From Synechococcus sp. JA-3-3Ab (GTDB lineage: Bacteria > Cyanobacteriota > Cyanobacteriia > Thermostichales > Thermostichaceae): 64,000 nt of DNA. Positions 1 to 64,000 of the stretch are shown here, piece after piece. A program made the translations under genes and the position numbers. A model generated the notes under the pieces. That model did not search any database. It was not told where the DNA came from and saw only the letters and a program-made list of their open reading frames with translations. The number at the start of each line of letters is the position of its first letter. Positions within the stretch are counted from its first letter, which is position 1. Location of the stretch: the NCBI RefSeq assembly GCF_000013205.1, contig NC_007775.1:744001-808000 (forward strand). Direction: 5' to 3'.

Positions 1-35
1 GGTAAAATTTTAATACCAACATTATTAAACCTGTA

Positions 36-644
36 ATGAGTAGTAAAAAGAGGTTTTCTCAGGAAGAAGACAACATTCTTAGGCAGAAATACGCATCGGC
101 TACTAAAGCCGAGTTGATGTCTCTTCTCCCTGAAAGGAAGTCTTGGGAATCGATCCGAATGAGAGCTTTTAAGCTGGGACTCAAGAGAAGTAAAGAAGCT
201 CGTTCCTATGAGATGGGTAAACCGTTGGAAGGTAACTTTACGGATCATCTTACCGAGGCTGAAAAAGGATATATCGCTGGTTTGATAGACGGTGAAGGTT
301 CTATAACGCTTTCTCGAAGGGTTAGTGGTAGGGTTAATCCTGTGTATTCTATTCATATATCTATTTGCAATACAAGCCCCAAGCTTATTGAATGGCTGAA
401 CGGGAAGTTTCCGGGAAAAGCATACACTTATCCCCGCAACAAAAGCAGGCTGGGTAGCAAGCCGGTTTATGCTTGGGTCGTCGCAGGAAATAGACAGTGT
501 ATCCAGTTCCTCAAAGAAATAGTGAATTACCTTGTTATAAAACGCCCGCAAGCTGAACTCCTCATAGGAGGGTACGTGCATTTGGAACCAAAGGAAAGGG
601 AAGAACTTTGGATGAAACTTAAACAACTCAAAAAAGAACTTTAA
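36..644 (+). CDS. LAGLIDADG homing endonuclease with N-terminal DNA-binding domain
   Basis: This 202-residue protein should make a site-specific double-strand break that copies its own gene into empty alleles. Residues 79-88 read YIAGLIDGEG, a clear LAGLIDADG helix; only one copy is seen, so it would act as a homodimer. Residues about 6-52 (FSQEEDNILRQKY, then SWESIRMRAFKLGLKR) look like the Myb/GcrA-type helix-turn-helix often fused to such enzymes. The ATG at 36 follows an in-frame stop at 3-5, so the start is secure. The gene is visibly more AT-rich than everything around it, a sign of transfer. Its stop codon at 642-644 is followed without a gap, and in the same frame, by the C-terminal half of a TnpB. 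The family call is firm; whether it sits in an intron is not resolved. Confidence 0.88.
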   Translation: MSSKKRFSQEEDNILRQKYASATKAELMSLLPERKSWESIRMRAFKLGLKRSKEARSYEMGKPLEGNFTDHLTEAEKGYIAGLIDGEGSITLSRRVSGRVNPVYSIHISICNTSPKLIEWLNGKFPGKAYTYPRNKSRLGSKPVYAWVVAGNRQCIQFLKEIVNYLVIKRPQAELLIGGYVHLEPKEREELWMKLKQLKKEL

Positions 645-1103
645 CGGCTGAACCATAACATCAGCAAAACCTTGGTCAGGGATGCCCAGGCTATTGGTGC
701 GGCACTGGCTTTTGAGGACTTGACAGACATCCGAGAGCGCTTGAATCAGAAACCTCGGAGTAAAGCTGAGCGCCGCAGAACCAATAACTGGGCGTTCTAC
801 CAACTCAGGATGTTTGTGACCTACAAGGCTGCCATTGCTGGAGTGCCTGTGGTGCTGGTGCCGCCTGCCTACACGTCGCAGACCTGCCACAAATGCCTGC
901 ACATCCACCCTGAGCAGGGTAAGTCCTACCGCAGCGGCAAGTTGTTCAAGTGTGGACACTGCGGGTGGGAAGGGGATGCTGACTATAACGCTGCTCAAGT
1001 AATCTCTCTCCTTGGGGCGACTGTAAACTCGCCTGAAATTCCGAAACTTAGCTGTCCTCTGGGTCAGCTAGGGATTGGGATAAAGCCCGCACCCTGCGCA
1101 TAG
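645..1103 (+). pseudogene. tnpB: TnpB (IS605 OrfB) C-terminal half, split by the homing endonuclease gene
   Basis: Reading on from the endonuclease stop codon gives LNHNISKTLV and onward, which aligns closely with residues about 250 to 380 of the intact TnpB encoded at 30780-31991. Visible are the RuvC-II glutamate (LAFEDLTDI), a zinc ribbon (SQTCHKC, then FKCGHCGW) and the RuvC-III aspartate (DADYNAAQVI). The N-terminal wedge/REC part and the RuvC-I aspartate would lie upstream of the endonuclease, outside the window. TnpB is an RNA-guided DNA nuclease that maintains IS605-type elements and is the ancestor of Cas12. A TTG at 672 could start a fragment, but no useful ribosome-binding site is seen. 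Either the gene is dead, or the insert is removed from the RNA. Confidence 0.82.
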
Positions 1104-1124
1104 CGCGGGTGTCGGGTAGTTTAC
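1085..1124 (+). other. IS right-end hairpin, likely 3' part of the TnpB guide RNA
   Basis: CCCGCACCC and GGGTGTCGGG can form an imperfect stem around the tnpB stop codon, followed by GGGTAGTTTAC at the element boundary. The other IS605-type element here has the same layout at 30758-30799 with a different stem sequence but an identical terminal motif. In this family the right-end RNA is the omega/reRNA scaffold that TnpB binds, and the guide is read from the flanking DNA, here the HTH-regulator start. The fold was drawn by eye. Confidence 0.6.
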
Positions 1125-1221
1125 TTACCTCCAAAGCCTCAGCCAGCGAAGCGGCTGTCTTTCGCTGTCCGGAGCGCAGCAGCATATCTAGCTTCAGGAT
1201 CCGCTCTATCTGACGTAGCAT
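1125..1221 (-). pseudogene. N-terminal fragment of HTH (WYL/DeoR-type) transcriptional regulator, cut by the IS
   Basis: From an ATG at 1221 on the minus strand the frame reads MLRQIERILKLDMLL, then RSGQRKTAASLAEALEV. This is the typical beginning of YafY-like regulators, whose HTH_11 domain is normally followed by a WYL domain. The frame runs straight into the end of the IS at 1124, so only about 32 residues of the host gene remain on this side. The remainder, if still present, is on the far side of the element outside the window. The assignment rests on a short stretch but on a very recognisable pattern. Confidence 0.6.
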
Positions 1222-1385
1222 TGCTTACCTTGGCCAGGATGAGCGCATTCTAAACAACTCACCTGGCAAAAATACTTCCGACTTCTCTAAAGATTTGCTG
1301 AAGGCTGAAACTTCTTGGGGACGGGGATCAGCATGAACCCCAATTGGACAGGCTAGACAGAGCGGAGAGCGACCTCTGAGGCTGC

Positions 1386-2339
1386 CTAGCCGGCCTGGCT
1401 GCGCAACTGCCGTAGCAGCCGCTCGAACTCTTCCGGCAGAGGGGCGGTAACCTGCAGCGGCTGGCCGGTGCGCGGGTGGACAAAGGAGAGCTTCCAGGCA
1501 TGCAGAGCTTGGCCGCTGAGTTTGACGGGGCTGGTTTTGCTCTGGGTGTAGAGGGGATCCCCGACAATGGGCAGGCGCAGGTGGGCGGCGTGCACCCGAA
1601 TTTGATGGGTGCGCCCGGTCTCCAGCTCAAACTGCATCAGGGTGTAGTTGCCCAGGCGCTCCAGCACCTGCCAGTGGGTTACCGCTGCTCGCCCTTGGCC
1701 GGGGGGCACAACCGCCATCTTCTGGCGATCCACCGGGTGGCGGCCAATGGGGGCAGAGATGGTACCTTGGCTTTGGGCTGGCCGGCCAAACACCACCCCT
1801 AGGTAGATGCGCCGAGCGGTCTTGGCTTGAATCTGAGCCTGCAGGTGCTGGTGGGCCTGATCGTGTTTGGCGATCACCAGGGCGCCGGTGGTGTCCTTGT
1901 CGAGGCGATGGACGATCCCCGGACGCTGCTCGCCGTTGATCCCAGAAAGGCGAGGACAGTGGGCCAGCAGCGCATGCACTAGGGTGCCGCTGGCATGTCC
2001 AGGAGCCGGGTGCACCACCAGGCCGCGCGGCTTGTTGATGACAAGCAGATCCTCATCTTCATAGAGGATATCTAAGGGGATCCGCTCCGGCTGCAAGGGG
2101 GTGGGGGTGGCCGGCGGGATCCGCACCTCGATTTGATCCCCGGCCTGCAGGGGGCGATCCTTATCCAGGCAGGGCTGGCCGTTCAGCCAAACTTGGCCCT
2201 GGCGGATAAGCTGCTGCAGGCGCGAGCGCGACAGCTCCGGCAGTTGTTCTGCCAACCCCCGATCCAGCCGCAAGCCCTGCTGTTTTTCCGTCACTGTCAC
2301 CCGGCGAATTTCTGCCACTGGATCTCTGGGGTCTTCCAT
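1386..2339 (-). CDS. rluD: RluA/RluD-family 23S rRNA pseudouridine synthase
   Basis: This enzyme isomerises uridine to pseudouridine in rRNA. The 317-residue protein has an N-terminal S4 RNA-binding domain (about residues 20-80, with SRSRLQQLIRQGQVWLNG) and the catalytic domain with HRLDKDTTGALVIAK around residue 145; the aspartate of RLD is the catalytic residue. GRTHQIRVH near residue 245 is the second family signature. Length and order of motifs fit RluD, which in E. coli modifies the helix 69 region of 23S rRNA, but RluA and RluC are close relatives, so the exact target is inferred. It stands alone, next to the IS-disrupted regulator. Confidence 0.85.
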   Translation of the reverse strand: MEDPRDPVAEIRRVTVTEKQQGLRLDRGLAEQLPELSRSRLQQLIRQGQVWLNGQPCLDKDRPLQAGDQIEVRIPPATPTPLQPERIPLDILYEDEDLLVINKPRGLVVHPAPGHASGTLVHALLAHCPRLSGINGEQRPGIVHRLDKDTTGALVIAKHDQAHQHLQAQIQAKTARRIYLGVVFGRPAQSQGTISAPIGRHPVDRQKMAVVPPGQGRAAVTHWQVLERLGNYTLMQFELETGRTHQIRVHAAHLRLPIVGDPLYTQSKTSPVKLSGQALHAWKLSFVHPRTGQPLQVTAPLPEEFERLLRQLRSQAG

Positions 2340-2597
2340 TTACCCTGTTTCCGCAAACTGCTGCTTTGAAAACATTGTGGCAGAGCGGTTACTTTTGCAT
2401 TAGGTAAAAAAGGTCGAAGATTTGTGTCAGCTTTCTCAGCAGGATCTTGGCAGGATTGGCTCTGTGTCGTCTCCTTCTCAGGTTTCTCTAGGGGGCTGTG
2501 CCGGGATTTTAATCAGAGAAAAACCCTCAGTACAGTGGGAGTATAGCCTTTTAAAGCCGGTCCAGATTCTGGCTGGGGAAAGTTTCTTGCTACACGC

Positions 2598-2613
2598 AAG
2601 TGTTGCAACACTT
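2598..2613. promoter_or_regulatory. Perfect 16-bp palindrome upstream of the PEP synthase gene
   Basis: AAGTGTTGCAACACTT is exactly self-complementary and ends 38 bases before the ppsA start codon. Position and symmetry suggest a binding site for a dimeric repressor, but no known consensus was recognised. The rest of the 312-base gap (2340-2651) holds no gene that I can support. Confidence 0.35.
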
Positions 2614-2651
2614 ATTACACAGTTGGTCCGCTGGGTACAAGGAGGCAAGGC

Positions 2652-5111
<2,460 letters not shown>

Positions 5112-5180
5112 GCCCAGGGGGCGGCGCCGGGATCCCGTCTGCTGGGTTACAATCTTCTCTGCTGTGTTGCCATCCCCGCC

Positions 5181-6440
5181 ATGATCCACGAACTCTCCAT
5201 GCCGGCCCTCAGCTCCACCATGGAAACGGGCAAGATCGTCGCCTGGCTGAAAAACCCCGGCGACCGGGTGGAGAAAGGGGAAAACATCCTGGTGGTGGAG
5301 TCGGACAAGGCGGACATGGACGTGGAGTCCTTCCACAGCGGCATTCTGGCCAGCATCCTCATCCCAGCAGGGGAATCGGCGCCGGTGGGCGCCCCCATCG
5401 CCCTCATTGCCGAAACCGAAGCGGAGGTGGCCGAGGCCCAAGAGCGAGCCAAGGCCCTCTCTAAGGGTGCTCTACCGGCAACTGCACCTACTGCAGTCCC
5501 CACCCCCACAGTTCAACAGCCAACCCCTGTCCCTGCGGCGATCCCCACCCCCACCCTTCCAACTGGCTCCAACGGGGCCGGATCCCAGCGGATCCTGGCT
5601 TCCCCACGGGCGAAAAAATTGGCAGAAAGCCTGGGGATCGACCTGCGCACGGTGCGCGGCTCCGGCCCTGGTGGGCGCATCGTGGCCGAAGATGTGGAGC
5701 GGGCTGCAGCTCAGGCCGCCTCTACGCAAGCGGCAGCTCCCCCCCCTGTCTCTGCGGCTGCCCCGTTGGGAGAAGTGGTTCCCTTGAGCACGTTGCAGGC
5801 GGCGGTGGTGCGCAACATGAACGCCAGCTTGGGCGTGCCGGTGTTCCACGTCGGCTACACCATCACCACCGACAGCCTGGATCAGCTTTACCAACAGGTG
5901 AAGCCCAAAGGGGTAACCCTGACGGCCCTTTTGGTGAAAGCGGTGGCCCTGACCCTAGAAAAGCATCCCCTCCTCAACGCCAGCTACACGGAAAACGGGA
6001 TCCACTACAAAGCCGAGATCAACATTGCCGTGGCGGTGGCCATGGAAGACGGCGGCCTGATCACCCCTGTGCTCAAGCAGGCCAACCGCGTTGACCTGTA
6101 CGAACTCTCACGGCGTTGGAAGGAGCTGGTGGAGCGGGCGCGGCGCAAGCAACTGCAGCCGGAGGAGTACAACAGCGGCACCTTTACCCTCTCCAACCTG
6201 GGCATGTTTGGGGTGGATCGCTTCGACGCCATCCTGCCTCCCAACCAAGGAGCTATTTTGGCCGTCGGCGCTGCTCGCCCCACCGTGGTGGCCACACCAG
6301 AAAAAGCCATCGCCATCCGCTCCCAGATGCAGGTCAACCTCACCTGCGACCACCGCGTCATTTACGGCGCCCACGCTGCGGCCTTCTTGCAAGATCTGGC
6401 CCAGTTGTTAGAACAAAAGGTGGGATCCCTGACGCTGTAG
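5181..6440 (+). CDS. pdhC: Pyruvate dehydrogenase E2, dihydrolipoamide acetyltransferase
   Basis: Core subunit of the pyruvate dehydrogenase complex; it moves the acetyl group from lipoamide to coenzyme A. The 419-residue protein begins with a lipoyl domain (VESDKADMDVES, lipoyl lysine at residue 43), then an Ala/Pro-rich linker (about 95-140), a peripheral-subunit-binding domain (SPRAKKLAESLGIDL, GSGPGGRIV) and the acyltransferase domain. The active-site motif reads DHRVIYG, where most E2 enzymes have HxxxDG; as I recall, tyrosine at this place is usual in cyanobacterial and plastid E2. The start follows 69 bases after ppsA. No E1 or E3 gene is nearby, so the complex is encoded in pieces. 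Confidence 0.92.
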   Translation: MIHELSMPALSSTMETGKIVAWLKNPGDRVEKGENILVVESDKADMDVESFHSGILASILIPAGESAPVGAPIALIAETEAEVAEAQERAKALSKGALPATAPTAVPTPTVQQPTPVPAAIPTPTLPTGSNGAGSQRILASPRAKKLAESLGIDLRTVRGSGPGGRIVAEDVERAAAQAASTQAAAPPPVSAAAPLGEVVPLSTLQAAVVRNMNASLGVPVFHVGYTITTDSLDQLYQQVKPKGVTLTALLVKAVALTLEKHPLLNASYTENGIHYKAEINIAVAVAMEDGGLITPVLKQANRVDLYELSRRWKELVERARRKQLQPEEYNSGTFTLSNLGMFGVDRFDAILPPNQGAILAVGAARPTVVATPEKAIAIRSQMQVNLTCDHRVIYGAHAAAFLQDLAQLLEQKVGSLTL

Positions 6441-6768
6441 AACTCAATAAGGGGCAGGCTGGGATCTACCTCAAGAGCCCAGGCGTGGATGCCGACGCTA
6501 ATGTTGTGGGTGCAGAGGACGAGAGCTGAGCAATCTCGGTCAAGCTCCGCCAGAATCCGCTCGCGCTACTCTCGGTACTAAAGCCAAGGGCACTGAGGTT
6601 GGCTAGCTCTGGCTCTACCGGTTCTCGCACATCGATGAGTTGCAGCGGGGCAGCCCCAGGATCTCTTAAGCGGGCAGCCAGCTGTTGCGCGCGACCGGGC
6701 GAATGAAAGAGAACATGGCTGACCTGTAACTTATCTGGATCCGTTCCTAGGATATACCGGCTCAGCAT
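6441..6768 (-). pseudogene. Rhodanese-like protein, decayed
   Basis: A reading frame from 6768 gives a rhodanese N-terminus (QLAARLRDP, APLQLIDVREP). Near 6562 the match jumps to another frame, which reads ERILAELDRDCSALVLCTHN and then GIHAWALEVDPSLP. The last part is the standard C-terminus of cyanobacterial rhodaneses. Between CTHN and the GIHAW block the usual stretch of about 25 residues after the active-site cysteine is missing, so there is both a frameshift and a deletion. It abuts the 3' end of the E2 gene tail to tail. The functional enzyme would move sulfane sulfur; this copy cannot. Confidence 0.7.
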
Positions 6769-6970
6769 CTGCTCTGGGCTGCTTGCAAGTGGTCGTGGTT
6801 GGCCGACAACGCTAGAACTTCAAATTTCCCTACTGATTGCAGACCCTCTGCCAAGATCCCCTTTAGGAGGCTCTGCTTGAGAAGATTGATCCCAGGGGTC
6901 TATCGGGGCTCTGGGTGTCTTCAGTTCTGATAGGCTTGACTAATGGGAACTTGCCAAGGATCTTCCACCG

Positions 6971-8635
6971 ATGGAAAGACTTCGTCCTACAAACGGCCCA
7001 GTATCCCAATCTATCTGGCCAGTTCGTTCCCTTTTGCTGACTCTGTTGGCAGGGATCGCTTTCGGCTGTGGAGGAGGCACAGGCAACTCTCCCCCTCTGC
7101 CGTCGCCAGGTAGTGGATCTGTCGTCCTGCAAGTGGATCCGGCCAGGGGCCCCTTTACCAAGGTGGCTGATGCCGTTGCAGAAGCGCAGCGGCTGCAAAA
7201 TGCCACAGCAGGACTAGAGGTGCTGATCCAGATTTTGGGGGCAGGTAGAGAGAGGCTGCAGGGCAACCTGGCCCTAGATGGGGGCGACGGCACCAACGGC
7301 GGACGGATTCGCATCACCAGCTCCGCAGCCTACGAGATCCTGACCGGACCCTTCGACCTGATTGTAGCTAGCCAAACCAGCCTACAGGGGGTGGATGTGG
7401 TGCTAGAAGGTGGGCGCGTTCAGGTGAACAACGGCAACTTTCAGCCGAGCAAGGTAACTCTCAACGATCCCCGCTCCAACATCTTGGTCAATGGCAATGC
7501 TGCGGTTCTGGAGGGGGTTCTGGGCCAGCTGGCTCAGATCTTTTGCCGGCAATTTTCGGATCCTTGTGTGCAGATCTCTGGCAATGGCCGGGTCGCGAGC
7601 ATCTCATCCACCGTCAGCAAAGCTGGTGGTGTGGGTATAGGCACTGTGCCAGGTAGTAACCCTACCATTGAAAACAGCACAATCCTCCTGCAGGCTGTGC
7701 GGGCTTTGGCTGTTCGCTATAGCGACAACTCTGGCGGGGTTTTCCGTAACAACCAGATTGAAGGGGATCCAGCCACTGCTGCAACTGCTGCGCCAGTGCA
7801 GGCTCGGCAAGCAGCTACCGACGGCACAACTGGGATCCAGCTGGATGGAGCGGGGTCGGCACCGGCCATCCAATTTAATAGGATCGGTGTTGGCAGAATA
7901 GCTGGCAGTGTTGGTATCCGCATTTTGCAAGGAAGCCAAGCTCGTACTATTTCCGACAATACGTTCATAACCCGCAGTGAAGGCATGGGGGTAGGGATTC
8001 AAGTGGTAGCTGGCACTCCGGAGACAGTAGTTGCTGCCTACTTGGCCAACAACCGCTTCCAGGGGAACTTTGCTGAAAGGATCAGCGTTGGCCCTGTGCC
8101 CACGCCCACTCCAGAACTGACACCCACACCTACCCCGGAACCGACACCTAGGCTGACTCCAACGCCCATCCCAGCGCCAACACCCAGGCCAACTCCAAGG
8201 CCCACCCCAACTCCGGCGCCCACGCCCACTCCAGAACTGACACCCACACCTACCCCGGAACCGACACCTAGGCTGACTCCAACGCCCATCCCAGAGCCAA
8301 TACCCAGGCCAACGCCAACGCCCACGCCGACGCTAACGCCTACTCCTGCCGGTGTGACGATCACTATCCCAGGCCTGCCTGCTGGTGCTACAGTAAGGGT
8401 GACAGGAGCAGGAGGTTCCCCCGTTATTGCCACTTCCACCTCGGTGTCTGGAGATGTGGTTATCTTCCCAGGCCCATTCACCATCCCCTTTGGTGGCCAG
8501 GTTCGAGTGACTCCCGCCATTCCTTTGCCTGGGCCGATCAGGGTCGGCGGTACTACCCTTACAATCTTCGACAACACCACTAACCCTGGCAGCACCACCT
8601 ACTTCAACCTCGGCCCTGCCATTTCGGTGAACTAG
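6971..8635 (+). CDS. Beta-helix (DUF1565-like) lipoprotein with Pro/Thr-rich repeat linker
   Basis: A 554-residue exported protein. A signal segment ([14 protein letters not shown], residues about 18-33) ends in a plausible lipobox cysteine followed by GGG, so it should be lipid-anchored. Residues about 45-370 resemble the DUF1565 right-handed parallel beta-helix family, with irregular turns such as [10 protein letters not shown] and DNTFITRS. Then comes a linker of about 85 residues made almost only of P, T, E, L and R, encoded by two tandem 120-bp units, and a C-terminal beta-rich domain of about 95 residues ([14 protein letters not shown]). The architecture suggests a cell-surface protein with the helix held away from a second domain. 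The ligand is unknown. It converges with ndhI across a 273-base gap (8636-8908) in which I see nothing. Confidence 0.7.
8101..8340 (+). repeat. Tandem 120-bp repeat coding for the Pro/Thr linker
   Basis: Bases 8101-8174 and 8221-8294 are identical, and the remaining 46 bases of each unit differ at scattered positions. The units encode [19 protein letters not shown]-like stretches. The identical portion implies a recent duplication or gene-conversion event, so linker length is likely to vary between strains. Confidence 0.9.
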
Positions 8636-8908
8636 CTTGGGGTTGGCTCCAGAAGGGCACTCGATTTCCACTTAGAAGGCGCTAGGTGGCAGCCGGTCGC
8701 CTTTCTTACCGGCTTTTGCTGACGATTTCTGTCTCCTAGAGAGGGGGTGAAGACCTCGGTCGCCGTCAAGGATGAAGTGTTGCCGTTTGCAATCTGCGCC
8801 CGCAGCACAAACAAGAACGGCAACAAAGAGAGGGAATTAGCCTGGGCCCAAACCTCTTGGAGTGAAGAAGGCGTCTTGTCAACTACTCAAGAGAGCTGCC
8901 TATGCCTA

Positions 8909-9541
8909 TTAGTTAGACTGCTCTGCAGCAGTTTTGTCCTCTTTTGCTTCTGCTGCTTTAGCCGCTCTCATCTCTGCCAAAATCTCTTCGGGTCGCTTCC
9001 CAGCTCGCTGGGATCCGGTAGGCAGGTCGTGGGGATCGATCACCCCCTTGGGCAGGTAGGCAAACTCCCGTAGAGGTGTCACCATTGGATCCTCTGTTAC
9101 TTTGGAAGGCAGGCGACCTAGCGCCACCTGATGGTAGTTCAGCTCGTGGCGGTCGTAGGTGGCTAGCTCATAATCTTCGGTAACCGAGAGGCAATTGGTG
9201 GGGCAAAACTCTACGCAGTTGGCGCAGAAAATGCATACTCCAAAATCGATGCTGTAGCTGTAGAGCTCTTTTTTCTTCAGCTCGGTGTTGTAGACCCAGT
9301 CCACCACGGGCAGGTCGATGGGGCAAACCCGAACACAGATCTCGCAGGCAATGCACTTATCGAACTCAAAGTGAATGCGTCCCCGAAAGCGCTCGGAAGG
9401 GATCAGCTTCTCAAAGGGGTACTGAACAGTCACGGGCCGGCGGTTCATGTGGTCGAAGACGACCCCCATCCCCTGGCCAATGTACTTAGCAGCCTTGAAG
9501 GCATCGCTTACGTATTCGCCAACGCGCTTTAGAAAAGTCAT
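8909..9541 (-). CDS. ndhI: NAD(P)H-quinone oxidoreductase subunit I
   Basis: Electron-carrying subunit of the thylakoid NDH-1 complex, used in cyclic electron flow and respiration. The 210-residue protein holds two 4Fe-4S ferredoxin motifs, [12 protein letters not shown] near residue 64 and [12 protein letters not shown] near residue 104, and the cyanobacterial N-terminus ([21 protein letters not shown]). The C-terminus is a charged, Ala/Glu-rich tail ([14 protein letters not shown]) typical of the cyanobacterial protein. It lies 35 bases downstream of ndhA and closes this ndh cluster; the ndhG and ndhE genes that usually follow are not here. Confidence 0.95.
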
Positions 9542-9576
9542 GACCTATTTCCTCTCCCTTGCTGCTTCTACTTTCA

Positions 9577-10698
9577 TTAACCCCCGAAAAAGGTTGGGAA
9601 GGCCAGCTTCAAAGCCGCCGTCAACAGCAAATTCACAAACGAGACGGGCAGCAGAAATTTCCACCCCAAATCCAACAGCTGGTCAATGCGCACCCGCGGC
9701 AGGGTCCAGCGCAAGAGGATGGCCAAAAACACAAAGATAAAAGCCTTGACCATCGTCATGAGAATGCCCAACACCGCCGCGCCGATCTGCAAAAAGGGGT
9801 TGTCCAACGGGATCCCGAGCCAGGCGGCAATTGTTTCCACCGGCACCACAAACGACCAGCCGCCCAAGTACAACACCGCCGCAATGAGAGAGGCCAGCAG
9901 CAAGTTGGCGTAGGATCCCAGGTAAAACAGGGCAAATTTCATGCCGGAGTACTCCGTCTGGTAGCCGGCCACCAGCTCCTCTTCGGCTTCCGGCAAATCA
10001 AAGGGGATCCGTTCGGTTTCCGCCAGCGCCGAGATCAGGAAAATGACAAAGCCAATCGGCTGCCGCCACACGTTCCAACTGAGGATCCCCAGCCCACTCT
10101 GCTGCTCCACGATCCCCACGGTGTCCAGGCCGTTGCTCATCAGCACCACCGCCAGCACCGACAAGGCCAAGGGCAGTTCGTAGCTAATTGACTGGGCCGC
10201 CGCCCGCAGCCCCCCCAGCAGAGAATACTTGTTGTTGGAGCCGTAGCCCGACATCAACAGGCCGATGGGCTGCACGCTGGAGGTGGCGATCAAGAAAAAC
10301 ACCCCGATGGCGATGTTGGAGATCAATAGGTTCTGGCCGAAGGGAACCACCAGATAACACAAAAAGACCGGCAGGAAAACCAGGATCGGCCCCAGCGTGA
10401 ACAAAACTGGGTCGGCCAAGCTGGGCAGCACATCTTCCTTCGTCAAGAGCTTGATGCCATCGGCAATCGGGATCAGTACCCCCTGTGGCCCGGCCATGTT
10501 GGGGCCAATCCGCTGCTGGGCCGCCGCCGAGATCTTCCGCTCTAGCCAGGTCATGACCATCACTCCTAAGGTGGCGGCGATGACCATGAGCAACATGGGC
10601 AAAGGTACCCACAAAGCGTGGGCAGCGCCTGGGCTCAGGCCCAAGTTTTGCAGGGCTGTTTCAAAACCAAGCTGTAGGTCAATGCCGGCGGTTGTCAT
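9577..10698 (-). CDS. ndhA: NAD(P)H-quinone oxidoreductase subunit 1 (NdhA)
   Basis: Membrane subunit of NDH-1 that forms the quinone-binding junction between the membrane and peripheral arms. The 373-residue protein has about eight hydrophobic segments and the family signatures [18 protein letters not shown] (about residues 50-67), [22 protein letters not shown] (positions about 233-254) and [15 protein letters not shown] near the C-terminus. Length is normal. It is transcribed with ndhI, 35 bases downstream; a small membrane protein gene lies 61 bases upstream. Confidence 0.95.
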
Positions 10699-10759
10699 GG
10701 GGTTGAGTGGCTCCCTAGAGACGGTGAGTCAAAAAAGGCACTGGAGTCTGTGGATCTAA

Positions 10760-10963
10760 CTAGGCTTTGCCGTTGGGATCCGACTGAGGGGGACGGTGGC
10801 GGCGGCGCAGCTCCTGCTGAATGATGGCCTGCAGGCGGGCGTCGGATAACTCTTCGGCGCGGCGGCGCCTTTCTTCTTGGTACTTGGCCCATTGCTTGGG
10901 ACCGATAATCGCGGCAATAGTTACGACAATCAGGAGCGGCAGAAGCAAGATCGCCCAGGCCAT
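10760..10963 (-). CDS. Small membrane protein between ndhH and ndhA, function unknown
   Basis: A 67-residue protein with one N-terminal membrane helix (MAWAILLLPLLIVVTIAAII) followed by a highly charged, arginine-rich tail (YQEERRRRAEELSDARLQAI) that should form an amphipathic helix in the cytoplasm. It is not a family I recognise. It lies in line with ndhH (30 bases) and ndhA (61 bases) on the same strand, so it is probably co-transcribed. The context makes a link to NDH-1 assembly or stability possible, but nothing in the sequence proves it. Confidence 0.6.
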   Translation of the reverse strand: MAWAILLLPLLIVVTIAAIIGPKQWAKYQEERRRRAEELSDARLQAIIQQELRRRHRPPQSDPNGKA

Positions 10964-10993
10964 CGCCCTTGTCCTCCCTTTCCTACGAGTATC

Positions 10994-12184
10994 TTAGCGA
11001 TCCACCTCCCCCATAATGATGTCGATGCTGCCCAAGATGGCGATCATGTCGGCCACCTTCATGCCGCGAATGAGCTGAGGCAACACCTGCAGGTTGACAA
11101 AGCCGGGTGGACGGATCTTCCAGCGCCACGGACAGACGTTGTCGTCGCCAACAATGTAAATCCCCAGCTCCCCTTTGGCGCTCTCCACCCGTACGTAGGC
11201 CTCTCCTTTGGGGATCTTGAAGTTGGCCGAGGGCTTTTTGCTGATGAACTGGTAGTCGCCCTTGTTCCACTCCGACTTTGGCCCCTCCAGCATGCGCTTG
11301 GCTTCCAGATTTTCAAAGGGGCCACCGGGCAGGGCCTTCACCGCCTGCTGCACAATTTTGCAGGACTCGCGCATCTCCTTCATGCGCACTCGATAGCGGG
11401 CCAGGCAATCCCCCTCTGGGTAAACCGCCACCTCCCAGTCGAAGTCGTCGTAGCACTCGTAGTGATCCACCTTGCGCAGATCCCAGTTGACGCCGCAGGC
11501 CCGCAGCATGGGCCCAGACAGGCCCCAGTTGATGGCATCTTGCTTGGAGATGACCCCTATCCCTTCCAGCCGCCGGCGGAAGATGGGGTTGTCGGTAACC
11601 AGCCGCTCGTACTCATCTACCTTGGGCAGGAAGTACTCGCAAAAATCGAGGCATTTTTCCGTCCAGCCGTAGGGCAGATCCACCGCCACGCCCCCGACGC
11701 GGAAGTAGTTGTTGTTGATGAGGCGCATGCCGGTGACGGCTTCAAACAAATCCAAGATCCACTCCCGCTCCCGCATGGCGTAGAGGAAGGGGGTTTGGGC
11801 GCCCAGGTCGGCCAAGAAGGGGCCAAACCAGAGCAGGTGGTTGGTGATGCGGGTCAGCTCCAACATGATCACCCGCAGGTAGCTGGCCCGCCGGGGCACC
11901 GGGATCCCAGCCAGTTTCTCGACGGCGTTGACGGTGATGGCCTCGTTGAACATGCCGGCACCGTAGTCCCAGCGGGAGACGTAGGGCAGGTACTGCACCA
12001 CGGTGCGGTTTTCGGCAATTTTTTCCATGCCGCGGTGCAGATAGCCAATCACCGGCTCGCAGTCGACGATGTTTTCGCCATCGAGGGTGACCAGCAGGCG
12101 CAAGACCCCGTGCATAGAAGGATGGTGCGGCCCAAAGTTGAGCAGCATCCGGTCAGTACGGGTCTCGATCATGGGCATGGGCAT
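10994..12184 (-). CDS. ndhH: NAD(P)H-quinone oxidoreductase subunit H
   Basis: The 49-kDa-type subunit of the NDH-1 peripheral arm, contributing to the quinone site. The frame extends to 12286, but I place the start at 12184, where [11 protein letters not shown] begins. GGAGG lies eight bases upstream, and the resulting 396 residues match the family length of about 394. [16 protein letters not shown] and [15 protein letters not shown] are the N-terminal signatures, and the C-terminus ends in [13 protein letters not shown] as in other NdhH. It is the first gene of the cluster ndhH-orf67-ndhA-ndhI. Confidence 0.95.
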
Positions 12185-12345
12185 GGCCGCCGCCTCCGCA
12201 ACTGAAGAATGTTTATGGTCTGCAACATTTGCAGTATAGCGGCTTTCCCGCGGTTCCTCGAGCTCTCGGGCCATCAGGGATCCCAATTCTTGCTATTGAG
12301 GAGCTCTTGATGACTCAGCTAACGTGAAAAAAAGGAGGGAGAGCA

Positions 12346-12663
12346 ATGGCTGGTTCCCCTACAAACAGCTCCTCTCGACGGGAGCAGCAGCATCCGCAAT
12401 ACGACACCGATCGGGCTCTTCTCAACGAGCTGATGGCCCAAGTGCAGGAGAGCCCCCCCTCGGATTGGGTGCTGGCCGAAGTGGCCCGTCTGCGCATCCG
12501 CTACCACGGCTTTCCCGGCGCCTGGGATCTGCAGCGGGATTTGGATCAGATCTTGGAACAGTGGGGCCTGAGCGAAGAGGAGCTGTTTGCCCGCACCCGC
12601 CAGATCCACGCCCGCGGCCAGGTCTACGGCCGCAGCTTCAGTACACGGGATGACTGGGCCTAG
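12346..12663 (+). CDS. DUF3288 family protein
   Basis: A 105-residue soluble protein of a cyanobacteria-specific family with no known role. The family pattern is clear: HPQYDTDRALLNEL, then VLAEVARLRIRYHGFPGAWDLQRDLDQIL and a C-terminal LFARTRQIHARGQVYG. No cofactor motif is visible, and the protein is predicted to be mainly helical. It is transcribed divergently from ndhH. The start follows AGGAGGGAGAGCA, an excellent ribosome-binding site. Confidence 0.8.
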   Translation: MAGSPTNSSSRREQQHPQYDTDRALLNELMAQVQESPPSDWVLAEVARLRIRYHGFPGAWDLQRDLDQILEQWGLSEEELFARTRQIHARGQVYGRSFSTRDDWA

Positions 12664-12754
12664 GCAGCAGCCTTTATGGAAGGGTGTCTATCCTTCTGCC
12701 CCCTTTTTTGGCAAAAGAGGGGAGTTCCTCCATCCTTCATCAGCACCTGGGAAA

Positions 12755-13312
12755 CTAGGAAGCCTGGAGCTGCTCGGCAAAGATGGGATCCAGAGGCACA
12801 TCCAAAGCGGCGATGACCTTGGTCCAGAAGTTCATAAAGCCAATCCAGGCCGAGAGCTCCACCAGATCTTCGTCTGACCAAATGGTTTTGAGGCGGGCAA
12901 AGAAGCTGTCGGTCACCACCATGCTGGGCACGGTCATGCGCTCGGCGTACTCGATGGCCAGCTTCTCGGCTTCGGTGTAGAGGGCGCTGGTGCGGGCCTG
13001 GGCCACCGCGGCAATTTTGGCCGGGGAGGCGCCGTGTTTTTGCGCCTGCAGGGTGTGGTAGGGCAGGCAGTAGTGGCGGCAGCCGTTGATCTGGGCAATG
13101 CGGATGCTGACCAGCTCTTTTAGCTCCTCGGGCAGGTTGGGGTTGTCGGTGTGCAGCGCTCCGTACAGGTTCATCACCGCCCGCATCAGCTGCGGCTTGT
13201 GGGCCATTACCTGTAGCGGGTTGAGGGCGGTGCCATAGGTTTTTTCTAGGCTTTCGTAAACCTTCTGCAGTTGCTTGTCGGCTTTTTCCGGAGGAACAGG
13301 AGGGATCCGCAT
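12755..13312 (-). CDS. Carboxymuconolactone decarboxylase / AhpD-like peroxidase-related protein
   Basis: A 185-residue all-helical protein of the CMD/AhpD superfamily. The redox site is visible at residues 77-86 as GCRHYCLPYH: two cysteines (78 and 82) and a histidine. The spacing is C-x3-C, one residue longer than the C-x2-C of AhpD. By analogy it would use the two cysteines to reduce peroxides or other oxidants; the true substrate is unknown. Residues 125-140 (LAIEYAERMTVPSMVV) and 155-170 (DEDLVELSAWIGFMNF) fit the second repeat of the fold. It stands alone. Confidence 0.75.
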   Translation of the reverse strand: MRIPPVPPEKADKQLQKVYESLEKTYGTALNPLQVMAHKPQLMRAVMNLYGALHTDNPNLPEELKELVSIRIAQINGCRHYCLPYHTLQAQKHGASPAKIAAVAQARTSALYTEAEKLAIEYAERMTVPSMVVTDSFFARLKTIWSDEDLVELSAWIGFMNFWTKVIAALDVPLDPIFAEQLQAS

Positions 13313-13385
13313 GGATGATCTATAAAAAATTGCAGCATTCTCGACTTTAGCGCGTTTGGGGGATATCTCCTCCTGCCCGCCACAA

Positions 13386-13637
13386 CTAATTGCCCAAGGA
13401 CTGCTCGAGGGCTTCTACCTGCTGTTGGGTAGCTGTAGCCCCTTGGTTGAGGGTTTGCTGGAGCTGTTCCCGCGATTGGTAGATCTGCAGCGGCCCTCCC
13501 TGGGGGATCCCTTGCTGGGCGGCTTCTGGGCTGGCCTGCTCTGGACTTGGCTCTGAACTGAGCGGGTTGCGGTAGAGCCGGTTCACCACCAGAAAGCCCA
13601 CCAGCACTACGGCAGTTGCCACCAAAAGTCGAACCAT
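13386..13637 (-). CDS. Small single-pass membrane protein, function unknown
   Basis: An 83-residue protein with an N-terminal hydrophobic helix ([21 protein letters not shown]) and a Gln/Pro/Ser-rich hydrophilic remainder that finishes in a short predicted coiled coil ([24 protein letters not shown]). No family is recognised. It is transcribed divergently from the ureG remnant, whose start lies 71 bases from this one. Coding status is supported by codon-like composition and a sensible topology only. Confidence 0.5.
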
Positions 13638-13708
13638 ACCCGGATCCCTTGCAAGCGTCTAGTTCTAGAATGCCCAAAAAGAGTATCAGGTATCAGAGGT
13701 CGGGCAAA

Positions 13709-14351
13709 ATGGCGCAGACTGCTCAGCCGGTGCGGGTTGGCATTGGCGGCCCGATGGGATCCGGGAAGACCGCCCTGGTGGAAAAGCTCTGTCTGGCACT
13801 GCGGGATCCCTTGTCTTTGGCCGTGGAGACTAATATACCCGCGAAGATGCCGAGTTTTTGGTGCGGGCCAAGGCGCTGGCGGCGGAGCGGATCATCGGCG
13901 TGGAGACCGGCGGCTGTCCCCACACGGCCATTCGGGAAGACGCCTCCCTCAACCTCGATGCCATTCAGGAGCTGGAGCGCCGCTTCTGTCCCCTGAATCC
14001 CATCTTGGTGGAATCGGGAGGGGATAACTTGGCGGCCACCTTCAGCCCAGAGCTGGTGGATGCCTGCATCTATGTTATTGATGTGGCCGAAGGGGACAAG
14101 ATCCCGCGCAAGGGGGGCCGGGGATCACCCGCTCCGACCTGCTGGTGATCAACAGGATCGACCTGGCGCCCTATGTGGGGGCGGACTTGGGGGTGATGGA
14201 ACGGGATGCCCGCCGCATGCGGGGAGACAGGCCCTTTGTCTTTACCAACCTGCGCACGGGCGAGGGACTGGATCAGATCCTGAGCTGGCTGAAGCGGGAG
14301 GTGCTCTTTTGCCCCATCCAGGCTAACTCCCCCTCTGTAAGCCGCCTGTGA
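13709..14351 (+). pseudogene. ureG: Urease accessory GTPase UreG, two frameshifts
   Basis: UreG hydrolyses GTP while nickel is loaded into urease. The sequence is plainly Ure[20 protein letters not shown] (P-loop) in the first frame, [20 protein letters not shown] and [20 protein letters not shown] in a second, and [15 protein letters not shown] in a third. The first break, at about 13829-13840, also removes most of the conserved NDIYTxEDA segment (about seven bases lost). The second, near 14111-14122, is loss of one C inside a G/C run of the [11 protein letters not shown] codons. The first reading frame therefore ends early. The last frame still overlaps ureD by four bases (GTGA), so the operon layout has survived. 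Sequencing error could explain the second break, hardly the first. Confidence 0.85.
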
Positions 14352-15151
14352 CCTTCGGCAAGGCCCTCTTGAAGATCAGCCGCCAAGGCGAACATGCCCG
14401 CATTTGGGAGTATTCTCAGGCCCCCCTGCAATGGCTGGGATCCCCCGGTGAGCCGCCCCTCTATTACCTGCGCAACCCCAACGGCGGCCTGCTGGGCGGG
14501 GATCGCCACCACATCGCGATCGAGCTGGGGGCAGGCGCAGGGCTGGCAATTCGCACCCAGGGGGCAACCCGCCTCCACCCCGGCCTGATCCGGCAACAGG
14601 CCAAGGTCAAGCTGGCCCCCACCAGCCAACTGATCTGGATCCCTCACCCGACCATTCCCGGCGCAGGAGCAGACTTCCGCCAACAGGTGCAGATCGAGCT
14701 GGATCCCAGTGCCCGCCTGGCCTATGCCGAGATCTGGACGGCCGGGCGGCTGGCCATGGGGGAATGCTGGCAGTTTCGGCGCCTTTCCAGCAGCTTGCGG
14801 GTTTGGGTCGCTGCCGGGAGCCCATCTGCTAGCCGCCAGAAAAAGCTCTGGCTGCAAGAACACATCGATCTCCGCTTTCCCCACCAGCATGTCTCCACCG
14901 CGTCGGTGCTGGGATCCCATCTCTGCTGGGGATCCCTGTATTTGCTGGGGGACTGGCCGGAACCCACTTGGCCGACCGTTCACGTCAGCGGGACAGAATC
15001 CCCACACTGGCTGGTCAAGTCTCCGGATCCCGTCTGTCAGGGCTGGATCCTGCGCCAGGTGGGGCCACAGGCAGAGGCCATCTGGCAGCAGTTCGGCCAG
15101 GTTGTGCAACAGCTTGCCGCGGCCCAGAGAAGCTCAAGCCAGGGGTGGTAG
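14348..15151 (+). CDS. ureD: Urease accessory protein UreD (UreH)
   Basis: Scaffold protein that binds apo-urease and, with UreF and UreG, guides nickel to the active site. The 267-residue protein shows the family blocks [36 protein letters not shown] and [14 protein letters not shown]. The start is a GTG overlapping the ureG stop codon, a layout that implies translational coupling. The frame is fully open, in contrast with its partner ureG. No ureA, ureB, ureC, ureE or ureF is in the window. Confidence 0.85.
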
Positions 15152-15188
15152 GCTAGGGCTGGCTTCACCCGACCCGTTGCCCGAGATC

Positions 15189-16703
15189 ATGAACGCGGCC
15201 CGACGCATTATCAAACGTTCTGTTCGCAAGGGACGAAGTCGCTGGCTGCTCCTCTACGAAAGAGGAATGGCTCTGCTGGCCCTGGGCAACCTGTGCTGGG
15301 TGCTCTTCGACCTCAGCTACGTGCCCTGGCGGGACTTTTGGCTCCAGGGGCGGGTGCAGATCTTCGGCGCCTTTGGCCCTCCCATTCCCCTGCCCATCCT
15401 CTCCCAACAGACCAGCCGCTCCCCGGTAACCGACCTGTATGACCCGGTGAAAGGCATTGAGCCCAACCCGGAAACCCAGCGCTACTTGGCCCTGGTGGAT
15501 GAGCTGCGCCAGGTCACCCTGCGCTTTGGGGTGGAGTCGGAAGCGGCGGCGCCGCTCCTGGCCCGCTTGCGGCAACTGAGCGACGAGATGATCGAGACCA
15601 ACCCCTTTCAGGCCGCCAACAAAACCGGCCAGTTTGTGCGCATCCTCAACTTGATGCGGGAGCACATCCCCGGAGCCGACTCGGCCAGGGCCGCCTTCGC
15701 CCGCTTCTGGACTGCCGAATACTTGGCCAGCGTCGATCCCAAAGACGGGATCGAATTTTTCCAGGCCCGGCTGCGCCCCCTCTTCGAGACCAACTACTCC
15801 CGCCCCATCGGCGAGAGCGGCAGCCCCGTGGACTTTTTTCCGCTGCTGGATTTTCCCTTTGTGTTGCTGTTTGGGCTGGAATTTGTCCTGCGCACGGTGG
15901 CCATCAGCCGCCGCTACACCGGCGTCAATTGGCTGGATGCCATGCTCTGGCGCTGGTACGATGTGCTGCTGCTGTTGCCCTTTTGGCGCTGGCTGCGGGT
16001 GATCCCCGTCACCATCCGGCTGGGACAGGCGCAGTTGCTGGATCTGGAGCGGGTCCGGGCCCAGGTAAGCCAGGGCTTTGTCACCAACTTCGCCGAAGAC
16101 CTGACCGAGGTCATCGTCGTGCGGGTGATCAACCAAATCCAGGCATCCATCCAGCGGGGATCCCTGCCCCTGCTGCCGGCAGCCGATCCCTCCCGCAGCT
16201 ACATCGACCTCAACGAGATCAACGAGCTGGAAGCCATTGCCAACCTGGTTTTTCGCACCGTCCTCTACCGCGTCTTGCCCCAGGTTCAGCCGGAGGTGGA
16301 GCAATGGCTCCGCTACAACCTGGATGGCCTGCTCAAACAACTCCCCGCCCTGCAAACCCTGGAACGGCTGCCCGGCCTCGGATCCCTGCTCAGCCAACTG
16401 ACGGAGCGCCTGGCCGGCGAGCTGACCACCACCACCTACAAAGCCTTGACCAACAGCTTCGAGGATCCCGTCGGCTCCAAGCTGGTGGCCCAACTGTTGC
16501 GGCGATTTGGCGAAGTCTTGGCAGGTGAACTTACCCAGCAACATGCTCTGGATGAGATCCGCTCCCTGCTGCAAGACTTGCTGGAAGAGATCAAGATCAA
16601 CTACGTAGAGCGCCTCTCCCAGGAAGATCTGGAGGAGGTGATGGAGCAAACCCGCAAGCTGCGGCAAAAAGCCCAGCAACTCGAGCAAGCCCGCGGCGCG
16701 TAG
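15189..16703 (+). CDS. Large cyanobacterial-type membrane protein, function unknown
   Basis: A 504-residue protein starting at the ATG at 15189; the frame is open further upstream, but that part lies antiparallel in sense to ureD codons and is not credible. Hydrophobic segments occur at about residues 22-45 (YERGMALLALGNLCWVLFDL), 217-240 (FFPLLDFPFVLLFGLEFVL) and 258-275 (WYDVLLLLPFWRWLRVIPV). The second and third recall the voltage-sensor-like region of ion-channel relatives, but I would not name it on that. The C-terminal 200 residues are hydrophilic and helical, ending in a coiled coil (SQEDLEEVMEQTRKLRQKAQ). tRNA-Leu follows 49 bases downstream. Confidence 0.65.
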   Translation: MNAARRIIKRSVRKGRSRWLLLYERGMALLALGNLCWVLFDLSYVPWRDFWLQGRVQIFGAFGPPIPLPILSQQTSRSPVTDLYDPVKGIEPNPETQRYLALVDELRQVTLRFGVESEAAAPLLARLRQLSDEMIETNPFQAANKTGQFVRILNLMREHIPGADSARAAFARFWTAEYLASVDPKDGIEFFQARLRPLFETNYSRPIGESGSPVDFFPLLDFPFVLLFGLEFVLRTVAISRRYTGVNWLDAMLWRWYDVLLLLPFWRWLRVIPVTIRLGQAQLLDLERVRAQVSQGFVTNFAEDLTEVIVVRVINQIQASIQRGSLPLLPAADPSRSYIDLNEINELEAIANLVFRTVLYRVLPQVQPEVEQWLRYNLDGLLKQLPALQTLERLPGLGSLLSQLTERLAGELTTTTYKALTNSFEDPVGSKLVAQLLRRFGEVLAGELTQQHALDEIRSLLQDLLEEIKINYVERLSQEDLEEVMEQTRKLRQKAQQLEQARGA

Positions 16704-16752
16704 GGGTGGTTGACGAGGTTTCGCCGGTTCAGTAGGATAATGGTTCAAGCCT

Positions 16753-16832
16753 GGGCGAGTGGCGGAACTGGTAGACGCACCGCACTCAAAATGCGGCGGG
16801 AAACCGTGTCGGTTCGAATCCGACCTTGCCCA
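16753..16832 (+). tRNA. tRNA-Leu (anticodon CAA)
   Basis: A class II tRNA with acceptor stem GGGCGAG at 16753-16759 pairing with CTTGCCC at 16825-16831, discriminator A at 16832 and no encoded CCA. The D-arm reads TGGCGGAACTGGTAGACGCA, the anticodon loop is CTCAAAA (anticodon CAA), a short variable arm follows, and the T-loop is GGTTCGAATCC. It reads UUG codons. Confidence 0.95.
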
Positions 16833-16889
16833 TGGCAAAGTGACCTTCTCGCTGCCACGACCTGTAGCTAGCAGCAGAGTTCACCTCCA

Positions 16890-18608
16890 CTACCCCGCTT
16901 TCAAGCGGCGCACCAGTTGCCAGCCATCCACCTCGGCCAAAGGCTGCAGCCCCAGATTCTGGATCGATATCTGCTGAGCTTGGACAGGAGAGACCCACAG
17001 GTAATCCCCATGTTTCCCTGCTTGCAGGGCCTGGTCATCCACCCACCGTCCTGGGTTGGGGGTGTAGAAGGCAAGGGCCTGGGCCTGACAGACGTCCGCT
17101 AGGCCGCTGCGGCCAATGTCCACCGTGGGAAAATCAGGGTCTGCAGAGCCCAGCATCTGTTTCCAGTCCATCTGGGCAAAGGCGGGATTGAAATTGCCGA
17201 AGTCAGGCCGCAGGACAATGCTGACCATGGTGAGGATGCTGGCAGCCAGGAGCGTGCCCACCCAGAGTTCGCCGGCATAATGCAGCACCCGCCGCCAGCT
17301 CCAGATTGCCGGCAAGAGCAGATACAGCAGGCCGATCGCCATCAATGGCCAAGCGTGGGGTTGGAGCAGACCCAGTCCCTCAACATCCCGCTTGAGGGCC
17401 AGCCCCAAACCCAAAAGCAGGGTTCCCACCGCCGCCAGCCCCCAAGAGAGCACCTGGGCCACATGGGGTCTGTCGCGGCGAGAGCCTCGTCCTGCTGTTG
17501 CCGGCAAGGCGGAGCGGAGCGGAAAGGGCAGAGCTTGATCCAGAACCACCCCCGCTAGGAGAGCTAGCCAGGGATAGAGCTGTACCGTGTAGTAGGGCGT
17601 TTTGGTGGGATAGAGCTGCAAGAGCAAAAACAACAGCAGGGGGAAAGACCAAACCAGCAGGGTGGATCCCGGCTTTTGCCGCAGCAGCAGCCAGCCTCCC
17701 ACCAAGGCCAAAACCGTCCAGGGGAAGCCATGGATCGGGATGTGCCAAAAGTAATACCAGCCGGTGGCATCGGCATGGAAGGGTTCTTGCCCCAGATCCC
17801 ACACCTTCCCTACTAAGGTGAGCAGGACCTTGGCGCCGTAGAGGCTTATGGCCAGGCCTAGCCAGAGGCCGAAAATTCCCAAGCCCAGCAAAAGCCCCAG
17901 CCAAAAGGGGACAGATCCCAGCCAGTGCCGCCGCTGCTGCCACAGGTAGGGGATCAAAGCCACCGCCGGCAGCAGGATCATGGCGCTCTTCATCAAAAGG
18001 CCCAGTCCAAAGGCCACTCCCGCCAACCAGAACCAGCGCCGGTGGCCGCGGATGCCGTTCACTAGGCCTAGGATCCCCAGGAGCTCCAGGCAGGTTAGAG
18101 GCACATCCTGACCCACCAGCCGCCCCTGCTGCACCCAGAGGTAGCACAGGGGCAAAACTGCCATTCCCAAGAGGGCCGCCCGGCTTGGCAAAAAGGCCCG
18201 CCCAATCCAGCCGATGAGGGGGATGGAAAGCAAAGCCGCCAGGATCCCGGGCAGCCGCGCCGCCCACTCGTTTACGCCATAAAGGGCAAAGCTGAGGGCC
18301 ACGCTCCAGGTAAGTAGGGGAGGCTTCTCAAAAAAAGGCTCTCCCAGAAAAGTTGGCCCCAGCCAGTTGCCTCCCCGCAGCAGCTCGCGAGCCATCTGGG
18401 CGTAAAAGCTCTCGTCACAACCAGCCAAACTGGGATCCGCTCCCGAGAGCACAAACAGCGGCACTGCCAGGCCCACGATCAATAGGCTCAAAGCCCAAAA
18501 GGAAAACAGATGCGGGTCGCGGCGAAACTGGACAAAAGAGCTGGCTGGGGGCAGGGATCCCCGGCGAGGAGAACTGCCCAAGCGGTTGGGGTTGCCGAAG
18601 GGACGCAT
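16890..18608 (-). CDS. ArnT-like glycosyltransferase (GT39/GT83 family membrane protein)
   Basis: A 572-residue integral membrane enzyme of the dolichyl-phosphate-mannose/ArnT superfamily, which moves a sugar from a polyprenyl-phosphate carrier to lipid or protein on the outer face of the membrane. The first periplasmic loop has the expected pattern AGCDESFYAQMARELL, with the acidic pair DE, followed by EKPPLLTWSVALSF. About a dozen hydrophobic helices follow, and the C-terminal 120 residues are soluble. I chose the ATG at 18608, preceded by AGAGGG, over the TTG two codons upstream. The acceptor is unknown; it stands alone. Confidence 0.75.
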   Translation of the reverse strand: MRPFGNPNRLGSSPRRGSLPPASSFVQFRRDPHLFSFWALSLLIVGLAVPLFVLSGADPSLAGCDESFYAQMARELLRGGNWLGPTFLGEPFFEKPPLLTWSVALSFALYGVNEWAARLPGILAALLSIPLIGWIGRAFLPSRAALLGMAVLPLCYLWVQQGRLVGQDVPLTCLELLGILGLVNGIRGHRRWFWLAGVAFGLGLLMKSAMILLPAVALIPYLWQQRRHWLGSVPFWLGLLLGLGIFGLWLGLAISLYGAKVLLTLVGKVWDLGQEPFHADATGWYYFWHIPIHGFPWTVLALVGGWLLLRQKPGSTLLVWSFPLLLFLLLQLYPTKTPYYTVQLYPWLALLAGVVLDQALPFPLRSALPATAGRGSRRDRPHVAQVLSWGLAAVGTLLLGLGLALKRDVEGLGLLQPHAWPLMAIGLLYLLLPAIWSWRRVLHYAGELWVGTLLAASILTMVSIVLRPDFGNFNPAFAQMDWKQMLGSADPDFPTVDIGRSGLADVCQAQALAFYTPNPGRWVDDQALQAGKHGDYLWVSPVQAQQISIQNLGLQPLAEVDGWQLVRRLKAG

Positions 18609-18687
18609 GAACAAGCCCTCTGGAACGGCACCAAGTGGCGGCTCTAACCAGACTAGACTCTGCAGAAGGAGATCTGGCCTTTTCTTT

Positions 18688-20111
18688 TTACGGAAGCTCC
18701 AGGGATCCAGGAACGCCCTCCAGGCTGGCTGGCAGAGAGGTTAGTCCCTGAAACCAGCTGAAAAACTGCTCGGCATAAGGTCGAAGGGCAGGCTCCAGGT
18801 AGTAGAAGTTCTCCGCCCGATCCGTAAACTCCCAAAACTCAGAAGCAGTGGAGTGAAGTTCCTGGCGGATGATCTGCAGTCGGGCCAAAGGCTCCTGTTG
18901 CATATCCTCATAGATCAGCCTGGCCAAATCCTCCCGCCCACGGCTAAGGAAATAGGCTGCTAGCCGCGCCTGGGTTTTCCGGATCCCGCGCAGGGTCATT
19001 TCCTGCTGCTCGCTTTCCGGGTCTTGGTCCAGGTGGAGCAGGACTTGTAGGATGGCCTCCGTTGTCTCTGACTGCAGCGCGCAGCTGAGTTGGGCCAGCA
19101 CCCCTAGGTCAAAGCCAAAGGTTTCAGAAAGGAAAAGTAAGCCGGCCTTGTAGGCCACTAGGCTGTAGTAGCGAAAATGGCCGACCATCTCCAAGACCAA
19201 CGCCGACTGCTGATGGCGCAAAGCGGCCTCGGCCAGCAAACGGTACTGCTTGAGCAGGTTGTAGCCGCTGCGGATATCCCGTGCGTTGATCACCGCCCGC
19301 AGGTAGGTGTTGAAGAACTTGATCACCCAGCCGACCAGCCGGAGCTCTCGGCTTTGCAGGGCGCGGATCCCCAGCTCCCGCGTGTGAATGGCCACCAGAG
19401 TCCTTGCTTGCCGCAGGCCATTGAGGCCCTCAGTAAACAGGGCCTGATACTGCCGCAGGATCTTCAGCACAGCGCTGGCGTCCAGAGAAACCAGGAGCGG
19501 GGTAGGTGCGCCTTGTGCTGGGCATAGAACATCCACAAGGCCTTTAGGCTATCCAAGGCTTCCAGGAGGATGACCTCCTCCCGTTGGCGCAGGGCGCTGA
19601 TGGCAATACTTTTGATTTCATCCAAGGCCGAGAGGCAGCGCTGATGGGCGGCAGCGCAAGGTTGTAGGGCAGAGGGCTGTCGCTGTTCCCATCTGGAGGC
19701 CCCCAGAATCGCCTGCTGCACCTGCTGCTCAATGCGGCGAATAATCGAAGTCGGCTGTAGGAAGTGAAACACAAAGCTGAAGTAGGGGATGAGCACCAAA
19801 AACGAGGCCGTACCCAGCAGTAGGTTTAGCCCAATCAGGAGCTGGGGATCCTCGTAGAAACCCAGGGCCACCGAGCTCCACAAGCTGACTACATTGGCCA
19901 AAATCAAAAACGAGAAGAGGTAGAAATTGGTCTTCTCCCGCAGAAACAACTCGGTAACTTTGGGGGTGAAGCGATCAGCACTCAACTGCACCACAATGGC
20001 CACCACCGAGAGGGTAAAGCCCAGCATCCCCGACAGCACCTCGGCCAAGGTGACCACAAACTCCTGCAGCGCTCCTGGCTGCCGAACGGGTTGGGCAAGA
20101 GCCAACGCCAA
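18688..20111 (-). pseudogene. DUF2254-like membrane protein, frameshifted
   Basis: The N-terminal frame (20111 down to about 19500) encodes a membrane domain with LSGMLGFTLSVVAIVVQLSA followed by DRFTPKVTELFLREKT, a pattern like DUF2254 proteins, and further hydrophobic segments (FLILANVVSLWSSVALGF and LLLGTASFLVLIPYFSFVF). It ends at 19464 in the wrong frame. The remainder continues in another frame from about 19510 (TPLLVSLDASAVLKILRQY) for about 260 soluble helical residues to 18688. Joining the two gives about 465 residues, a normal size for such a protein. The slip lies in 19495-19520, near a CTACCCCGCTCC run. It is either a disrupted gene or a single-base sequencing error. No function is known. 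Confidence 0.6.
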
Positions 20112-20246
20112 GCCGGCTTGGATCCAGCGGTGCGCCCCCCTGCCCAGGCCAGACCTACCACCCCCCCACCGCCCTCCAAAGCCAAACTCGAGAGCCAGGC
20201 TTTGCAGCGCTTTCGGCCAAGCCCATCTTCTTTCCCCCCAGCACCT

Positions 20247-21707
20247 TCAATATTCGCTAAGAAGAGCCTCCACAAACTCGTAGCTGGAAAAAGGCCTTAG
20301 ATCCTCCAACCCCTCGCCAGCTCCAATAAAGCGGATAGGCAGGTTCATCTGCTGGGTAATAGCTAGGGCGATCCCTCCTTTGGCGGTGCTGTCCAGCTTG
20401 GTGAGGATGACGCCGGTTAGCTTGGCCACTTCGGCAAACACCTGGGCCTGGCGCAGGCCGTTTTGCCCTTGGGTAGCATCCAAAACCAAGAGGCTTTCCA
20501 CCTTGGCTTCGGGGGCTTTCTTGTCGATGATGCGGCGGATCTTGGCCAGCTCCTCCATCAGGTTCTTCTTGTTCTGCAGGCGGCCTGCTGTATCTACCAA
20601 GAGCAACTCGGTGCCTCTGGCCTTGGCGGCGGTGATGGCATCAAACACCACGGCGGCCGGGTCAGCGTTAGGGGAAGGGTTGGCGATGACCTCCACCCCC
20701 GCCCGCTCTGCCCAGATCTTGAGCTGCTCTATGGCGGCAGCGCGGAAGGTGTCGGCAGCAGCAATTAGACACTGGTAGCCGGACTGGCGGGCCACATGGG
20801 CAATTTTGCCGATGGTGGTGGTCTTGCCCACTCCATTCACGCCCACGATCAGCCAGATGTTGAGCGTGCCCCGCTGGGGCGCAAAGGTGGGATCCCCTAC
20901 CGTCAGCATCTGCCGCATCTGCTGCTTGAGGTACTTCACCGCCTCCTCTGGAGGCACCACCTCCTCCCGCATGCGTTTTTGCAGGGCCTGGAGGATCTGC
21001 TCAGTGGCCTCAACGCCCACATCCGCCTGCAGCAGCATCGTCTCAATGGTTTCGACCGCCTCCCGATCAAGAGGCCCCCGGCCCATTAGAGCCTTTAACT
21101 GGTTGATCAGGTTGAGGCGGGTTTTGCCCAGACTCCGCCGCAGCTTTTGCAGCCAGGAGATCTCTTCTACGGAGATCTCTTCGGGCTTGCGTCCTTGGGC
21201 CGCCAGGATCTCGGCTGACCAGCGGAAGCCCTCGTCGAAAACCAGCTCTTCCGCCGCCGACTCTGCCGACTCTGGAGGTGGGGCAGCAGGAGCAACAACG
21301 CTGGCAGGGATCGGCTCCGGTTCCTCCACGGCGCTTGCCTTTAGGGCCTGCAGGCGCTCGGCAGCGCGAGGAGCCAGATCAAAAAAGGAGGGGACAGCAG
21401 CCGGCTGCTCAGGAGACGATGAGGGAGAGGCGGCTTCAGGTGCTGTAGCTGCTGGAGCAGAGGGCTGGGATCCCTCGCTTGCAGGGGGTTCTGGGGCGGC
21501 TGGGGAGACAACCTCTGCTTGAGTAGCTTTGGCGGCAGCCCGCGCTTTTAGGTTGGCATAGGCGGCTTTAGCAAAGGCCAAATAGTCTTCCGGCGACATG
21601 GCAGCCGGCTCTGCCGCTGGGGGAGTTGCCGACTCGGCCTTTTGGGGAGAGGACTCTGCTTCACCCTTGGAGTCGGTGTAGCGACGGCGAAACCAATCAA
21701 AGGCCAT
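20247..21707 (-). CDS. ftsY: Signal recognition particle receptor FtsY
   Basis: GTPase that docks SRP-ribosome complexes at the membrane for co-translational insertion. I start it at 21707 (MAFDWFRRRY) because AGAGGTGGG precedes that ATG and the N-terminal amphipathic segment fits; 486 residues result. Residues about 15-160 form an acidic Ala/Pro/Glu-rich A domain. The N and G domains follow: VGVNGVGKTTTIGKIA (P-loop), AAADTFRAAAIEQL, LLVDTAGRLQNK, ILTKLDSTAKGG and IRFIGAGEGLEDLRPF. All GTP-binding motifs are intact. It is convergent in function with secA and tatA a few kilobases away. Confidence 0.95.
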   Translation of the reverse strand: MAFDWFRRRYTDSKGEAESSPQKAESATPPAAEPAAMSPEDYLAFAKAAYANLKARAAAKATQAEVVSPAAPEPPASEGSQPSAPAATAPEAASPSSSPEQPAAVPSFFDLAPRAAERLQALKASAVEEPEPIPASVVAPAAPPPESAESAAEELVFDEGFRWSAEILAAQGRKPEEISVEEISWLQKLRRSLGKTRLNLINQLKALMGRGPLDREAVETIETMLLQADVGVEATEQILQALQKRMREEVVPPEEAVKYLKQQMRQMLTVGDPTFAPQRGTLNIWLIVGVNGVGKTTTIGKIAHVARQSGYQCLIAAADTFRAAAIEQLKIWAERAGVEVIANPSPNADPAAVVFDAITAAKARGTELLLVDTAGRLQNKKNLMEELAKIRRIIDKKAPEAKVESLLVLDATQGQNGLRQAQVFAEVAKLTGVILTKLDSTAKGGIALAITQQMNLPIRFIGAGEGLEDLRPFSSYEFVEALLSEY

Positions 21708-21801
21708 AATCCCACCTCTAGCCTGACTTTTTTCCAGTTTGGCAAAGCAGCTTCTTTTCCAGAGCTCGGCCTTTGCACCCAAAAGGGAAGGGACAGTTTC
21801 C

Positions 21802-22650
21802 CTAGGCAAACACCACCGTTTTGTTGCAGTACACCAGGACGCGATTTTCTAGGTGATAGCGCACGGCCCGGGCCAAGACTAGGCGCTCCACGTCGCGGCC
21901 CTTGCGGATGAGGTCAGCTACCGTGTCGCGGTGACTCACCCGCACTACGTCCTGCTCGATGATTGGCCCTTCATCCAGCTCCTCGGTGGCGTAGTGGGCG
22001 GTGGCGCCGATGATCTTGACGCCCCGCTGGTGGGCACGCTGGTAGGGGTTAGCACCGGCAAAAGCAGGCAGCGTAGAGTGGTGAATGTTGATCACCGGGG
22101 GCGCCTGGCGGAGCAGCCACCCACTCAAGACCTGCATGTATTTGGCCAGCACCACTAAGTCAATCCGATATTCCTGCAGCAAGGCAAGTTGTCGGGCCTC
22201 TGCCTCGGCTCTGTTTTCTGGAGAAACGGGGATGTGGTAGTAGTCGATGCCAAAAGAGCGGGCCAGCGGCTCCAAGTCGGGGTGGTTGCTGATGATCAGA
22301 GGGATCTCCGCCGGCAGCTCCCCAGCCCTCTGCCGCCAGATGAGATCCAACAGACAGTGGGGTTGCTTGCTAACCCACACCGCAATGCGCCGGCGCGTAT
22401 CGGAAAAATGCAGCTCCCAGTTGGCCTGGATCCCGCGGGCAATGCCGGAGAAGGCAGGAACAATCTCCGACCGTTCTAGCCGAAAGCCTTCTAAATCCCA
22501 CTCGATGCGGCTTAGGAACAACCCTGCCTCGAGATCCGTGTGGTGGTCAGCGTGAAGAATGTTGCCGTCGTAGCTGTAGATGAAGTTGGAGAGCTTGGCT
22601 ACCAGGCCTTTTTGATCGGGACAGGACACCAGTAGGGTGGCCGTGGGCAT
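21802..22650 (-). CDS. purU: Formyltetrahydrofolate deformylase
   Basis: Hydrolyses 10-formyl-THF to formate and THF, balancing the one-carbon pool and supplying formate. The 282-residue protein has an N-terminal ACT domain (ATLLVSCPDQKGLVAKLSNF) and a formyltransferase-type catalytic domain with VINIHHSTLPAFAGANPYQR near residue 195 and GATAHYATEELDEGPII near 220. The Asn-His-Asp catalytic set of this fold is represented by the IHHS and DEGPI blocks. Length and motifs match PurU. The gene stands alone, 94 bases upstream of ftsY on the same strand. Confidence 0.93.
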   Translation of the reverse strand: MPTATLLVSCPDQKGLVAKLSNFIYSYDGNILHADHHTDLEAGLFLSRIEWDLEGFRLERSEIVPAFSGIARGIQANWELHFSDTRRRIAVWVSKQPHCLLDLIWRQRAGELPAEIPLIISNHPDLEPLARSFGIDYYHIPVSPENRAEAEARQLALLQEYRIDLVVLAKYMQVLSGWLLRQAPPVINIHHSTLPAFAGANPYQRAHQRGVKIIGATAHYATEELDEGPIIEQDVVRVSHRDTVADLIRKGRDVERLVLARAVRYHLENRVLVYCNKTVVFA

Positions 22651-22795
22651 AGAAGTGCAAAGAGCTCGCCCCTTTACCCTAGGACTTGGATTGGTCTGAG
22701 GGCAAGCGCCCCTGGCCAGGGGGTTTCAGTCTTGAGCTCTTGCAACAACCCAGAACCCCCCGGCTGGCTGTCCCAACGCCTGAAGTTGATGGGAA

Positions 22796-22948
22796 TTACA
22801 TCACCGCTGAGGAGTCGGTGAGGGACAGCTCCTGAGAATAACTCGAGGGGTTTTGGCCGTGCTGCTGCAGCCAGGCTTTTGCATTCGCCAGGGCATAGTT
22901 AGGTAGGATTGTCCTTATGCCGAGACAGAGCGGGTCGAAGCGGGGCAT
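22796..22948 (-). CDS. Possible 50-residue protein just after tatA
   Basis: Starting three bases after the tatA stop, an ATG at 22948 opens a frame of 50 codons (MPRFDPLCLGIRTILPNYAL, then ANAKAWLQQHGQNPSSYSQE). The close spacing could allow translational coupling with tatA. I know no family for it, and the frame is short enough to be chance. Nothing else is seen in 22651-22951. Confidence 0.25.
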   Translation of the reverse strand: MPRFDPLCLGIRTILPNYALANAKAWLQQHGQNPSSYSQELSLTDSSAVM

Positions 22949-22951
22949 TGG

Positions 22952-23290
22952 CTAGGCAGCATCCACGCTTGAAGATCCCTCGGAGAGGGATGCGGCGGCC
23001 CTGGGCTCTGCCTCCACAACCGGCTTTGTGGGCATATCGGCTGTGGCAACTGGGTCGGTTTTGAGCGGAGCTGCAGGGGCTGTCTGGGGACTAGAGGCGC
23101 GGGCGGCTCTTTCTAGCTCCTGGGCTTCCTGGTTTAACTGAGCCTCAAACTCTCTGGCAGCATCCTGTAAGCTGCGCAAGGTTTTGGCTAGGGCACGACC
23201 AATCTCTGGCAGCTTGCGTGGCCCAAACACTAGGAGAGCCACTGCAAAGATAACCAGCATTTCCGGCAGTCCGACGCCCAAGAAATTCAT
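22952..23290 (-). CDS. tatA: Twin-arginine translocase subunit TatA
   Basis: Pore-forming component of the Tat system, which exports folded proteins across plasma and thylakoid membranes. The 112-residue protein has the short N-terminal membrane helix (LPEMLVIFAVALLVFGP), the hinge FGPRKLPEIGRALAKTL and an amphipathic helix, then a long Ala/Pro/Thr-rich tail (about residues 60-112). Cyanobacteria use TatA/Hcf106-type proteins for both the TatA and TatB roles; which this one is cannot be told from sequence alone. It is divergent from secA. Confidence 0.88.
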   Translation of the reverse strand: MNFLGVGLPEMLVIFAVALLVFGPRKLPEIGRALAKTLRSLQDAAREFEAQLNQEAQELERAARASSPQTAPAAPLKTDPVATADMPTKPVVEAEPRAAASLSEGSSSVDAA

Positions 23291-23498
23291 AAGCCCGGGG
23301 AGTGCTTTGTTTCCCTAGCCTGACATCTTCTTGCCCTTGTCCGCAAGCGCTTTTCTCCCTCCAAGGCTTGCCTCTGCTGCAGCAAACTGCCGCTGCCGTC
23401 TTGGCTGGGCTACCAGGTCAGCCCCTTTCCGGCCGCCCAAGCCCAGGGGAGGGGAATGATAAAATTGGGTATACCCGTTCTATTGGCCTAGGCTTCCC

Positions 23499-26363
<2,865 letters not shown>

Positions 26364-26445
26364 GTTTACCCTATCTCCTGGGAACGACACCTCAGCGTAA
26401 GGAAAAGCCCCGACAAGGCGGAGCAATAGCCAGAAGGGATCCCCA

Positions 26446-27204
26446 CTATTGGGGAAGCCGCTTCTCGAAATCCAGATCCGGCAAGGGCAGATTGGCCGAG
26501 CCGCCTCCTTGGCCGGTGAGCATGGCCAGGCGGCGGGAGACCTCGTCGTCGAGGGCCATTTCGTCCAGTTGGGCGGCAAGTTGCTCGCTGCGATCCTCGG
26601 AGAGCTCGCTCAGGGCGCGCGCCTTGAGCTGGCGAGCTTGGATGGCGTTCTTGGCCGCCTCGAATTGGGACTTGGCCGAGTCAATGCTATAGGCGTTGTT
26701 AACGCGGGTCATCTGTTCAAGAGCTTTGTTCACCTCGTAGATGTCTTTGAGGTTGCTCAGCTCGCGCTTGTAGAGGGCCAGACGCTCTTTTTCGCGGGCC
26801 AGCTTTTGCTTGGCAGCGGTGACGTAGCGCTCTGCTGTTTCCACATTCTCCTTAAGCGGGCCGAGAATCGCTTCAATGCGCAGCGCTTCTGCCATGGCCA
26901 GGCGGGCAGCTTCTTGATCCCCCCGTTGGGCGGCCAGGCGGGCTTTGTTCTCCAGGGCCTGGTACTCGCGCACCTTTTGCATGTATTTCTGTTCGGCGCG
27001 CTGGTAGGCGGCCACCTGGGTGGCGACGGCTTCGGTGAGGCGTTGCACCGTTTCTTGCATGGCCCGCAGCGATTCTTCTGCCACCATCACCGCCCCTGTG
27101 CCGCCCTTGTCCACTGGGATCCCCCACAGCCAGTTCCAAGTGCCGACAATAACGCTGCCGGCCCGCTGCCCGAAAATGCCGTAGATGATCTTGCGCACGC
27201 CCAT
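26446..27204 (-). CDS. PspA/Vipp1-like coiled-coil protein with unusual N-terminus
   Basis: A 252-residue, almost fully helical protein. Residues about 45-225 resemble the PspA/IM30 coiled coil (AEESLRAMQETVQRL, QKVREYQALENKARLAAQRGDQEAARLAM split over two helices, then ALEQMTRVNNAYSIDSAKSQ). Members remodel or protect membranes as ESCRT-III relatives. The first 45 residues differ from PspA and Vipp1: in place of the amphipathic helix and acidic motif there is MGVRKIIYGIFGQRAGSVIV, then a Trp-rich stretch (GTWNWLWGIPVDKGG). The C-terminal tail is short (NLPLPDLDFEKRLPQ). It may be a distinct paralogue. The name is inferred from the coiled-coil pattern. Confidence 0.55.
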   Translation of the reverse strand: MGVRKIIYGIFGQRAGSVIVGTWNWLWGIPVDKGGTGAVMVAEESLRAMQETVQRLTEAVATQVAAYQRAEQKYMQKVREYQALENKARLAAQRGDQEAARLAMAEALRIEAILGPLKENVETAERYVTAAKQKLAREKERLALYKRELSNLKDIYEVNKALEQMTRVNNAYSIDSAKSQFEAAKNAIQARQLKARALSELSEDRSEQLAAQLDEMALDDEVSRRLAMLTGQGGGSANLPLPDLDFEKRLPQ

Positions 27205-27238
27205 GGCTTGCCCTCCCTATTGCTGCCTTTCACTGTAT

Positions 27239-27949
27239 TCAATTTCCTCTGCAACTGGGAAGCTTGCCAGAAAGGGGCAGGCGGACAAAGTCAAACCCTT
27301 GCTCCCCCAAGGCCGGGATCAAACGGCGGACTACCTCGGCTACCTGAGATCCCCCCTGGACGCCGTCGTGGAGCACGATCAGGGAGCCGGGCCGCACTTG
27401 GTTGAGCACCCGCTCCACCACCACGGCCACCGGCGGGCAGAGCCAATCCTCCGGCACCACACTCCACATCACCGGTAGATACCCCCAGGAGCGCAAGTCG
27501 GTTAGCGTCCGGGGCCAGAAGAGACCGTTGGGGGGGCGCACAGCCCGATACTCTTCTGGGGTGCCGCCACAGGCAGCCACGAGGGTATCCTGGCTGCGTC
27601 GCAAGCTCTGTAGCAGTTCACCGCGGCTAAGCTGGGTAAACGAGCGGTGCTGCCAGCCGTGCAGGCCAATGCCGTGGCTCTGTTGGCGGATTTTCCGGGC
27701 CAGGTGGGGCCAGCGCTGCACCCGTTCCCCCAACACAAAGAAGGTGGCTGGTACCTGAAACTCCTGTAAAACTTGCAACAGGGTCGGCGTGTATTCAGGG
27801 TGAGGGCCATCGTCAAAGGTAAGGGCCACCTGTCGCTTCTGAGGATCTGGCGGTAAGTCCCAGAGAGCCTCAGGAAAAAGGGTCTTGAGGCCCTGCTGCA
27901 GAAGGGGGTAGAGGGCAGAGGGGAGGATCTGCGGCGGCCAAAAGGGCAT
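27239..27949 (-). CDS. Polysaccharide deacetylase (NodB-homology domain)
   Basis: A 236-residue carbohydrate esterase family 4 enzyme that removes acetyl groups from N-acetylated polysaccharide, probably peptidoglycan or exopolysaccharide. The catalytic motifs are visible: VALTFDDGPHPEYT (motif 1, general base and metal aspartates, residues 45-58), GLHGWQHRSF (motif 2, zinc histidines) and VVPEDWLCPP, a variant of motif 3. SLIVLHDGVQGG near the C-terminus is motif 5. No signal peptide is convincing. Its start lies only 9 bases from the stop of the U32 peptidase gene on the same strand, so the two are likely co-transcribed. Confidence 0.85.
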   Translation of the reverse strand: MPFWPPQILPSALYPLLQQGLKTLFPEALWDLPPDPQKRQVALTFDDGPHPEYTPTLLQVLQEFQVPATFFVLGERVQRWPHLARKIRQQSHGIGLHGWQHRSFTQLSRGELLQSLRRSQDTLVAACGGTPEEYRAVRPPNGLFWPRTLTDLRSWGYLPVMWSVVPEDWLCPPVAVVVERVLNQVRPGSLIVLHDGVQGGSQVAEVVRRLIPALGEQGFDFVRLPLSGKLPSCRGN

Positions 27950-27958
27950 AGATCGACC

Positions 27959-30505
27959 TCAACTTTCCAGAGAGCCCCTTGTTACCCCCAACTGGCTGTA
28001 CAGCTTTAGCTCCCGCCACAGTTGAGAGCCACTCATCTGGCCCTGGAGGAGCTGTTGATAGCAGCGTAGGGTTTGCTGAACCTGCTCGGCAGACTCCTGC
28101 AAGAACTCAATGCGCAGATATCGCAACCCCAGCGCCAGGAGCTGCGACACATATTCTGCCCCAGTTTGGGCTTTGCCATTGTAGAGGGTGTTGCGGCAGC
28201 CGGCATCGGCTTTCAAAATGTGCTCCACATTGGCCCTGTCCCTCAGCCTCACCTCGTGCTTTTCGCAGGGGCGGCCACAGTTGGTGTAATCCGTGCCACT
28301 GGACAAAAAGGCGCAGAAGACGCAGTGCTCCATGTGGAACATGGGCATGTGCTGGTGGATGGTAACCTCGTACCAGTGGGCGGGGCCGGCCTGCAGCAGG
28401 GATCCCAGTTGCTCGTGGTTGAGGTCATAGGAGGCGGTCAGGCGCTCCAGGCGGTAGCGGGTTTTCAAGTAATGGGCGGCGAGGGGATTGGCCACGTTCA
28501 AGGAAAAATCGCCGATGCAGCGCTGGTTGGCGAAAAAGCGTAGGTGGTCGTAGTTTCGCACCAGATAGCCATCGGCTCCTGCCGCCAGCACCTGTTTTAG
28601 AATCCAAGTTTCCCCCGGCTTAGTGATGCGGGGCGGGGCCGCCCACAGCTCCACCTCGGGGTGAGAAGCTTTGGTAGCGCGGATAACTTCCCGGTAGCGG
28701 CGGGGATCCTCAAACTCCAGGTAGATCTGCCGGATGCCACAGGCAATTGCCGCCGACAACTGGGCTGGCTCCCGCACCAACACCACCAGCTGGGGCAATC
28801 CCGGCTCGGCTGGCTCCAGGGGAGGCAGCAGGTCTTGCCAGTGGGCGTCAGGATTGAGCTGCCAGCGGCGGGGCCGGGCTCGCAGCGCTTGCAACTGCTC
28901 CACTGCCTGGCGCCGCATCTGGTTGAGGACGCTGACCGGCAGCATCACCTCCCCCTCCAGGGCGTTGTGCAGGGATCCCAGCCGGAAGGGCGTGCCCCCT
29001 AGGCGGCCCAGTTGCTGCCGCAGCTTCTCGTCGGTGAGGGGCTGCTGGCGAGCGGGTTGCAAAGGCAGTGGGGAATCCACCTGCACCACGTGGCCCTCTT
29101 CGTCCCGTAGGATCAGGGTCAGGGGCAGTCCGGCCTGGCCATGGACTTCCAGGTGGACGGGGCGTTGAAAGCGAGGCTGATCCCCGGCATAGCTCTGGCG
29201 CAGGCGCTTTTCCAGCTCTGGGTCGCTGGTTTTCCAGAGGCGATCCCCTACCCGCAGGCGTTTGAGGTCAATTGCCCCCTGGGCAAAGCTCAGCCAGGCC
29301 AACCCCTGCTTCTGGTGCACGCGGTAAACTCGTCCCCCCTGCTCCGGCAGCTCTGGCTCCCCCTGGTCAAACACCACGCCATCCCCCGCCTTGAGGGGAG
29401 CTTCCAGGCGCACTCCCACCTGATCCCCCTCGATCCTCACCACCTGCCCTAGGTAAACGCCGCGCTTTTTGCCAAAACGGGCATGCACCAGCTTTTGGTT
29501 GTTGATGCCTCGCAGCCAGCCGGTGTACAGGCCGCGGGAAAAGCTCATCTCCAGCTCATACCATTCCTGGGCTGAGGGCTGCCACGCCTGCCCTGCCCCC
29601 AGAGCGTCCAAGGCCCGCCGATAGATGCGCGTTACATTAGCTACATATTCCGGCGATTTCAGGCGGCCTTCAATTTTCAAACAGTGGATCCCCAGCTTGA
29701 CCAGCTCCGGCAGCACCTCCAGCCCGGCCAGATCCTGGGGGCTGAGCAAATACCGCTTCTCGCCCAAGTCGCGCCGGATCCCGTCCACCACCAGCTCATA
29801 GGGCAGGCGACAGGCCTGGGCGCATTCTCCACGGTTGGCCGAGCGTCCTCCCAGGGCTTCGCTGGTCAGACATTGCCCGGAGTAGGCCACGCAGAGGGCC
29901 CCATGGACAAACACCTCCAGAGCAATTGGGGATCCCCTCTCTTCCAGATGGGCGCGGATCTTGGCTATTTCCTTGAGGGAACACTCCCGCGCCAGCACCA
30001 CCACCTCGCAGCCCAGCTCGGCGGCAAACTCAGCTCCCACGCCGCTGGTGACAGTCATCTGCGTCGAGGCGTGGATGGGGAAATCGGGAGAAAGATGCCG
30101 AACCAGGCGGGCAATGCCGACATCCTGCACAATGACCGCGTCTACTCCCGCTGCTGTCATCGCGCGGATGTACCGTTCCGCCTCCTCCAGCTCCTCGGGA
30201 AAGACCAAGGTATTTAAAGTTACGTAGCCCCGCACCCCGCGCCGGTGCAGCCAGGCCATCAGCTCCGGCAAATCCGCTTCGGTGAAGTTGCGGGCGCGCA
30301 GGCGAGCGTTGAACCGTTCCAGCCCGAAATAGATGGCATCGGCTCCGTTTTCCACCGCCGCCTTTGCACACTCCCAATCCCCCGCTGGCGCAAGCAGCAG
30401 CGGCAGCTCGGCGGGCAAGGCCGCCGCCAGACGTTCGGTTTTGAGGGAACTTATCGAAGCGCTCATGAGAAGAACCCTGAGAAAAAACAAGGGATCCTCT
30501 CCCAT
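27959..30505 (-). CDS. U32 family peptidase / tRNA hydroxylation-type protein (with DUF3656)
   Basis: A large member (848 residues) of the collagenase-like U32 family. Characterised relatives (TrhP/RlhA) are not proteases but act in prephenate-dependent hydroxylation of tRNA or rRNA. The N-terminal TIM-barrel part reads LLLAPAGDWECAKAAVENGA and DAIYFGLERFNARLRARNF, and the U32 signature EVFVHGALCVAYSGQC is at about residue 200, followed by a cysteine-rich patch (NRGECAQACRLPY). More conserved cysteines near the C-terminus (HMEHCVFCAF and NCGRPCEKH) suggest a metal cluster. An alternative start at 30466 (MSASISSLKTERL) would be closer to usual family N-termini. It is followed by a deacetylase gene 9 bases on. 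Confidence 0.82.
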   Translation of the reverse strand: MGEDPLFFLRVLLMSASISSLKTERLAAALPAELPLLLAPAGDWECAKAAVENGADAIYFGLERFNARLRARNFTEADLPELMAWLHRRGVRGYVTLNTLVFPEELEEAERYIRAMTAAGVDAVIVQDVGIARLVRHLSPDFPIHASTQMTVTSGVGAEFAAELGCEVVVLARECSLKEIAKIRAHLEERGSPIALEVFVHGALCVAYSGQCLTSEALGGRSANRGECAQACRLPYELVVDGIRRDLGEKRYLLSPQDLAGLEVLPELVKLGIHCLKIEGRLKSPEYVANVTRIYRRALDALGAGQAWQPSAQEWYELEMSFSRGLYTGWLRGINNQKLVHARFGKKRGVYLGQVVRIEGDQVGVRLEAPLKAGDGVVFDQGEPELPEQGGRVYRVHQKQGLAWLSFAQGAIDLKRLRVGDRLWKTSDPELEKRLRQSYAGDQPRFQRPVHLEVHGQAGLPLTLILRDEEGHVVQVDSPLPLQPARQQPLTDEKLRQQLGRLGGTPFRLGSLHNALEGEVMLPVSVLNQMRRQAVEQLQALRARPRRWQLNPDAHWQDLLPPLEPAEPGLPQLVVLVREPAQLSAAIACGIRQIYLEFEDPRRYREVIRATKASHPEVELWAAPPRITKPGETWILKQVLAAGADGYLVRNYDHLRFFANQRCIGDFSLNVANPLAAHYLKTRYRLERLTASYDLNHEQLGSLLQAGPAHWYEVTIHQHMPMFHMEHCVFCAFLSSGTDYTNCGRPCEKHEVRLRDRANVEHILKADAGCRNTLYNGKAQTGAEYVSQLLALGLRYLRIEFLQESAEQVQQTLRCYQQLLQGQMSGSQLWRELKLYSQLGVTRGSLES

Positions 30506-30622
30506 TCAAAAGCAAAAAACCTGAGAGCAGGATCCCCCTTGCCTCAGGCCAAGCCCTACTGCCGGCGGGCCCTTGACAACGCAAAAGACCGAGGTCTCAG
30601 AAAGCCTCAGACCGTCCGCCAA

Positions 30623-30757
30623 CTACAGCGCTAGCAGCACATTCAGGATCCCGGTGAGAATGGCACTGAACAGGGCCAGCGTAATGTAGCGGCCAACAGC
30701 CGGGTCTTCCCCCAGGAGCCGGTCGGAGGCGCTGATGGTAAAAAACAAAGACCACGC
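30623..30757 (-). pseudogene. 3' remnant of a small membrane protein gene at the IS right junction
   Basis: Directly outside the IS end the minus strand reads AWSLFFTISASDRLLGEDPA and then VGRYITLALFSAILTGILN to a stop at 30623-30625. That is a hydrophobic, well-formed protein C-terminus without a start of its own, open into the element. I do not recognise the family. A candidate 5' piece lies on the other side of the element (MAKIFTPEFNQFETINATQL, from 32110). The joining of the two is a guess. Confidence 0.4.
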
Positions 30758-30765
30758 GTAAACTA

Positions 30766-30799
30766 CCCGGCTCCGACCGCTAAGCGGTACGGAGCGGGC
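30766..30799 (-). other. IS right-end hairpin overlapping the tnpB stop
   Basis: On the minus strand CCCGCTCCG pairs with CGGAGCCGGG apart from one unpaired base, and the loop itself contains ACCGC-TTA-GCGGT, giving a nested stem. The tnpB stop codon at 30780-30782 lies inside it. It has the position expected for the scaffold end of a TnpB guide RNA. Confidence 0.6.
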
Positions 30800-31991
30800 T
30801 TTCAGTAGCCCTGAGCCTGTTCTGCTCTACCAGAGAACAAAACAGGCCCGAACCTCTAGGCTGGTTTACGACAGCCCCCAAAAGCGCAATCACATTCGCA
30901 CCATTCAAATCCGCATCCCCTTCCCATCCACAGTGCCCACACTTGAACGACTTGCCACTGCGGTAGGATTGCGCAGGATCGGGATGGATGTGTAAACATT
31001 TGTGACAGGTCTGCGACGTGTAGGCAGGCGGCACAAGAACCAGAGAAACCCCTGCAACTCTCGCCTTGTATTCCAGAAACTGGCGTAGCTGGTAGAACGC
31101 CCAACTGTTGGCCCTGCGCCTTTCGGTTTTGCTGCGGGGTTGTTGATTGACTCTTTCCCGGATCCCTGTCAGGTCTTCCAGGGCGATAGCGCTGTTGGTA
31201 GCCTTTGCCCTAGAGACAATAGCTTTAGAGATGCGATGATTGACCCACGCCTGAAAGCGCCTCTCCTTGCCAGACAGCCGTTGCAACAGTTCTCTGCATC
31301 TGCGCCGCGAACTGCGGGTGCCCTTACTGGCTTTGCGTTGGAGTACCGCCCTCAACCGGGAGTAGTGGTCTCGGACTTTGTTCAACTGCTGTCCATTCCA
31401 GTTGTCCCCCTCTGACGTATGGGCAATATCTGTCCTCCCCAAGTCCACCCCGATCACCTTGTCGGTATCTTGTTGCTTGGGTGGCTTTTTCTCTACGCAA
31501 ATCTGGATGTAGTAGGAGCCATCCTTCCGCTGGACTAGGGTGGCAGCTTTTGGGTTAGAACCAGCCAGCATTCCCCTCTGGTAGTTACCAATGGCTAGCT
31601 CAAAGCGTTCTCTCCCTTCAACCGTGGTCAGCGACACCGTCCAGTCTTTCTCGCGGAATGAAAAGATACGTGCGTCGTAGGTAACGAACCTACGCTTGAA
31701 CTCTTTAACCGGACGGTTGCGCTGTCTCGCCACTTTGCGAGCGCCTGCCACCCGTCTGCACACCTGTTGAGCCAAGTTACTGGACAAGCCGAACCGGGCC
31801 CGGATTTCGCGGTAGCACAGAGACTGGAGCTTAACGGCGTTGGCGACTTTCTCGGGTGTGTTTTGGTTGACCCAGTTCAAGGCTTGGCCAAAAGCCTCCA
31901 AAGTCGCGTCCAATTTGGCGGCTTGCGACGGGGACACCTTGAGCTTGCAGGATATGGTCAGGACTTGGCTCATAAGTTCATTGTACTTCAT
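30780..31991 (-). CDS. tnpB: TnpB, RNA-guided nuclease of an IS605-type element, intact
   Basis: A 403-residue TnpB starting at the ATG at 31991, which has GGGAGGA about 11 bases upstream. Domain order: N-terminal helical/wedge region; RuvC-I aspartate in KVIGVDLGRTDIA (about residue 183); RuvC-II glutamate in IALEDLTGI (about 272); zinc ribbon SQTCHKC and FKCGHCGW; RuvC-III aspartate in DADLNGANVI (about 361). All three catalytic residues are present, so it could be active. It would use an omega RNA derived from the right end of its own element to cut DNA next to a short target motif. It is close in sequence to the split TnpB at the window start. Confidence 0.9.
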   Translation of the reverse strand: MKYNELMSQVLTISCKLKVSPSQAAKLDATLEAFGQALNWVNQNTPEKVANAVKLQSLCYREIRARFGLSSNLAQQVCRRVAGARKVARQRNRPVKEFKRRFVTYDARIFSFREKDWTVSLTTVEGRERFELAIGNYQRGMLAGSNPKAATLVQRKDGSYYIQICVEKKPPKQQDTDKVIGVDLGRTDIAHTSEGDNWNGQQLNKVRDHYSRLRAVLQRKASKGTRSSRRRCRELLQRLSGKERRFQAWVNHRISKAIVSRAKATNSAIALEDLTGIRERVNQQPRSKTERRRANSWAFYQLRQFLEYKARVAGVSLVLVPPAYTSQTCHKCLHIHPDPAQSYRSGKSFKCGHCGWEGDADLNGANVIALLGAVVNQPRGSGLFCSLVEQNRLRATESPLRTA

Positions 31992-32045
31992 CAAAGCGCA
32001 TTCCTCCCGACACTGACCCTACGGGTACAGTGCGGGGCTCCTGCG

Positions 32046-32110
32046 ATTTCTAGCTGAGTGGCGTTGATGGTCTCAAACTGGTTGAATTCAGGGGTGAAGA
32101 TCTTAGCCAT
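32046..32110 (-). other. Possible 5' remnant of the gene interrupted by the IS
   Basis: An ATG at 32110 opens MAKIFTPEFNQFETINATQL, which runs into the left end of the IS. It is preceded by GGGAGCATTTC, a possible ribosome-binding site. It is the only candidate for the start of the gene whose tail lies at 30623-30757, but a fit between the two has not been shown. Confidence 0.3.
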
Positions 32111-32203
32111 CGTGAAATGCTCCCTACGCCTGGGTGTTTGTACCACCTTAACAAAAGTTAACGCTAGCTGCCACGTTCGCACAGCTACATCAGGGGGGCA
32201 GAG

Positions 32204-32767
32204 TCAGCGCAATATCACTTTGGGAGAAAGCAACAACGTCAGGGATCCCTGGCAATAGTCGATACGGCCTTCTGCAAAGCGCACCTGGGCCAAGCCTGCC
32301 TTTTTGAGGGTAATGGCCTGGGGATTGGCCGGCTGCAGGCCAATAGCCGCCTGTATCCACAGGCTCAGATCCGGCTGGTGGCCGACCAAGGCCAGAGACG
32401 TGAAGGGATCCCGCTCCGCCTGCCAGCGCACCAGGTCGGCGAAGCTGCCGTCCGGGGCCAGCGGCTCAAACACTTCTAGAGCTTCGGCCAAGTTCTCGTC
32501 GAAAAAAATCTCCGCCGTCTGCCGCGCCCTCACAAGGGGACTGGTGAGCAGGAGATCCCACTTCCAGCCCATATCCTTGAGTTGGCGGGCAATTTTGCGG
32601 CAGCGCTTGCGTCCCTCATCGGTCAAGGCGCGAAAAGCGTCCTCCACTCCCGCTTGCGCTTCTTCGGCTATGCCGTGGCGAATAAAATCCACAGCCACTT
32701 CCTGGACGGAAGCCCGCTTCTCGGCTTCAGCCTGATTGCTTCCCTCTGGCCCGAGCTCAAATGTCAT
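32204..32767 (-). CDS. sixA: Phosphohistidine phosphatase SixA-like protein
   Basis: Histidine phosphatase superfamily enzyme. In bacteria SixA removes phosphate from phosphohistidine in signalling or PTS proteins. [11 protein letters not shown] near residue 32 is the RHG catalytic motif, [17 protein letters not shown] gives the second conserved arginine, and [15 protein letters not shown] holds the second catalytic histidine. The frame extends four codons upstream to a GTG at 32779; I take the ATG at 32767. It is divergent from trxA, with about 190 bases between their start codons. Confidence 0.82.
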
Positions 32768-32957
32768 CGGCCCTTGCACGCTTTCTCACTCCTTCAGTCC
32801 AGAATACCCCGCTCGGCTTGGAAAAAGCTCGCCTGTTCAGCCTGACCCTCCGGCAGAAAATTGCAGGCGCCTGCTGCGGCCTAAAACAAAAGCCCAGAAA
32901 GTTGTGATAGAATTGCTTGAAGTGACAGGTATGTACTGTTTCAGGAGTTCTCCAAGC

Positions 32958-33299
32958 ATGTCTGCAGCAATAGACGTCGCTGATGCTACCTTTGAGGCAG
33001 AGGTGCTGCGTAGCGATATTCCGGTCTTAGTGGATTTCTGGGCGCCCTGGTGTGGCCCATGCCGGATGGTGGCTCCTGTGGTTCAGGAGATAGCCGAGCA
33101 GTATGCCGGCAAGGTTAAGGTTGTGAAAATTAATACAGACGAGAATCCCCAAACTGCCAGCCAGTATGGCATTCGCAGCATTCCCACTTTGATGCTCTTC
33201 AAGGGAGGCCAGAAGGTCGATGTGGTAGTCGGCGCTGTGCCCAAGGCAACTCTAACGACAATTCTGGAGAAGCACTTCGACACGCCTGCCGAGAGCTAA
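32958..33299 (+). CDS. trxA: Thioredoxin
   Basis: General dithiol reductant that also links photosynthetic electron flow to enzyme activity. The 113-residue protein starts at the ATG at 32958, preceded by CAGGAGT; the frame is open upstream, but that extension has no thioredoxin character. The active site is [11 protein letters not shown] with Cys32 and Cys35, and the cis-proline is in [13 protein letters not shown]. The C-terminus ([18 protein letters not shown]) is typical of m-type thioredoxins. It stands between sixA and the LOG-family gene. Confidence 0.95.
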
Positions 33300-33429
33300 G
33301 GTCCTAGCAGGAGGAGCGGCCCTCAACGCTTCAGAGCGCTATGTTTGGATCCGGGGGTAAGGCCTAAGTAGCATTTAGCGTCGATAGCCTATTGCAGTAA
33401 AGTAATGACAGAGAACTCTGGATTCTGGC

Positions 33430-34500
33430 TTGGCTGATTCCCTTTCTTCTCTTCTCCAGGAAATTTTCTCCAACGCCGAGACTCGTCTGAAGCAGTTGGA
33501 GCATCACCCCAACCGGACGGCTTGGCTGCGCGTTTTGCAGTCGCTGCAGCGGATGGGATCTCTGAATCTCAGCCGCCTGGACGCTAAGATCCTAGCGGCC
33601 ACGCTTGAGGATCTGGAGCAGGGCTTTGCGGCCTTCCAGAACTATGTCCATCAGCGCAAGGTAACAGTTTTTGGGTCGGCACGGGTAGGGCCGGACAGCC
33701 CGGAATACCGCCAGGCACAGTTGTTCGCCCACTGCATCAGCCAGCGAGGGTTCATGGTGCTGACGGGGGGCGGCGGTGGGATTATGGAAGCCGGCAATCG
33801 GGGCGCAGGGCTGGAAAACTCGTTTGGGCTGAATATCCAGCTTCCCTTCGAGCAGATGGCCAATCCTGTGATTGCCGCCAGCGATCGGGTAATTAACTTT
33901 AAGTATTTCTTTTCACGCAAGCTCTTTTTTGTCAAAGAAACCGATGCGCTGGTGCTTTTCCCCGGTGGCTTTGGTACGCAGGATGAGGCTTTTGAATGTC
34001 TGACCTTGATGCAAACCGGCAAAACCAAGCTCATGCCCTTGGTGCTGGTGGACAAGAAGGGCGGTTGCTACTGGAAAGAATGGGATGAATATGTGCGGGA
34101 GCATCTACTCAGCCGCGGCCTGATCAGCCCGGAAGATCTCTTCTTATACACCTTAACCGACGATGTAGGGGACGCCTGCCAGCAGATCCTAGATTTTTAT
34201 CGCATCTTTCACAGCAATCGCTATGTGCGGGAACTGCTGGTTTTGCGCTTGAATGCCAAGCTCTCGCCCCAGGCTCTGGATATCTTAAACGAAGAGTTTG
34301 CCGACATTCTCGACTCGGGCCGGATCGAGCAAACCGAGGCTTTGCCGGAAGAAGCAGAGGAAGAGATTGCCCATCTGCCGCGGCTGGTGATGCACTTTAA
34401 CCAGCGTAACTTTGGACGGCTGTGGCAAATGGTGCGCCGGATCAACACGCTTCATCCAGCACAGCCGGATCGTCTGCAAATGCGCCCCGACCAAAAGTAG
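33430..34500 (+). CDS. LOG family (TIGR00730-type) nucleotide-binding protein
   Basis: A 356-residue protein with the LOG/lysine-decarboxylase-like Rossmann core: KVTVFGSARVGPDS, then LTGGGGGIMEAGNRGA and the signature LFPGGFGTQDEAFE with its catalytic glutamate. Small LOG proteins release cytokinin-type bases from nucleoside monophosphates. This longer cyanobacterial form has an N-terminal helical extension of about 75 residues and a C-terminal extension of about 90, so its substrate is uncertain. The start is a TTG at 33430; no better ATG lies before the conserved region. trpF follows after 22 bases. Confidence 0.8.
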   Translation: MADSLSSLLQEIFSNAETRLKQLEHHPNRTAWLRVLQSLQRMGSLNLSRLDAKILAATLEDLEQGFAAFQNYVHQRKVTVFGSARVGPDSPEYRQAQLFAHCISQRGFMVLTGGGGGIMEAGNRGAGLENSFGLNIQLPFEQMANPVIAASDRVINFKYFFSRKLFFVKETDALVLFPGGFGTQDEAFECLTLMQTGKTKLMPLVLVDKKGGCYWKEWDEYVREHLLSRGLISPEDLFLYTLTDDVGDACQQILDFYRIFHSNRYVRELLVLRLNAKLSPQALDILNEEFADILDSGRIEQTEALPEEAEEEIAHLPRLVMHFNQRNFGRLWQMVRRINTLHPAQPDRLQMRPDQK

Positions 34501-34522
34501 GGGATTGTCGGAAGGGATCCCA

Positions 34523-35203
34523 ATGGGCCGGTTGTTTGTCAAAATCTGCGGCATCACCCGCCAGGATCAAGCGGAGGCTATCGCCGCGCTGGGGGTGAGC
34601 GCTCTTGGATTTATCGCAGTGCCCAACACGCCGCGCTATTTGCCTCTCTCCCAGGCCCGCTGGCTTGCCTCCCTACCCCGCCATGTGGAAAAGGTGGGGG
34701 TCTTTGTGGATCCGGATCCCCGTACCATTGCCACCTGGGTGGAAGTGGGCGGCCTCACGGCTGTTCAGCTCCACGGCCGGGAATCGCCAGAAGAGTGCCG
34801 GCAACTGGGAGAATGGCTCCCTGGCATTCGCCGCATTAAGGCCCTGCGCATTCGCCACCTGGCAGATCTGGAGGCAGCCCACCTCTACGGCGACTGTGTG
34901 GAGGCTCTGCTTCTGGACGCCTATCACCCCCAGCGTGCGGGTGGCACTGGGCAAACCCTCAACTGGCCAGAGTTGGCCCACCGCTCTCTGCCCTTGCCCT
35001 GGCTCCTGGCCGGTGGCCTCACCCCAGACAATGTTCTGCAGGCCCTCAGCCACCTCCAGCCCAGCGGCATTGATCTCTCCAGCGGTGTGGAACGCCAGCC
35101 GGGCGACAAAGATCTGCACAAAGTCTGGCGTCTGCTGCAGCAGTTGGAATCCCAAGGGTGGCAAATCGCTTCTGCCCTACCTCAACCCAATCAAGGCCTT
35201 TAG
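34523..35203 (+). CDS. trpF: Phosphoribosylanthranilate isomerase
   Basis: Third step of tryptophan synthesis, an Amadori rearrangement of phosphoribosylanthranilate to CdRP. The 226-residue TIM barrel starts at the ATG at 34523, with GAAGGGAT upstream. VKICGITRQDQAEAI at the N-terminus carries the catalytic cysteine, the conserved aspartate is in ALLLDAYHPQRAGGTG, and the phosphate-binding loops are LLAGGLTPDNV and GIDLSSGVE. It sits 22 bases after the LOG-family gene, so the two may share a transcript, without any obvious pathway link. Confidence 0.93.
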   Translation: MGRLFVKICGITRQDQAEAIAALGVSALGFIAVPNTPRYLPLSQARWLASLPRHVEKVGVFVDPDPRTIATWVEVGGLTAVQLHGRESPEECRQLGEWLPGIRRIKALRIRHLADLEAAHLYGDCVEALLLDAYHPQRAGGTGQTLNWPELAHRSLPLPWLLAGGLTPDNVLQALSHLQPSGIDLSSGVERQPGDKDLHKVWRLLQQLESQGWQIASALPQPNQGL

Positions 35204-35225
35204 CCCCTCCGTCCGAGCCGGATCC

Positions 35226-36101
35226 CTATTGCAAGGATTGGAAGGATTGAATGTCTAGCCCCGGCTCAAACATCAGCTCTTTCACCTCTCCAAACCTTCC
35301 CATCACTCCCAGATCGCGGTCGTTGAAGGTCACCAACACCCCGCCGGCATTGCCGGCGCGCAGCACAATCGATCGCTCGGCTTCCCAGTTCAGCTCCGCC
35401 CCCGGCTGCAGGGTGGCCTCAAAAACGGTTTGTCCATCGGCAATGACTCGTAGCCAGGAGGGACGCTCTACCACGCGAATATCAAGGCGCACCGGCTTGC
35501 GCGGCGGGGCCTCCAACACGTCGGGGAAAACCCCCTGGATGCGCGTCCACTGATCCAGTGTGGGAAACATCTGGCGAAGGGTCGGTTCTGGGCTGCGCCC
35601 AGGGGAGTCAGCTGCTCGCGGCTGCGACTGGGATCCCTCGCCGCTTTGTAGGCTGGCCAGCCAATGCCCAAAGGGGTTGCCCGTGCCGTCCAAAAGAGCC
35701 GACAGCCCTCCCACCGCCAGCACGACCAGCACCACATAGGCGGCCCAAAGGTGAAAGGGGCGCAGGGCAAAGGCCGGCTGTTCGCCAACAGCAGTAAGAG
35801 GAGGGAGCGCATGGGGCGTTTTGGCAGATAGGAGTGGCAAAGCTTGCCGAGATAAAGCCTCGCCATCCAGCCCCAGATAGTTGGCATAGCGCTTAATGAA
35901 GCCTTGCACGTAAACCGGCTCCGGCAGCCGACTCAAGTCTGCTTCCTCCAGGGCCTGCAGATATTGGGAGCGGATGAATGTATCGTTGGCTACATCTGTC
36001 AACGTCAGCCCCCGTGCCTCTCGTGTTTGCCGCAACAGGGATCCCAGGGCTTCCAATCGCGTTAGCGGGACCGAGTCCTTAGAGCGTTCCGACTCTTGCA
36101 T
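35226..36101 (-). CDS. rodZ: RodZ-like membrane protein with Cro/C1-type HTH
   Basis: A 291-residue protein with an N-terminal helix-turn-helix of the RodZ kind (LGSLLRQTREARGLTLTDVA, then YLQALEEADLSRLPEPVYVQ and GFIKRYANYLGLDG), one membrane helix at about residues 128-150 (WAAYVVLVVLAVGGLSALL), a Ser/Pro-rich linker and a C-terminal beta domain (DUF4115-like, RLDIRVVERPSWLRVIADGQ). In rod-shaped bacteria RodZ ties MreB to the elongation machinery, with the HTH binding MreB and not DNA. Order and length fit well. Confidence 0.82.
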   Translation of the reverse strand: MQESERSKDSVPLTRLEALGSLLRQTREARGLTLTDVANDTFIRSQYLQALEEADLSRLPEPVYVQGFIKRYANYLGLDGEALSRQALPLLSAKTPHALPPLTAVGEQPAFALRPFHLWAAYVVLVVLAVGGLSALLDGTGNPFGHWLASLQSGEGSQSQPRAADSPGRSPEPTLRQMFPTLDQWTRIQGVFPDVLEAPPRKPVRLDIRVVERPSWLRVIADGQTVFEATLQPGAELNWEAERSIVLRAGNAGGVLVTFNDRDLGVMGRFGEVKELMFEPGLDIQSFQSLQ

Positions 36102-36165
36102 CGTTCGGCTACCTGCGGAAGAGAGGAGGCTAGTGTGAGATTGTGCGCACAGTTCCCACAGCTAA

Positions 36166-36990
36166 TTATGAAGAGGGACGGAAAGAGTGCAAAGAGGCGC
36201 TTCTGAACAGAGCCAAGCTGTCGGTACCGGCAAGAGGGGCTAGCAGAGCCTGAACCTCTTGGGGCTCCAATAGGCGGAACTGACCTGCCTTTAGGTTTCC
36301 GAGGTGCAGCGGGCCGATTGCTTCCCGATGCAGCCTGAGCACCGGATGCCCCAGCTGCTCCGCTACGCGCCGAATTTGCCGGTTGCGCCCCTCAAACAAA
36401 ACCACCCTCAGCCACGAGGAATTGGCATCCTGCCTATACCCAAAGTTGGGAGCAGGGCAGAACTCCACCTCTGCCGGCAGAGTAGTGTACCCCTCTAAGT
36501 TTACTCCGTCTCGCCACTGTTGCAGGGTAGCCCGGCTCGGACGCCCCTGTACCTGCACCCGATAGATTTTGGGCAGATGATAGCGCGGATGGGTCAGCTT
36601 CAGCGTCAGGTCGCCATCGTTGGTGAGCAGCAGCGCCCCACTGCTGTCTGCATCCAGTCGGCCCACGGGATAAAGGCGGATCTGCCGGTTCCAGGGCGGG
36701 GGAAGCAGATCCAGCACCGTCTTGCGCCCCCACGGATCCTTGCAGGTTGACAAAACCCCCAGGGGCTTGTGCAGGAGCAAAACGTAGCGGGCTGGATCCC
36801 CGAAAGGGATCACCCGTCCATCCACCTCGACGCGATCCCGTTCGGGATCGGCTTTAAAGCCCAGCTCGGTGACCACCTTCCCGTTCACCCGAATGCGCCC
36901 GGCCAGGATCCAGGCTTCCACCTGGCGACGGGAGGCCAGCCCCTGTTGAGCCAAGAGCTTCTGGAGCCGTTGGGGTGTCGCCATAGGCAT
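36166..36990 (-). CDS. rluB: RsuA/RluB-family pseudouridine synthase
   Basis: A 274-residue rRNA pseudouridine synthase of the RsuA branch, distinct from the RluA-type enzyme at 1386-2339. It has an N-terminal S4 domain (RLQKLLAQQGLASRRQVEAW, ILAGRIRVNGKVV) and the catalytic motif PVGRLDADSSGALLLTNDG with its aspartate at about residue 110. FEGRNRQIRRVAEQLGHPV is the second signature. Which of RsuA, RluB, RluE or RluF it corresponds to cannot be decided; RluB fits best by length. Upstream lies an unknown gene in the same direction. Confidence 0.83.
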   Translation of the reverse strand: MPMATPQRLQKLLAQQGLASRRQVEAWILAGRIRVNGKVVTELGFKADPERDRVEVDGRVIPFGDPARYVLLLHKPLGVLSTCKDPWGRKTVLDLLPPPWNRQIRLYPVGRLDADSSGALLLTNDGDLTLKLTHPRYHLPKIYRVQVQGRPSRATLQQWRDGVNLEGYTTLPAEVEFCPAPNFGYRQDANSSWLRVVLFEGRNRQIRRVAEQLGHPVLRLHREAIGPLHLGNLKAGQFRLLEPQEVQALLAPLAGTDSLALFRSASLHSFRPSS

Positions 36991-37028
36991 GGGGTCACAA
37001 GAGAAACAGCGATCGGAGAACGGGGCTG

Positions 37029-37538
37029 CTAGGCAGCAGAGTCTTCGGATTTCGAGAGCAGATCCGGCAGTTCCGCAGGACTGGAGGCCAATAGCAGCAT
37101 TTCTGACTTCGACCCTGAGCTATCTCCCAGGGAATAGCTGAGGCCACAATCAAATTCTTCTGCCAGCCGGCAGACTTCCTTGAGATCTCCCACCGACCAA
37201 ATGCTCCAACTGCTCCGAATCTGGTTATCCACCCACACTTGCACGCGGTTGCCTTCGATGTGAATGATGCGCTTGGGGTTGGCTTCTGAGGCCCGGCCTG
37301 TAGACTCAACCAAGGCCTCCGGCCCGCTGACGCCAACGGAAGATTTTTGCCTCAAAGCCCCCAGAGCAGCCATTAACTGCGGCAGAGCCAGTAAAAGGTG
37401 CTGGGTGGCTTGTTGGGGTTGCCCTTTCAAGCAGGAAACCAAAGCTTCGGCAACACTCTGGTTCAGAGCTTGCAGAGCTTGGAGTGGAGTAGCACCCGCT
37501 AAAGCGGGATCCGGTTGCAGTGGGCTTTGAACATCCAT
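37029..37538 (-). CDS. Conserved-looking protein of unknown function
   Basis: A 169-residue soluble protein if the start is the ATG at 37538 (MDVQSPLQPDPAL); a few codons upstream are open but look like chance. Residues about 15-70 form predicted helices (ALQALNQSVAEALVSCLKG, QQATQHLLLALPQLMAALGA), followed by a beta-rich part (KRIIHIEGNRVQVWVDNQI, SLGDSSGSKSEMLLLASS). No family or catalytic motif is recognised. It lies 39 bases upstream of the rluB-like gene on the same strand and may share its transcript. Confidence 0.55.
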   Translation of the reverse strand: MDVQSPLQPDPALAGATPLQALQALNQSVAEALVSCLKGQPQQATQHLLLALPQLMAALGALRQKSSVGVSGPEALVESTGRASEANPKRIIHIEGNRVQVWVDNQIRSSWSIWSVGDLKEVCRLAEEFDCGLSYSLGDSSGSKSEMLLLASSPAELPDLLSKSEDSAA

Positions 37539-37897
37539 GAAAAGGCAGAAAAGGCACAAACCGCAACTTTACAGCCCTTTCGCCGGTTTACGGCAGCGAC
37601 GGTGCTGCCCATTGGGGCAGAAGGCCCCGGTTGGCGTAAGCATGCCGCCGACATTGAGCCCTGTACAGATGAGATGGCCGGGGAAAAGGCCGTATGGCTT
37701 CCTTAAGCCTAACAAATCCAAAAACTTCTCCGTGAGACAACATTGCTTTGAGGTTGTCCGCATCGCTGCGAAGCCAAGGCCTCTCCGGTCCACTTGGTCA
37801 TTCAGGTAGGTTCTTTTCTCGCTTGTGCAAAGCAGGCGGAGCTTTAGCGCAGATCCCCCAGGTTGGCACGAAAGTGGGCAACTCTTAAAGCGAGCAA
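37539..37897. other. Intergenic stretch without recognisable feature
   Basis: No frame here has coding character, and no tRNA, hairpin terminator or repeat was noticed on either strand. It would be the upstream region of the unknown gene ending at 37029 and the downstream region of rbfA. Confidence 0.4.
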
Positions 37898-38347
37898 CTA
37901 TTGTTGTTCGCTCAATTCGTCTTCTTCACCCCCAGGGGTGTCCGCCATCCTTCCCTCAACCCCAGGGTGGGATCCCTCCTGTTGTTGGGCCTCAGCGGGC
38001 TGTCTCAGTTGGTTGAGCAGGGCCAGAACCCGGGATCCCCGCTCCAAAGAGCGATCCTGCAAAAACACCACCGTCGGCACCCGTCGCAGGCCGAGGCGCT
38101 GACCGATTTCCCGCCGCACGAAGGGAGTGGCGGAAGCCAGCCCCTCCATGGTCTGCTGCTGGGCCGCTTCATCGCCATAGATGCTGACGAAGATGCGGGC
38201 ATTTTGCAGGTCATTGGAAACCTCTACGTCCACAATGCTGACCATCCCTGCCCCCACCCGGTCATCTTTGATCTCCGAGAGCAGGATTTGGCTGACCTCC
38301 CGTTTGATCAGCTCGGCTACCCGTGCCACCCGTCGCGCTGTCGCCAT
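37898..38347 (-). CDS. rbfA: 30S ribosome-binding factor A
   Basis: Assembly factor that binds the 30S subunit near the 16S rRNA 5' helix and helps its late maturation; needed in the cold in E. coli. The 149-residue protein has the KH-like core: [51 protein letters not shown] and [20 protein letters not shown] with the terminal KH helix motifs. A C-terminal tail of about 35 residues is rich in Gln/Glu. The call is certain from the family pattern. IS copy A lies 177 bases upstream. Confidence 0.92.
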
Positions 38348-38540
38348 TTTTCTGTCCTTAGGTTCCTATCTTCTGCAAACTTGCTCTGGCCGGTTGCCGG
38401 CGGCTCCTTAGGTGGTGCCAGCTTCTCCTCGCCATGTCCTCAGAACAGTAGCAGATGCTACGCGCCTCTTCTCCTTCCCCCTCTATTCTGGGTCCATGTC
38501 CACCCTATCTTGAGTATGAATACGTGACGTACTCCCGCAC

Positions 38541-39770
38541 TCATGCTGACGCATAGAGTGCAGGCTTCCCAGTGACTCCTGCCCGATAGCAGGACATTTC
38601 CTGAGCTTGAAGAACGGGACGCCCCACCGCTCTGGATTTGATGACCCTCGCCGAGTTGTGATCCCTACCAATCCTCAACCCACAGTGCGGACAATCGTGC
38701 CACCGCTCATGCAGCTCTTTGGGCACCTCACGACCGCACCCCGAGCACCCTTGACTGCTGCCGCGGGGATCCCCTGCAATCGTCAACAGCCCAGCTCTTT
38801 CAGCCTTGGCTGCCAGAATTTGCAGGAACTCACCCCAACCGGCGTCATGGATAGATTTGGCCAACCTTGTCCTTGCCAGACCTTTGATGTTCAATGCCTC
38901 ATGGGCTATGTGTCTCCCTTTTTGCAAAAGCTGATGAGCAACTTTGTGGTGGAAATCCCGGCGCTGGTTGGCTACTTTCTGATGTGCCTTGCTCAACCTC
39001 TTGACCGCTTTCTGGTAGCGGTTTGACCCCTTCTGCTTGCGCGATACAGACCGTTGCAGCCGCTTGAGGGGCTTTTGCGCTTTACGGTAATACTGAGGAA
39101 CCTCGATAACCTCACCCTCATCGGTGACCAAGAAAGAGCTTAGCCCCAGGTCTATCCCCATCGTGTTTTCCCACGTTGGCGGGTCAGGGCTCCATTCCGG
39201 GACAGACGAATCTTGTAAGCTCAAGGTCACATACCATCCATCAGCCTTGCGGGCAACGGTAGCAGTTTTAATCACGAAGCCGTCCGGCAAAGGGCGGTGT
39301 TGGACCAGCTTGACCGGCCCAATCTTGGGCAGATGGATAAACTGCCCTCGAATGCAGTCCTGCTTCATCTGGGGGAAGGTGAAGGAGCGATACCGCCCTA
39401 CTCCCTTAAACCTAGGCCTGCCTGCCCGCTTGCCGTTACAGTCACCTTTTAGCCATCGGTCAAACGCTCTTTGCACCCGCTGTAGGCAGTCTTGGAGCAC
39501 CTGGGAATGAATCGCTTGGTATTCGGGGAAGAGAGCCTTTGTGTTTACCAAGTCTCGTTTCTGTGAGTAGAAATCGGGCTTGTCTTTCAACTCAGGCAGA
39601 TGACAGACCGTCAAGGAGCAGGCATGGATATTGCAGCGATTCTGCTCCCACCCGTTGAACCGTTCTGCCAGGCGATAGTTGTACTGCCTACGCAGCAGCT
39701 CCAGCCACTCACCCATCAGGGCGACTTGGCTAGCAGTAGGGCGCAAGCGGTACTGGTAAGCGGTTCTCAT
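38541..39770 (-). CDS. tnpB: TnpB, IS605 OrfB family, intact (copy A)
   Basis: A 409-residue TnpB/OrfB starting at the ATG at 39770 ([20 protein letters not shown]), with the N-terminal OrfB helix-turn-helix domain ([20 protein letters not shown]). RuvC-I aspartate: NTMGIDLGLSSFLV. RuvC-II glutamate: HIAHEALNIKGL. Zinc ribbon: GCSGCGREVPK and DCPHCGLRIG. RuvC-III aspartate: IGRDHNSARVI. All three catalytic acids are present. It is only distantly related to the TnpB at 30780. The stop codon lies in the right-end hairpin. A nearly identical but deleted copy is at 50301-51232. Confidence 0.9.
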   Translation of the reverse strand: MRTAYQYRLRPTASQVALMGEWLELLRRQYNYRLAERFNGWEQNRCNIHACSLTVCHLPELKDKPDFYSQKRDLVNTKALFPEYQAIHSQVLQDCLQRVQRAFDRWLKGDCNGKRAGRPRFKGVGRYRSFTFPQMKQDCIRGQFIHLPKIGPVKLVQHRPLPDGFVIKTATVARKADGWYVTLSLQDSSVPEWSPDPPTWENTMGIDLGLSSFLVTDEGEVIEVPQYYRKAQKPLKRLQRSVSRKQKGSNRYQKAVKRLSKAHQKVANQRRDFHHKVAHQLLQKGRHIAHEALNIKGLARTRLAKSIHDAGWGEFLQILAAKAERAGLLTIAGDPRGSSQGCSGCGREVPKELHERWHDCPHCGLRIGRDHNSARVIKSRAVGRPVLQAQEMSCYRAGVTGKPALYASA

Positions 39771-39840
39771 GATGAATGCATTGTACCTGTTGAACGCTCC
39801 CGCCTCTCATCCTGACTCTGACCGGCCCGCCCCCCCTATA

Positions 39841-39860
39841 TCCCCCCGTATACGGGGGGA
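39841..39860. repeat. 20-bp perfect palindrome in the left end of IS copy A
   Basis: TCCCCCCGTATACGGGGGGA is self-complementary, followed by runs of CTGGGGGG. The same sequence stands at 51302-51321 in copy B. In IS605-type elements subterminal hairpins at the left end are read by the transposase. It lies 70 bases upstream of the tnpB start and might also act on expression. Confidence 0.8.
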
Positions 39861-39967
39861 CTGGGGGGCTGGGGGACTGGGGGGTACAGAGCGGGGCTTC
39901 CAGGACTACGTCCCGCTAGCGCGAACGGCGGATTAGCTAAAGCCATCGATGGATGGATGGAGACGTG

Positions 39968-40174
39968 ATGAGCAAGACGCCAGAGGCGCTGCGGCGCTCC
40001 GTTGAGCAGTTCCTACTTAATGTACCGGAGCCGCTCGATCCGCTACTTGCCCTCAAGCTGACTCAGTTGGTGATGAGGCCGGGAGATACAGCTTACGCCA
40101 TGGGCTCCAGCGATGGCCAGCGAAACCTTGACGAGCGCTGTTGTCCCTGCCCTGGACGTCTGTTGGGGGAATAG
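39968..40174 (+). CDS. Small protein next to IS copy A, function unknown
   Basis: A 68-residue frame starting with MSKTPEALRRSVEQFLLNVP at an ATG preceded by GGAGACGTG. The first 50 residues look like a helical protein domain; the last 18 (DERCCPCPGRLLGE) look out of character, which would fit a gene truncated or frameshifted at its 3' end. No family is recognised. The IS left end lies only 27 bases upstream. Confidence 0.35.
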   Translation: MSKTPEALRRSVEQFLLNVPEPLDPLLALKLTQLVMRPGDTAYAMGSSDGQRNLDERCCPCPGRLLGE

Positions 40175-40261
40175 ACATCATTTGCCCACCTCTGCCGGCA
40201 GCCTGGGGTTGAAGAGAGGAAGAAAAAGCGGCCAAGATGGGATCCAGTTGCTTGGCCTCCT

Positions 40262-41701
40262 ATGACTTCCCTAGTTCTCCTCTGGCATCGCCGCGATCTG
40301 CGCCTAGGAGACAACACAGCCCTCCATGGGGCAGCCCAGCGCAGCCCCCAGGTAGTGCCGGTTTTCGTTTTCGACCCCCAACTCCTGCAGCGGGCAGACA
40401 TGGCCCCAGCCCGGGTGGCGTTTCTGCTCCAGGCGTTGCAGGAGCTGCAGGAGCGCTACGCCCAGATGGGGATCCCACTCCTGTGGCGGCGGGGAGATCC
40501 AGCCGTGGAGCTGCGGCAGTTGGCCGCAGAGCTGGGAGCGCAGGCCGTGTTTTGGAACGAGGATCTGGATCCCTGGGCTCGGCAGCAGGAGAGTCGGGTG
40601 CGGGCCAGCTTGGCGGAAGCTGGGATCCCGTCTTTTTCTTACCAAGATATGCTGCTGCACGGGCCAGGGGAAGTGTTGACCCAGGCGGGGGAGCCCTACT
40701 CGGTTTTTACCCCTTTCTGGCGCCGCTGGTCTAGCTTGCCCAAGCCGGATCCCTTCCCCATCCCAAAGAGTCTGCAGGCGGTGTCAAGCCTGAAAGCCCA
40801 ACCTCTGCCCAGCTTGGCGGATCTGGGCTTTGTCTGCAACCAGCGGATCCCGGCAGCGGGGGAGAGCGTGGCTCAGGGTCTTCTAGAGGATTTCTGCCAG
40901 GGCCTGCGCATTTTCGAGTACGGGCGAGCCCGCGACTTCCCCGCCGAGCAGGGCACCTCCCTCCTTAGTCCCCACCTCTGCTGGGGAACCATCGGCATTC
41001 GGCGGGTGTGGCAGGCCACCTGTGAAGTGGAAGCGGAGGCCCGCAGCGAAGAGGCCGAGAGCAGCCTGAAGACTTGGCGGCAGGAGCTGTGCTGGCGCGA
41101 GTTTTACAAGCATGTTTTGGTCCACTGGCCCCACGTGGAGAGCGGCGCCTATCGGCGCGCTTTTGATGCGCTGGAGTGGGACAACCGCCAAGATTGGTTT
41201 CAGGCCTGGTGCGCCGGGCAGACGGGCTACCCGATTGTGGATGCGGCCATGCGCCAGCTCAACGAGACCGGCTGGATGCACAACCGCTGCCGCATGATCG
41301 TGGCCAGCTTCCTAACCAAAGATCTGCTTATCGACTGGCGCTGGGGAGAGCGCTACTTTATGCAGAAGCTGGTGGACGGGGATCTGGCGGCCAACAACGG
41401 CGGCTGGCAGTGGAGCGCTGGTGTGGGCACGGATCCCAGGCCGCTGCGCATCTTCAACCCGGCCACCCAGGCGGCCCGCTACGACCCGGAAGGGGAGTAC
41501 ATCCGCCGCTACCTGCCGGAGCTGGCCGGGCTGGATACCCCCGCTTTGCTGTGGGTAGGCGACGATCCCAAGGGATCCTGGGCTCTGCAGGAGCGGCGGC
41601 GCTGCGGCTACCCGGATCCCATCGTGGATCACAAGGTGCAGCAGCAGGAGTTCAAACGGCGCTACCAGGCGGTGCAGCAGGGGCGCTCTCAGCCGGACTA
41701 G
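40262..41701 (+). CDS. phr: Deoxyribodipyrimidine photolyase
   Basis: Light-driven repair of cyclobutane pyrimidine dimers using FAD and an antenna pigment. The 479-residue protein has the N-terminal Rossmann domain (LVLLWHRRDLRLGDNTALHG) and the FAD-binding helical domain with LSPHLCWGTIGIRRVWQA, ELCWREFYKHVLVHWPHVES, DAAMRQLNETGWMHNRCRMI and DLAANNGGWQWSAGVGTDPRP; the tryptophans of the electron-transfer chain lie in these blocks. The motif pattern is that of class I CPD photolyases of cyanobacteria, where the antenna is 8-HDF. A cryptochrome is less likely given the complete repair motifs. Confidence 0.9.
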   Translation: MTSLVLLWHRRDLRLGDNTALHGAAQRSPQVVPVFVFDPQLLQRADMAPARVAFLLQALQELQERYAQMGIPLLWRRGDPAVELRQLAAELGAQAVFWNEDLDPWARQQESRVRASLAEAGIPSFSYQDMLLHGPGEVLTQAGEPYSVFTPFWRRWSSLPKPDPFPIPKSLQAVSSLKAQPLPSLADLGFVCNQRIPAAGESVAQGLLEDFCQGLRIFEYGRARDFPAEQGTSLLSPHLCWGTIGIRRVWQATCEVEAEARSEEAESSLKTWRQELCWREFYKHVLVHWPHVESGAYRRAFDALEWDNRQDWFQAWCAGQTGYPIVDAAMRQLNETGWMHNRCRMIVASFLTKDLLIDWRWGERYFMQKLVDGDLAANNGGWQWSAGVGTDPRPLRIFNPATQAARYDPEGEYIRRYLPELAGLDTPALLWVGDDPKGSWALQERRRCGYPDPIVDHKVQQQEFKRRYQAVQQGRSQPD

Positions 41702-41757
41702 GCAGCCTATCCACTCCTTCCTGGACAGGAGGTGGCAAGGACTTCCCTCACCCCCGG

Positions 41758-41780
41758 CCCCTCTCCCTGAGGGAGAGGGG
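41758..41780. repeat. Dispersed hairpin repeat CCCCTCTCC...GGAGAGGGG, unit 1
   Basis: After CCCTCACCCCCGG comes a 9-bp stem CCCCTCTCC with GGAGAGGGG around CTGAG. The same block stands inverted at 57766-57788, and a cut piece at 62378-62398, always between genes. Here it separates the convergent phr and alkaline phosphatase genes and could work as a transcription terminator. Confidence 0.7.
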
Positions 41781-41883
41781 AGTTGGAGCGGCGCGTTCGC
41801 GACAGCGTTGCGTAAATAAAAAGGGGATCGCCGGGATCCCCTCCGTCCCCAGAAGTTCCAAGCCAAGGCCGGGCTGCCTGAGA

Positions 41884-43233
41884 CTACGGCTTGAGCTCGC
41901 TGGGGATCTGCTCCCCGAAGAGCACGAAGTAGAGAATCCGATAAATGTCCGTGTTCAGGATCCCGGTGGTCGGCACCAGCTCTTGGGCCTTCAAGCCCGC
42001 AGCGCGAGCGATGACGCCGCTGCCCACGTCATCTCCGGTAGCCCAAGCCACGGCAAAGGGAAAGCGCTTGCCATTCTTGTCAGGAGCAGAAATAAACGGC
42101 TTTGTGCCCGTGCCGTCAACTCCGTCAATGGGGGCACCACTGCCTTCGGGGTCAGTAGGGGGCAACGGCTCATCGGCGGACTCGACATCCACCAACTGCA
42201 TGCCACCGGCATTGCTGTCGCTGGTGGTGATCATGAAGGTCTTGGGATTCTTCTCGATAAAGTTGAGAATCACCCCGATGGCATCGTCGGCCCGCTTCAT
42301 GGCCTCCAGGCAGCCAGAGGCATTGAGGTTGTTGCACATGTTATCAGTGCCCTCTTCTTCGATGACGGCGAAGAAGCCCTTAGGATTGCGGGAGATCCGC
42401 GCCAGGGCAAATTCGGTCATCTCGGCAATGGTGGGGGCGCTGGCGATGTAGTTGGGCAAGTTTTCTTTCCGCAACTCTTCTTCAGGCTTGTCGTAGAAGG
42501 TGTCCTCGACGTTGAACACCCCCAAAACTTTGGAGACATCTGCCGGCAGCTTGAGCAGCTCGTCGCGGGTGTAGACAACGGCGTACCCCTTTTTCTTGGC
42601 CTCCTCAATCAGGTTGCGGCCATCCTTGCGCTTCCCTTTGCCAAAGCGGCCCTGGACACCTTCCGGCAGCAGCCATTCCTCGCCAGCGCCGAGGATGATG
42701 TCTACCCCTGACTCCACCACCTGCAGGGCAATCTCCTCATAGTCGCTGCGCTTGGCAACTTCGGCAACGAAGGCAGCTGTCCCCGGCTCAATGATGGATC
42801 CCGTTTGCACCAGAGCCGTACCCAAGCCTGCCGCCACGGCCTCTTCCATGATCGTGTTCAGGGTGCCGTTGGCAGAGGGGTACTCTTTGCCGTCCGGATC
42901 CAACCCAAAGCTCTTGGCGTGGACACGGGTTCCCGTGGCATGGGTCACCGCTCCGGCGTTGGAAGTTCCCCCAAGCTGGTCGAGAAGGTGCCCGCGATAG
43001 GGGGCAATCACGGGGAGACGATCCCAGTTCAGAAAGCCATCGGGGCCGTAGTAGAGAATGCGTGTGATGTCCCAGTGGGAAGCTGAGGTTCCATCTGGGT
43101 GAAAGAAGATTGCACCGTTGCCGGTTGGCTTAGGCGCCGCTTGAGCCACACTGGAGGAAAAAACTGACGAGGACAGCAGACACAAAGTTGCAGCCAACGC
43201 TGCCCTCAGAGAATAGCTACGCGTAGCTAACAC
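41884..43233 (-). CDS. phoA: Secreted alkaline phosphatase
   Basis: A 449-residue PhoA-type phosphomonoesterase for phosphate scavenging outside the cytoplasm. Signal peptide: residues 1-32 (LRAALAATLCLLSSSVFSSS, cleavage likely after AQA). Conserved blocks: NGAIFFHPDGTSASHWD (metal aspartate), GTSNAGAVTHATGTRVHAKS (nucleophile region), GFFAVIEEEGTDNMCNN, FMITTSDSNAGGMQLV. The nucleophile serine is preceded by threonine in place of the aspartate of E. coli PhoA (T-S-N-A instead of D-S-A-A), so this is a divergent branch. Four TAACT repeats with 10-11-bp spacing about 150 bases upstream look like a Pho box, which fits control by phosphate starvation. Confidence 0.82.
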   Translation of the reverse strand: MLATRSYSLRAALAATLCLLSSSVFSSSVAQAAPKPTGNGAIFFHPDGTSASHWDITRILYYGPDGFLNWDRLPVIAPYRGHLLDQLGGTSNAGAVTHATGTRVHAKSFGLDPDGKEYPSANGTLNTIMEEAVAAGLGTALVQTGSIIEPGTAAFVAEVAKRSDYEEIALQVVESGVDIILGAGEEWLLPEGVQGRFGKGKRKDGRNLIEEAKKKGYAVVYTRDELLKLPADVSKVLGVFNVEDTFYDKPEEELRKENLPNYIASAPTIAEMTEFALARISRNPKGFFAVIEEEGTDNMCNNLNASGCLEAMKRADDAIGVILNFIEKNPKTFMITTSDSNAGGMQLVDVESADEPLPPTDPEGSGAPIDGVDGTGTKPFISAPDKNGKRFPFAVAWATGDDVGSGVIARAAGLKAQELVPTTGILNTDIYRILYFVLFGEQIPSELKP

Positions 43234-43384
43234 GCCCTTGCTCCTTCGAAGCTGAACGTTGAAAAACGTAACACAGCTTCAGATGAGTTTGCAAGGGCAT
43301 AGCAATGCAGCAGCGCGAAACGTGCCTGAAGCGAGTGCGCCACTGAGCGATTTCCCCGTCTGACAGTGCAGCTTACGGGGTCTA

Positions 43385-43421
43385 TAACTAACGTTAACTA
43401 TCTCTTAACTGTCTCATAACT
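43385..43421. promoter_or_regulatory. Pho-box-like repeat upstream of alkaline phosphatase
   Basis: TAACT occurs at 43385, 43395, 43406 and 43417, in context TTAACTAT, TTAACTGT and ATAACTGT. Cyanobacterial Pho boxes are tandem 8-bp half-sites resembling CTTAACCT with 3-bp spacers, giving 11-bp periodicity, bound by the PhoB/SphR regulator. The gene downstream encodes alkaline phosphatase, which is the classical target. The spacing between the first pair is 10, not 11. Confidence 0.6.
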
Positions 43422-43480
43422 GTCAAGGCTTCTCGCAGGGCTTTTGGGGTACCTGCTCCAGGGCATAGCCGTCCTTCTGG

Positions 43481-45970
43481 TCAGGCGGCTCTTCTGGGGG
43501 TTTTGGCCAGTGGCTGCCATGCTCGTCTGAGCTGTTTGAATTGCTGTTGCCAGCGCTGCAATTCGCCCGCCTCCAACGGGATCCCACCGAAGCGCACCTC
43601 CAGGTAGCGCTCCAAGAACTGGATGGCCACCTGGGCTTGTGGTAAGTCGGAGTGGCGCAAGTGTTCCAGGCAGGCCTCAGGGCCTAGGTGGGCTGGGATC
43701 CCCACCGCCGTCGCCAGATCCCGCAGTTGCAGATAAAGCCTTGAGATAAGCTGGCGGCGCTGCTGCGACTTGGGTAGAGCCGCCGGGATCCAGCGCATCC
43801 CAGCAAAGGCCAGACTCGGTAGCAAGAGGCCAACCATCCAGGTGGGCCAGGGGGGCGGAGGCTGCCACAGGGATCCCATCACCACTCCATTGGCGGCTGT
43901 GGCCAAGAGGATCCATCCCCCATCCTGCCAGCGCACGGCCTGGTAGCGGCGGCGGCGGCCCCAGTAGGCCGTGAAGCCAGTGATGACCATCACCCCCACC
44001 AGCGGCAGGCTGTTTTGCTGCAGGCTTTGCCCCCAGCCCACCAAGCTGCGGCGGAGGGCAGCAACGACATCCTCCTGCTTTTGGGGAGCGGTCACGCGGC
44101 TGGCCAGCTCCTGAATCTGCCGCCAGATCTGCCGCTGGGTGGATAGGTCGTACTGGATGACGTACTTAAACCAACGGAAGCGCAGGCTGTCGTAAAAATC
44201 TTGCAGGGGATCCCACCAGCTTTGCCGCTGGCTGACATTGGCCTCGGGCGGCGTGGCGTCGAAGATGATCCATCCATAGGGGCCAAAGGGGATCTCCGTC
44301 CACGAGTGGGCATCGGCGTTGCGCACCGCCAGGTACTTTTCCTGCGCCACCCAGCGCCCGCCCAAGAAGCCATTGACCACGCGGGCCGGGATGCCGAGGC
44401 TGCGGGCCAGCACCGTCAGGGCGGTGGCAAAGTATTCGCAGTGGCCGCGGCGGTGGGTAAACAAAAAGGCCTCCAAAGGCGGCTCGGCCCCGGGATCCGG
44501 CAGATCGGTGGTATAGGCGTAGTTCTCCAGCAGGTAGTTCTGCAAAGCCGTCACCTTGCCAAAGACATTGGGGATCCCAGCGGTAACGTCTTCAGCCAAG
44601 GCGGGAATGCGCGGATCCAGGTCTGCTGGCAACTGCAGATAGGCTTGTTGCTGGACTGGGTCAAGAGCGCTCAGCAGCTCCTCCCGGCCAAGCTGGCGCA
44701 GGCGGGGCCTTAGATCCTGGGGGATCCAGCTCACGGCGCGGTAGAGATAGGGCAGCCGGGGGGGCAGAGAATGGCTGACATCCCCGCTCTCGTGCAGGAG
44801 CAGGCGGCGAGTTTGCCGTTGCCATGCCTGCTGCGGAGTCATCGCCCCACCTCGATCTAGCCACTCCACCTCTAGCAGCGGCGCCACCCCAAAGACGGTG
44901 GTGGTGGCCAGCGGCTCTAGGTAAATCCGCTGCTCCAGGGGGAAGAACTGGAGGTCGCTCGCGGTGGGGATCAAGGGGGAAGCCGAGAGATCAAAGACCC
45001 CTGCTGCAGTGGGGAAAATCGGGATCGCGCGGTTCAGCGTCCGCGACCAAGCCCGCCCGTCGTAGCGATCAAAGCTGATCCCCCGCCAGTAGAGGGACTC
45101 CACCTGGGGGGGCACCCCTGCCGGGAACTCCACCCGCAGGGCAACGGTGTTGTCGGTTTTAAGGGTGCCGAACTCCCCCAGGCTGACTTCTTCGGCAAAG
45201 CCGGTGGTCATCACCGGCGAGCGGGCCTGCCGGCCCAAGATCCCCAAGCTGAGCCGCGGGAAGAGGAAAAACAAAACCACCGAGAGAATTGTTGCCAGCA
45301 AGGCCAGGGATCCCAGAAACCCCAAAAAGCTGAGGTCGATCCCGCGGACTTGGCTGGCCGCCTGCGGGTGCTGCTCCGCCTGCAGGCGCAGGTGATAGAG
45401 GGTGAGGTTAACCAGCCCCACCCCCACATACAGCAGGAATAAAAACCCAAAGCTGATGTCTTCGTTGAAGAGGGTGGCGATAGCCATCAGCAGCAGAGAC
45501 AGCACCGCCAACTGGATGTGGTCTGCTGCCCGTTCCCGCTGGAACAACTTGGCCCCTGTTAGGTAAAGCACCAGGCCTATGGCCCCATCCGAAAGCGGCA
45601 GCACGCCCGCCAGCACCAGGGCCGCCAAGCTGACCAACACGCTCACCGTCAGGGGCATCCACAGGGAAGCATAGCGGGCAAAACTAATCCGGGGCGGCTC
45701 CCAAAACCAACTGGCAGCCCCCGCCGCCAAGCAGAGGACGATAACCGCCGGCGACAGGGCCTGATCCCCCAGACAAAGGGCCGTGAAGGCGATCCCCACC
45801 AGCAGGTAGATGAAGACCTTTTGGAGAGAAAGGAGCGGCCAGGCCATTGGCTTTTCGAGGAGCCCTTGCGTTGCCCTTCCAAGATAGCCAAGCCAGCTCC
45901 CTGCCCAAAACCGACGCGGCCTGCTGGCACCCCCGCTCGCCCTGGAGAGGACAGACTTCTGTCGCGGCAC
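43481..45970 (-). CDS. Transglutaminase-like membrane protein (TgpA/DUF3488 type)
   Basis: An 829-residue protein with the TgpA layout: six or so membrane helices in residues about 40-230, a periplasmic transglutaminase-like domain and one more helix near residue 670, then a cytoplasmic tail (DUF4129-like). The Cys-His-Asp triad is seen in RRGHCEYFATALTVLARSLG, NADAHSWTEIPFGPYG and WIIFDATPPEAN. Such proteins are thought to act on peptidoglycan or cell-surface protein as peptidases or cross-linkers. The first start is a GTG; an ATG at 45847 (MAWPLLSLQKVF) is a good alternative because the hydrophobic region begins there. Confidence 0.82.
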   Translation of the reverse strand: MPRQKSVLSRASGGASRPRRFWAGSWLGYLGRATQGLLEKPMAWPLLSLQKVFIYLLVGIAFTALCLGDQALSPAVIVLCLAAGAASWFWEPPRISFARYASLWMPLTVSVLVSLAALVLAGVLPLSDGAIGLVLYLTGAKLFQRERAADHIQLAVLSLLLMAIATLFNEDISFGFLFLLYVGVGLVNLTLYHLRLQAEQHPQAASQVRGIDLSFLGFLGSLALLATILSVVLFFLFPRLSLGILGRQARSPVMTTGFAEEVSLGEFGTLKTDNTVALRVEFPAGVPPQVESLYWRGISFDRYDGRAWSRTLNRAIPIFPTAAGVFDLSASPLIPTASDLQFFPLEQRIYLEPLATTTVFGVAPLLEVEWLDRGGAMTPQQAWQRQTRRLLLHESGDVSHSLPPRLPYLYRAVSWIPQDLRPRLRQLGREELLSALDPVQQQAYLQLPADLDPRIPALAEDVTAGIPNVFGKVTALQNYLLENYAYTTDLPDPGAEPPLEAFLFTHRRGHCEYFATALTVLARSLGIPARVVNGFLGGRWVAQEKYLAVRNADAHSWTEIPFGPYGWIIFDATPPEANVSQRQSWWDPLQDFYDSLRFRWFKYVIQYDLSTQRQIWRQIQELASRVTAPQKQEDVVAALRRSLVGWGQSLQQNSLPLVGVMVITGFTAYWGRRRRYQAVRWQDGGWILLATAANGVVMGSLWQPPPPWPTWMVGLLLPSLAFAGMRWIPAALPKSQQRRQLISRLYLQLRDLATAVGIPAHLGPEACLEHLRHSDLPQAQVAIQFLERYLEVRFGGIPLEAGELQRWQQQFKQLRRAWQPLAKTPRRAA

Positions 45971-46053
45971 TAGAATCGTTAATGTTCTTTAATGTTTTTT
46001 GACTCGCCGACTTTGGCGGCAGATCCACGCACGCTGCGCACAAAGGGGATGAG

Positions 46054-48954
46054 ATGTCCGGCCAAAACGAAATCCATGTGGTGGGGGCGCGGCAGCACAA
46101 TCTCAAAAACCTCGAGCTGCGGATCCCGCGCAATCGCCTGGTGGTGTTTACGGGCGTCTCTGGATCCGGCAAATCTTCTCTGGCCTTCGACACCATCTTT
46201 GCCGAGGGGCAGCGGCGCTATGTGGAGTCCCTCAGCGCCTACGCGCGGCAATTTCTGGGGCAACTGGACAAACCGGATGTAGACCGCATCGAGGGCTTGA
46301 GCCCGGCCATTGCCATCGACCAAAAGTCCACCAGCCACAACCCCCGCTCCACGGTGGGCACCGTTACCGAAATCTACGACTACCTGCGGCTGCTCTACGG
46401 GCGGGCCGGGATCCCCCACTGCCCCCATTGTGACCGGGTGATTGCCCCCCAGACGGTGGATCAAATGGTGGACCAGATCCTGGCCCTGCCGGAGCGGACG
46501 CGCTTTCAGTTGCTGGCGCCTGTGGTGAGGGAAAAAAAGGGCACCCATGCAGCCCTCTTGCAGAGCTTGCGCCAGCAGGGGTTTGTGCGGGTGCGCATCG
46601 ACGGCCAAGTGCGGGATCTGAGCGAAGAGATCGAGTTGGCCAAAAACAAGGCCCACACCATTGAGGTGGTGGTGGATCGGCTGGTCAAGGGCCCCGAGAT
46701 CGCCGAGCGGCTGGCCGATTCCCTGACCACCTGTCTGCGCCAGTCGGGGGGACTGGCGGTGGTGGAGCTCTTGCCGAGAGAGGAAGAGCGGGAACACCTG
46801 CTGCAAAAAGTGGCCGAGGTGGCGGGGCAGTACCTCAACGGCAAGCCGACGGAGCTGATCTTTTCGGAACAATTTGCCTGCCCCGAACATGGCTCGGTGC
46901 TGGGCGAGCTGTCGCCGCGGCTATTTTCCTTCAACTCCCCCATCGGCGCCTGTCCTGTCTGTCACGGGCTGGGCTTTGAGCCCATCTTCGACCCCGACCG
47001 GATCGTGCCGGATCCCAAACTTCCCCTCTACGCGGCCATCGCACCTTGGGCCGAGCGGGAGAACCCCTACTACCTGGCGTTGCTGGCAGGGGTCGCCAGG
47101 GCCTTGGGCTTTGACCTCAGCAGCCGCTGGTGCGACCTCACTCCCGAGCAGCAGCAGATCCTCCTCTACGGCACCGACCAGGAGATCTACGTTGAGGCAG
47201 AATCCCCCTACCGGGGCCGGGGCTACTACCGTCGCTACGAAGGGGTGATCCCGCAGTTGCAGCGGCACTACCAAGAAACCACCTCCGAGACCTACCGGCA
47301 AAAGCTGGAAACCTACCTCACCTACCGCCCCTGTGCGGCCTGTGGGGGGGCTCGCCTTCGCCCTGAGGCCCTGGCAGTGCGCGTCGGCGGCTACCGTATC
47401 ACCGATCTCACCGAGGTCTCTATCCGGGAGTGCCTACACCGCTTAGAGCATTTGAAGCTCACCCCTCGCCAGGCGCAGATTGCCGAGCTGGTGCTGCGGG
47501 AGATCAAAACCCGGCTGCAGTTTTTGATCGACGTGGGCCTTGACTACCTCACCTTGGCCCGCCCGGCCATGACCCTTTCGGGGGGTGAAGCGCAGCGGAT
47601 CCGGCTGGCTAGCCAGATTGGCTCCGGCCTGACGGGGGTGCTCTACGTGTTGGATGAACCCTCCATCGGCTTGCACCAGCGGGACAACGAGCGCTTGTTG
47701 CAAACCCTGTTGCGCCTGCGGGATCTGGGCAACACCCTCATTGTGGTGGAACACGACGAGGAAACCATCCGCGCCGCCGACCACATCGTGGATATTGGCC
47801 CTAGCGCCGGCATCCACGGGGGAGAGGTGGTGGCCCAAGGGTCTCTAGCCGATATCCTGGCCTGCGAGCGCTCCCTCACTGGCGCCTATCTGTCGGGGCG
47901 GCGGCGGATCCCGACCCCGGCTCGGCGGCGGCCCGGCAAGGCCGTTTCCCTCAAGCTCACCGATGCCCACAAAAACAACCTCAAGCACATCGATGTGGAG
48001 ATCCCCCTGGGCAAGCTGGTCTGCGTCACCGGCGTCTCCGGCTCCGGCAAGTCCACCCTGGTCAACGAGTTGCTCTACCCCGCCCTGCGGCACTACCTCG
48101 GCCAGAAGGTGCCCAAACCCGCGGAAATGGGAGAGCTGCAGGGCGTTGAACACATCGACAAGGTGATCGTCATCGACCAATCCCCCATTGGCCGCACCCC
48201 TCGCTCCAACCCTGCCACCTACACGGGTCTATTTGATCCCATCCGCCAGGCCTTTGCCCAGACTCTAGAGGCCAAGGCTAGAGGCTATCACGCTGGCCAC
48301 TTTTCCTTCAACGTCAAGGGGGGGCGCTGTGAAGCCTGCAAAGGGCAGGGGGTGAACGTGATTGAAATGAACTTCCTGCCGGATGTGTATGTTACCTGCG
48401 AAGTGTGTGGCGGCAGCCGCTACAGCCGCGAGACCCTCCAGGTCAGGTACAAGGGCAAAAACATCGCCGAAGTCCTGGATATGACGGTGGGAGAAGCGCT
48501 GGAGTTTTTCGCTGCCCTGCCCCCTGCGGCCAAGATCCTGCAGACCCTGGCCGATGTGGGCCTCGACTACATCAAGCTGGGCCAGCCGGCCCCCACCCTC
48601 TCCGGCGGGGAAGCGCAGCGGGTAAAGCTGGCGGCAGAACTGTCTCGCCGTTCCACCGGCAAAACCCTCTACCTGCTGGATGAGCCCTCCACTGGCCTGT
48701 CTTTCTACGACGTTCACAAGCTCTTGAACGTCCTGCAGCGGCTGGTGGATGTGGGCAACACGGTGCTGGTGATCGAGCACAACCTGGACATCCTCCGCTG
48801 TGCCGACTGGATCATTGACCTGGGGCCAGAAGGAGGCGACCAGGGCGGCCAGATCGTGGCCGTAGGCACCCCTGAGGCAGTGGCTGAGCAGCCGGGATCC
48901 CATACGGGGCGCTACCTGAAGCAGGTTTTGCAACGCTATCCCCCCGGCCAGTAA
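46054..48954 (+). CDS. uvrA: UvrABC excinuclease subunit A
   Basis: Damage-recognition ATPase of nucleotide excision repair. The 966-residue protein has two ABC modules: Walker A GVSGSGKSSLAFDTIF and GVSGSGKSTLVNELLY, two LSGGEAQR signatures, and YVLDEPSIGLHQRD and YLLDEPSTGLSFYD as Walker B. Zinc modules are visible as CPHCDRV, CPVCHGLGF, CAACGGARL, and CEACKGQGVN with CEVCGGSRY. Length is normal. The start at 46054 follows AAAGGGGATGAG. It is divergent from the transglutaminase-like gene with about 80 bases between the start codons. Confidence 0.97.
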   Translation: MSGQNEIHVVGARQHNLKNLELRIPRNRLVVFTGVSGSGKSSLAFDTIFAEGQRRYVESLSAYARQFLGQLDKPDVDRIEGLSPAIAIDQKSTSHNPRSTVGTVTEIYDYLRLLYGRAGIPHCPHCDRVIAPQTVDQMVDQILALPERTRFQLLAPVVREKKGTHAALLQSLRQQGFVRVRIDGQVRDLSEEIELAKNKAHTIEVVVDRLVKGPEIAERLADSLTTCLRQSGGLAVVELLPREEEREHLLQKVAEVAGQYLNGKPTELIFSEQFACPEHGSVLGELSPRLFSFNSPIGACPVCHGLGFEPIFDPDRIVPDPKLPLYAAIAPWAERENPYYLALLAGVARALGFDLSSRWCDLTPEQQQILLYGTDQEIYVEAESPYRGRGYYRRYEGVIPQLQRHYQETTSETYRQKLETYLTYRPCAACGGARLRPEALAVRVGGYRITDLTEVSIRECLHRLEHLKLTPRQAQIAELVLREIKTRLQFLIDVGLDYLTLARPAMTLSGGEAQRIRLASQIGSGLTGVLYVLDEPSIGLHQRDNERLLQTLLRLRDLGNTLIVVEHDEETIRAADHIVDIGPSAGIHGGEVVAQGSLADILACERSLTGAYLSGRRRIPTPARRRPGKAVSLKLTDAHKNNLKHIDVEIPLGKLVCVTGVSGSGKSTLVNELLYPALRHYLGQKVPKPAEMGELQGVEHIDKVIVIDQSPIGRTPRSNPATYTGLFDPIRQAFAQTLEAKARGYHAGHFSFNVKGGRCEACKGQGVNVIEMNFLPDVYVTCEVCGGSRYSRETLQVRYKGKNIAEVLDMTVGEALEFFAALPPAAKILQTLADVGLDYIKLGQPAPTLSGGEAQRVKLAAELSRRSTGKTLYLLDEPSTGLSFYDVHKLLNVLQRLVDVGNTVLVIEHNLDILRCADWIIDLGPEGGDQGGQIVAVGTPEAVAEQPGSHTGRYLKQVLQRYPPGQ

Positions 48955-49049
48955 GCCCTGCTATCCCCACCCTCTGAGAGACAAGTTGGACAAAGGTCGA
49001 CTTTGAACCGGGCGGCTGCTTTCTTCACTGATGTCCTGCCCAGTTCTCT

Positions 49050-50243
49050 TCAAAACAAAAGCTCTTCAATGACTTCGTTGGAAAACAGCCAGCCCTCCGG
49101 CGGGACTAGCCGCAGCCGCCCCGCCTCACAACTGGCCCAACCTTTTTCAAAATAGGGATCCAGCCTCTGCAAGGCCTGCTCCACCTTCCTGCTGCCAAAG
49201 CGCTCCTGTAGAGTTGCCAACTCCAGCCCTTCCTGGAGGCGCAACCCCAACATCACCGTATCCATCCAGATTTCTTCTGCAGAAGCCGGCGGCGGCAGGG
49301 GGTGAACCTGCGCTTTGACCTGTTCAAAGTATGCGTGGAGAGTTTTCGGCTGTTGAATGCGCCGCCCCCCTTCGTAGCCGACCGATCCCATGCCAAAGCC
49401 AAAGTAGGGGCGGTTTTCCCAGTACACCCGGTTGTGGCGACAGGCATACCCAGGGCGGGCAAAATTGGAGATCTCGTAGTGGATGTAGCCGGCTTGGGTG
49501 AGCAACTCCCGCGCCGTCAGGTACATGGCAACCGTGGTCTCCTCGCTGGGCAGAGGCGCCTCCCCCGGCCGGTAGAGACGCCCAAAGCGGGTTCCCGGCT
49601 CGAGAGTGAGATCGTAAACGGAGACATGGGTGGGGTTGATTTCAAGAACAGCCTGCAGTGACTCCTGCCAATGTTCTAAAGTTTGATAGGGCAGCCCGAA
49701 GATCAAATCCAGGTTGAAATTCTCAAAGCCCACCGCCTGCAAGTCGGCCACAGCCTCGTAAATTTCTTCCACCCCATGGAGGCGACCGCAGGCGGCCAGC
49801 AGCTCCGCTTGAAAGGCCTGTACCCCTAGGCTAATGCGGTTAACCCCTAGATCCCGGTAGCCTGCCAACTGCTCCCGTGTCAGGGTGCCGGGGTTGGCCT
49901 CGAGCGAGATCTCGCAGTCGGGATGAAACGGGATCCTCTCCCTTAATTGGCTCAAAATCCGACTCAACTGCTTCACCGTCAGCAGGGAAGGGGTGCCGCC
50001 GCCGAAAAAAATGCTGGTCAAGGGCTGGGGATCCCCGGCCAAATGGCGGTAGCGGTGGGCGCCGCCGATCTCTTGGCAGAGCCTCTGCACATAGGTTTCG
50101 ATCAGTTCGCGCGTGCCCAGGCCGGTGGCAAAATCGCAGTAGTGGCAGCGCTGCCGGCAGAAGGGAATGTGCAGATAGGCCGCCTCCGGCCAGCCAAGCT
50201 GAGTGGAGAGGGCAAAGTCTTCTGCAGAGGCTGCAACTACCAT
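49050..50243 (-). CDS. hemW: HemW-like radical SAM protein (HemN family)
   Basis: A 397-residue radical SAM enzyme. AYLHIPFCRQRCHYCDFATG near residue 25 holds the CxxxCxxC cluster-binding motif. TSIFFGGGTPSLL, DCEISLEANPGTL, LGVNRISLGVQAFQ and NFNLDLIFGLPYQT follow, and a HemN-C-like domain closes the protein. HemW is a heme chaperone; true HemN oxidises coproporphyrinogen III and has an extra N-terminal segment that is missing here, which favours HemW. The right end of IS copy B lies only 15 bases upstream of the ATG, so the native promoter has been displaced; GGTAGGGAG remains as ribosome-binding site. Confidence 0.87.
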   Translation of the reverse strand: MVVAASAEDFALSTQLGWPEAAYLHIPFCRQRCHYCDFATGLGTRELIETYVQRLCQEIGGAHRYRHLAGDPQPLTSIFFGGGTPSLLTVKQLSRILSQLRERIPFHPDCEISLEANPGTLTREQLAGYRDLGVNRISLGVQAFQAELLAACGRLHGVEEIYEAVADLQAVGFENFNLDLIFGLPYQTLEHWQESLQAVLEINPTHVSVYDLTLEPGTRFGRLYRPGEAPLPSEETTVAMYLTARELLTQAGYIHYEISNFARPGYACRHNRVYWENRPYFGFGMGSVGYEGGRRIQQPKTLHAYFEQVKAQVHPLPPPASAEEIWMDTVMLGLRLQEGLELATLQERFGSRKVEQALQRLDPYFEKGWASCEAGRLRLVPPEGWLFSNEVIEELLF

Positions 50244-50300
50244 AGCTCCCTACCTTGGTGACGTACTCCCACACTCATGCTGACGCATAGAGTGCAGGCT

Positions 50301-51232
50301 TCATGGCTTACGCCACGCTTCGCCAACAGTGACCCCTGCCCGATAGCAGGACATTTCCTGAGCTTGAAGAACGGGACGCCCCACCGCTCTGGATTTGATG
50401 ACTCTCGCCGAGCTGTGATCCCTGCCAATCCTCAACCCACAGTGCGGACAATCGTGCCACCGCTCATGCAGCTTTTTGGGCACATCTCGACCACACCCCG
50501 AGCACCCTTGACTGCTGCCGCGGGGATCCCCTGCAATCGTCAACAGCCCAGCTCTTTCAGCCTTGGCTGCCAAAATTTGCAGGAACTCACCCCACCCAGC
50601 ATCATCAACAGATTTGGCTAGTCTGCTTCTAGCCAGACCCCTAATAGTAAGCGCCTCATGAGCAATGTGCTTCCCCTTACTTAACAACTTCTTTGCCATC
50701 TTGTAGTGAAAATCTTTGCGCTGGTTGGCTACTTTGTAAAACCGTCGGGCAAAGGGCGGTGTTGGACCAGCTTGACCGGCCCAACCTTGGGCAGATGGAT
50801 AAACTGCCCTCGAATGCAGTCCTGCTTCATCTGAGGGAAGGTGAAGGAGCGATACCGCCCTACTCCCTTAAACCTAGGCCTGCCTGCCCTTTTGCCGTTG
50901 CGGTCACCTTTTAGCCATCGGTCAAAGGCCCTTTGTACCCGCTGTAGGCAGTCTTGGAGCACCTGGGAATGAATCGCTTGGTATTCGGGGAAGAGAGCCT
51001 TTGTGTTTACCAAGTCTCGTTTGTGGGAGTCGAAATCGGGCTTGTCTTTCAACTCAGGCAGATGACAGACCGTCAAGGAGCAGGCATGGATATTGCAGCG
51101 ATTCTGCTCCCACCCGTTGAACCGTTCTGCCAGGCGATAGTTGTACTGCCTACGCAGCAGCTCCAGCCACTCACCCATCAGGGCGACTTGGCTAGCAGTA
51201 GGGCGCAAGCGGTACTGGTAAGCGGTTCTCAT
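50301..51232 (-). pseudogene. tnpB: TnpB copy B, internal deletion with frameshift
   Basis: The N-terminal 165 residues (from the ATG at 51232) match copy A nearly perfectly up to PLPDGF. The frame then stops (TK, stop) because the sequence jumps to [20 protein letters not shown] in a different frame. About 130 to 140 residues containing the RuvC-I aspartate are missing. The C-terminal part, with the zinc ribbon and RuvC-III, continues to 50301, where the 24-base insert changes the end to VGEAWRKP. It cannot make an active nuclease. Confidence 0.9.
50303..50326. repeat. 24-base short interspersed insert in IS copy B
   Basis: Absent from copy A, where a single C stands in its place. It contains GGCTTACGCCACGCTTCGCC, which resembles the short dispersed repeats common in filamentous cyanobacteria (GCGTAAGCC-type). 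The insertion breaks the 3' end of the tnpB frame and lies next to the right-end hairpin. Confidence 0.65.
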
Positions 51233-51301
51233 GATGAATGCATTGTACCTGTTGAACGCTCCCGCCTCTCATCCCGACTCTGGTCGGCCCGCCCCCCTAT
51301 A

Positions 51302-51321
51302 TCCCCCCGTATACGGGGGGA
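51302..51321. repeat. 20-bp perfect palindrome in the left end of IS copy B
   Basis: Identical to 39841-39860 in copy A. It is kept unchanged although the gene beside it has decayed, which suggests that the end itself is still under selection or that the copy is young. Confidence 0.8.
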
Positions 51322-51472
51322 CTGGGGGGCTGGGGGACTGGGGGGTACAGAGCGGGGCTTCCAGGACTACGTCCCGCTAGCGCGAACGGCGGATTAGCTA
51401 ACCAAACTTGCTCACTTGAACCTTGACAAACAAAGCCGGGATAGCCTCAAAAAGGCTACAGTAAAGCTACGG

Positions 51473-51489
51473 AGGCGGAAGCGCCGCCT
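51473..51489 (+). promoter_or_regulatory. Small hairpin in the dnaK leader
   Basis: AGGCGG and CCGCCT flank AAGCG about 90 bases upstream of the dnaK start. A TTGACA hexamer stands at 51423-51428 without a good -10 partner. The hairpin could be part of a structured leader; no known element is recognised. Confidence 0.25.
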
Positions 51490-51579
51490 GAAGGTTTCTG
51501 CGGGATTCTGGGCAAAATGCTCTTATGAGATCCGTGGAATTGTCCTGGGTTGGGATTTGACGCACGGGGAGAGAGGGGT

Positions 51580-53388
51580 ATGGGCAAAGTCATCGGGATT
51601 GACCTGGGAACCACCAACAGTTGCGTGGCGGTTTTGGAAGGGGGCAAGCCCGTGGTGATCACCAACGCCGAAGGAGGGCGCACCACCCCCAGCATCGTCG
51701 GCTTTGCCAAGAACAACGTCCGCCTGGTGGGCCAACTGGCCAAGCGTCAGGCGGTTACCAACGCCGAAAACACCATCTTCAGCATCAAACGCTTCATTGG
51801 CCGCACCTTCGCCGAAACTGAAGAAGAGCGCAAGCGAGTCCCCTACAAGGTGATCCCTGGCCGGGACAACATGGTGGAGGTGGTGGTGCAGGATCGCGCC
51901 TACACGCCCCAGGAGATCTCCGCAATGATCCTGCAAAAGCTGAAGGCCGACGCGGAGGCTTATCTGGGGGAGCCGGTGACTCAGGCGGTGATCACCGTCC
52001 CCGCCTACTTTACCGATGCCCAGCGCCAGGCCACCAAAGACGCGGGCACCATTGCCGGACTGGAGGTGTTGCGCATCATCAACGAACCGACGGCAGCCGC
52101 CCTGGCCTACGGGCTGGACAAACAAGATCAAGATCTGCGCATCTTGGTTTTCGACCTGGGTGGCGGCACCTTCGACGTCTCGGTGCTGCAACTGGGCAGC
52201 GGCGTGTTCGAGGTACAAGCCACCGCCGGCAACAACCACCTGGGCGGGGATGACTTTGACCAGAGAATTGTCGATTGGCTCAACCGCCAGTTTTTGGAGA
52301 CGGAAGGGATCGACCTCTCCCGGGATCGCATGGCCTTGCAGCGGATGCGGGAGGCGGCGGAGAAGGCCAAAATCGAGCTGTCCAGCACCCAGGTTACGCT
52401 CATCAACCTGCCCTTTATCACCGCCGACGACTCCGGGCCCAAACACCTGGAAGTGGAGCTGACCCGCGCCAAGTTCGAGGAGTTGGTGCAGGATCTGGTG
52501 GAGGCTACTGTTGAGCCCACCGAGCAAGCTTTGCGGGATGCCGGCCTCTCCCCTGAGGATATCGACCGCGTGCTGCTGGTGGGTGGCTCTACTCGCATTC
52601 CCGCTGTTCAGGAGAAGATTCGGCAAATCTTCAAAAAAAACCCGGATCGCTCCGTCAACCCCGACGAGGCAGTAGCCCTTGGCGCAGCCATCCAGGCAGG
52701 GGTGGTAGGCGGAGAAGTGAAAGACCTGCTGCTGTTGGATGTGATTCCCCTCTCCATTGGCGTGGAGACCTTGGGCGGGGTATTCACCCGCATCATCGAG
52801 CGCAACACCACCATTCCCACCAGCAAAACCCAAATTTTCTCCACCGCCACCGACGGCCAGACAATGGTGGAAATCCACGTCTTGCAGGGAGAGCGGGCTA
52901 TGGCCAAGGACAACAAGACCTTGGGCCGCTTTCAACTAACCGGGATCCCGCCAGCTCCCCGCGGGGTGCCCCAGATCGAAGTCTCCTTTGATATCGATGC
53001 CAACGGCATTTTGAAAGTCTCCGCCCGCGAGAAGGGGACGGGGATCGAGCAGAGCATCAAGATCACCAACCACGGCGGCTTGAGCAGCAGCGAGATCGAG
53101 CGGATGCGTCGGGAAGCCGAGGCCTACGCCGAAGAAGATCGGCGCCGGCGGCAGTTGGTGGAAGCCCGCAACCAAGCGGACAGCCTGCTCTACAACTACG
53201 AGAAGACCCTGCAGGAGCACGGCAGTCGCCTTAGCGAGATCTGCCTCCAGAGGGGGGCCCAGGCGGCGGGCACATTGAGGGCGCTGCTGGCAAATGATAA
53301 CGTAGACTTAGCAACTTTACGGAATGCAATGGAAGAGCTGCGGGCTGTGCTCCTAGAGATGGGGAGTGAGATCTATGGCACTCGCTGA
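51580..53388 (+). CDS. dnaK: Molecular chaperone DnaK (Hsp70)
   Basis: ATP-driven Hsp70 chaperone. I start it at the ATG at 51580 ([20 protein letters not shown]) after GGGAGAGAGGGGT; 602 residues result. Signatures: [35 protein letters not shown] (partly in view as [12 protein letters not shown]) and the substrate domain with [20 protein letters not shown]. It lacks the long disordered C-terminal tail of E. coli DnaK, ending in [11 protein letters not shown]. dnaJ follows after 116 bases, then tusA-like and rsgA genes with four-base overlaps. Cyanobacteria have several dnaK genes; this one has its own dnaJ. Confidence 0.95.
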
Positions 53389-53504
53389 GGATACTCGGCG
53401 AAGGCTTTTGCTCAGCTCTGGGGCATGGCAGAGGGGCATTGCCTGGGCCATCCGGCAAGCTGTGTTTCCGGCGTCATTCGATCCTTGTTCTCTGAAGCGC
53501 TTCT

Positions 53505-54689
53505 ATGGCTCGTGACTACTACGAAATCTTGGGGGTTAGCCGTGATAGCTCCAAGGAAGAGATTAAGCGCGCCTATCGTCGGCTGGCCCGCAAGTATCAC
53601 CCTGACGTCAACAAAGAGCCAGGGGCTGAGGATCGCTTCAAGGAAATCAACCGCGCCTATGAGGTGCTCTCGGACGACGAGCTGAGGGCTCGCTACGACC
53701 GCTTTGGGGAAGCTGGGCTGAGCGGTGCGGCGGCTGCCGCCAGCGGGTTCCAGGATTTCGCCGGAATCGGTGGCTTCGCCGACCTTTTCGAGAGCTTCTT
53801 CACCAACTTTGCGGGAGGGGGAGTTGGCTACAGCCGCAGCCGCCAAGGGCCGGTACGCGGGGATGACCTGCGCTTTGACCTGAAATTGGAGTTTCTCGAG
53901 GCCATCTTCGGCGGCGAAAAGCAAATTCGCATCAGCCACTTGGAGGTCTGCCCGGTCTGTGGGGGCAGCGGGGCCAAGCCCGGCACAGATGTGAAAGTCT
54001 GCCCCACCTGTGGCGGCGCTGGTCAGGTGCGGCGGGCCACCCGCACCCCCTTTGGCAACTTTACCCAGGTCTCGATCTGCCCCACCTGCGGCGGTGCCGG
54101 CCGGGTGCTGGAAGAGCCCTGCTATAACTGCAATGGCGAGGGCCTCGCCCAGACCACCAAGAAGCTGCGCATCAACATCCCTGCCGGCGTGGACAGCGGC
54201 ACCCGTCTGCGGGTTTCTGGCGAGGGGGATGCCGGTCGGCGCGGTGGCCCACCTGGGGATCTCTACGTTTACCTCTTCGTCGAGCCGGATCCCGACTTCC
54301 AGCGGGATGGTCTCACCATCTTCTCGCAGGTGCGGGTAAGCTATCTGCAGGCCATTTTGGGGGCTAAAGTCTTGGTGCCCACGGTGGACTCGAAGGCGGG
54401 CCTGGAGGAAGAGGCGGAGCTGACCATTCCGGCGGGTTCCCAGCCGGGTACGGTGCTAACTCTGGAGGGCAAGGGGGTACCTCGCCTTGGCAATCCGATG
54501 TTGCGGGGCGACCACAAAATCACCCTGGTAGTGGAGATTCCCACCCGCATCAGCTCGGAAGAGCGGGAACTGCTTATGCGCCTGGCCGAGTTGCATGGGG
54601 AACGCATCAACAAGCGGGACGGTTTCTTGGGCGGGCTGTTGCGGGGGCTGGCCCAAATGCCCGGCAACCGAGAGCGAGAAGAAGAATGA
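53505..54689 (+). CDS. dnaJ: Co-chaperone DnaJ (Hsp40, type I)
   Basis: Stimulates DnaK ATPase and hands it substrates. The 394-residue protein has the J domain ([20 protein letters not shown], then [15 protein letters not shown] with the HPD tripeptide), a Gly/Phe-poor linker ([17 protein letters not shown]), four zinc repeats ([32 protein letters not shown]) and the C-terminal peptide-binding domains. All features of a full type I DnaJ are there. Its stop overlaps the next gene by four bases (ATGA). Confidence 0.95.
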
Positions 54690-54949
54690 CGGCAGAGGCA
54701 ATTCCCCCCCACGAGGTGAAGCTGGTTCTGGATCAACGCGGGATCCCCTGCCCGCTCAACTACGTGCGCGCCAAGTTGCGCCTAGAACGCATGGCGCCGG
54801 GGGAGGTGCTGGAGCTGTGGCTGGATGCAGGAGAGCCTCTGGAGCAGGTGCCCAAGAGCCTGACGATGGCGGGGCATTACATTGAAGGGCAACAAGCGGC
54901 GCCCGAGGGACACCACATCCTCTGGGTACGCCGTGGGAATTTGGCATGA
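54686..54949 (+). CDS. TusA/SirA-family sulfur-carrier protein
   Basis: An 87-residue protein with the family core [20 protein letters not shown]; Cys22 in the CPxN position would carry persulfide sulfur. E. coli TusA relays sulfur for tRNA thiolation; other members serve molybdenum cofactor or selenium pathways, so the recipient here is open. It overlaps dnaJ upstream and rsgA downstream by four bases (ATGA each), which indicates translational coupling within one operon. Confidence 0.85.
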
Positions 54950-56037
54950 GCCACCGGAGCGCCGTCCAAGAGGAGGGGCAGGGATCCACTTGCACTGGCT
55001 GGGTGCGCGCCGCCCAGGCCAACTTTTATCGCGTGCGCATCGATCCCGAGCTGGCTGCCCTTTTTCCTGAGATCGAGGCGCATTTCCCGGCCCAAAAGCC
55101 GATGCCGGCGGAGCTTCTCTGCACTGCTCGGGCCAAGCTCAAAAAAATGGGGCAGTCGGTGATGGTGGGGGACTGGGTGGAGGTTAGCTTACCGCCGGCT
55201 GCCGACTCTCTCTGGCCGGAGCGGGGGGCAATTGAGGCCATTCTGCCGCGGCGAACTCAGTTGCCTCGACCGGCCATCGCCAACATAACCCAAGTCTTGG
55301 TGGTGATGGCCCTGGCCGAGCCGGAGCCCGAGCCCAACGCCCTCAGCCGTCTGCTGGTGCAGGCCGAGGCCAGCCACCTGCGAGTTCAGGTGGTGTTCAA
55401 CAAGTGCGATTGTGTAGAGGCGGCGGTGGCAGAGAGCTGGCGACAGCGTCTGCAGCGGTGGGGGTATGAGCCTCTATTGGTCAGTGCCCTTACTGAGGCA
55501 GGGATCCCCGAGCTGCGCCGCCGCTGTCGGGATCAGATTTCGGTGGTGGCTGGCCCCTCAGGGGTAGGCAAGTCAAGCTTGCTCAACCGACTCTTGCCGG
55601 CTGTTCAGCTGACCACCCAAGCGGTGTCAGAGAAGTTGCGCCAGGGGCGGCACACCACCCGCCATGTGGAGCTGTTCCCTCTGCCAGAGGGGGGTTGGAT
55701 TGCCGACTCTCCGGGGTTCAATGCCGGCGAAGGGATCCCGCCGGTTTCCCCTCAGCAGCTAATACGTTGCTTTCCGGAAGTGCGGGAGCGGCTGGGCACC
55801 TGTCAGTTTCGCGATTGCTTGCACGATCGGGAGCCGGGCTGTGGGCTGCGGGAGCTGGACTGGGAGCGGCGGGGGTTTTACCTACAGCTTTTACATGAAC
55901 TCCAGGAAGCGCAAGCGGCAAACTCTGCCCCAGCTTGCCCAGGTCTCAAGCGAAGGGGGGAGGGGCACCACCTGACCTGCCGTAAGCAGAGCCATCGCAT
56001 CCTGACCGATTCCGACCTAGACTGGCAAGAGGATTGA
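54946..56037 (+). CDS. rsgA: Ribosome small subunit-dependent GTPase A
   Basis: Late-stage 30S assembly GTPase (YjeQ). The 363-residue protein has an N-terminal OB fold (VMVGDWVEVSLP), a circularly permuted GTPase domain with G4 (VVFNKCD) ahead of G1 (VVAGPSGVGKSSLLNRLLP) and G3 (ADSPGFNAGE), and a C-terminal zinc knuckle (CQFRDCLHDREPGCGL). The G motifs are complete. It starts by ATGA overlap with the tusA-like gene. rbfA, another 30S maturation factor, is elsewhere in the window. Confidence 0.93.
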   Translation: MSHRSAVQEEGQGSTCTGWVRAAQANFYRVRIDPELAALFPEIEAHFPAQKPMPAELLCTARAKLKKMGQSVMVGDWVEVSLPPAADSLWPERGAIEAILPRRTQLPRPAIANITQVLVVMALAEPEPEPNALSRLLVQAEASHLRVQVVFNKCDCVEAAVAESWRQRLQRWGYEPLLVSALTEAGIPELRRRCRDQISVVAGPSGVGKSSLLNRLLPAVQLTTQAVSEKLRQGRHTTRHVELFPLPEGGWIADSPGFNAGEGIPPVSPQQLIRCFPEVRERLGTCQFRDCLHDREPGCGLRELDWERRGFYLQLLHELQEAQAANSAPACPGLKRRGEGHHLTCRKQSHRILTDSDLDWQED

Positions 56038-56171
56038 GGCGGATAGAGCCTTTGGCCCTGGTTGATTGCCTTCGCCGCTTCCTTACATGATGATGGTAGG
56101 ACCTCTTGACCATGCTCCTCCAGAAACGGCCTTTTAACCCCAAGGCCTAAAACTCCCACTGAGCAGCTCCT

Positions 56172-57692
56172 ATGGTTCTCTCGGATCCCCTTCACCTTAT
56201 CGTCCAAGAGGTGCGGCAGGGCGAGTACGCAGACCGGGTAAAAAAGCTGGTTTACTTCACCTGCACCCACACTTGGACAAACGACGCTGTCAAGCTGAGC
56301 GGGGAGGAGCTAAAGGCTCTGCTGGAGCAGCTCTACCGCGAGCATGCGACCCTGGAGGACCTAGTCCGGCGTTTTCGCGACGCCATCAGCCAAATCAACA
56401 AGAAGGCTGAATACGCCCGCGTCGCCAAACTGCTGCTGAGCAAGCTCGAGCTCCTCTATCACCAGTCTCAATCGGATCCCGGCAGCCCTCTGACTGCTTC
56501 ATCTGGGGATCTGCCGGCTTGGGTGGCGCCTGCGCCCAGCTTACCTGTGAGATACGGCGGCCTACAACTGCACAAGCAAGACTACGACCCGTTCGAGTTG
56601 CGGGCGGGGGTGATGCAGCAGACAAGTCCCTTGCGGGCCAAGCTGGTTTTGTTCACGGCTTTGCACCACAGGCTAGAGCCCACGGTGCAAGGGTTGGCGG
56701 CCCTACGGCGCTACAGTCTCGACGAGCTGCTCAGAGCCCTTTACGACGCCTGCAACTCCCCGCAGGAGCTGGAAGCGCGGCTGCAACAGGCGGTGCAGCA
56801 GCTCCAGGAGCCGGAGCAGGATAGCCAAGCAGCTAACGCCGTGCTGCAGATGCTGCAGCCTCTCTACGTTTACGTGTCCCAAGAAACAATGGCCGGTGGG
56901 GGGCTAGCTGCCGAGACTCTCGCCGCCGATCTCGATTGGCTCAATGGGGAAAATGCCGTCGGCACTGGCGGGACGGAGTCCAGCCGCATCACTTGGCTGG
57001 AGTCCGAAAGCCCGAACGAGGGGGAAGCGACAGCCGAGCCCCCTGCTTTTTCTGCTCCTGCCGTTCTGGCGTCAGAGCTTCCAGAACCCTGCCGCCAACT
57101 GCTGCACCGTAGCGCCGGATCCCTGATGGCCACCATCGAGAACACCCTGAGCGAGTTGGGCAACGCCCTGGACGAAGGGCTGCAGGACGAGGATCCGGAC
57201 CAATACCTGAGCCTCAAACACCAGGTGCTGCGTGGCCTTCTGAAAGACGTAGAGGGATCCGCTGCCCTGTTCAGAGGGATCCTGAGTAGGCTGGAGCAGT
57301 CGGAGTGGGGTTTGCTGCGGCCCGCCGGCAATGCGGGACAGCCAGGAGAGATGGCCGAGATGCCGCTTCAGGTGGGGGATCCCTATGCCGCTCTGCGGCA
57401 GGTGCTGGCCACCAGCGAGCTGGCCCGCCAAAAGCCCCAGTTGGAGCAGGAAGTGATGCGCTTGGTGCGGCGCAGCATTGGCGCGATCAAAACCGCCATT
57501 GAAAATGCCCTGAGCGAGCTGGGCCAGGCCTTGGACGAACAGTTCCAGAGCCGTCCCCTAGAAGAAGCCTTAGTTCTCAAGTACCAGACGTTGCGCGCCT
57601 TTTTGCAGGAAGTCGAGGAGATCTCCACCAAGTTCGCCGCTTTCTTGGCCCGCATGGAGGAGGCAGAGCGCCGTCTATTTGGCCTGGTTTGA
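56172..57692 (+). CDS. Four-repeat helical protein, function unknown
   Basis: A 506-residue soluble protein that I do not recognise. It is built from two kinds of internal repeat. A: residues about 20-95 (VKKLVYFTCTHTWTNDAVKL, ELKALLEQLYREHATLEDLV) and about 155-240 (RAKLVLFTALHHRLEPTVQG, LDELLRALYDACNSPQELEA). B: about 310-380 (RSAGSLMATIENTLSELGNA, LKHQVLRGLLKDVEG) and about 425-500 (RSIGAIKTAIENALSELGQA, LKYQTLRAFLQEVEE). The A pair and B pair are joined by Pro/Ser/Ala-rich linkers. Everything is predicted helical, with no catalytic motif or signal. It follows rsgA after 134 bases in the same direction. Confidence 0.65.
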   Translation: MVLSDPLHLIVQEVRQGEYADRVKKLVYFTCTHTWTNDAVKLSGEELKALLEQLYREHATLEDLVRRFRDAISQINKKAEYARVAKLLLSKLELLYHQSQSDPGSPLTASSGDLPAWVAPAPSLPVRYGGLQLHKQDYDPFELRAGVMQQTSPLRAKLVLFTALHHRLEPTVQGLAALRRYSLDELLRALYDACNSPQELEARLQQAVQQLQEPEQDSQAANAVLQMLQPLYVYVSQETMAGGGLAAETLAADLDWLNGENAVGTGGTESSRITWLESESPNEGEATAEPPAFSAPAVLASELPEPCRQLLHRSAGSLMATIENTLSELGNALDEGLQDEDPDQYLSLKHQVLRGLLKDVEGSAALFRGILSRLEQSEWGLLRPAGNAGQPGEMAEMPLQVGDPYAALRQVLATSELARQKPQLEQEVMRLVRRSIGAIKTAIENALSELGQALDEQFQSRPLEEALVLKYQTLRAFLQEVEEISTKFAAFLARMEEAERRLFGLV

Positions 57693-58084
57693 AAACCAAG
57701 CCCGCCATTCTGGGATCCCGTCAACTCGCCTGAAGTCAGAGAGAGCTGTAGCTGTAGGAGCAGCCCCCCTCTCCCAGTGGGAGAGGGGTGGGGGGTGAGG
57801 GATGCCGCTTCGCCGCTGCCAACATCCAAGACAGCGCCGGGCGCGAAAGCCCTGACCCTCCTCACCCTTGAGGGCAGAGATTCTTCGGAGTCCCGAAACG
57901 AACCTTCAAAGGCGCTGTCCAACCGCTCTGCTGTTACCCTGGCGGCCACCCTACTTTTTTGGTCGCGCCGGCGAGGCCAAGTCCTTTGCCTTCCCTAGAG
58001 CCGATAATGCTGGCGCTCCAGTGCAGTGTCTCGCTTTAGAATGGCCATGAGCGCGGGATCAGCTCTCTTCCATGGATTCTATGG
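57693..58084. other. Intergenic region with a hairpin repeat
   Basis: A 392-base gap. Apart from the hairpin repeat at 57766-57788 I see no gene, tRNA or convincing promoter. Reading frames inside it have no coding character. Confidence 0.5.
57766..57788. repeat. Dispersed hairpin repeat, unit 2 (inverted relative to unit 1)
   Basis: CCCCTCTCCC, AGT, GGGAGAGGGG forms a perfect 10-bp stem, followed by TGGGGGGTGAGGG, the complement of the CCCTCACCCCC that precedes unit 1 at 41758. It lies 74 bases after the four-repeat protein gene and may end its transcript. Confidence 0.7.
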
Positions 58085-59077
58085 ATGCCAATGGATGCCA
58101 AAGATCTGCTCCGACTGTACCGGGCAGGACGGGTTAACTTTGCAGGCGAGAACCTGGCCGCTCTGGATCTGAGCCGAGCGGATTTGATCGGGATAGACCT
58201 TTCTCAGGCCGACCTGCATGGTATCAACTTGATCTTTGCCTACCTGGGGCGGGCCAAGCTGCAGAAGGCCAACTTGGTGGGAGCGAATCTCAGTGGGGCC
58301 AACCTCAGCCAGGCTGACCTGAGCGAGGCAGATCTCAGAGATGCGCATTTGCACGGCACCACGTTGCAAGGGGCGGACTTGCACGGGGCTAACTTGGCGC
58401 TGGCTCTGTTGATCGACGCCAACTTGCTAGAGGCGGATCTGCGCTGGGCCAACCTCACCAGCGCCAACCTGGGGGGGGCTTGCCTGCGGGGGGCCAATCT
58501 CCGTTTCGAGAGTCGCCGGGCAGCCGTGCTGCGCAGCGCCAATCTCAGCCGCGCCGACCTGAGCGGGGCCAACCTGGCGGGAGCGGATTTGACGCGGGCC
58601 GACCTAAGGGGGGCCAATCTCAAAGAGGCCAGTTTAATCGGAGCCCACTTACAGGGAGCCAACCTACAGCGGGCCTGTTTGCGCGGGGCCCTCCTCAGCA
58701 ACGCCGACCTGAGGGGAGCTTCCTTTCTGGGCGGGGACCTACAGGGGGTGCAGATGGGGCGGGCCAACTTGAAGGAAGCCATGCTCAGCCAGGTCAACTT
58801 GGCGGAAGCCAACCTCAGCGAGGCAGATCTGGCGGGAGCCGATCTTTCCGCCGCCTGCCTGCGCTCGGCCAAGCTGGCGCGGACGGATCTGAGTCGGGCT
58901 AACCTGGCCGGGGCCGACCTGAGATCGGCCAGCCTGGTGGATGCCTATCTGGGCCGCACCAACCTGGAAAATGCCGATCTCCGCGAGGCCATCCTCACCC
59001 GCGCCGACCTCAGCACCGCCAACCTCGCGGGAGCCAACCTGCGCGGGGCGACTCTGCCAGATGGACGGATTGGGTGA
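58085..59077 (+). CDS. Pentapeptide-repeat protein
   Basis: A 330-residue protein of which residues about 20-325 are pentapeptide repeats of the A(D/N)LXX kind (for example ANLSGANLSQADLSEADLRD, AHLHGTTLQGADLHGANLAL), which fold into a right-handed square beta helix. No signal peptide, membrane helix or additional domain is seen, so it should be cytoplasmic. Such proteins are numerous in cyanobacteria; a few mimic DNA and inhibit gyrase, most have no known role. An ATG at 58091 (MDAKDLLRLYRAG) is an equally possible start. The histidine kinase-like gene starts 28 bases after its end. Confidence 0.88.
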   Translation: MPMDAKDLLRLYRAGRVNFAGENLAALDLSRADLIGIDLSQADLHGINLIFAYLGRAKLQKANLVGANLSGANLSQADLSEADLRDAHLHGTTLQGADLHGANLALALLIDANLLEADLRWANLTSANLGGACLRGANLRFESRRAAVLRSANLSRADLSGANLAGADLTRADLRGANLKEASLIGAHLQGANLQRACLRGALLSNADLRGASFLGGDLQGVQMGRANLKEAMLSQVNLAEANLSEADLAGADLSAACLRSAKLARTDLSRANLAGADLRSASLVDAYLGRTNLENADLREAILTRADLSTANLAGANLRGATLPDGRIG

Positions 59078-59104
59078 GCAAGACGGGGATCCGCCCTGGA
59101 GAAG

Positions 59105-60700
59105 GTGAGGTTTTCCGCTGTCCTAGAAGCTCCACAACCGCTAGCCTACAGGGGAAGGGTGGGATCAAAGGGATCCGTGAACAGCCGCCGATTTCTGTCC
59201 TTGATGGAAGCCTTGTGGGCCGCTCTACCCTTGCCAGAATGGTTGCCGGGGGCGGGAGAGCGCTCTTGGCAGCAGACGGTGGCAGCCCTGCTCCAGCTAT
59301 GGCAAGAGGTTGGACAGTTTGGCGTGGTGATCGGGGGGCCGGTCTCCTGGTGGCCCCCTTGGGTGGTGCAGGATCCCTTACCCCAACTGCCGCTGCCCAT
59401 GGATGCGCTGCATCTTCCCCGCCACTCTTGGGAGCCGGCACGGGAACCCCCCTGGTTGTTCAGCCCGGATTTTTCCCCTGAGTCAATCCTCACCCCTGGG
59501 CAGACGGTGATCCCTCTCCTGCCGCGGGATCCACTGGTGGAGGAGCCTTTTCTGTTGCTGCTCACCCCTGTTTTTTCGGCAGTAGCTGCCCAGGGTCACC
59601 ATCCCCACACCCGGCAGAGGGGGATGATGGTCTCTTTTGAGCCGGAGGTGATCCGACGAGCCTGGCAGAGCCTGGAGCAACGGGTTCAACAGGGCAGGCC
59701 AGACCGGCTGGCCGCTTGGCAGGAGTTGGCCCGCCACTATCCCCTGATGCAGCCGCATGTACGGGTGTTGGCCCGCTTCAGCAGCTTCCTTCTGCTGGGT
59801 AACCTGGCCGAGTTTGGATCCCCGCCCGCCCGCCTGCCCCCTGCCAGGGCAGAACAGGAGGCTGCCGCTGTGCCTCCACCGCCACCAGCAGCAAGGCAGA
59901 TCCCGGCTTCTTCATCTTCCGCTTCCTCGCCGGCGCCTGAGCCTCCCGCCCACGGCCGCTCCTCCGCTCCCCAAGCCGAGCCAGAGCAAGCGGGCAGCCT
60001 CTCGGAGGCGGAGTTGTTGCGGGCTCTCATCCACGAGATCCAGACGCCCCTCAGCACCATCCGCACCTTGGTCAGCCTCATCCTGAAGCGGCGCGACCTG
60101 CCACCGCGGGTGCGGGAATACGTGGAGAAGATCGACCGCGAGTGCACCGAGCAAATCAACCGTTTCGGTCTGTTTTTCCAGGCCACAGAAACGGTCATGC
60201 CCGCTGCCACGCCAGGCGAGGGACGTCGGTTGCAACTGGAGCCGATTGCGCTGGTGGACTTGGTGCGGCAAAACCTGCCCCGCTGGCAGGAACAGGTGGA
60301 ACGGCGGGGATCCCGCTTGGAGTTGGAGATCCCTGCCGAGCTGCCCGATGTGGTCAGCGATCCCAAAGCCCTGGAGGCGGTGCTATTTGGAATTATCGAC
60401 CGCCTAGCCCGTAGTACTCCCGCTGGCAGCGGCATCCGCGCCCAATTGCTCAGCGCTGGCGAGCTGGTGAAGCTGCAGTTCCAGGTAAACACCCCCGAGG
60501 GGAGCGACACCCCTAGCCTGGAACTTAAGTCCCCTCAGCCAATTGGCCAGTTGTTGGTGGTGCAGCCAGATACCGGGGCCATTAGCCTCAGCCTGCCAGT
60601 AGCCCGAACCCTGTTCCGAGCTTTGGGGGGCTATCTCACTGTGCGCCATCGGGCTCGGCAAGGGGAAATTCTCAATATCTACTTACCCCGCCAGCTCTAG
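59105..60700 (+). CDS. Histidine kinase-like protein with degenerate ATPase domain
   Basis: A 531-residue protein starting with a GTG at 59105 behind GGAGAAG. Residues about 1-240 form a sensor-like region without a recognised family, followed by an Ala/Pro/Ser-rich linker. The HisKA dimerisation domain follows, with ELLRALIHEIQTPLSTIRTL (phospho-acceptor His310) and a well-formed second helix. The C-terminal part has the fold pattern of HATPase_c (DPKALEAVLFGIIDRLARST) but no DxGxG or GxGLGL boxes, so ATP binding is doubtful. It may be a phosphatase, a receiver of phosphate from another kinase, or a structural partner. A normal kinase and a response regulator follow in line. Confidence 0.7.
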   Translation: MRFSAVLEAPQPLAYRGRVGSKGSVNSRRFLSLMEALWAALPLPEWLPGAGERSWQQTVAALLQLWQEVGQFGVVIGGPVSWWPPWVVQDPLPQLPLPMDALHLPRHSWEPAREPPWLFSPDFSPESILTPGQTVIPLLPRDPLVEEPFLLLLTPVFSAVAAQGHHPHTRQRGMMVSFEPEVIRRAWQSLEQRVQQGRPDRLAAWQELARHYPLMQPHVRVLARFSSFLLLGNLAEFGSPPARLPPARAEQEAAAVPPPPPAARQIPASSSSASSPAPEPPAHGRSSAPQAEPEQAGSLSEAELLRALIHEIQTPLSTIRTLVSLILKRRDLPPRVREYVEKIDRECTEQINRFGLFFQATETVMPAATPGEGRRLQLEPIALVDLVRQNLPRWQEQVERRGSRLELEIPAELPDVVSDPKALEAVLFGIIDRLARSTPAGSGIRAQLLSAGELVKLQFQVNTPEGSDTPSLELKSPQPIGQLLVVQPDTGAISLSLPVARTLFRALGGYLTVRHRARQGEILNIYLPRQL

Positions 60701-60795
60701 TCCGCCGGCCTGGAGCCGGTCTGAAGTGGCAAATCCCAGGGAGGATGGGGCTAGGATCGATTTGCTTGCTCCAGGAGAGTTGAAAGAGGGGATCC

Positions 60796-61575
60796 ATGCC
60801 GAGAGCGAAAAAAGTTGCCGAACCTCACCCAGAGCCTGAGCCCGTCTGTGGGGGCGGGGATCCCAGGCCTGGCGGGGGGATCACTCTATCTGCCCAGCAG
60901 CTCTCCACCTTGCTCCACGAGATGCGCAATCCTCTAACCGCCCTGAGCACGCTGGCCAAGTTGTTGCAAAAGCGTCTGCCCCCCGACGATCGCAACCACT
61001 GGATTGGCCTGAGCATTGAACAGGAGTGCAAGCATCTGCAGGATCTGCTGGCGGAGCTGGAGCGCTTGGACGGGATCCCGGCTCCTCTCCAACTTCGGCC
61101 CCTCTCCTTGGCCGACCTGCTGCGGGAGTGGAGCCCTATTTATCAGGCCCTGGCGGAAGCGCAGGGACATCGCTTTCAGGCCGTTCTTCCCCCTTTCCTG
61201 CCGCCGGTACTGGCAGATCCCCGCGCCCTGCGCCAGGTGTTGGATAACTTAATCGACAACGCCTGCAAGTACACCCCGCCCCCCGGCGATATCCAGCTCA
61301 GGGTAGAGGTCAAGCCCGCCGAGGAAGCGAGAGGCTCAAGCGCCTCCTCTTGCCAGGAGGTGTGGATCGCCGTCTGCGACAACGGCCCCGGCATCCATCC
61401 TGAGAACCTGGAGCGGATCTTCGATCCGTTTTTTCGCGCCGATCCCTCCAAGCCGGGGCAGGGGCTGGGGTTGGCCATCAGCCGCGACTTGGCCGCCCAA
61501 ATGGGAGGAGATCTCGAGGTGGAAAGCTCCCCCCAGGGCTCCTGCTTCCGCCTCAGATTGCTCACGGCCCAGTAG
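60796..61575 (+). CDS. Compact sensor-less histidine kinase
   Basis: A 259-residue kinase made only of HisKA and HATPase_c domains. The H box is STLLHEMRNPLTALSTLAKL with His41; the N box is QVLDNLIDNACKYTPPPG; the G boxes are VCDNGPGIHPENLERIFDPF and GQGLGLAISRDLAAQMGGDL. All catalytic elements are intact. There is no transmembrane segment or input domain, so it should be soluble and may receive its signal from a partner such as the degenerate kinase 95 bases upstream. The response regulator gene follows 64 bases downstream. Confidence 0.88.
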   Translation: MPRAKKVAEPHPEPEPVCGGGDPRPGGGITLSAQQLSTLLHEMRNPLTALSTLAKLLQKRLPPDDRNHWIGLSIEQECKHLQDLLAELERLDGIPAPLQLRPLSLADLLREWSPIYQALAEAQGHRFQAVLPPFLPPVLADPRALRQVLDNLIDNACKYTPPPGDIQLRVEVKPAEEARGSSASSCQEVWIAVCDNGPGIHPENLERIFDPFFRADPSKPGQGLGLAISRDLAAQMGGDLEVESSPQGSCFRLRLLTAQ

Positions 61576-61639
61576 GGCTTAAATGGAGCAGGTATGTCTC
61601 TTCCAGCCAAAATCTTGAAAGCTATCCAGGAGCTGCACA

Positions 61640-62377
61640 ATGGCCCCCTTCGCTCAAGCCAAATCCGAACCTGCCTCGGCACGGGCCCGCATCTTGTTGG
61701 TGGATGACGAGCCAGGCTTGCGGGAAGCAGTGCAAGCCTATCTAGAAGACAGCGGCTTTGAGGTGATCCCGGCTGCCAATGCCCAGCAAGCCCTGCAACT
61801 GCTCAGCACGACGCAGCCACAGTTGATTATTTCCGACATCATGATGCCGGGCATGGACGGCTACCAATTTTTGGCGCAAGTGCGAAAACTCGATCCCTAC
61901 AGCCACCTGCCCGTGGTCTTCCTCACCGCCAAGGGGATGACCGCCGACCGCATCCAGGGCTACCGGGCCGGCGTCGATGCCTACTTGCCCAAGCCATTCG
62001 ACCCGGAGGAGCTGGTGGCCATTGTCTCCAATCTCATCGAGCGCTCCCGCGCGGCCAGCCCCTCGGAGGTAGTGGCCCGCGAGCTGGCCTCGATTCGCGC
62101 CCTGCTATCGGAGCGAACTCTCCCCCCGACCATTCCCTCTCAGCCCCCCACCCCAACTCCTTTACCCCCACCGATTAAGGTGGAGCTGACACCACGGGAA
62201 CAGCAGGTGTTGGAGAAGGTAGCAGAGGGTCTGATGAACAAAGAAATTGCCAAACAACTGCAAACCAGCGTGCGCAACGTGGAAAAATACGTCACCCGCC
62301 TCCTCAACAAGACGGGCACCAGCAGCCGCACCGAGCTGGTGCGCTACGCCCTCACCTACGGTCTGATCCGGTTGTAG
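61640..62377 (+). CDS. Ycf29/Rre1-like response regulator (NarL/LuxR family)
   Basis: A 245-residue response regulator. Receiver domain: ILLVDDEPGLREAVQAYLED, phosphorylation site Asp66 in IISDIMMPGMDGYQF, conserved lysine in AYLPKPFDPEEL. A Pro-rich linker (about residues 155-180) leads to a LuxR-type HTH (TPREQQVLEKVAEGLMNKEI, VRNVEKYVTRLLNKTG). The length and the KAIA-type HTH resemble Ycf29, called Rre1 in Synechocystis, an orphan regulator of stress genes there. Here it is directly preceded by two kinase-like genes, suggesting a cognate pair. Confidence 0.82.
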   Translation: MAPFAQAKSEPASARARILLVDDEPGLREAVQAYLEDSGFEVIPAANAQQALQLLSTTQPQLIISDIMMPGMDGYQFLAQVRKLDPYSHLPVVFLTAKGMTADRIQGYRAGVDAYLPKPFDPEELVAIVSNLIERSRAASPSEVVARELASIRALLSERTLPPTIPSQPPTPTPLPPPIKVELTPREQQVLEKVAEGLMNKEIAKQLQTSVRNVEKYVTRLLNKTGTSSRTELVRYALTYGLIRL

Positions 62378-62398
62378 CCCTCACCGCCGGCCCCTCTC
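62378..62398. repeat. Truncated copy of the dispersed hairpin repeat
   Basis: CCCTCACCGCCGGCCCCTCTC matches the first half of the element at 41746-41766, but the complementary half is missing. It fills nearly all of the 21 bases between two convergent genes. Confidence 0.5.
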
Positions 62399-64000
62399 TT
62401 ACGGCTGTGGCTTGGGCGGCACCGTGACCAGCAGCTCCAGTCCAAGGGCATGATCTCCGACGGGGTAGCTGGTGATCCCCAACCCATCGATACGGGTCAG
62501 TAGCTCGCGGGCCTCCGGCTCCAAGCTTGCCAGCCCACCCGGCAAAGCGGCTTCTAGCACTGTGCGGATGCCGCGCCAGTTGAGCAAAAAGTAGCCGTAG
62601 TTGGGCTTGGGCAACTGCTCGTAGAGGGTCTTCAGCGGCTCGGTTTGAGGGATCCAATTGCCCTGGCGTTGGGCGAGGGTTTGCAGCGCCGCCGTGCTGC
62701 TGGTCACGATCAAATAGTTGCCTTCCCAGGCGCGGGTCAAAAGCGGGCGGTTAAACAAGGGATCCGCCCACGTCACCTGTCCACCCGCCTCCGTTACCCC
62801 TACTCCCGATTCTTGGGCCAGCCGATCCAACTGAGTCAGGGCCGCGTTGGCCTTGTCTTTTTGGCTGGTCTCGACGAGCAAAGCCGCCCCCATGCCCTGC
62901 AAGAAGGGGTGGGCCTGGGCATCGGGCGCCACCAGCAGGGCCATCTCCCCGTCCAGCCAAGCCATCAGGTCTTGATCCAAATCCAGGCGGGTATTGGCCC
63001 GGAACTCGGCCCGCAGCTCATCCAGCAACTCTTTGGCCTGGGGATCCTTTTCCAGTTCAGAGACAACCGCTTGCCAGCGCTGGGCCACCTGCTGGGTGGT
63101 GATCACCGCCAGGGCACTGCCGGGCAGCCGCCGGATCAGCTCGCCCCGGGCGGTTTGCCACTTGCCCAGCAGCGGGGTTTGGGGATCCAGTTGGGTGAGC
63201 ATGCGCATCTGCAGGCCCTGCTCCCGCCAGTGGGCGGCCATGGCCAGAGAGCGCAGCGGCTGCAGGGATCCCAGCTCTTCCGGATCTAGATCCGGCATCC
63301 AATCTTTAAAGGATGTGGGGTCGTCGTGGAGGGCCTGGAAATTGAAGTAGGCAAAAGCCAGGGTGCCCGGCTTCTGGTAGAGATCGCCCACGGCGGTGCG
63401 GAAACCTTCGGCGCGGCTGATGGGCTCCGCCTCGCCGCGATAGACAGCAATCGCCCGCTGCATCACCTTGGGATCGTTGGCCAGGGCCACGAAGCGGTTG
63501 CCAAACTCCGCCGTCACCCACCGTTCGCCCGGCTTGCCGTTGGTTTGCACGTAGAGAGTCACTCCTTGCTCCTGGCGCTGCTCAAAGTTGGCCCCTTCTG
63601 CCTCTGCCTGTTGCCGCACTTGGGCCAGAAATTGCCTGGACAGATCGGCGTTGCGGGTGCTGGCTCCCCACAGGATCCCAGGCACCGGCTCCGCCGCCCC
63701 TGGCACCAAATTGGGGATCACCACCGCCAGCGTAAAGTGATCCCCGGCCCAAGCTTGCATCTCTTCCCGAGAAAACTCCTGGCCAGTGCTGGCCCAAGCT
63801 TCTGCCGTCCAGCTTTCCCAACGGGCCAAAAGGTCAGGGTGGGTGCGGAGCGACTCTTCCGGTTTGGTAGAAAGGGCCAGCACCAGAGGTGCCGATTGGG
63901 GAACCAGCGCCGTCTCGGGCAGAACATCGCCAGGCAACTGCACCTGGGGTGCCCTGAGCTGACAGGATCCCAAAAGCCAAGAGCTCCCCACCGCCATCAA
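62399..64000 (-). CDS. DUF3352 family protein (5' end may lie beyond the window)
   Basis: At least 533 residues of a cyanobacterial DUF3352 protein. The frame reaches the window edge; an ATG at 63997 would give an N-terminus (MAVGSSWLLGSCQLRAP) with a possible lipoprotein cysteine, but the real start may be further upstream. Conserved parts: PLVLALSTKPEESLRTHPDL, WAGDHFTLAVVIPNLV, TVGDLYQKPGTLAFAYFNF-like block, and ALAVITTQQVAQRWQAVV. No enzyme motif is known for the family; it is likely periplasmic or lumenal. It converges with the Ycf29-like regulator. Confidence 0.75.
   Translation of the reverse strand: MMAVGSSWLLGSCQLRAPQVQLPGDVLPETALVPQSAPLVLALSTKPEESLRTHPDLLARWESWTAEAWASTGQEFSREEMQAWAGDHFTLAVVIPNLVPGAAEPVPGILWGASTRNADLSRQFLAQVRQQAEAEGANFEQRQEQGVTLYVQTNGKPGERWVTAEFGNRFVALANDPKVMQRAIAVYRGEAEPISRAEGFRTAVGDLYQKPGTLAFAYFNFQALHDDPTSFKDWMPDLDPEELGSLQPLRSLAMAAHWREQGLQMRMLTQLDPQTPLLGKWQTARGELIRRLPGSALAVITTQQVAQRWQAVVSELEKDPQAKELLDELRAEFRANTRLDLDQDLMAWLDGEMALLVAPDAQAHPFLQGMGAALLVETSQKDKANAALTQLDRLAQESGVGVTEAGGQVTWADPLFNRPLLTRAWEGNYLIVTSSTAALQTLAQRQGNWIPQTEPLKTLYEQLPKPNYGYFLLNWRGIRTVLEAALPGGLASLEPEARELLTRIDGLGITSYPVGDHALGLELLVTVPPKPQP

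Follow-up and report, generated by a model that had tools for sequence, protein, structure and literature searches.

The A-A'-B-B' protein described here is encoded in a window of 64 000 nucleotides (the whole stretch of DNA that was analysed) from Synechococcus sp. JA-3-3Ab and is paired, in genome after genome of its class, with a pentapeptide-repeat protein. We propose, with a probability of roughly one half, that it serves as an adaptor or scaffold, paired in its action with this partner, and that the two together probably gate signalling by second messengers or phosphorylation. The observations that speak for this reading are the domain anatomy of the protein, the class-wide co-inheritance and linkage of the two genes, the fusion of the same core to signalling domains in relatives and the retention of class III cyclase residues in most of the fused cyclase-type domains. 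The genomic pairing is strongly supported by the sequence comparisons; neither linkage nor co-occurrence is proof that the two proteins touch, and their physical binding, the assignment of domains to partners, the signalling process and the role of B are the parts of the proposal that we infer.

Domain organization of the A-A'-B-B' protein

The preliminary description of this DNA spoke of an unknown protein with two different helical repeats of about 75 residues, each duplicated, and flexible linkers between them. The overall design is borne out by local alignment, each pair being set against 1000 shuffles, in which A against A' scored 69 (shuffle mean 28.0, z 8.4) and B against B' scored 152 (shuffle mean 25.9, z 26.8), neither score being reached by any shuffle, whereas all four cross pairs between the two kinds stayed at chance (z < 0.6) and a search for a relation between the A and B profiles found none. 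The repeats are longer than had been stated, at 80–89 residues by profile limits. The coordinates are collected in Table 1.

Table 1. Features of the A-A'-B-B' gene and its partner gene (positions in the window)
Feature	Position	Strand	Basis and remarks
A-A'-B-B' protein gene	56172..57692	+	ORF, 506 aa
Domain A, residues 13-96	56208..56459	+	helical bundle, A-type; profile limits, predicted models
Linker A-A', residues 97-143	56460..56600	+	mostly low model confidence
Domain A', residues 144-232	56601..56867	+	helical bundle related to A, 'LR...TNPLRAK' type; profile, model
Acidic linker A'-B, residues 233-302	56868..57077	+	net charge -11; low model confidence
Domain B, residues 303-382	57078..57317	+	long helical hairpin, predicted; profile, model
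Domain B', residues 424-503	57441..57680	+	second helical hairpin; profile, model
Pentapeptide-repeat partner gene	58085..59077	+	330 aa; Pfam PF00805, 1.4e-78, 8 stretches

In the full-length AlphaFold2 model (28-row alignment), the block means are 90–98 for A (residues 11–100), mostly above 90 for A', about 43–70 for B, 73–81 for B' and below 50 for the linkers. A and A' are thus confidently predicted to be small helical bundles, and B and B', where model confidence is moderate, are less surely predicted to be helical hairpins. Confidence falls below 50 at residues 104–130, 240–251, 259–301 and 373–408, which fits the flexible linkers of the preliminary description. Domain A modelled alone from a 50-row alignment gave a mean confidence of 86.6; it carries the signature R-K-K-L ... 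W-E ... E-Y ... Y, and Lys25, Trp35 and Tyr81 are invariant over 50 aligned A domains. The gene is single copy in its own genome, being the sole match there of the A' and B profiles.

The protein remains without a family name, as first described: neither Pfam (best DAHL, 17.9 bits, cut-off 38) nor NCBIfam (best xseB, 12.2, cut-off 35) gave a family above its cut-off, PHROGs gave no match and PADLOC gave none for the protein or its pentapeptide partner. The outcome that the preliminary description had named as refuting it, a profile match to a known family, thus did not arise. Searching the sequences of solved structures with profiles of A, A' and B brought up no convincing relative; the best match, of A' to a chimera of HP0242 at E 0.006, covers part of the domain and was not taken as homology. 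Structural comparison of the models was similarly weak, with a best Foldseek E of 0.51 for the whole model and 2.4 for A alone; in VIA-align the B helices took up the list for the full-length model (top Z 7.9, rmsd 6.2 over 130 residues), and A alone reached a top Z of 4.3 (rmsd 4.0 over 79). Results of this kind are no evidence for a new fold. A plasmid search with one relative (L042) as query gave no match, and a promoter and terminator scan found nothing.

Distribution and history of the domains

A profile built from 19 relatives (A2) matched A/A' in 275 of the 388 genomes that represent the class, and in 115 of 160 genera, and the domain merits a family entry, since neither Pfam nor NCBIfam names it. 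The A' profile matches 34 of 117 genomes sampled across the phylum, all 34 of which belong to the class. Domain B is much rarer (19 of 194 genomes), lies within proteins of the A-A' family wherever it was examined and is doubled only in the eight genomes of the family of the window genome. A profile made from the two B copies of the window alone nevertheless reaches the single B of other lineages, at 5e-13 in L096, 4e-12 to 4e-9 in L074–L076, 4e-6 in L094 and 2e-4 in L041.

A and A' are homologous (hhalign probability 98.6%, E 7e-16) yet stay two types across the class, from which the pair is judged to be ancient, with no recent tandem duplication; B-B' is the sole lineage-specific duplication of the two pairs. 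The earlier statement that each repeat is duplicated therefore holds for B and B' and has to be replaced, for A and A', by two ancient related types. A further common stretch of about 90 residues (around VKIHGRQ...TWTQEF) was seen by eye after B at the C-terminus of L074, L094 and L096; it has no Pfam match in L074 or L096.

The pentapeptide-repeat partner

The partner contains at least eight contiguous pentapeptides, and its five-residue register is unbroken from about residue 9 to residue 329. Its orthologs are 45–90% identical and begin at residue 3 of the 330-residue ORF, and their length is constant: in 54 aligned sequences, over residues 6–324, no column is gapped in more than two. Conservation along the faces of the solenoid gave two of 12 face-by-section tests below p = 0.05 (0.0024 and 0.011), of which only the former survives correction for 12 tests, so that a face-wise signal in the sequences is suggestive only. 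At one locus (L138:896-2548, - strand) the pentapeptide ORF runs in frame into an extra C-terminal stretch, which could be genuine or an artefact of assembly; we take this stretch to resemble a glyoxalase/VOC domain.

Linkage and co-inheritance of the two genes

With E values up to 1e-60 accepted, a pentapeptide ortholog is present in 253 of the 388 genomes of the class, all 253 of which also have A/A', and at the same threshold none was found in the 113 genomes free of A/A' (Fisher p 5e-76 for co-occurrence over the 388 genomes, shared ancestry being ignored). The 22 genomes with A/A' alone comprise six of one genus (g39), nine others that are less than 90% complete and seven others.

Linkage was read from 69 A/A' ORFs in loci L031–L098, of which two duplicates (L054 and L060) and four at contig ends were set aside, leaving 63. 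The pair is adjacent in 54 of these: in 53 the pentapeptide gene lies downstream and on the same strand, at a gap of -13 to 191 bp, and in one (L085) it is upstream. The ends of the two genes overlap at several loci, which suggests that they may be translationally coupled. When the neighbouring ORFs were clustered, pentapeptide orthologs were found at 53 loci and any other family at no more than six.

Among the nine unpaired loci, L031 and L035 are from the genus of the window genome (G001 and G005) and have the pentapeptide gene elsewhere in the genome, L083, L084 and L089 are copies fused to a kinase, L069 is a split-ORF fragment and L092 is a variant without A'; the other two are L087 and L088. 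In the genome of L089, a second gene, of A-A-A' type, adjoins a pentapeptide paralog (L129). Four further genomes were read, and the pair is adjacent in three of them (L138–L140) and not within the stretch read in the fourth (L142, from the same genome as L088). In genome G149, one A-A-A' gene has two pentapeptide paralogs near it (L129:1713-2714 and 5539-6519, + strand), which share 49% and 42% identity with the protein of the window.

Gene neighbourhood in the window

The preliminary description had stressed that the gene follows a row of dnaK, dnaJ, tusA and rsgA in the same direction. This row is indeed present, with DnaK, DnaJ, TusA and RsgA confirmed upstream on the same strand and the gene lying 134 bp behind rsgA, but it is not conserved: none of the four genes was found around it in the five family relatives with readable upstream sequence (L031–L034 and L037), nor at any other of the 48 loci searched. 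A role as a chaperone or ribosome-assembly cofactor acting with DnaK, DnaJ and RsgA, which the position behind rsgA in this genome would favour, was rejected because the row is unconserved, and we regard it as highly improbable, the last in order of the four rival explanations considered. The neighbour that is conserved in other cyanobacteria is the downstream pentapeptide gene, which had gone unmentioned.

The gap between the two genes is 392 bp in the window, compared with 132–141 bp in three sister genomes, and contains a perfect GC-rich inverted repeat (57766-57788) with a near-identical copy at 41758-41780. On the 3' side of the pentapeptide gene (59105-62377, + strand) follow a HisKA-only protein, a full histidine kinase and a LuxR-type response regulator, and three members of the genus (L032–L034) retain this order of pentapeptide, kinase, kinase and regulator genes. 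Two neighbouring ORFs at 50301-51232 (- strand) resemble pieces of a broken IS605-type OrfB/TnpB transposase.

Architectures and signalling fusions in relatives

The architectures were compared in 70 proteins, four loci being left out as duplicates: L054 and L060 duplicate L040 and L050, and L067 and L071 appear to come from the same genomes as G053 and G034. As a rule, proteins of the class have a cyclase, a kinase or nothing at the N-terminus, followed by one to three A domains, a single A' in last place and a variable tail. In 65 of the 70, at least one A precedes a single A', and the remainder are fragments or variants.

An N-terminal class III cyclase-type domain is present in 12 of the 70 proteins and a Ser/Thr kinase in three, while 55 have neither. 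Among ten relatives scanned, Pfam confirms four cyclase and two kinase proteins; the PADLOC matches in relatives are to these kinase and cyclase domains and merely restate the enzyme types. The motif positions of the cyclase are kept in 11 of the 12 fused domains, the exception being the degenerate L082, in which one metal Asp and the Lys are lost; the positions checked are what we take to be the two metal Asp residues, the Lys/Asp pair for adenine and the transition-state Asn and Arg. Of the three copies fused to a kinase, two belong to a single genus, and no pentapeptide gene lies next to any of them.

A single A domain is fused to ComFB (PF10719, 2.3e-19) in genome G069 (L134:4463-5521, - strand), about 15 kb from the A-A' gene of that genome. 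In L088 the ComFB score is below threshold (16.7 bits, cut-off 25). In 14 of the 70 proteins (L040, L042, L044, L046, L047, L051, L064, L068, L070, L083, L084, L090, L097 and L135), a short and often acidic stretch leads into TCQ (THQ in one case) and then a hydrophobic residue, at a distance of 0 to 86 residues from the C-terminus.

The A-type bundles might be ligand sensors that control the attached or partner domains upon binding a small molecule such as a cyclic nucleotide; a small conserved bundle with three invariant residues would suit such a role, as would the fusions to cyclases and to ComFB, which is reported as a c-di-AMP receptor (PMC12313861). With Pfam and NCBIfam giving no similarity above cut-off to a known ligand-binding family, and with no convincing solved relative, we consider this second of the rivals to be distinctly unlikely. 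The first of them, which is unlikely but ranks above the others, is a structural scaffold without signalling, in which the A-A' protein and the fixed-length solenoid would form a stiff element, as in the cell envelope, the thylakoid or compartment organization, and the enzyme fusions would be incidental. The 55 proteins without either enzyme and the constant length of the pentapeptide protein are consistent with it, and B and B' resemble structural helices in the model, but fusions to three unrelated kinds of signalling domain and the retained cyclase motifs argue against incidental joining.

Proposed mechanism

The adaptor reading, which we prefer, would work as follows. The A-type bundles are most likely protein–protein docking modules. 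A', as the constant domain, would be the strongest candidate to hold the solenoid of the partner, although the distance matrices do not single it out as the binder, since A' correlates with the pentapeptide protein at 0.58, no better than A does (0.66). The A copies, one to three in number, may recruit other partners or set the valency. The enzyme carried in cis on the same core in some other cyanobacteria, adenylyl-cyclase-like or a Ser/Thr kinase, would be the output part, and it is because of this enzyme that signalling by second messengers or phosphorylation is probably what the complex gates. In the lineage of the window, which lacks the enzyme, B and B' follow the core in the place where other lineages have an enzyme or tail, and would most likely serve self-association or the recruitment of an enzyme in trans. 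The absence of both enzymes from most of the 70 proteins, and the separation of the pair in some genomes, count against a signalling adaptor, as do the kinase fusions that stand apart from any pentapeptide gene and the moderate model confidence of B and B'.

More tentatively, the pair might be a hitherto undescribed core signalling complex of cyanobacteria, in which A' docks on the solenoid, A sets the valency and the outputs (cyclase, kinase, acidic TCQ tail or B/B') are swapped. A literature search, whose coverage mostly excluded subscription journals, found no title or abstract describing the A-A'/pentapeptide pair. If the proposal is true, cyanobacteria would possess a family of signalling adaptors whose constant partner is unusual. 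The biochemical functions of the many pentapeptide-repeat proteins of cyanobacteria are almost completely unknown, according to a review (PMC8145042), and a near-obligate co-inherited partner that carries an enzyme in other lineages makes the function of one of them directly testable.

Comparison with known systems

The partner is an unmistakable member of the PF00805 pentapeptide-repeat proteins; it differs from PF00805 at large in forming an ortholog group of its own, with a fixed length and a tie to the A-A' gene, and its solved relatives, 3du1 (All3740) among them, span it only in part. The N-terminal domain of some relatives is, by its conserved motif positions, akin to the class III adenylyl cyclases (PF00211), whereas the window protein has no cyclase domain and A-A' is no known cyclase regulator domain. 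ComFB (PF10719) is a signalling protein that is joined to one A domain, and A itself is not ComFB.

The closest parallel in principle is with the effector-associated domains (EADs), or bacterial Death-like domains, which in PMC7159879 and PMC8195603 are likewise small, all-helical and tied to cyclase, kinase and other signalling domains in several architectures; A/A' shows the same coupling to varied signalling domains in its cyclase, kinase and ComFB fusions. A conflict or cell-death adaptor of this type is the third rival, and some chains of the six-helix Death fold do occur among the weak structural matches, although Fas–FADD (Z 3.5, rmsd 4.1, 70 aligned) is tied there with unrelated rows. 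The A-type did not match EAD1 (PF19955; hhalign probability 0.5%, E 0.13, 14 columns, with an EAD1 alignment of two sequences), the Pfam scans, which cover the other EAD types as far as Pfam holds them, gave no EAD match and PADLOC was equally silent on the window protein and its partner. Unlike the EADs, A/A' is near class-wide, has one constant pentapeptide partner and places A' normally once and last. We therefore consider membership of the conflict type improbable; as similarity to EAD1 was tested and not found, the A-A' protein may, by analogy, share the working principle of an EAD and yet not belong to that group.

Follow-up and report, generated by a model that had tools for sequence, protein, structure and literature searches.

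Two genes for histidine kinase-like proteins are followed on the same strand by a response regulator gene in the window, a 64,000-nucleotide stretch of a 2,932,766-bp cyanobacterial genome. The first of these kinases appears to have lost its means of using ATP, and the question arises what a disabled kinase contributes beside an intact one. The first-pass annotation had proposed one signalling unit split in two, with the first protein (P1) sensing and carrying the phospho-acceptor histidine, the second (P2) supplying the ATPase, and a regulator of the Ycf29/Rre1 type (P3) following them. The reading that we favor, to which we assign a probability slightly above even (about 0.55), is that the trio represents an ancestral three-component Hik2-Rre1 pathway, in which P1, as a sensory pseudokinase, pairs with P2 and so directs the phosphorylation of Rre1. 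Because the clustering of the trio is confined to the deepest branches of the cyanobacteria, the disabled kinase is probably the missing third part of this conserved stress and redox pathway.

Arrangement of the row and identity of P2 and P3

All three genes in the row proved to be real and in the same orientation, and the two phospho-acceptor histidine codons were located at the positions previously assigned to them (Table 1). The start of P1, on the other hand, had to be revised. Its open frame extends in the 5' direction to 59105, the first possible codon, which had been taken as the start, but the alignment revealed a Val at GTG 59177 that is common to the relatives of P1, and the protein probably begins there. 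Scanning of the P1-P2-P3 row yielded no terminator sites on the + strand, where the expected numbers are low, and no promoter sites.

Table 1. Positions of genes, key codons and intergenic gaps in the window
Feature	Position	Strand	Remarks
P1, putative pseudo-histidine kinase	about 59177..60700	+	HisKA only; conserved Val start; motif loss; AlphaFold
P1 predicted layout			Putative sensory domain at the N-terminus, then a disordered linker, the DHp carrying His310 and a CA fold that lacks the N/G1/F/G2 boxes
P1 His310 phospho-acceptor codon	60032..60034	+	In HEIQTP; numbered from 59105
P1 Cys347 codon	60143..60145	+	DHp helix 2
P1-P2 gap, 95 nt	60701..60795	+	Without terminator-like site
P2, histidine kinase lacking a sensor, Hik2 orthologue of class II (by sequence)	60796..61575	+	HisKA + HATPase_c, all boxes
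P2 phospho-acceptor His41 codon	60916..60918	+	
P2-P3 gap, 64 nt	61576..61639	+	Without terminator-like site
P3, Rre1/Ycf29-type response regulator	61640..62377	+	REC with Asp66 + LuxR/GerE DNA-binding domain

P3 matched the Pfam families REC and LuxR/GerE. Its best matches in other cyanobacteria exhibited about 57-68% identity (E about 1e-80), compared to 36% (2e-37) for the regulator ranking next within the same genome as P3, and its assignment to the Ycf29/Rre1 type was thereby confirmed. A P3 relative was present in all 242 cyanobacterial genomes sampled, and except in six of them its orthology was clear (E of 1e-46 or better). With its strongly conserved receiver residues and DNA-binding helix, P3 is a one-to-one orthologue across cyanobacteria that combines REC with a LuxR-type HTH.

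The description of the second kinase as having all boxes and no sensor was likewise correct, since the 259-aa P2 matched HisKA and HATPase_c (E 1e-28) and neither a sensor family nor GAF. In a tree of 75 kinase cores, the 15 P2 proteins and 13 Hik2-type kinases, most of them with a detectable GAF domain, grouped in a single clade (support 100/100) apart from 47 other kinases that had mostly been chosen for their resemblance to P2. When Hik2 from a 2,593,857-bp genome, presumably T. elongatus BP-1, was used as the query, P2 ranked first in 11 of the 13 basal genomes, with matches confined to the kinase part. The 399-aa Gloeobacter kinases ranking next exhibited a weak PAS match and fell outside the clade of P2 and Hik2. 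A separate GAF-bearing Hik2 was considered for the basal genomes as well, but none was found, and Hik2 searches there matched mainly the kinase part. The exception was a weaker hit in G057, which covered positions 54-382 of the Hik2 query.

Judged by its sequence, P2 is a Hik2 orthologue that lacks the sensor (class II, not class I). This agrees with an earlier study naming truncated class II Hik2 proteins without GAF in Gloeobacter violaceus PCC 7421, JA-2-3B'a(2-13) and JA-3-3Ab (PMC5904244), and P2 is the protein previously reported for the last of these strains. The same orthology corrects the report that Thermostichus strains have no Hik2 (PMC9953108).

The intact HATPase_c domain is in line with the proposed role of P2 as the supplier of the ATPase, but P2 is not only that, as all 15 P2 proteins keep their own phospho-acceptor histidine. 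They also keep the N-box and the specificity residues, and the Synechocystis orthologue Hik2 autophosphorylates and passes the phosphate to Rre1 by itself (PMC4751278). These observations make it improbable that the kinase is strictly split, with P2 serving as ATPase only and P1 His310 as the sole phosphodonor to Rre1, even though P1 keeps an invariant histidine beside its lost ATP boxes and precedents exist in FasBC and in CheA3/CheA4 of Rhodobacter sphaeroides, where autophosphorylation and phosphotransfer are divided between two proteins (PMC3591291; see also PMC6829392). The two CheA proteins are kinases of the chemotaxis type, and CheA4, unlike P2, has no phospho-acceptor domain.

P1 as a member of a degenerate kinase family

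P1 matched HisKA with an E-value of 4e-8, and no match to HATPase_c was obtained. The H-box with the phospho-acceptor histidine was present in all 116 relatives, and the acceptor histidine, the Glu that follows and a Cys in DHp helix 2 were invariant across these 116 proteins, as was the motif HExxT throughout the family. The residues of the N-box, G1, F and G2 of P1 were all gone together; family-wide, the G1 Asp was missing from 113/116 proteins and the G2 Gly from nearly all. The earlier statement that P1 keeps its histidine without ATP boxes was therefore right as far as these residues are concerned, but the fold of the CA domain is kept: the AlphaFold model displayed a well-formed DHp and a complete CA fold, and many P1 relatives scored weakly for HATPase_c. 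Among structural matches to the kinase region, RetS/GacS reached Z 17.7 (2.7 A, 190 residues) and DivL Z 17.6 (5.6 A, 214 residues), with RetS, GacS, DivL and HK853 tied.

Since any substitution of a G1 or G2 glycine abolishes autophosphorylation of Hik2 (PMC4751278), P1 should be a pseudokinase whose own ATPase is dead and which is inactive alone. The intact predicted CA fold and the weak HATPase_c scores of some relatives might instead indicate that P1 binds ATP via unusual residues and serves as a second, divergent kinase. With all four boxes gone and the Hik2 glycine changes abolishing activity, we consider this very improbable.

The P1 of the window contains a single cysteine, Cys347, which is the conserved one of helix 2. 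Its equivalent was found in all P2 proteins and in 8/53 other kinases and was absent from GAF-type Hik2. The N-terminal domain of P1 yielded only faint resemblances. Pfam DICT matched weakly (E 0.016) in the Gloeobacter P1 and with weak E-values in two of the 57 members of set A2, Foldseek returned nothing at E < 0.6 for this domain, and the best VIA-align score, Z 7.3 to the TrmB sugar-binding domain (3.2 A, 115 residues), was below the trustworthy level.

In the tree, P1 was placed on a long branch as sister to P2 and Hik2 with moderate support (86), making it the paralogue nearest to them. A sensitive profile applied to a phylum-wide sample detected the P1 family in 48/49 Cyanobacteriia genomes, among them Prochlorococcus-sized ones, but not in any listed genome from the sister classes. 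The P1 counts exclude the kinases L096 and L097 from two Prochlorococcus-sized genomes, which were placed outside the P1 clade. Two simple explanations for P1 were rejected. It is not a truncated pseudogene, as the degenerate state is common to 116 relatives with nearly all frames intact and is kept in tiny genomes, nor is it a lost Hik2 itself, as P1 forms its own clade and the Hik2 orthologue is P2.

To see where P1 resembles P2 and Hik2, identities were compared for five positions that make up the regulator-specificity set of HK853 (listed in PDB titles), for the rest of the DHp and for the CA domain. At the five positions, P1 identity was 0.49 to P2 and 0.46 to Hik2 compared to 0.17 to other kinases. 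The corresponding values were 0.30, 0.26 and 0.19 for the rest of the DHp, and 0.21, 0.19 and 0.19 for the CA domain. Because the specificity positions are near to those of P2 and Hik2 while the CA domain shows no such preference over other kinases, the docking face of P1 has apparently been kept while the ATPase region drifted. P1 probably still acts on the Hik2-Rre1 pathway, and its invariant HExxT would fit phosphotransfer or phosphatase action. The likeness between P1 and P2 could also stem from common ancestry instead of partnership.

Kept docking positions beside a lost ATPase would also suit a dedicated Rre1 phosphatase or phosphate sink, with P1 forming its own homodimer and dephosphorylating via HExxT, in need of neither ATP nor P2. 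This is the strongest rival to the pathway proposed here, albeit an unlikely one. It gains from the fact that HExxT is invariant in P1 while the GAF-type Hik2 motif is HQxx(N/S). Against it stands that the acceptor histidine, invariant in P1, is not strictly required in the usual HisKA phosphatase reaction. Class I Hik2 has, moreover, already been described as bifunctional (PMC13421787), which likewise speaks against a dedicated phosphatase.

Linkage and co-occurrence of the three genes

Order names of the compared genomes were partly taken from kinship labels and are presumed. P1, P2 and P3 were contiguous in 8/9 Thermostichales, comprising all six genomes of the genus as well as G057 and G101, the latter with P3 cut by the contig end. 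In the ninth genome (G091), P2 and P3 were linked and P1 was located elsewhere. The three genes were also contiguous in 6/6 Gloeobacterales (Gloeobacter-type family). In the 4,659,019-bp genome of this order, which we take to be G. violaceus, the genes are 1-2 nt apart with the junctions TGAcGTG and TGAcATG. In contrast, an Rre1 orthologue within 4 kb of P1 was found in none of 80 other cyanobacterial genomes. Outside the two orders all three genes were usually present but scattered, Hik2 carried GAF, and Hik2 and Rre1 were far apart in the genomes with known positions. A lack of linkage in relatives, which the first-pass annotation had named as refuting its proposal, was thus not encountered among the near relatives and Gloeobacterales but was observed in other cyanobacteria. 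Similarly, its view of Rre1 as usually an orphan applies to most cyanobacteria but not to this lineage and Gloeobacterales.

Since the cluster persists in the two deepest orders and its genes lie apart elsewhere, an ancestral P1-P2-P3 operon is suggested, and two independent assemblies appear less likely. The cluster might also be the leftover of an ancient tandem duplication, with P1 having turned to an unrelated role and its position beside P2 and Rre1 serving no present function. P1 being the nearest paralogue of P2/Hik2 and the genes being unlinked in most cyanobacteria would agree with this, but the order kept across two deep orders, the 1-2 nt junctions, the selective retention of docking residues and the joint absence of the genes described below make it a decidedly poor explanation.

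Profile searches found P1 absent in 11 genomes, Hik2/P2 in four of those examined and Rre1 in six. Three genomes belonging to two families (G094, G104 and G061) lacked all three genes. The co-occurrence of P1 and Rre1 yielded a one-sided Fisher p of 0.0013, which is suggestive only, as the genomes are related. The parts are nonetheless separable because G016 (family f17) keeps Hik2 and Rre1 without P1, while in G088, G098 and G142 only Rre1 is missing and both P1 and Hik2 are present.

Proposed pathway and its relation to known systems

In the pathway that we favor, P1 would be a cytosolic sensory pseudokinase with a dead ATPase, P2 the active kinase without an input domain and P3/Rre1 the output. 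P1 would bind P2 via the related DHp four-helix domain, and a signal read by the N-terminal domain of P1 or by the invariant DHp cysteine would set the kinase/phosphatase activity of P2. The phosphoryl group could reach Rre1 Asp66 from P2 His41 and/or from P1 His310, which the P2 ATPase may phosphorylate in trans. In other cyanobacteria, P1 may still act on the GAF-bearing Hik2. Sequence-based support for this pathway comes from the loss of ATP motifs in P1, its kept histidine, HExxT and docking residues, the orthology of P2, the identity of Rre1, the linkage and the joint absence. Of the proposed unit split in two, the linkage, joint absence and kept docking residues uphold the unit, but the own histidine of P2 and the ability of Hik2 to work alone (PMC4751278) argue against the split. 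Because P2 has a complete DHp with its histidine and Hik2 acts alone, it is just as conceivable that P1 serves as an allosteric partner or as a phosphatase.

A wider reading, which we hold more tentatively and regard as possible rather than probable, extends this pathway to nearly all cyanobacteria, Prochlorococcus included, with P1 as the hitherto overlooked third component of Hik2-Rre1 redox/heat-stress signalling. P1 would have arisen with oxygenic cyanobacteria, first in an operon with the sensorless Hik2 and Rre1, and would control Hik2/Rre1 in trans after the genes were scattered and Hik2 gained GAF.

Several known systems bear a likeness to this arrangement. In RetS/GacS and DivL/CckA, one kinase-like protein steers another via DHp contact, and RetS and DivL are the best matches of the P1 kinase region. 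P1 differs from DivL and RetS in keeping its histidine and having lost the ATP motifs. In DivL, Tyr replaces the phospho-acceptor histidine, and the genes for RetS and GacS do not lie side by side. FasBCA of Streptococcus pyogenes, a three-component system with experimental support, is similar in that the genes for two kinase-like proteins and a regulator stay together, in an operon there and as the trio in 8/9 Thermostichales and 6/6 Gloeobacterales here. FasC, a proposed pseudokinase with a functional histidine and a dispensable ATPase, forms a heterodimer with the kinase FasB (PMC12675982). FasB and FasC are, however, membrane proteins, and their regulator is a different one; the likeness lies in the mode of action, with the pairing of P1 and P2 being what we infer, and common origin is not claimed. 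ChrS follows a related logic (PMC9491836).

With P2 orthologous to Hik2 and P3 to Rre1, the row corresponds to the Hik2-Rre1 system (CSK-Ycf29 of plastids). It differs from Hik2-Rre1 elsewhere in that kinase and regulator are linked and P1 precedes them. Neither P1 nor the linkage of kinase and regulator is mentioned in the Hik2 papers PMC5904244 and PMC4751278, and no description of a cyanobacterial pseudo-histidine kinase, the P1 family or the cluster was found in the open-access literature that was searched.

Few signalling systems are conserved in cyanobacteria and were passed to plastids, and Hik2-Rre1 is among them. The direction of its redox control has been described as unresolved (PMC13421787), and for the sensorless Hik2 of the deepest lineages only DHp-based regulation has been offered as a working mode (PMC5904244). 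P1, being adjacent, nearly universal and equipped with the same docking residues, would provide a concrete answer to how a sensorless Hik2 works, and the prediction follows that deleting the P1 orthologue in model strains would alter the phosphorylation of Rre1.

Surroundings of the pseudo-histidine kinase gene (P1)

The pentapeptide-repeat gene scored slightly over the HetL equivalog cut-off. Family searches with the 506-aa protein returned no match above cut-off. About 12 cyanobacteria of later lineages carry a histidine kinase of the ordinary kind, approximately 470-600 aa long, which lies convergent to the P1 orthologue and at most about 150 nt downstream of it (loci L186, L194, L195, L203, L206, L208, L209, L213, L214, L217, L225 and L230). 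One typical cyanobacterial P1 (L196) comes from a contig that bears the label Candidatus Gracilibacteria isolate SU_1_2 and is probably misbinned. Elsewhere in the own genome of the window (G000), a kinase ATPase match is broken by TGA and possibly represents a decayed kinase gene.

Coordinates of features near P1 and elsewhere in the genome
Feature	Position	Strand	Location
Pentapeptide-repeat gene	window 58085-59077	+ (same as P1)	directly upstream of P1
Gene for 506-aa protein	window 56172-57692		upstream of P1
Broken kinase ATPase match	G000:C1:2601755-2602072		own genome

Separate losses of Rre1 and P1

Three of the sampled cyanobacterial genomes (G088, G098 and G142) possess Hik2 and P1 while Rre1 is absent, and both retained proteins may therefore act on a different regulator, e.g. 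RppA. P1 itself was lost in members G016, G035, G049, G063, G085, G096 and G106 of family f17. Hik2 and Rre1 are retained in G016, the sole P1-less genome of this family examined for all three genes. The P1-less f17 genomes constitute a natural test of how the Hik2-Rre1 pathway behaves in the absence of P1.
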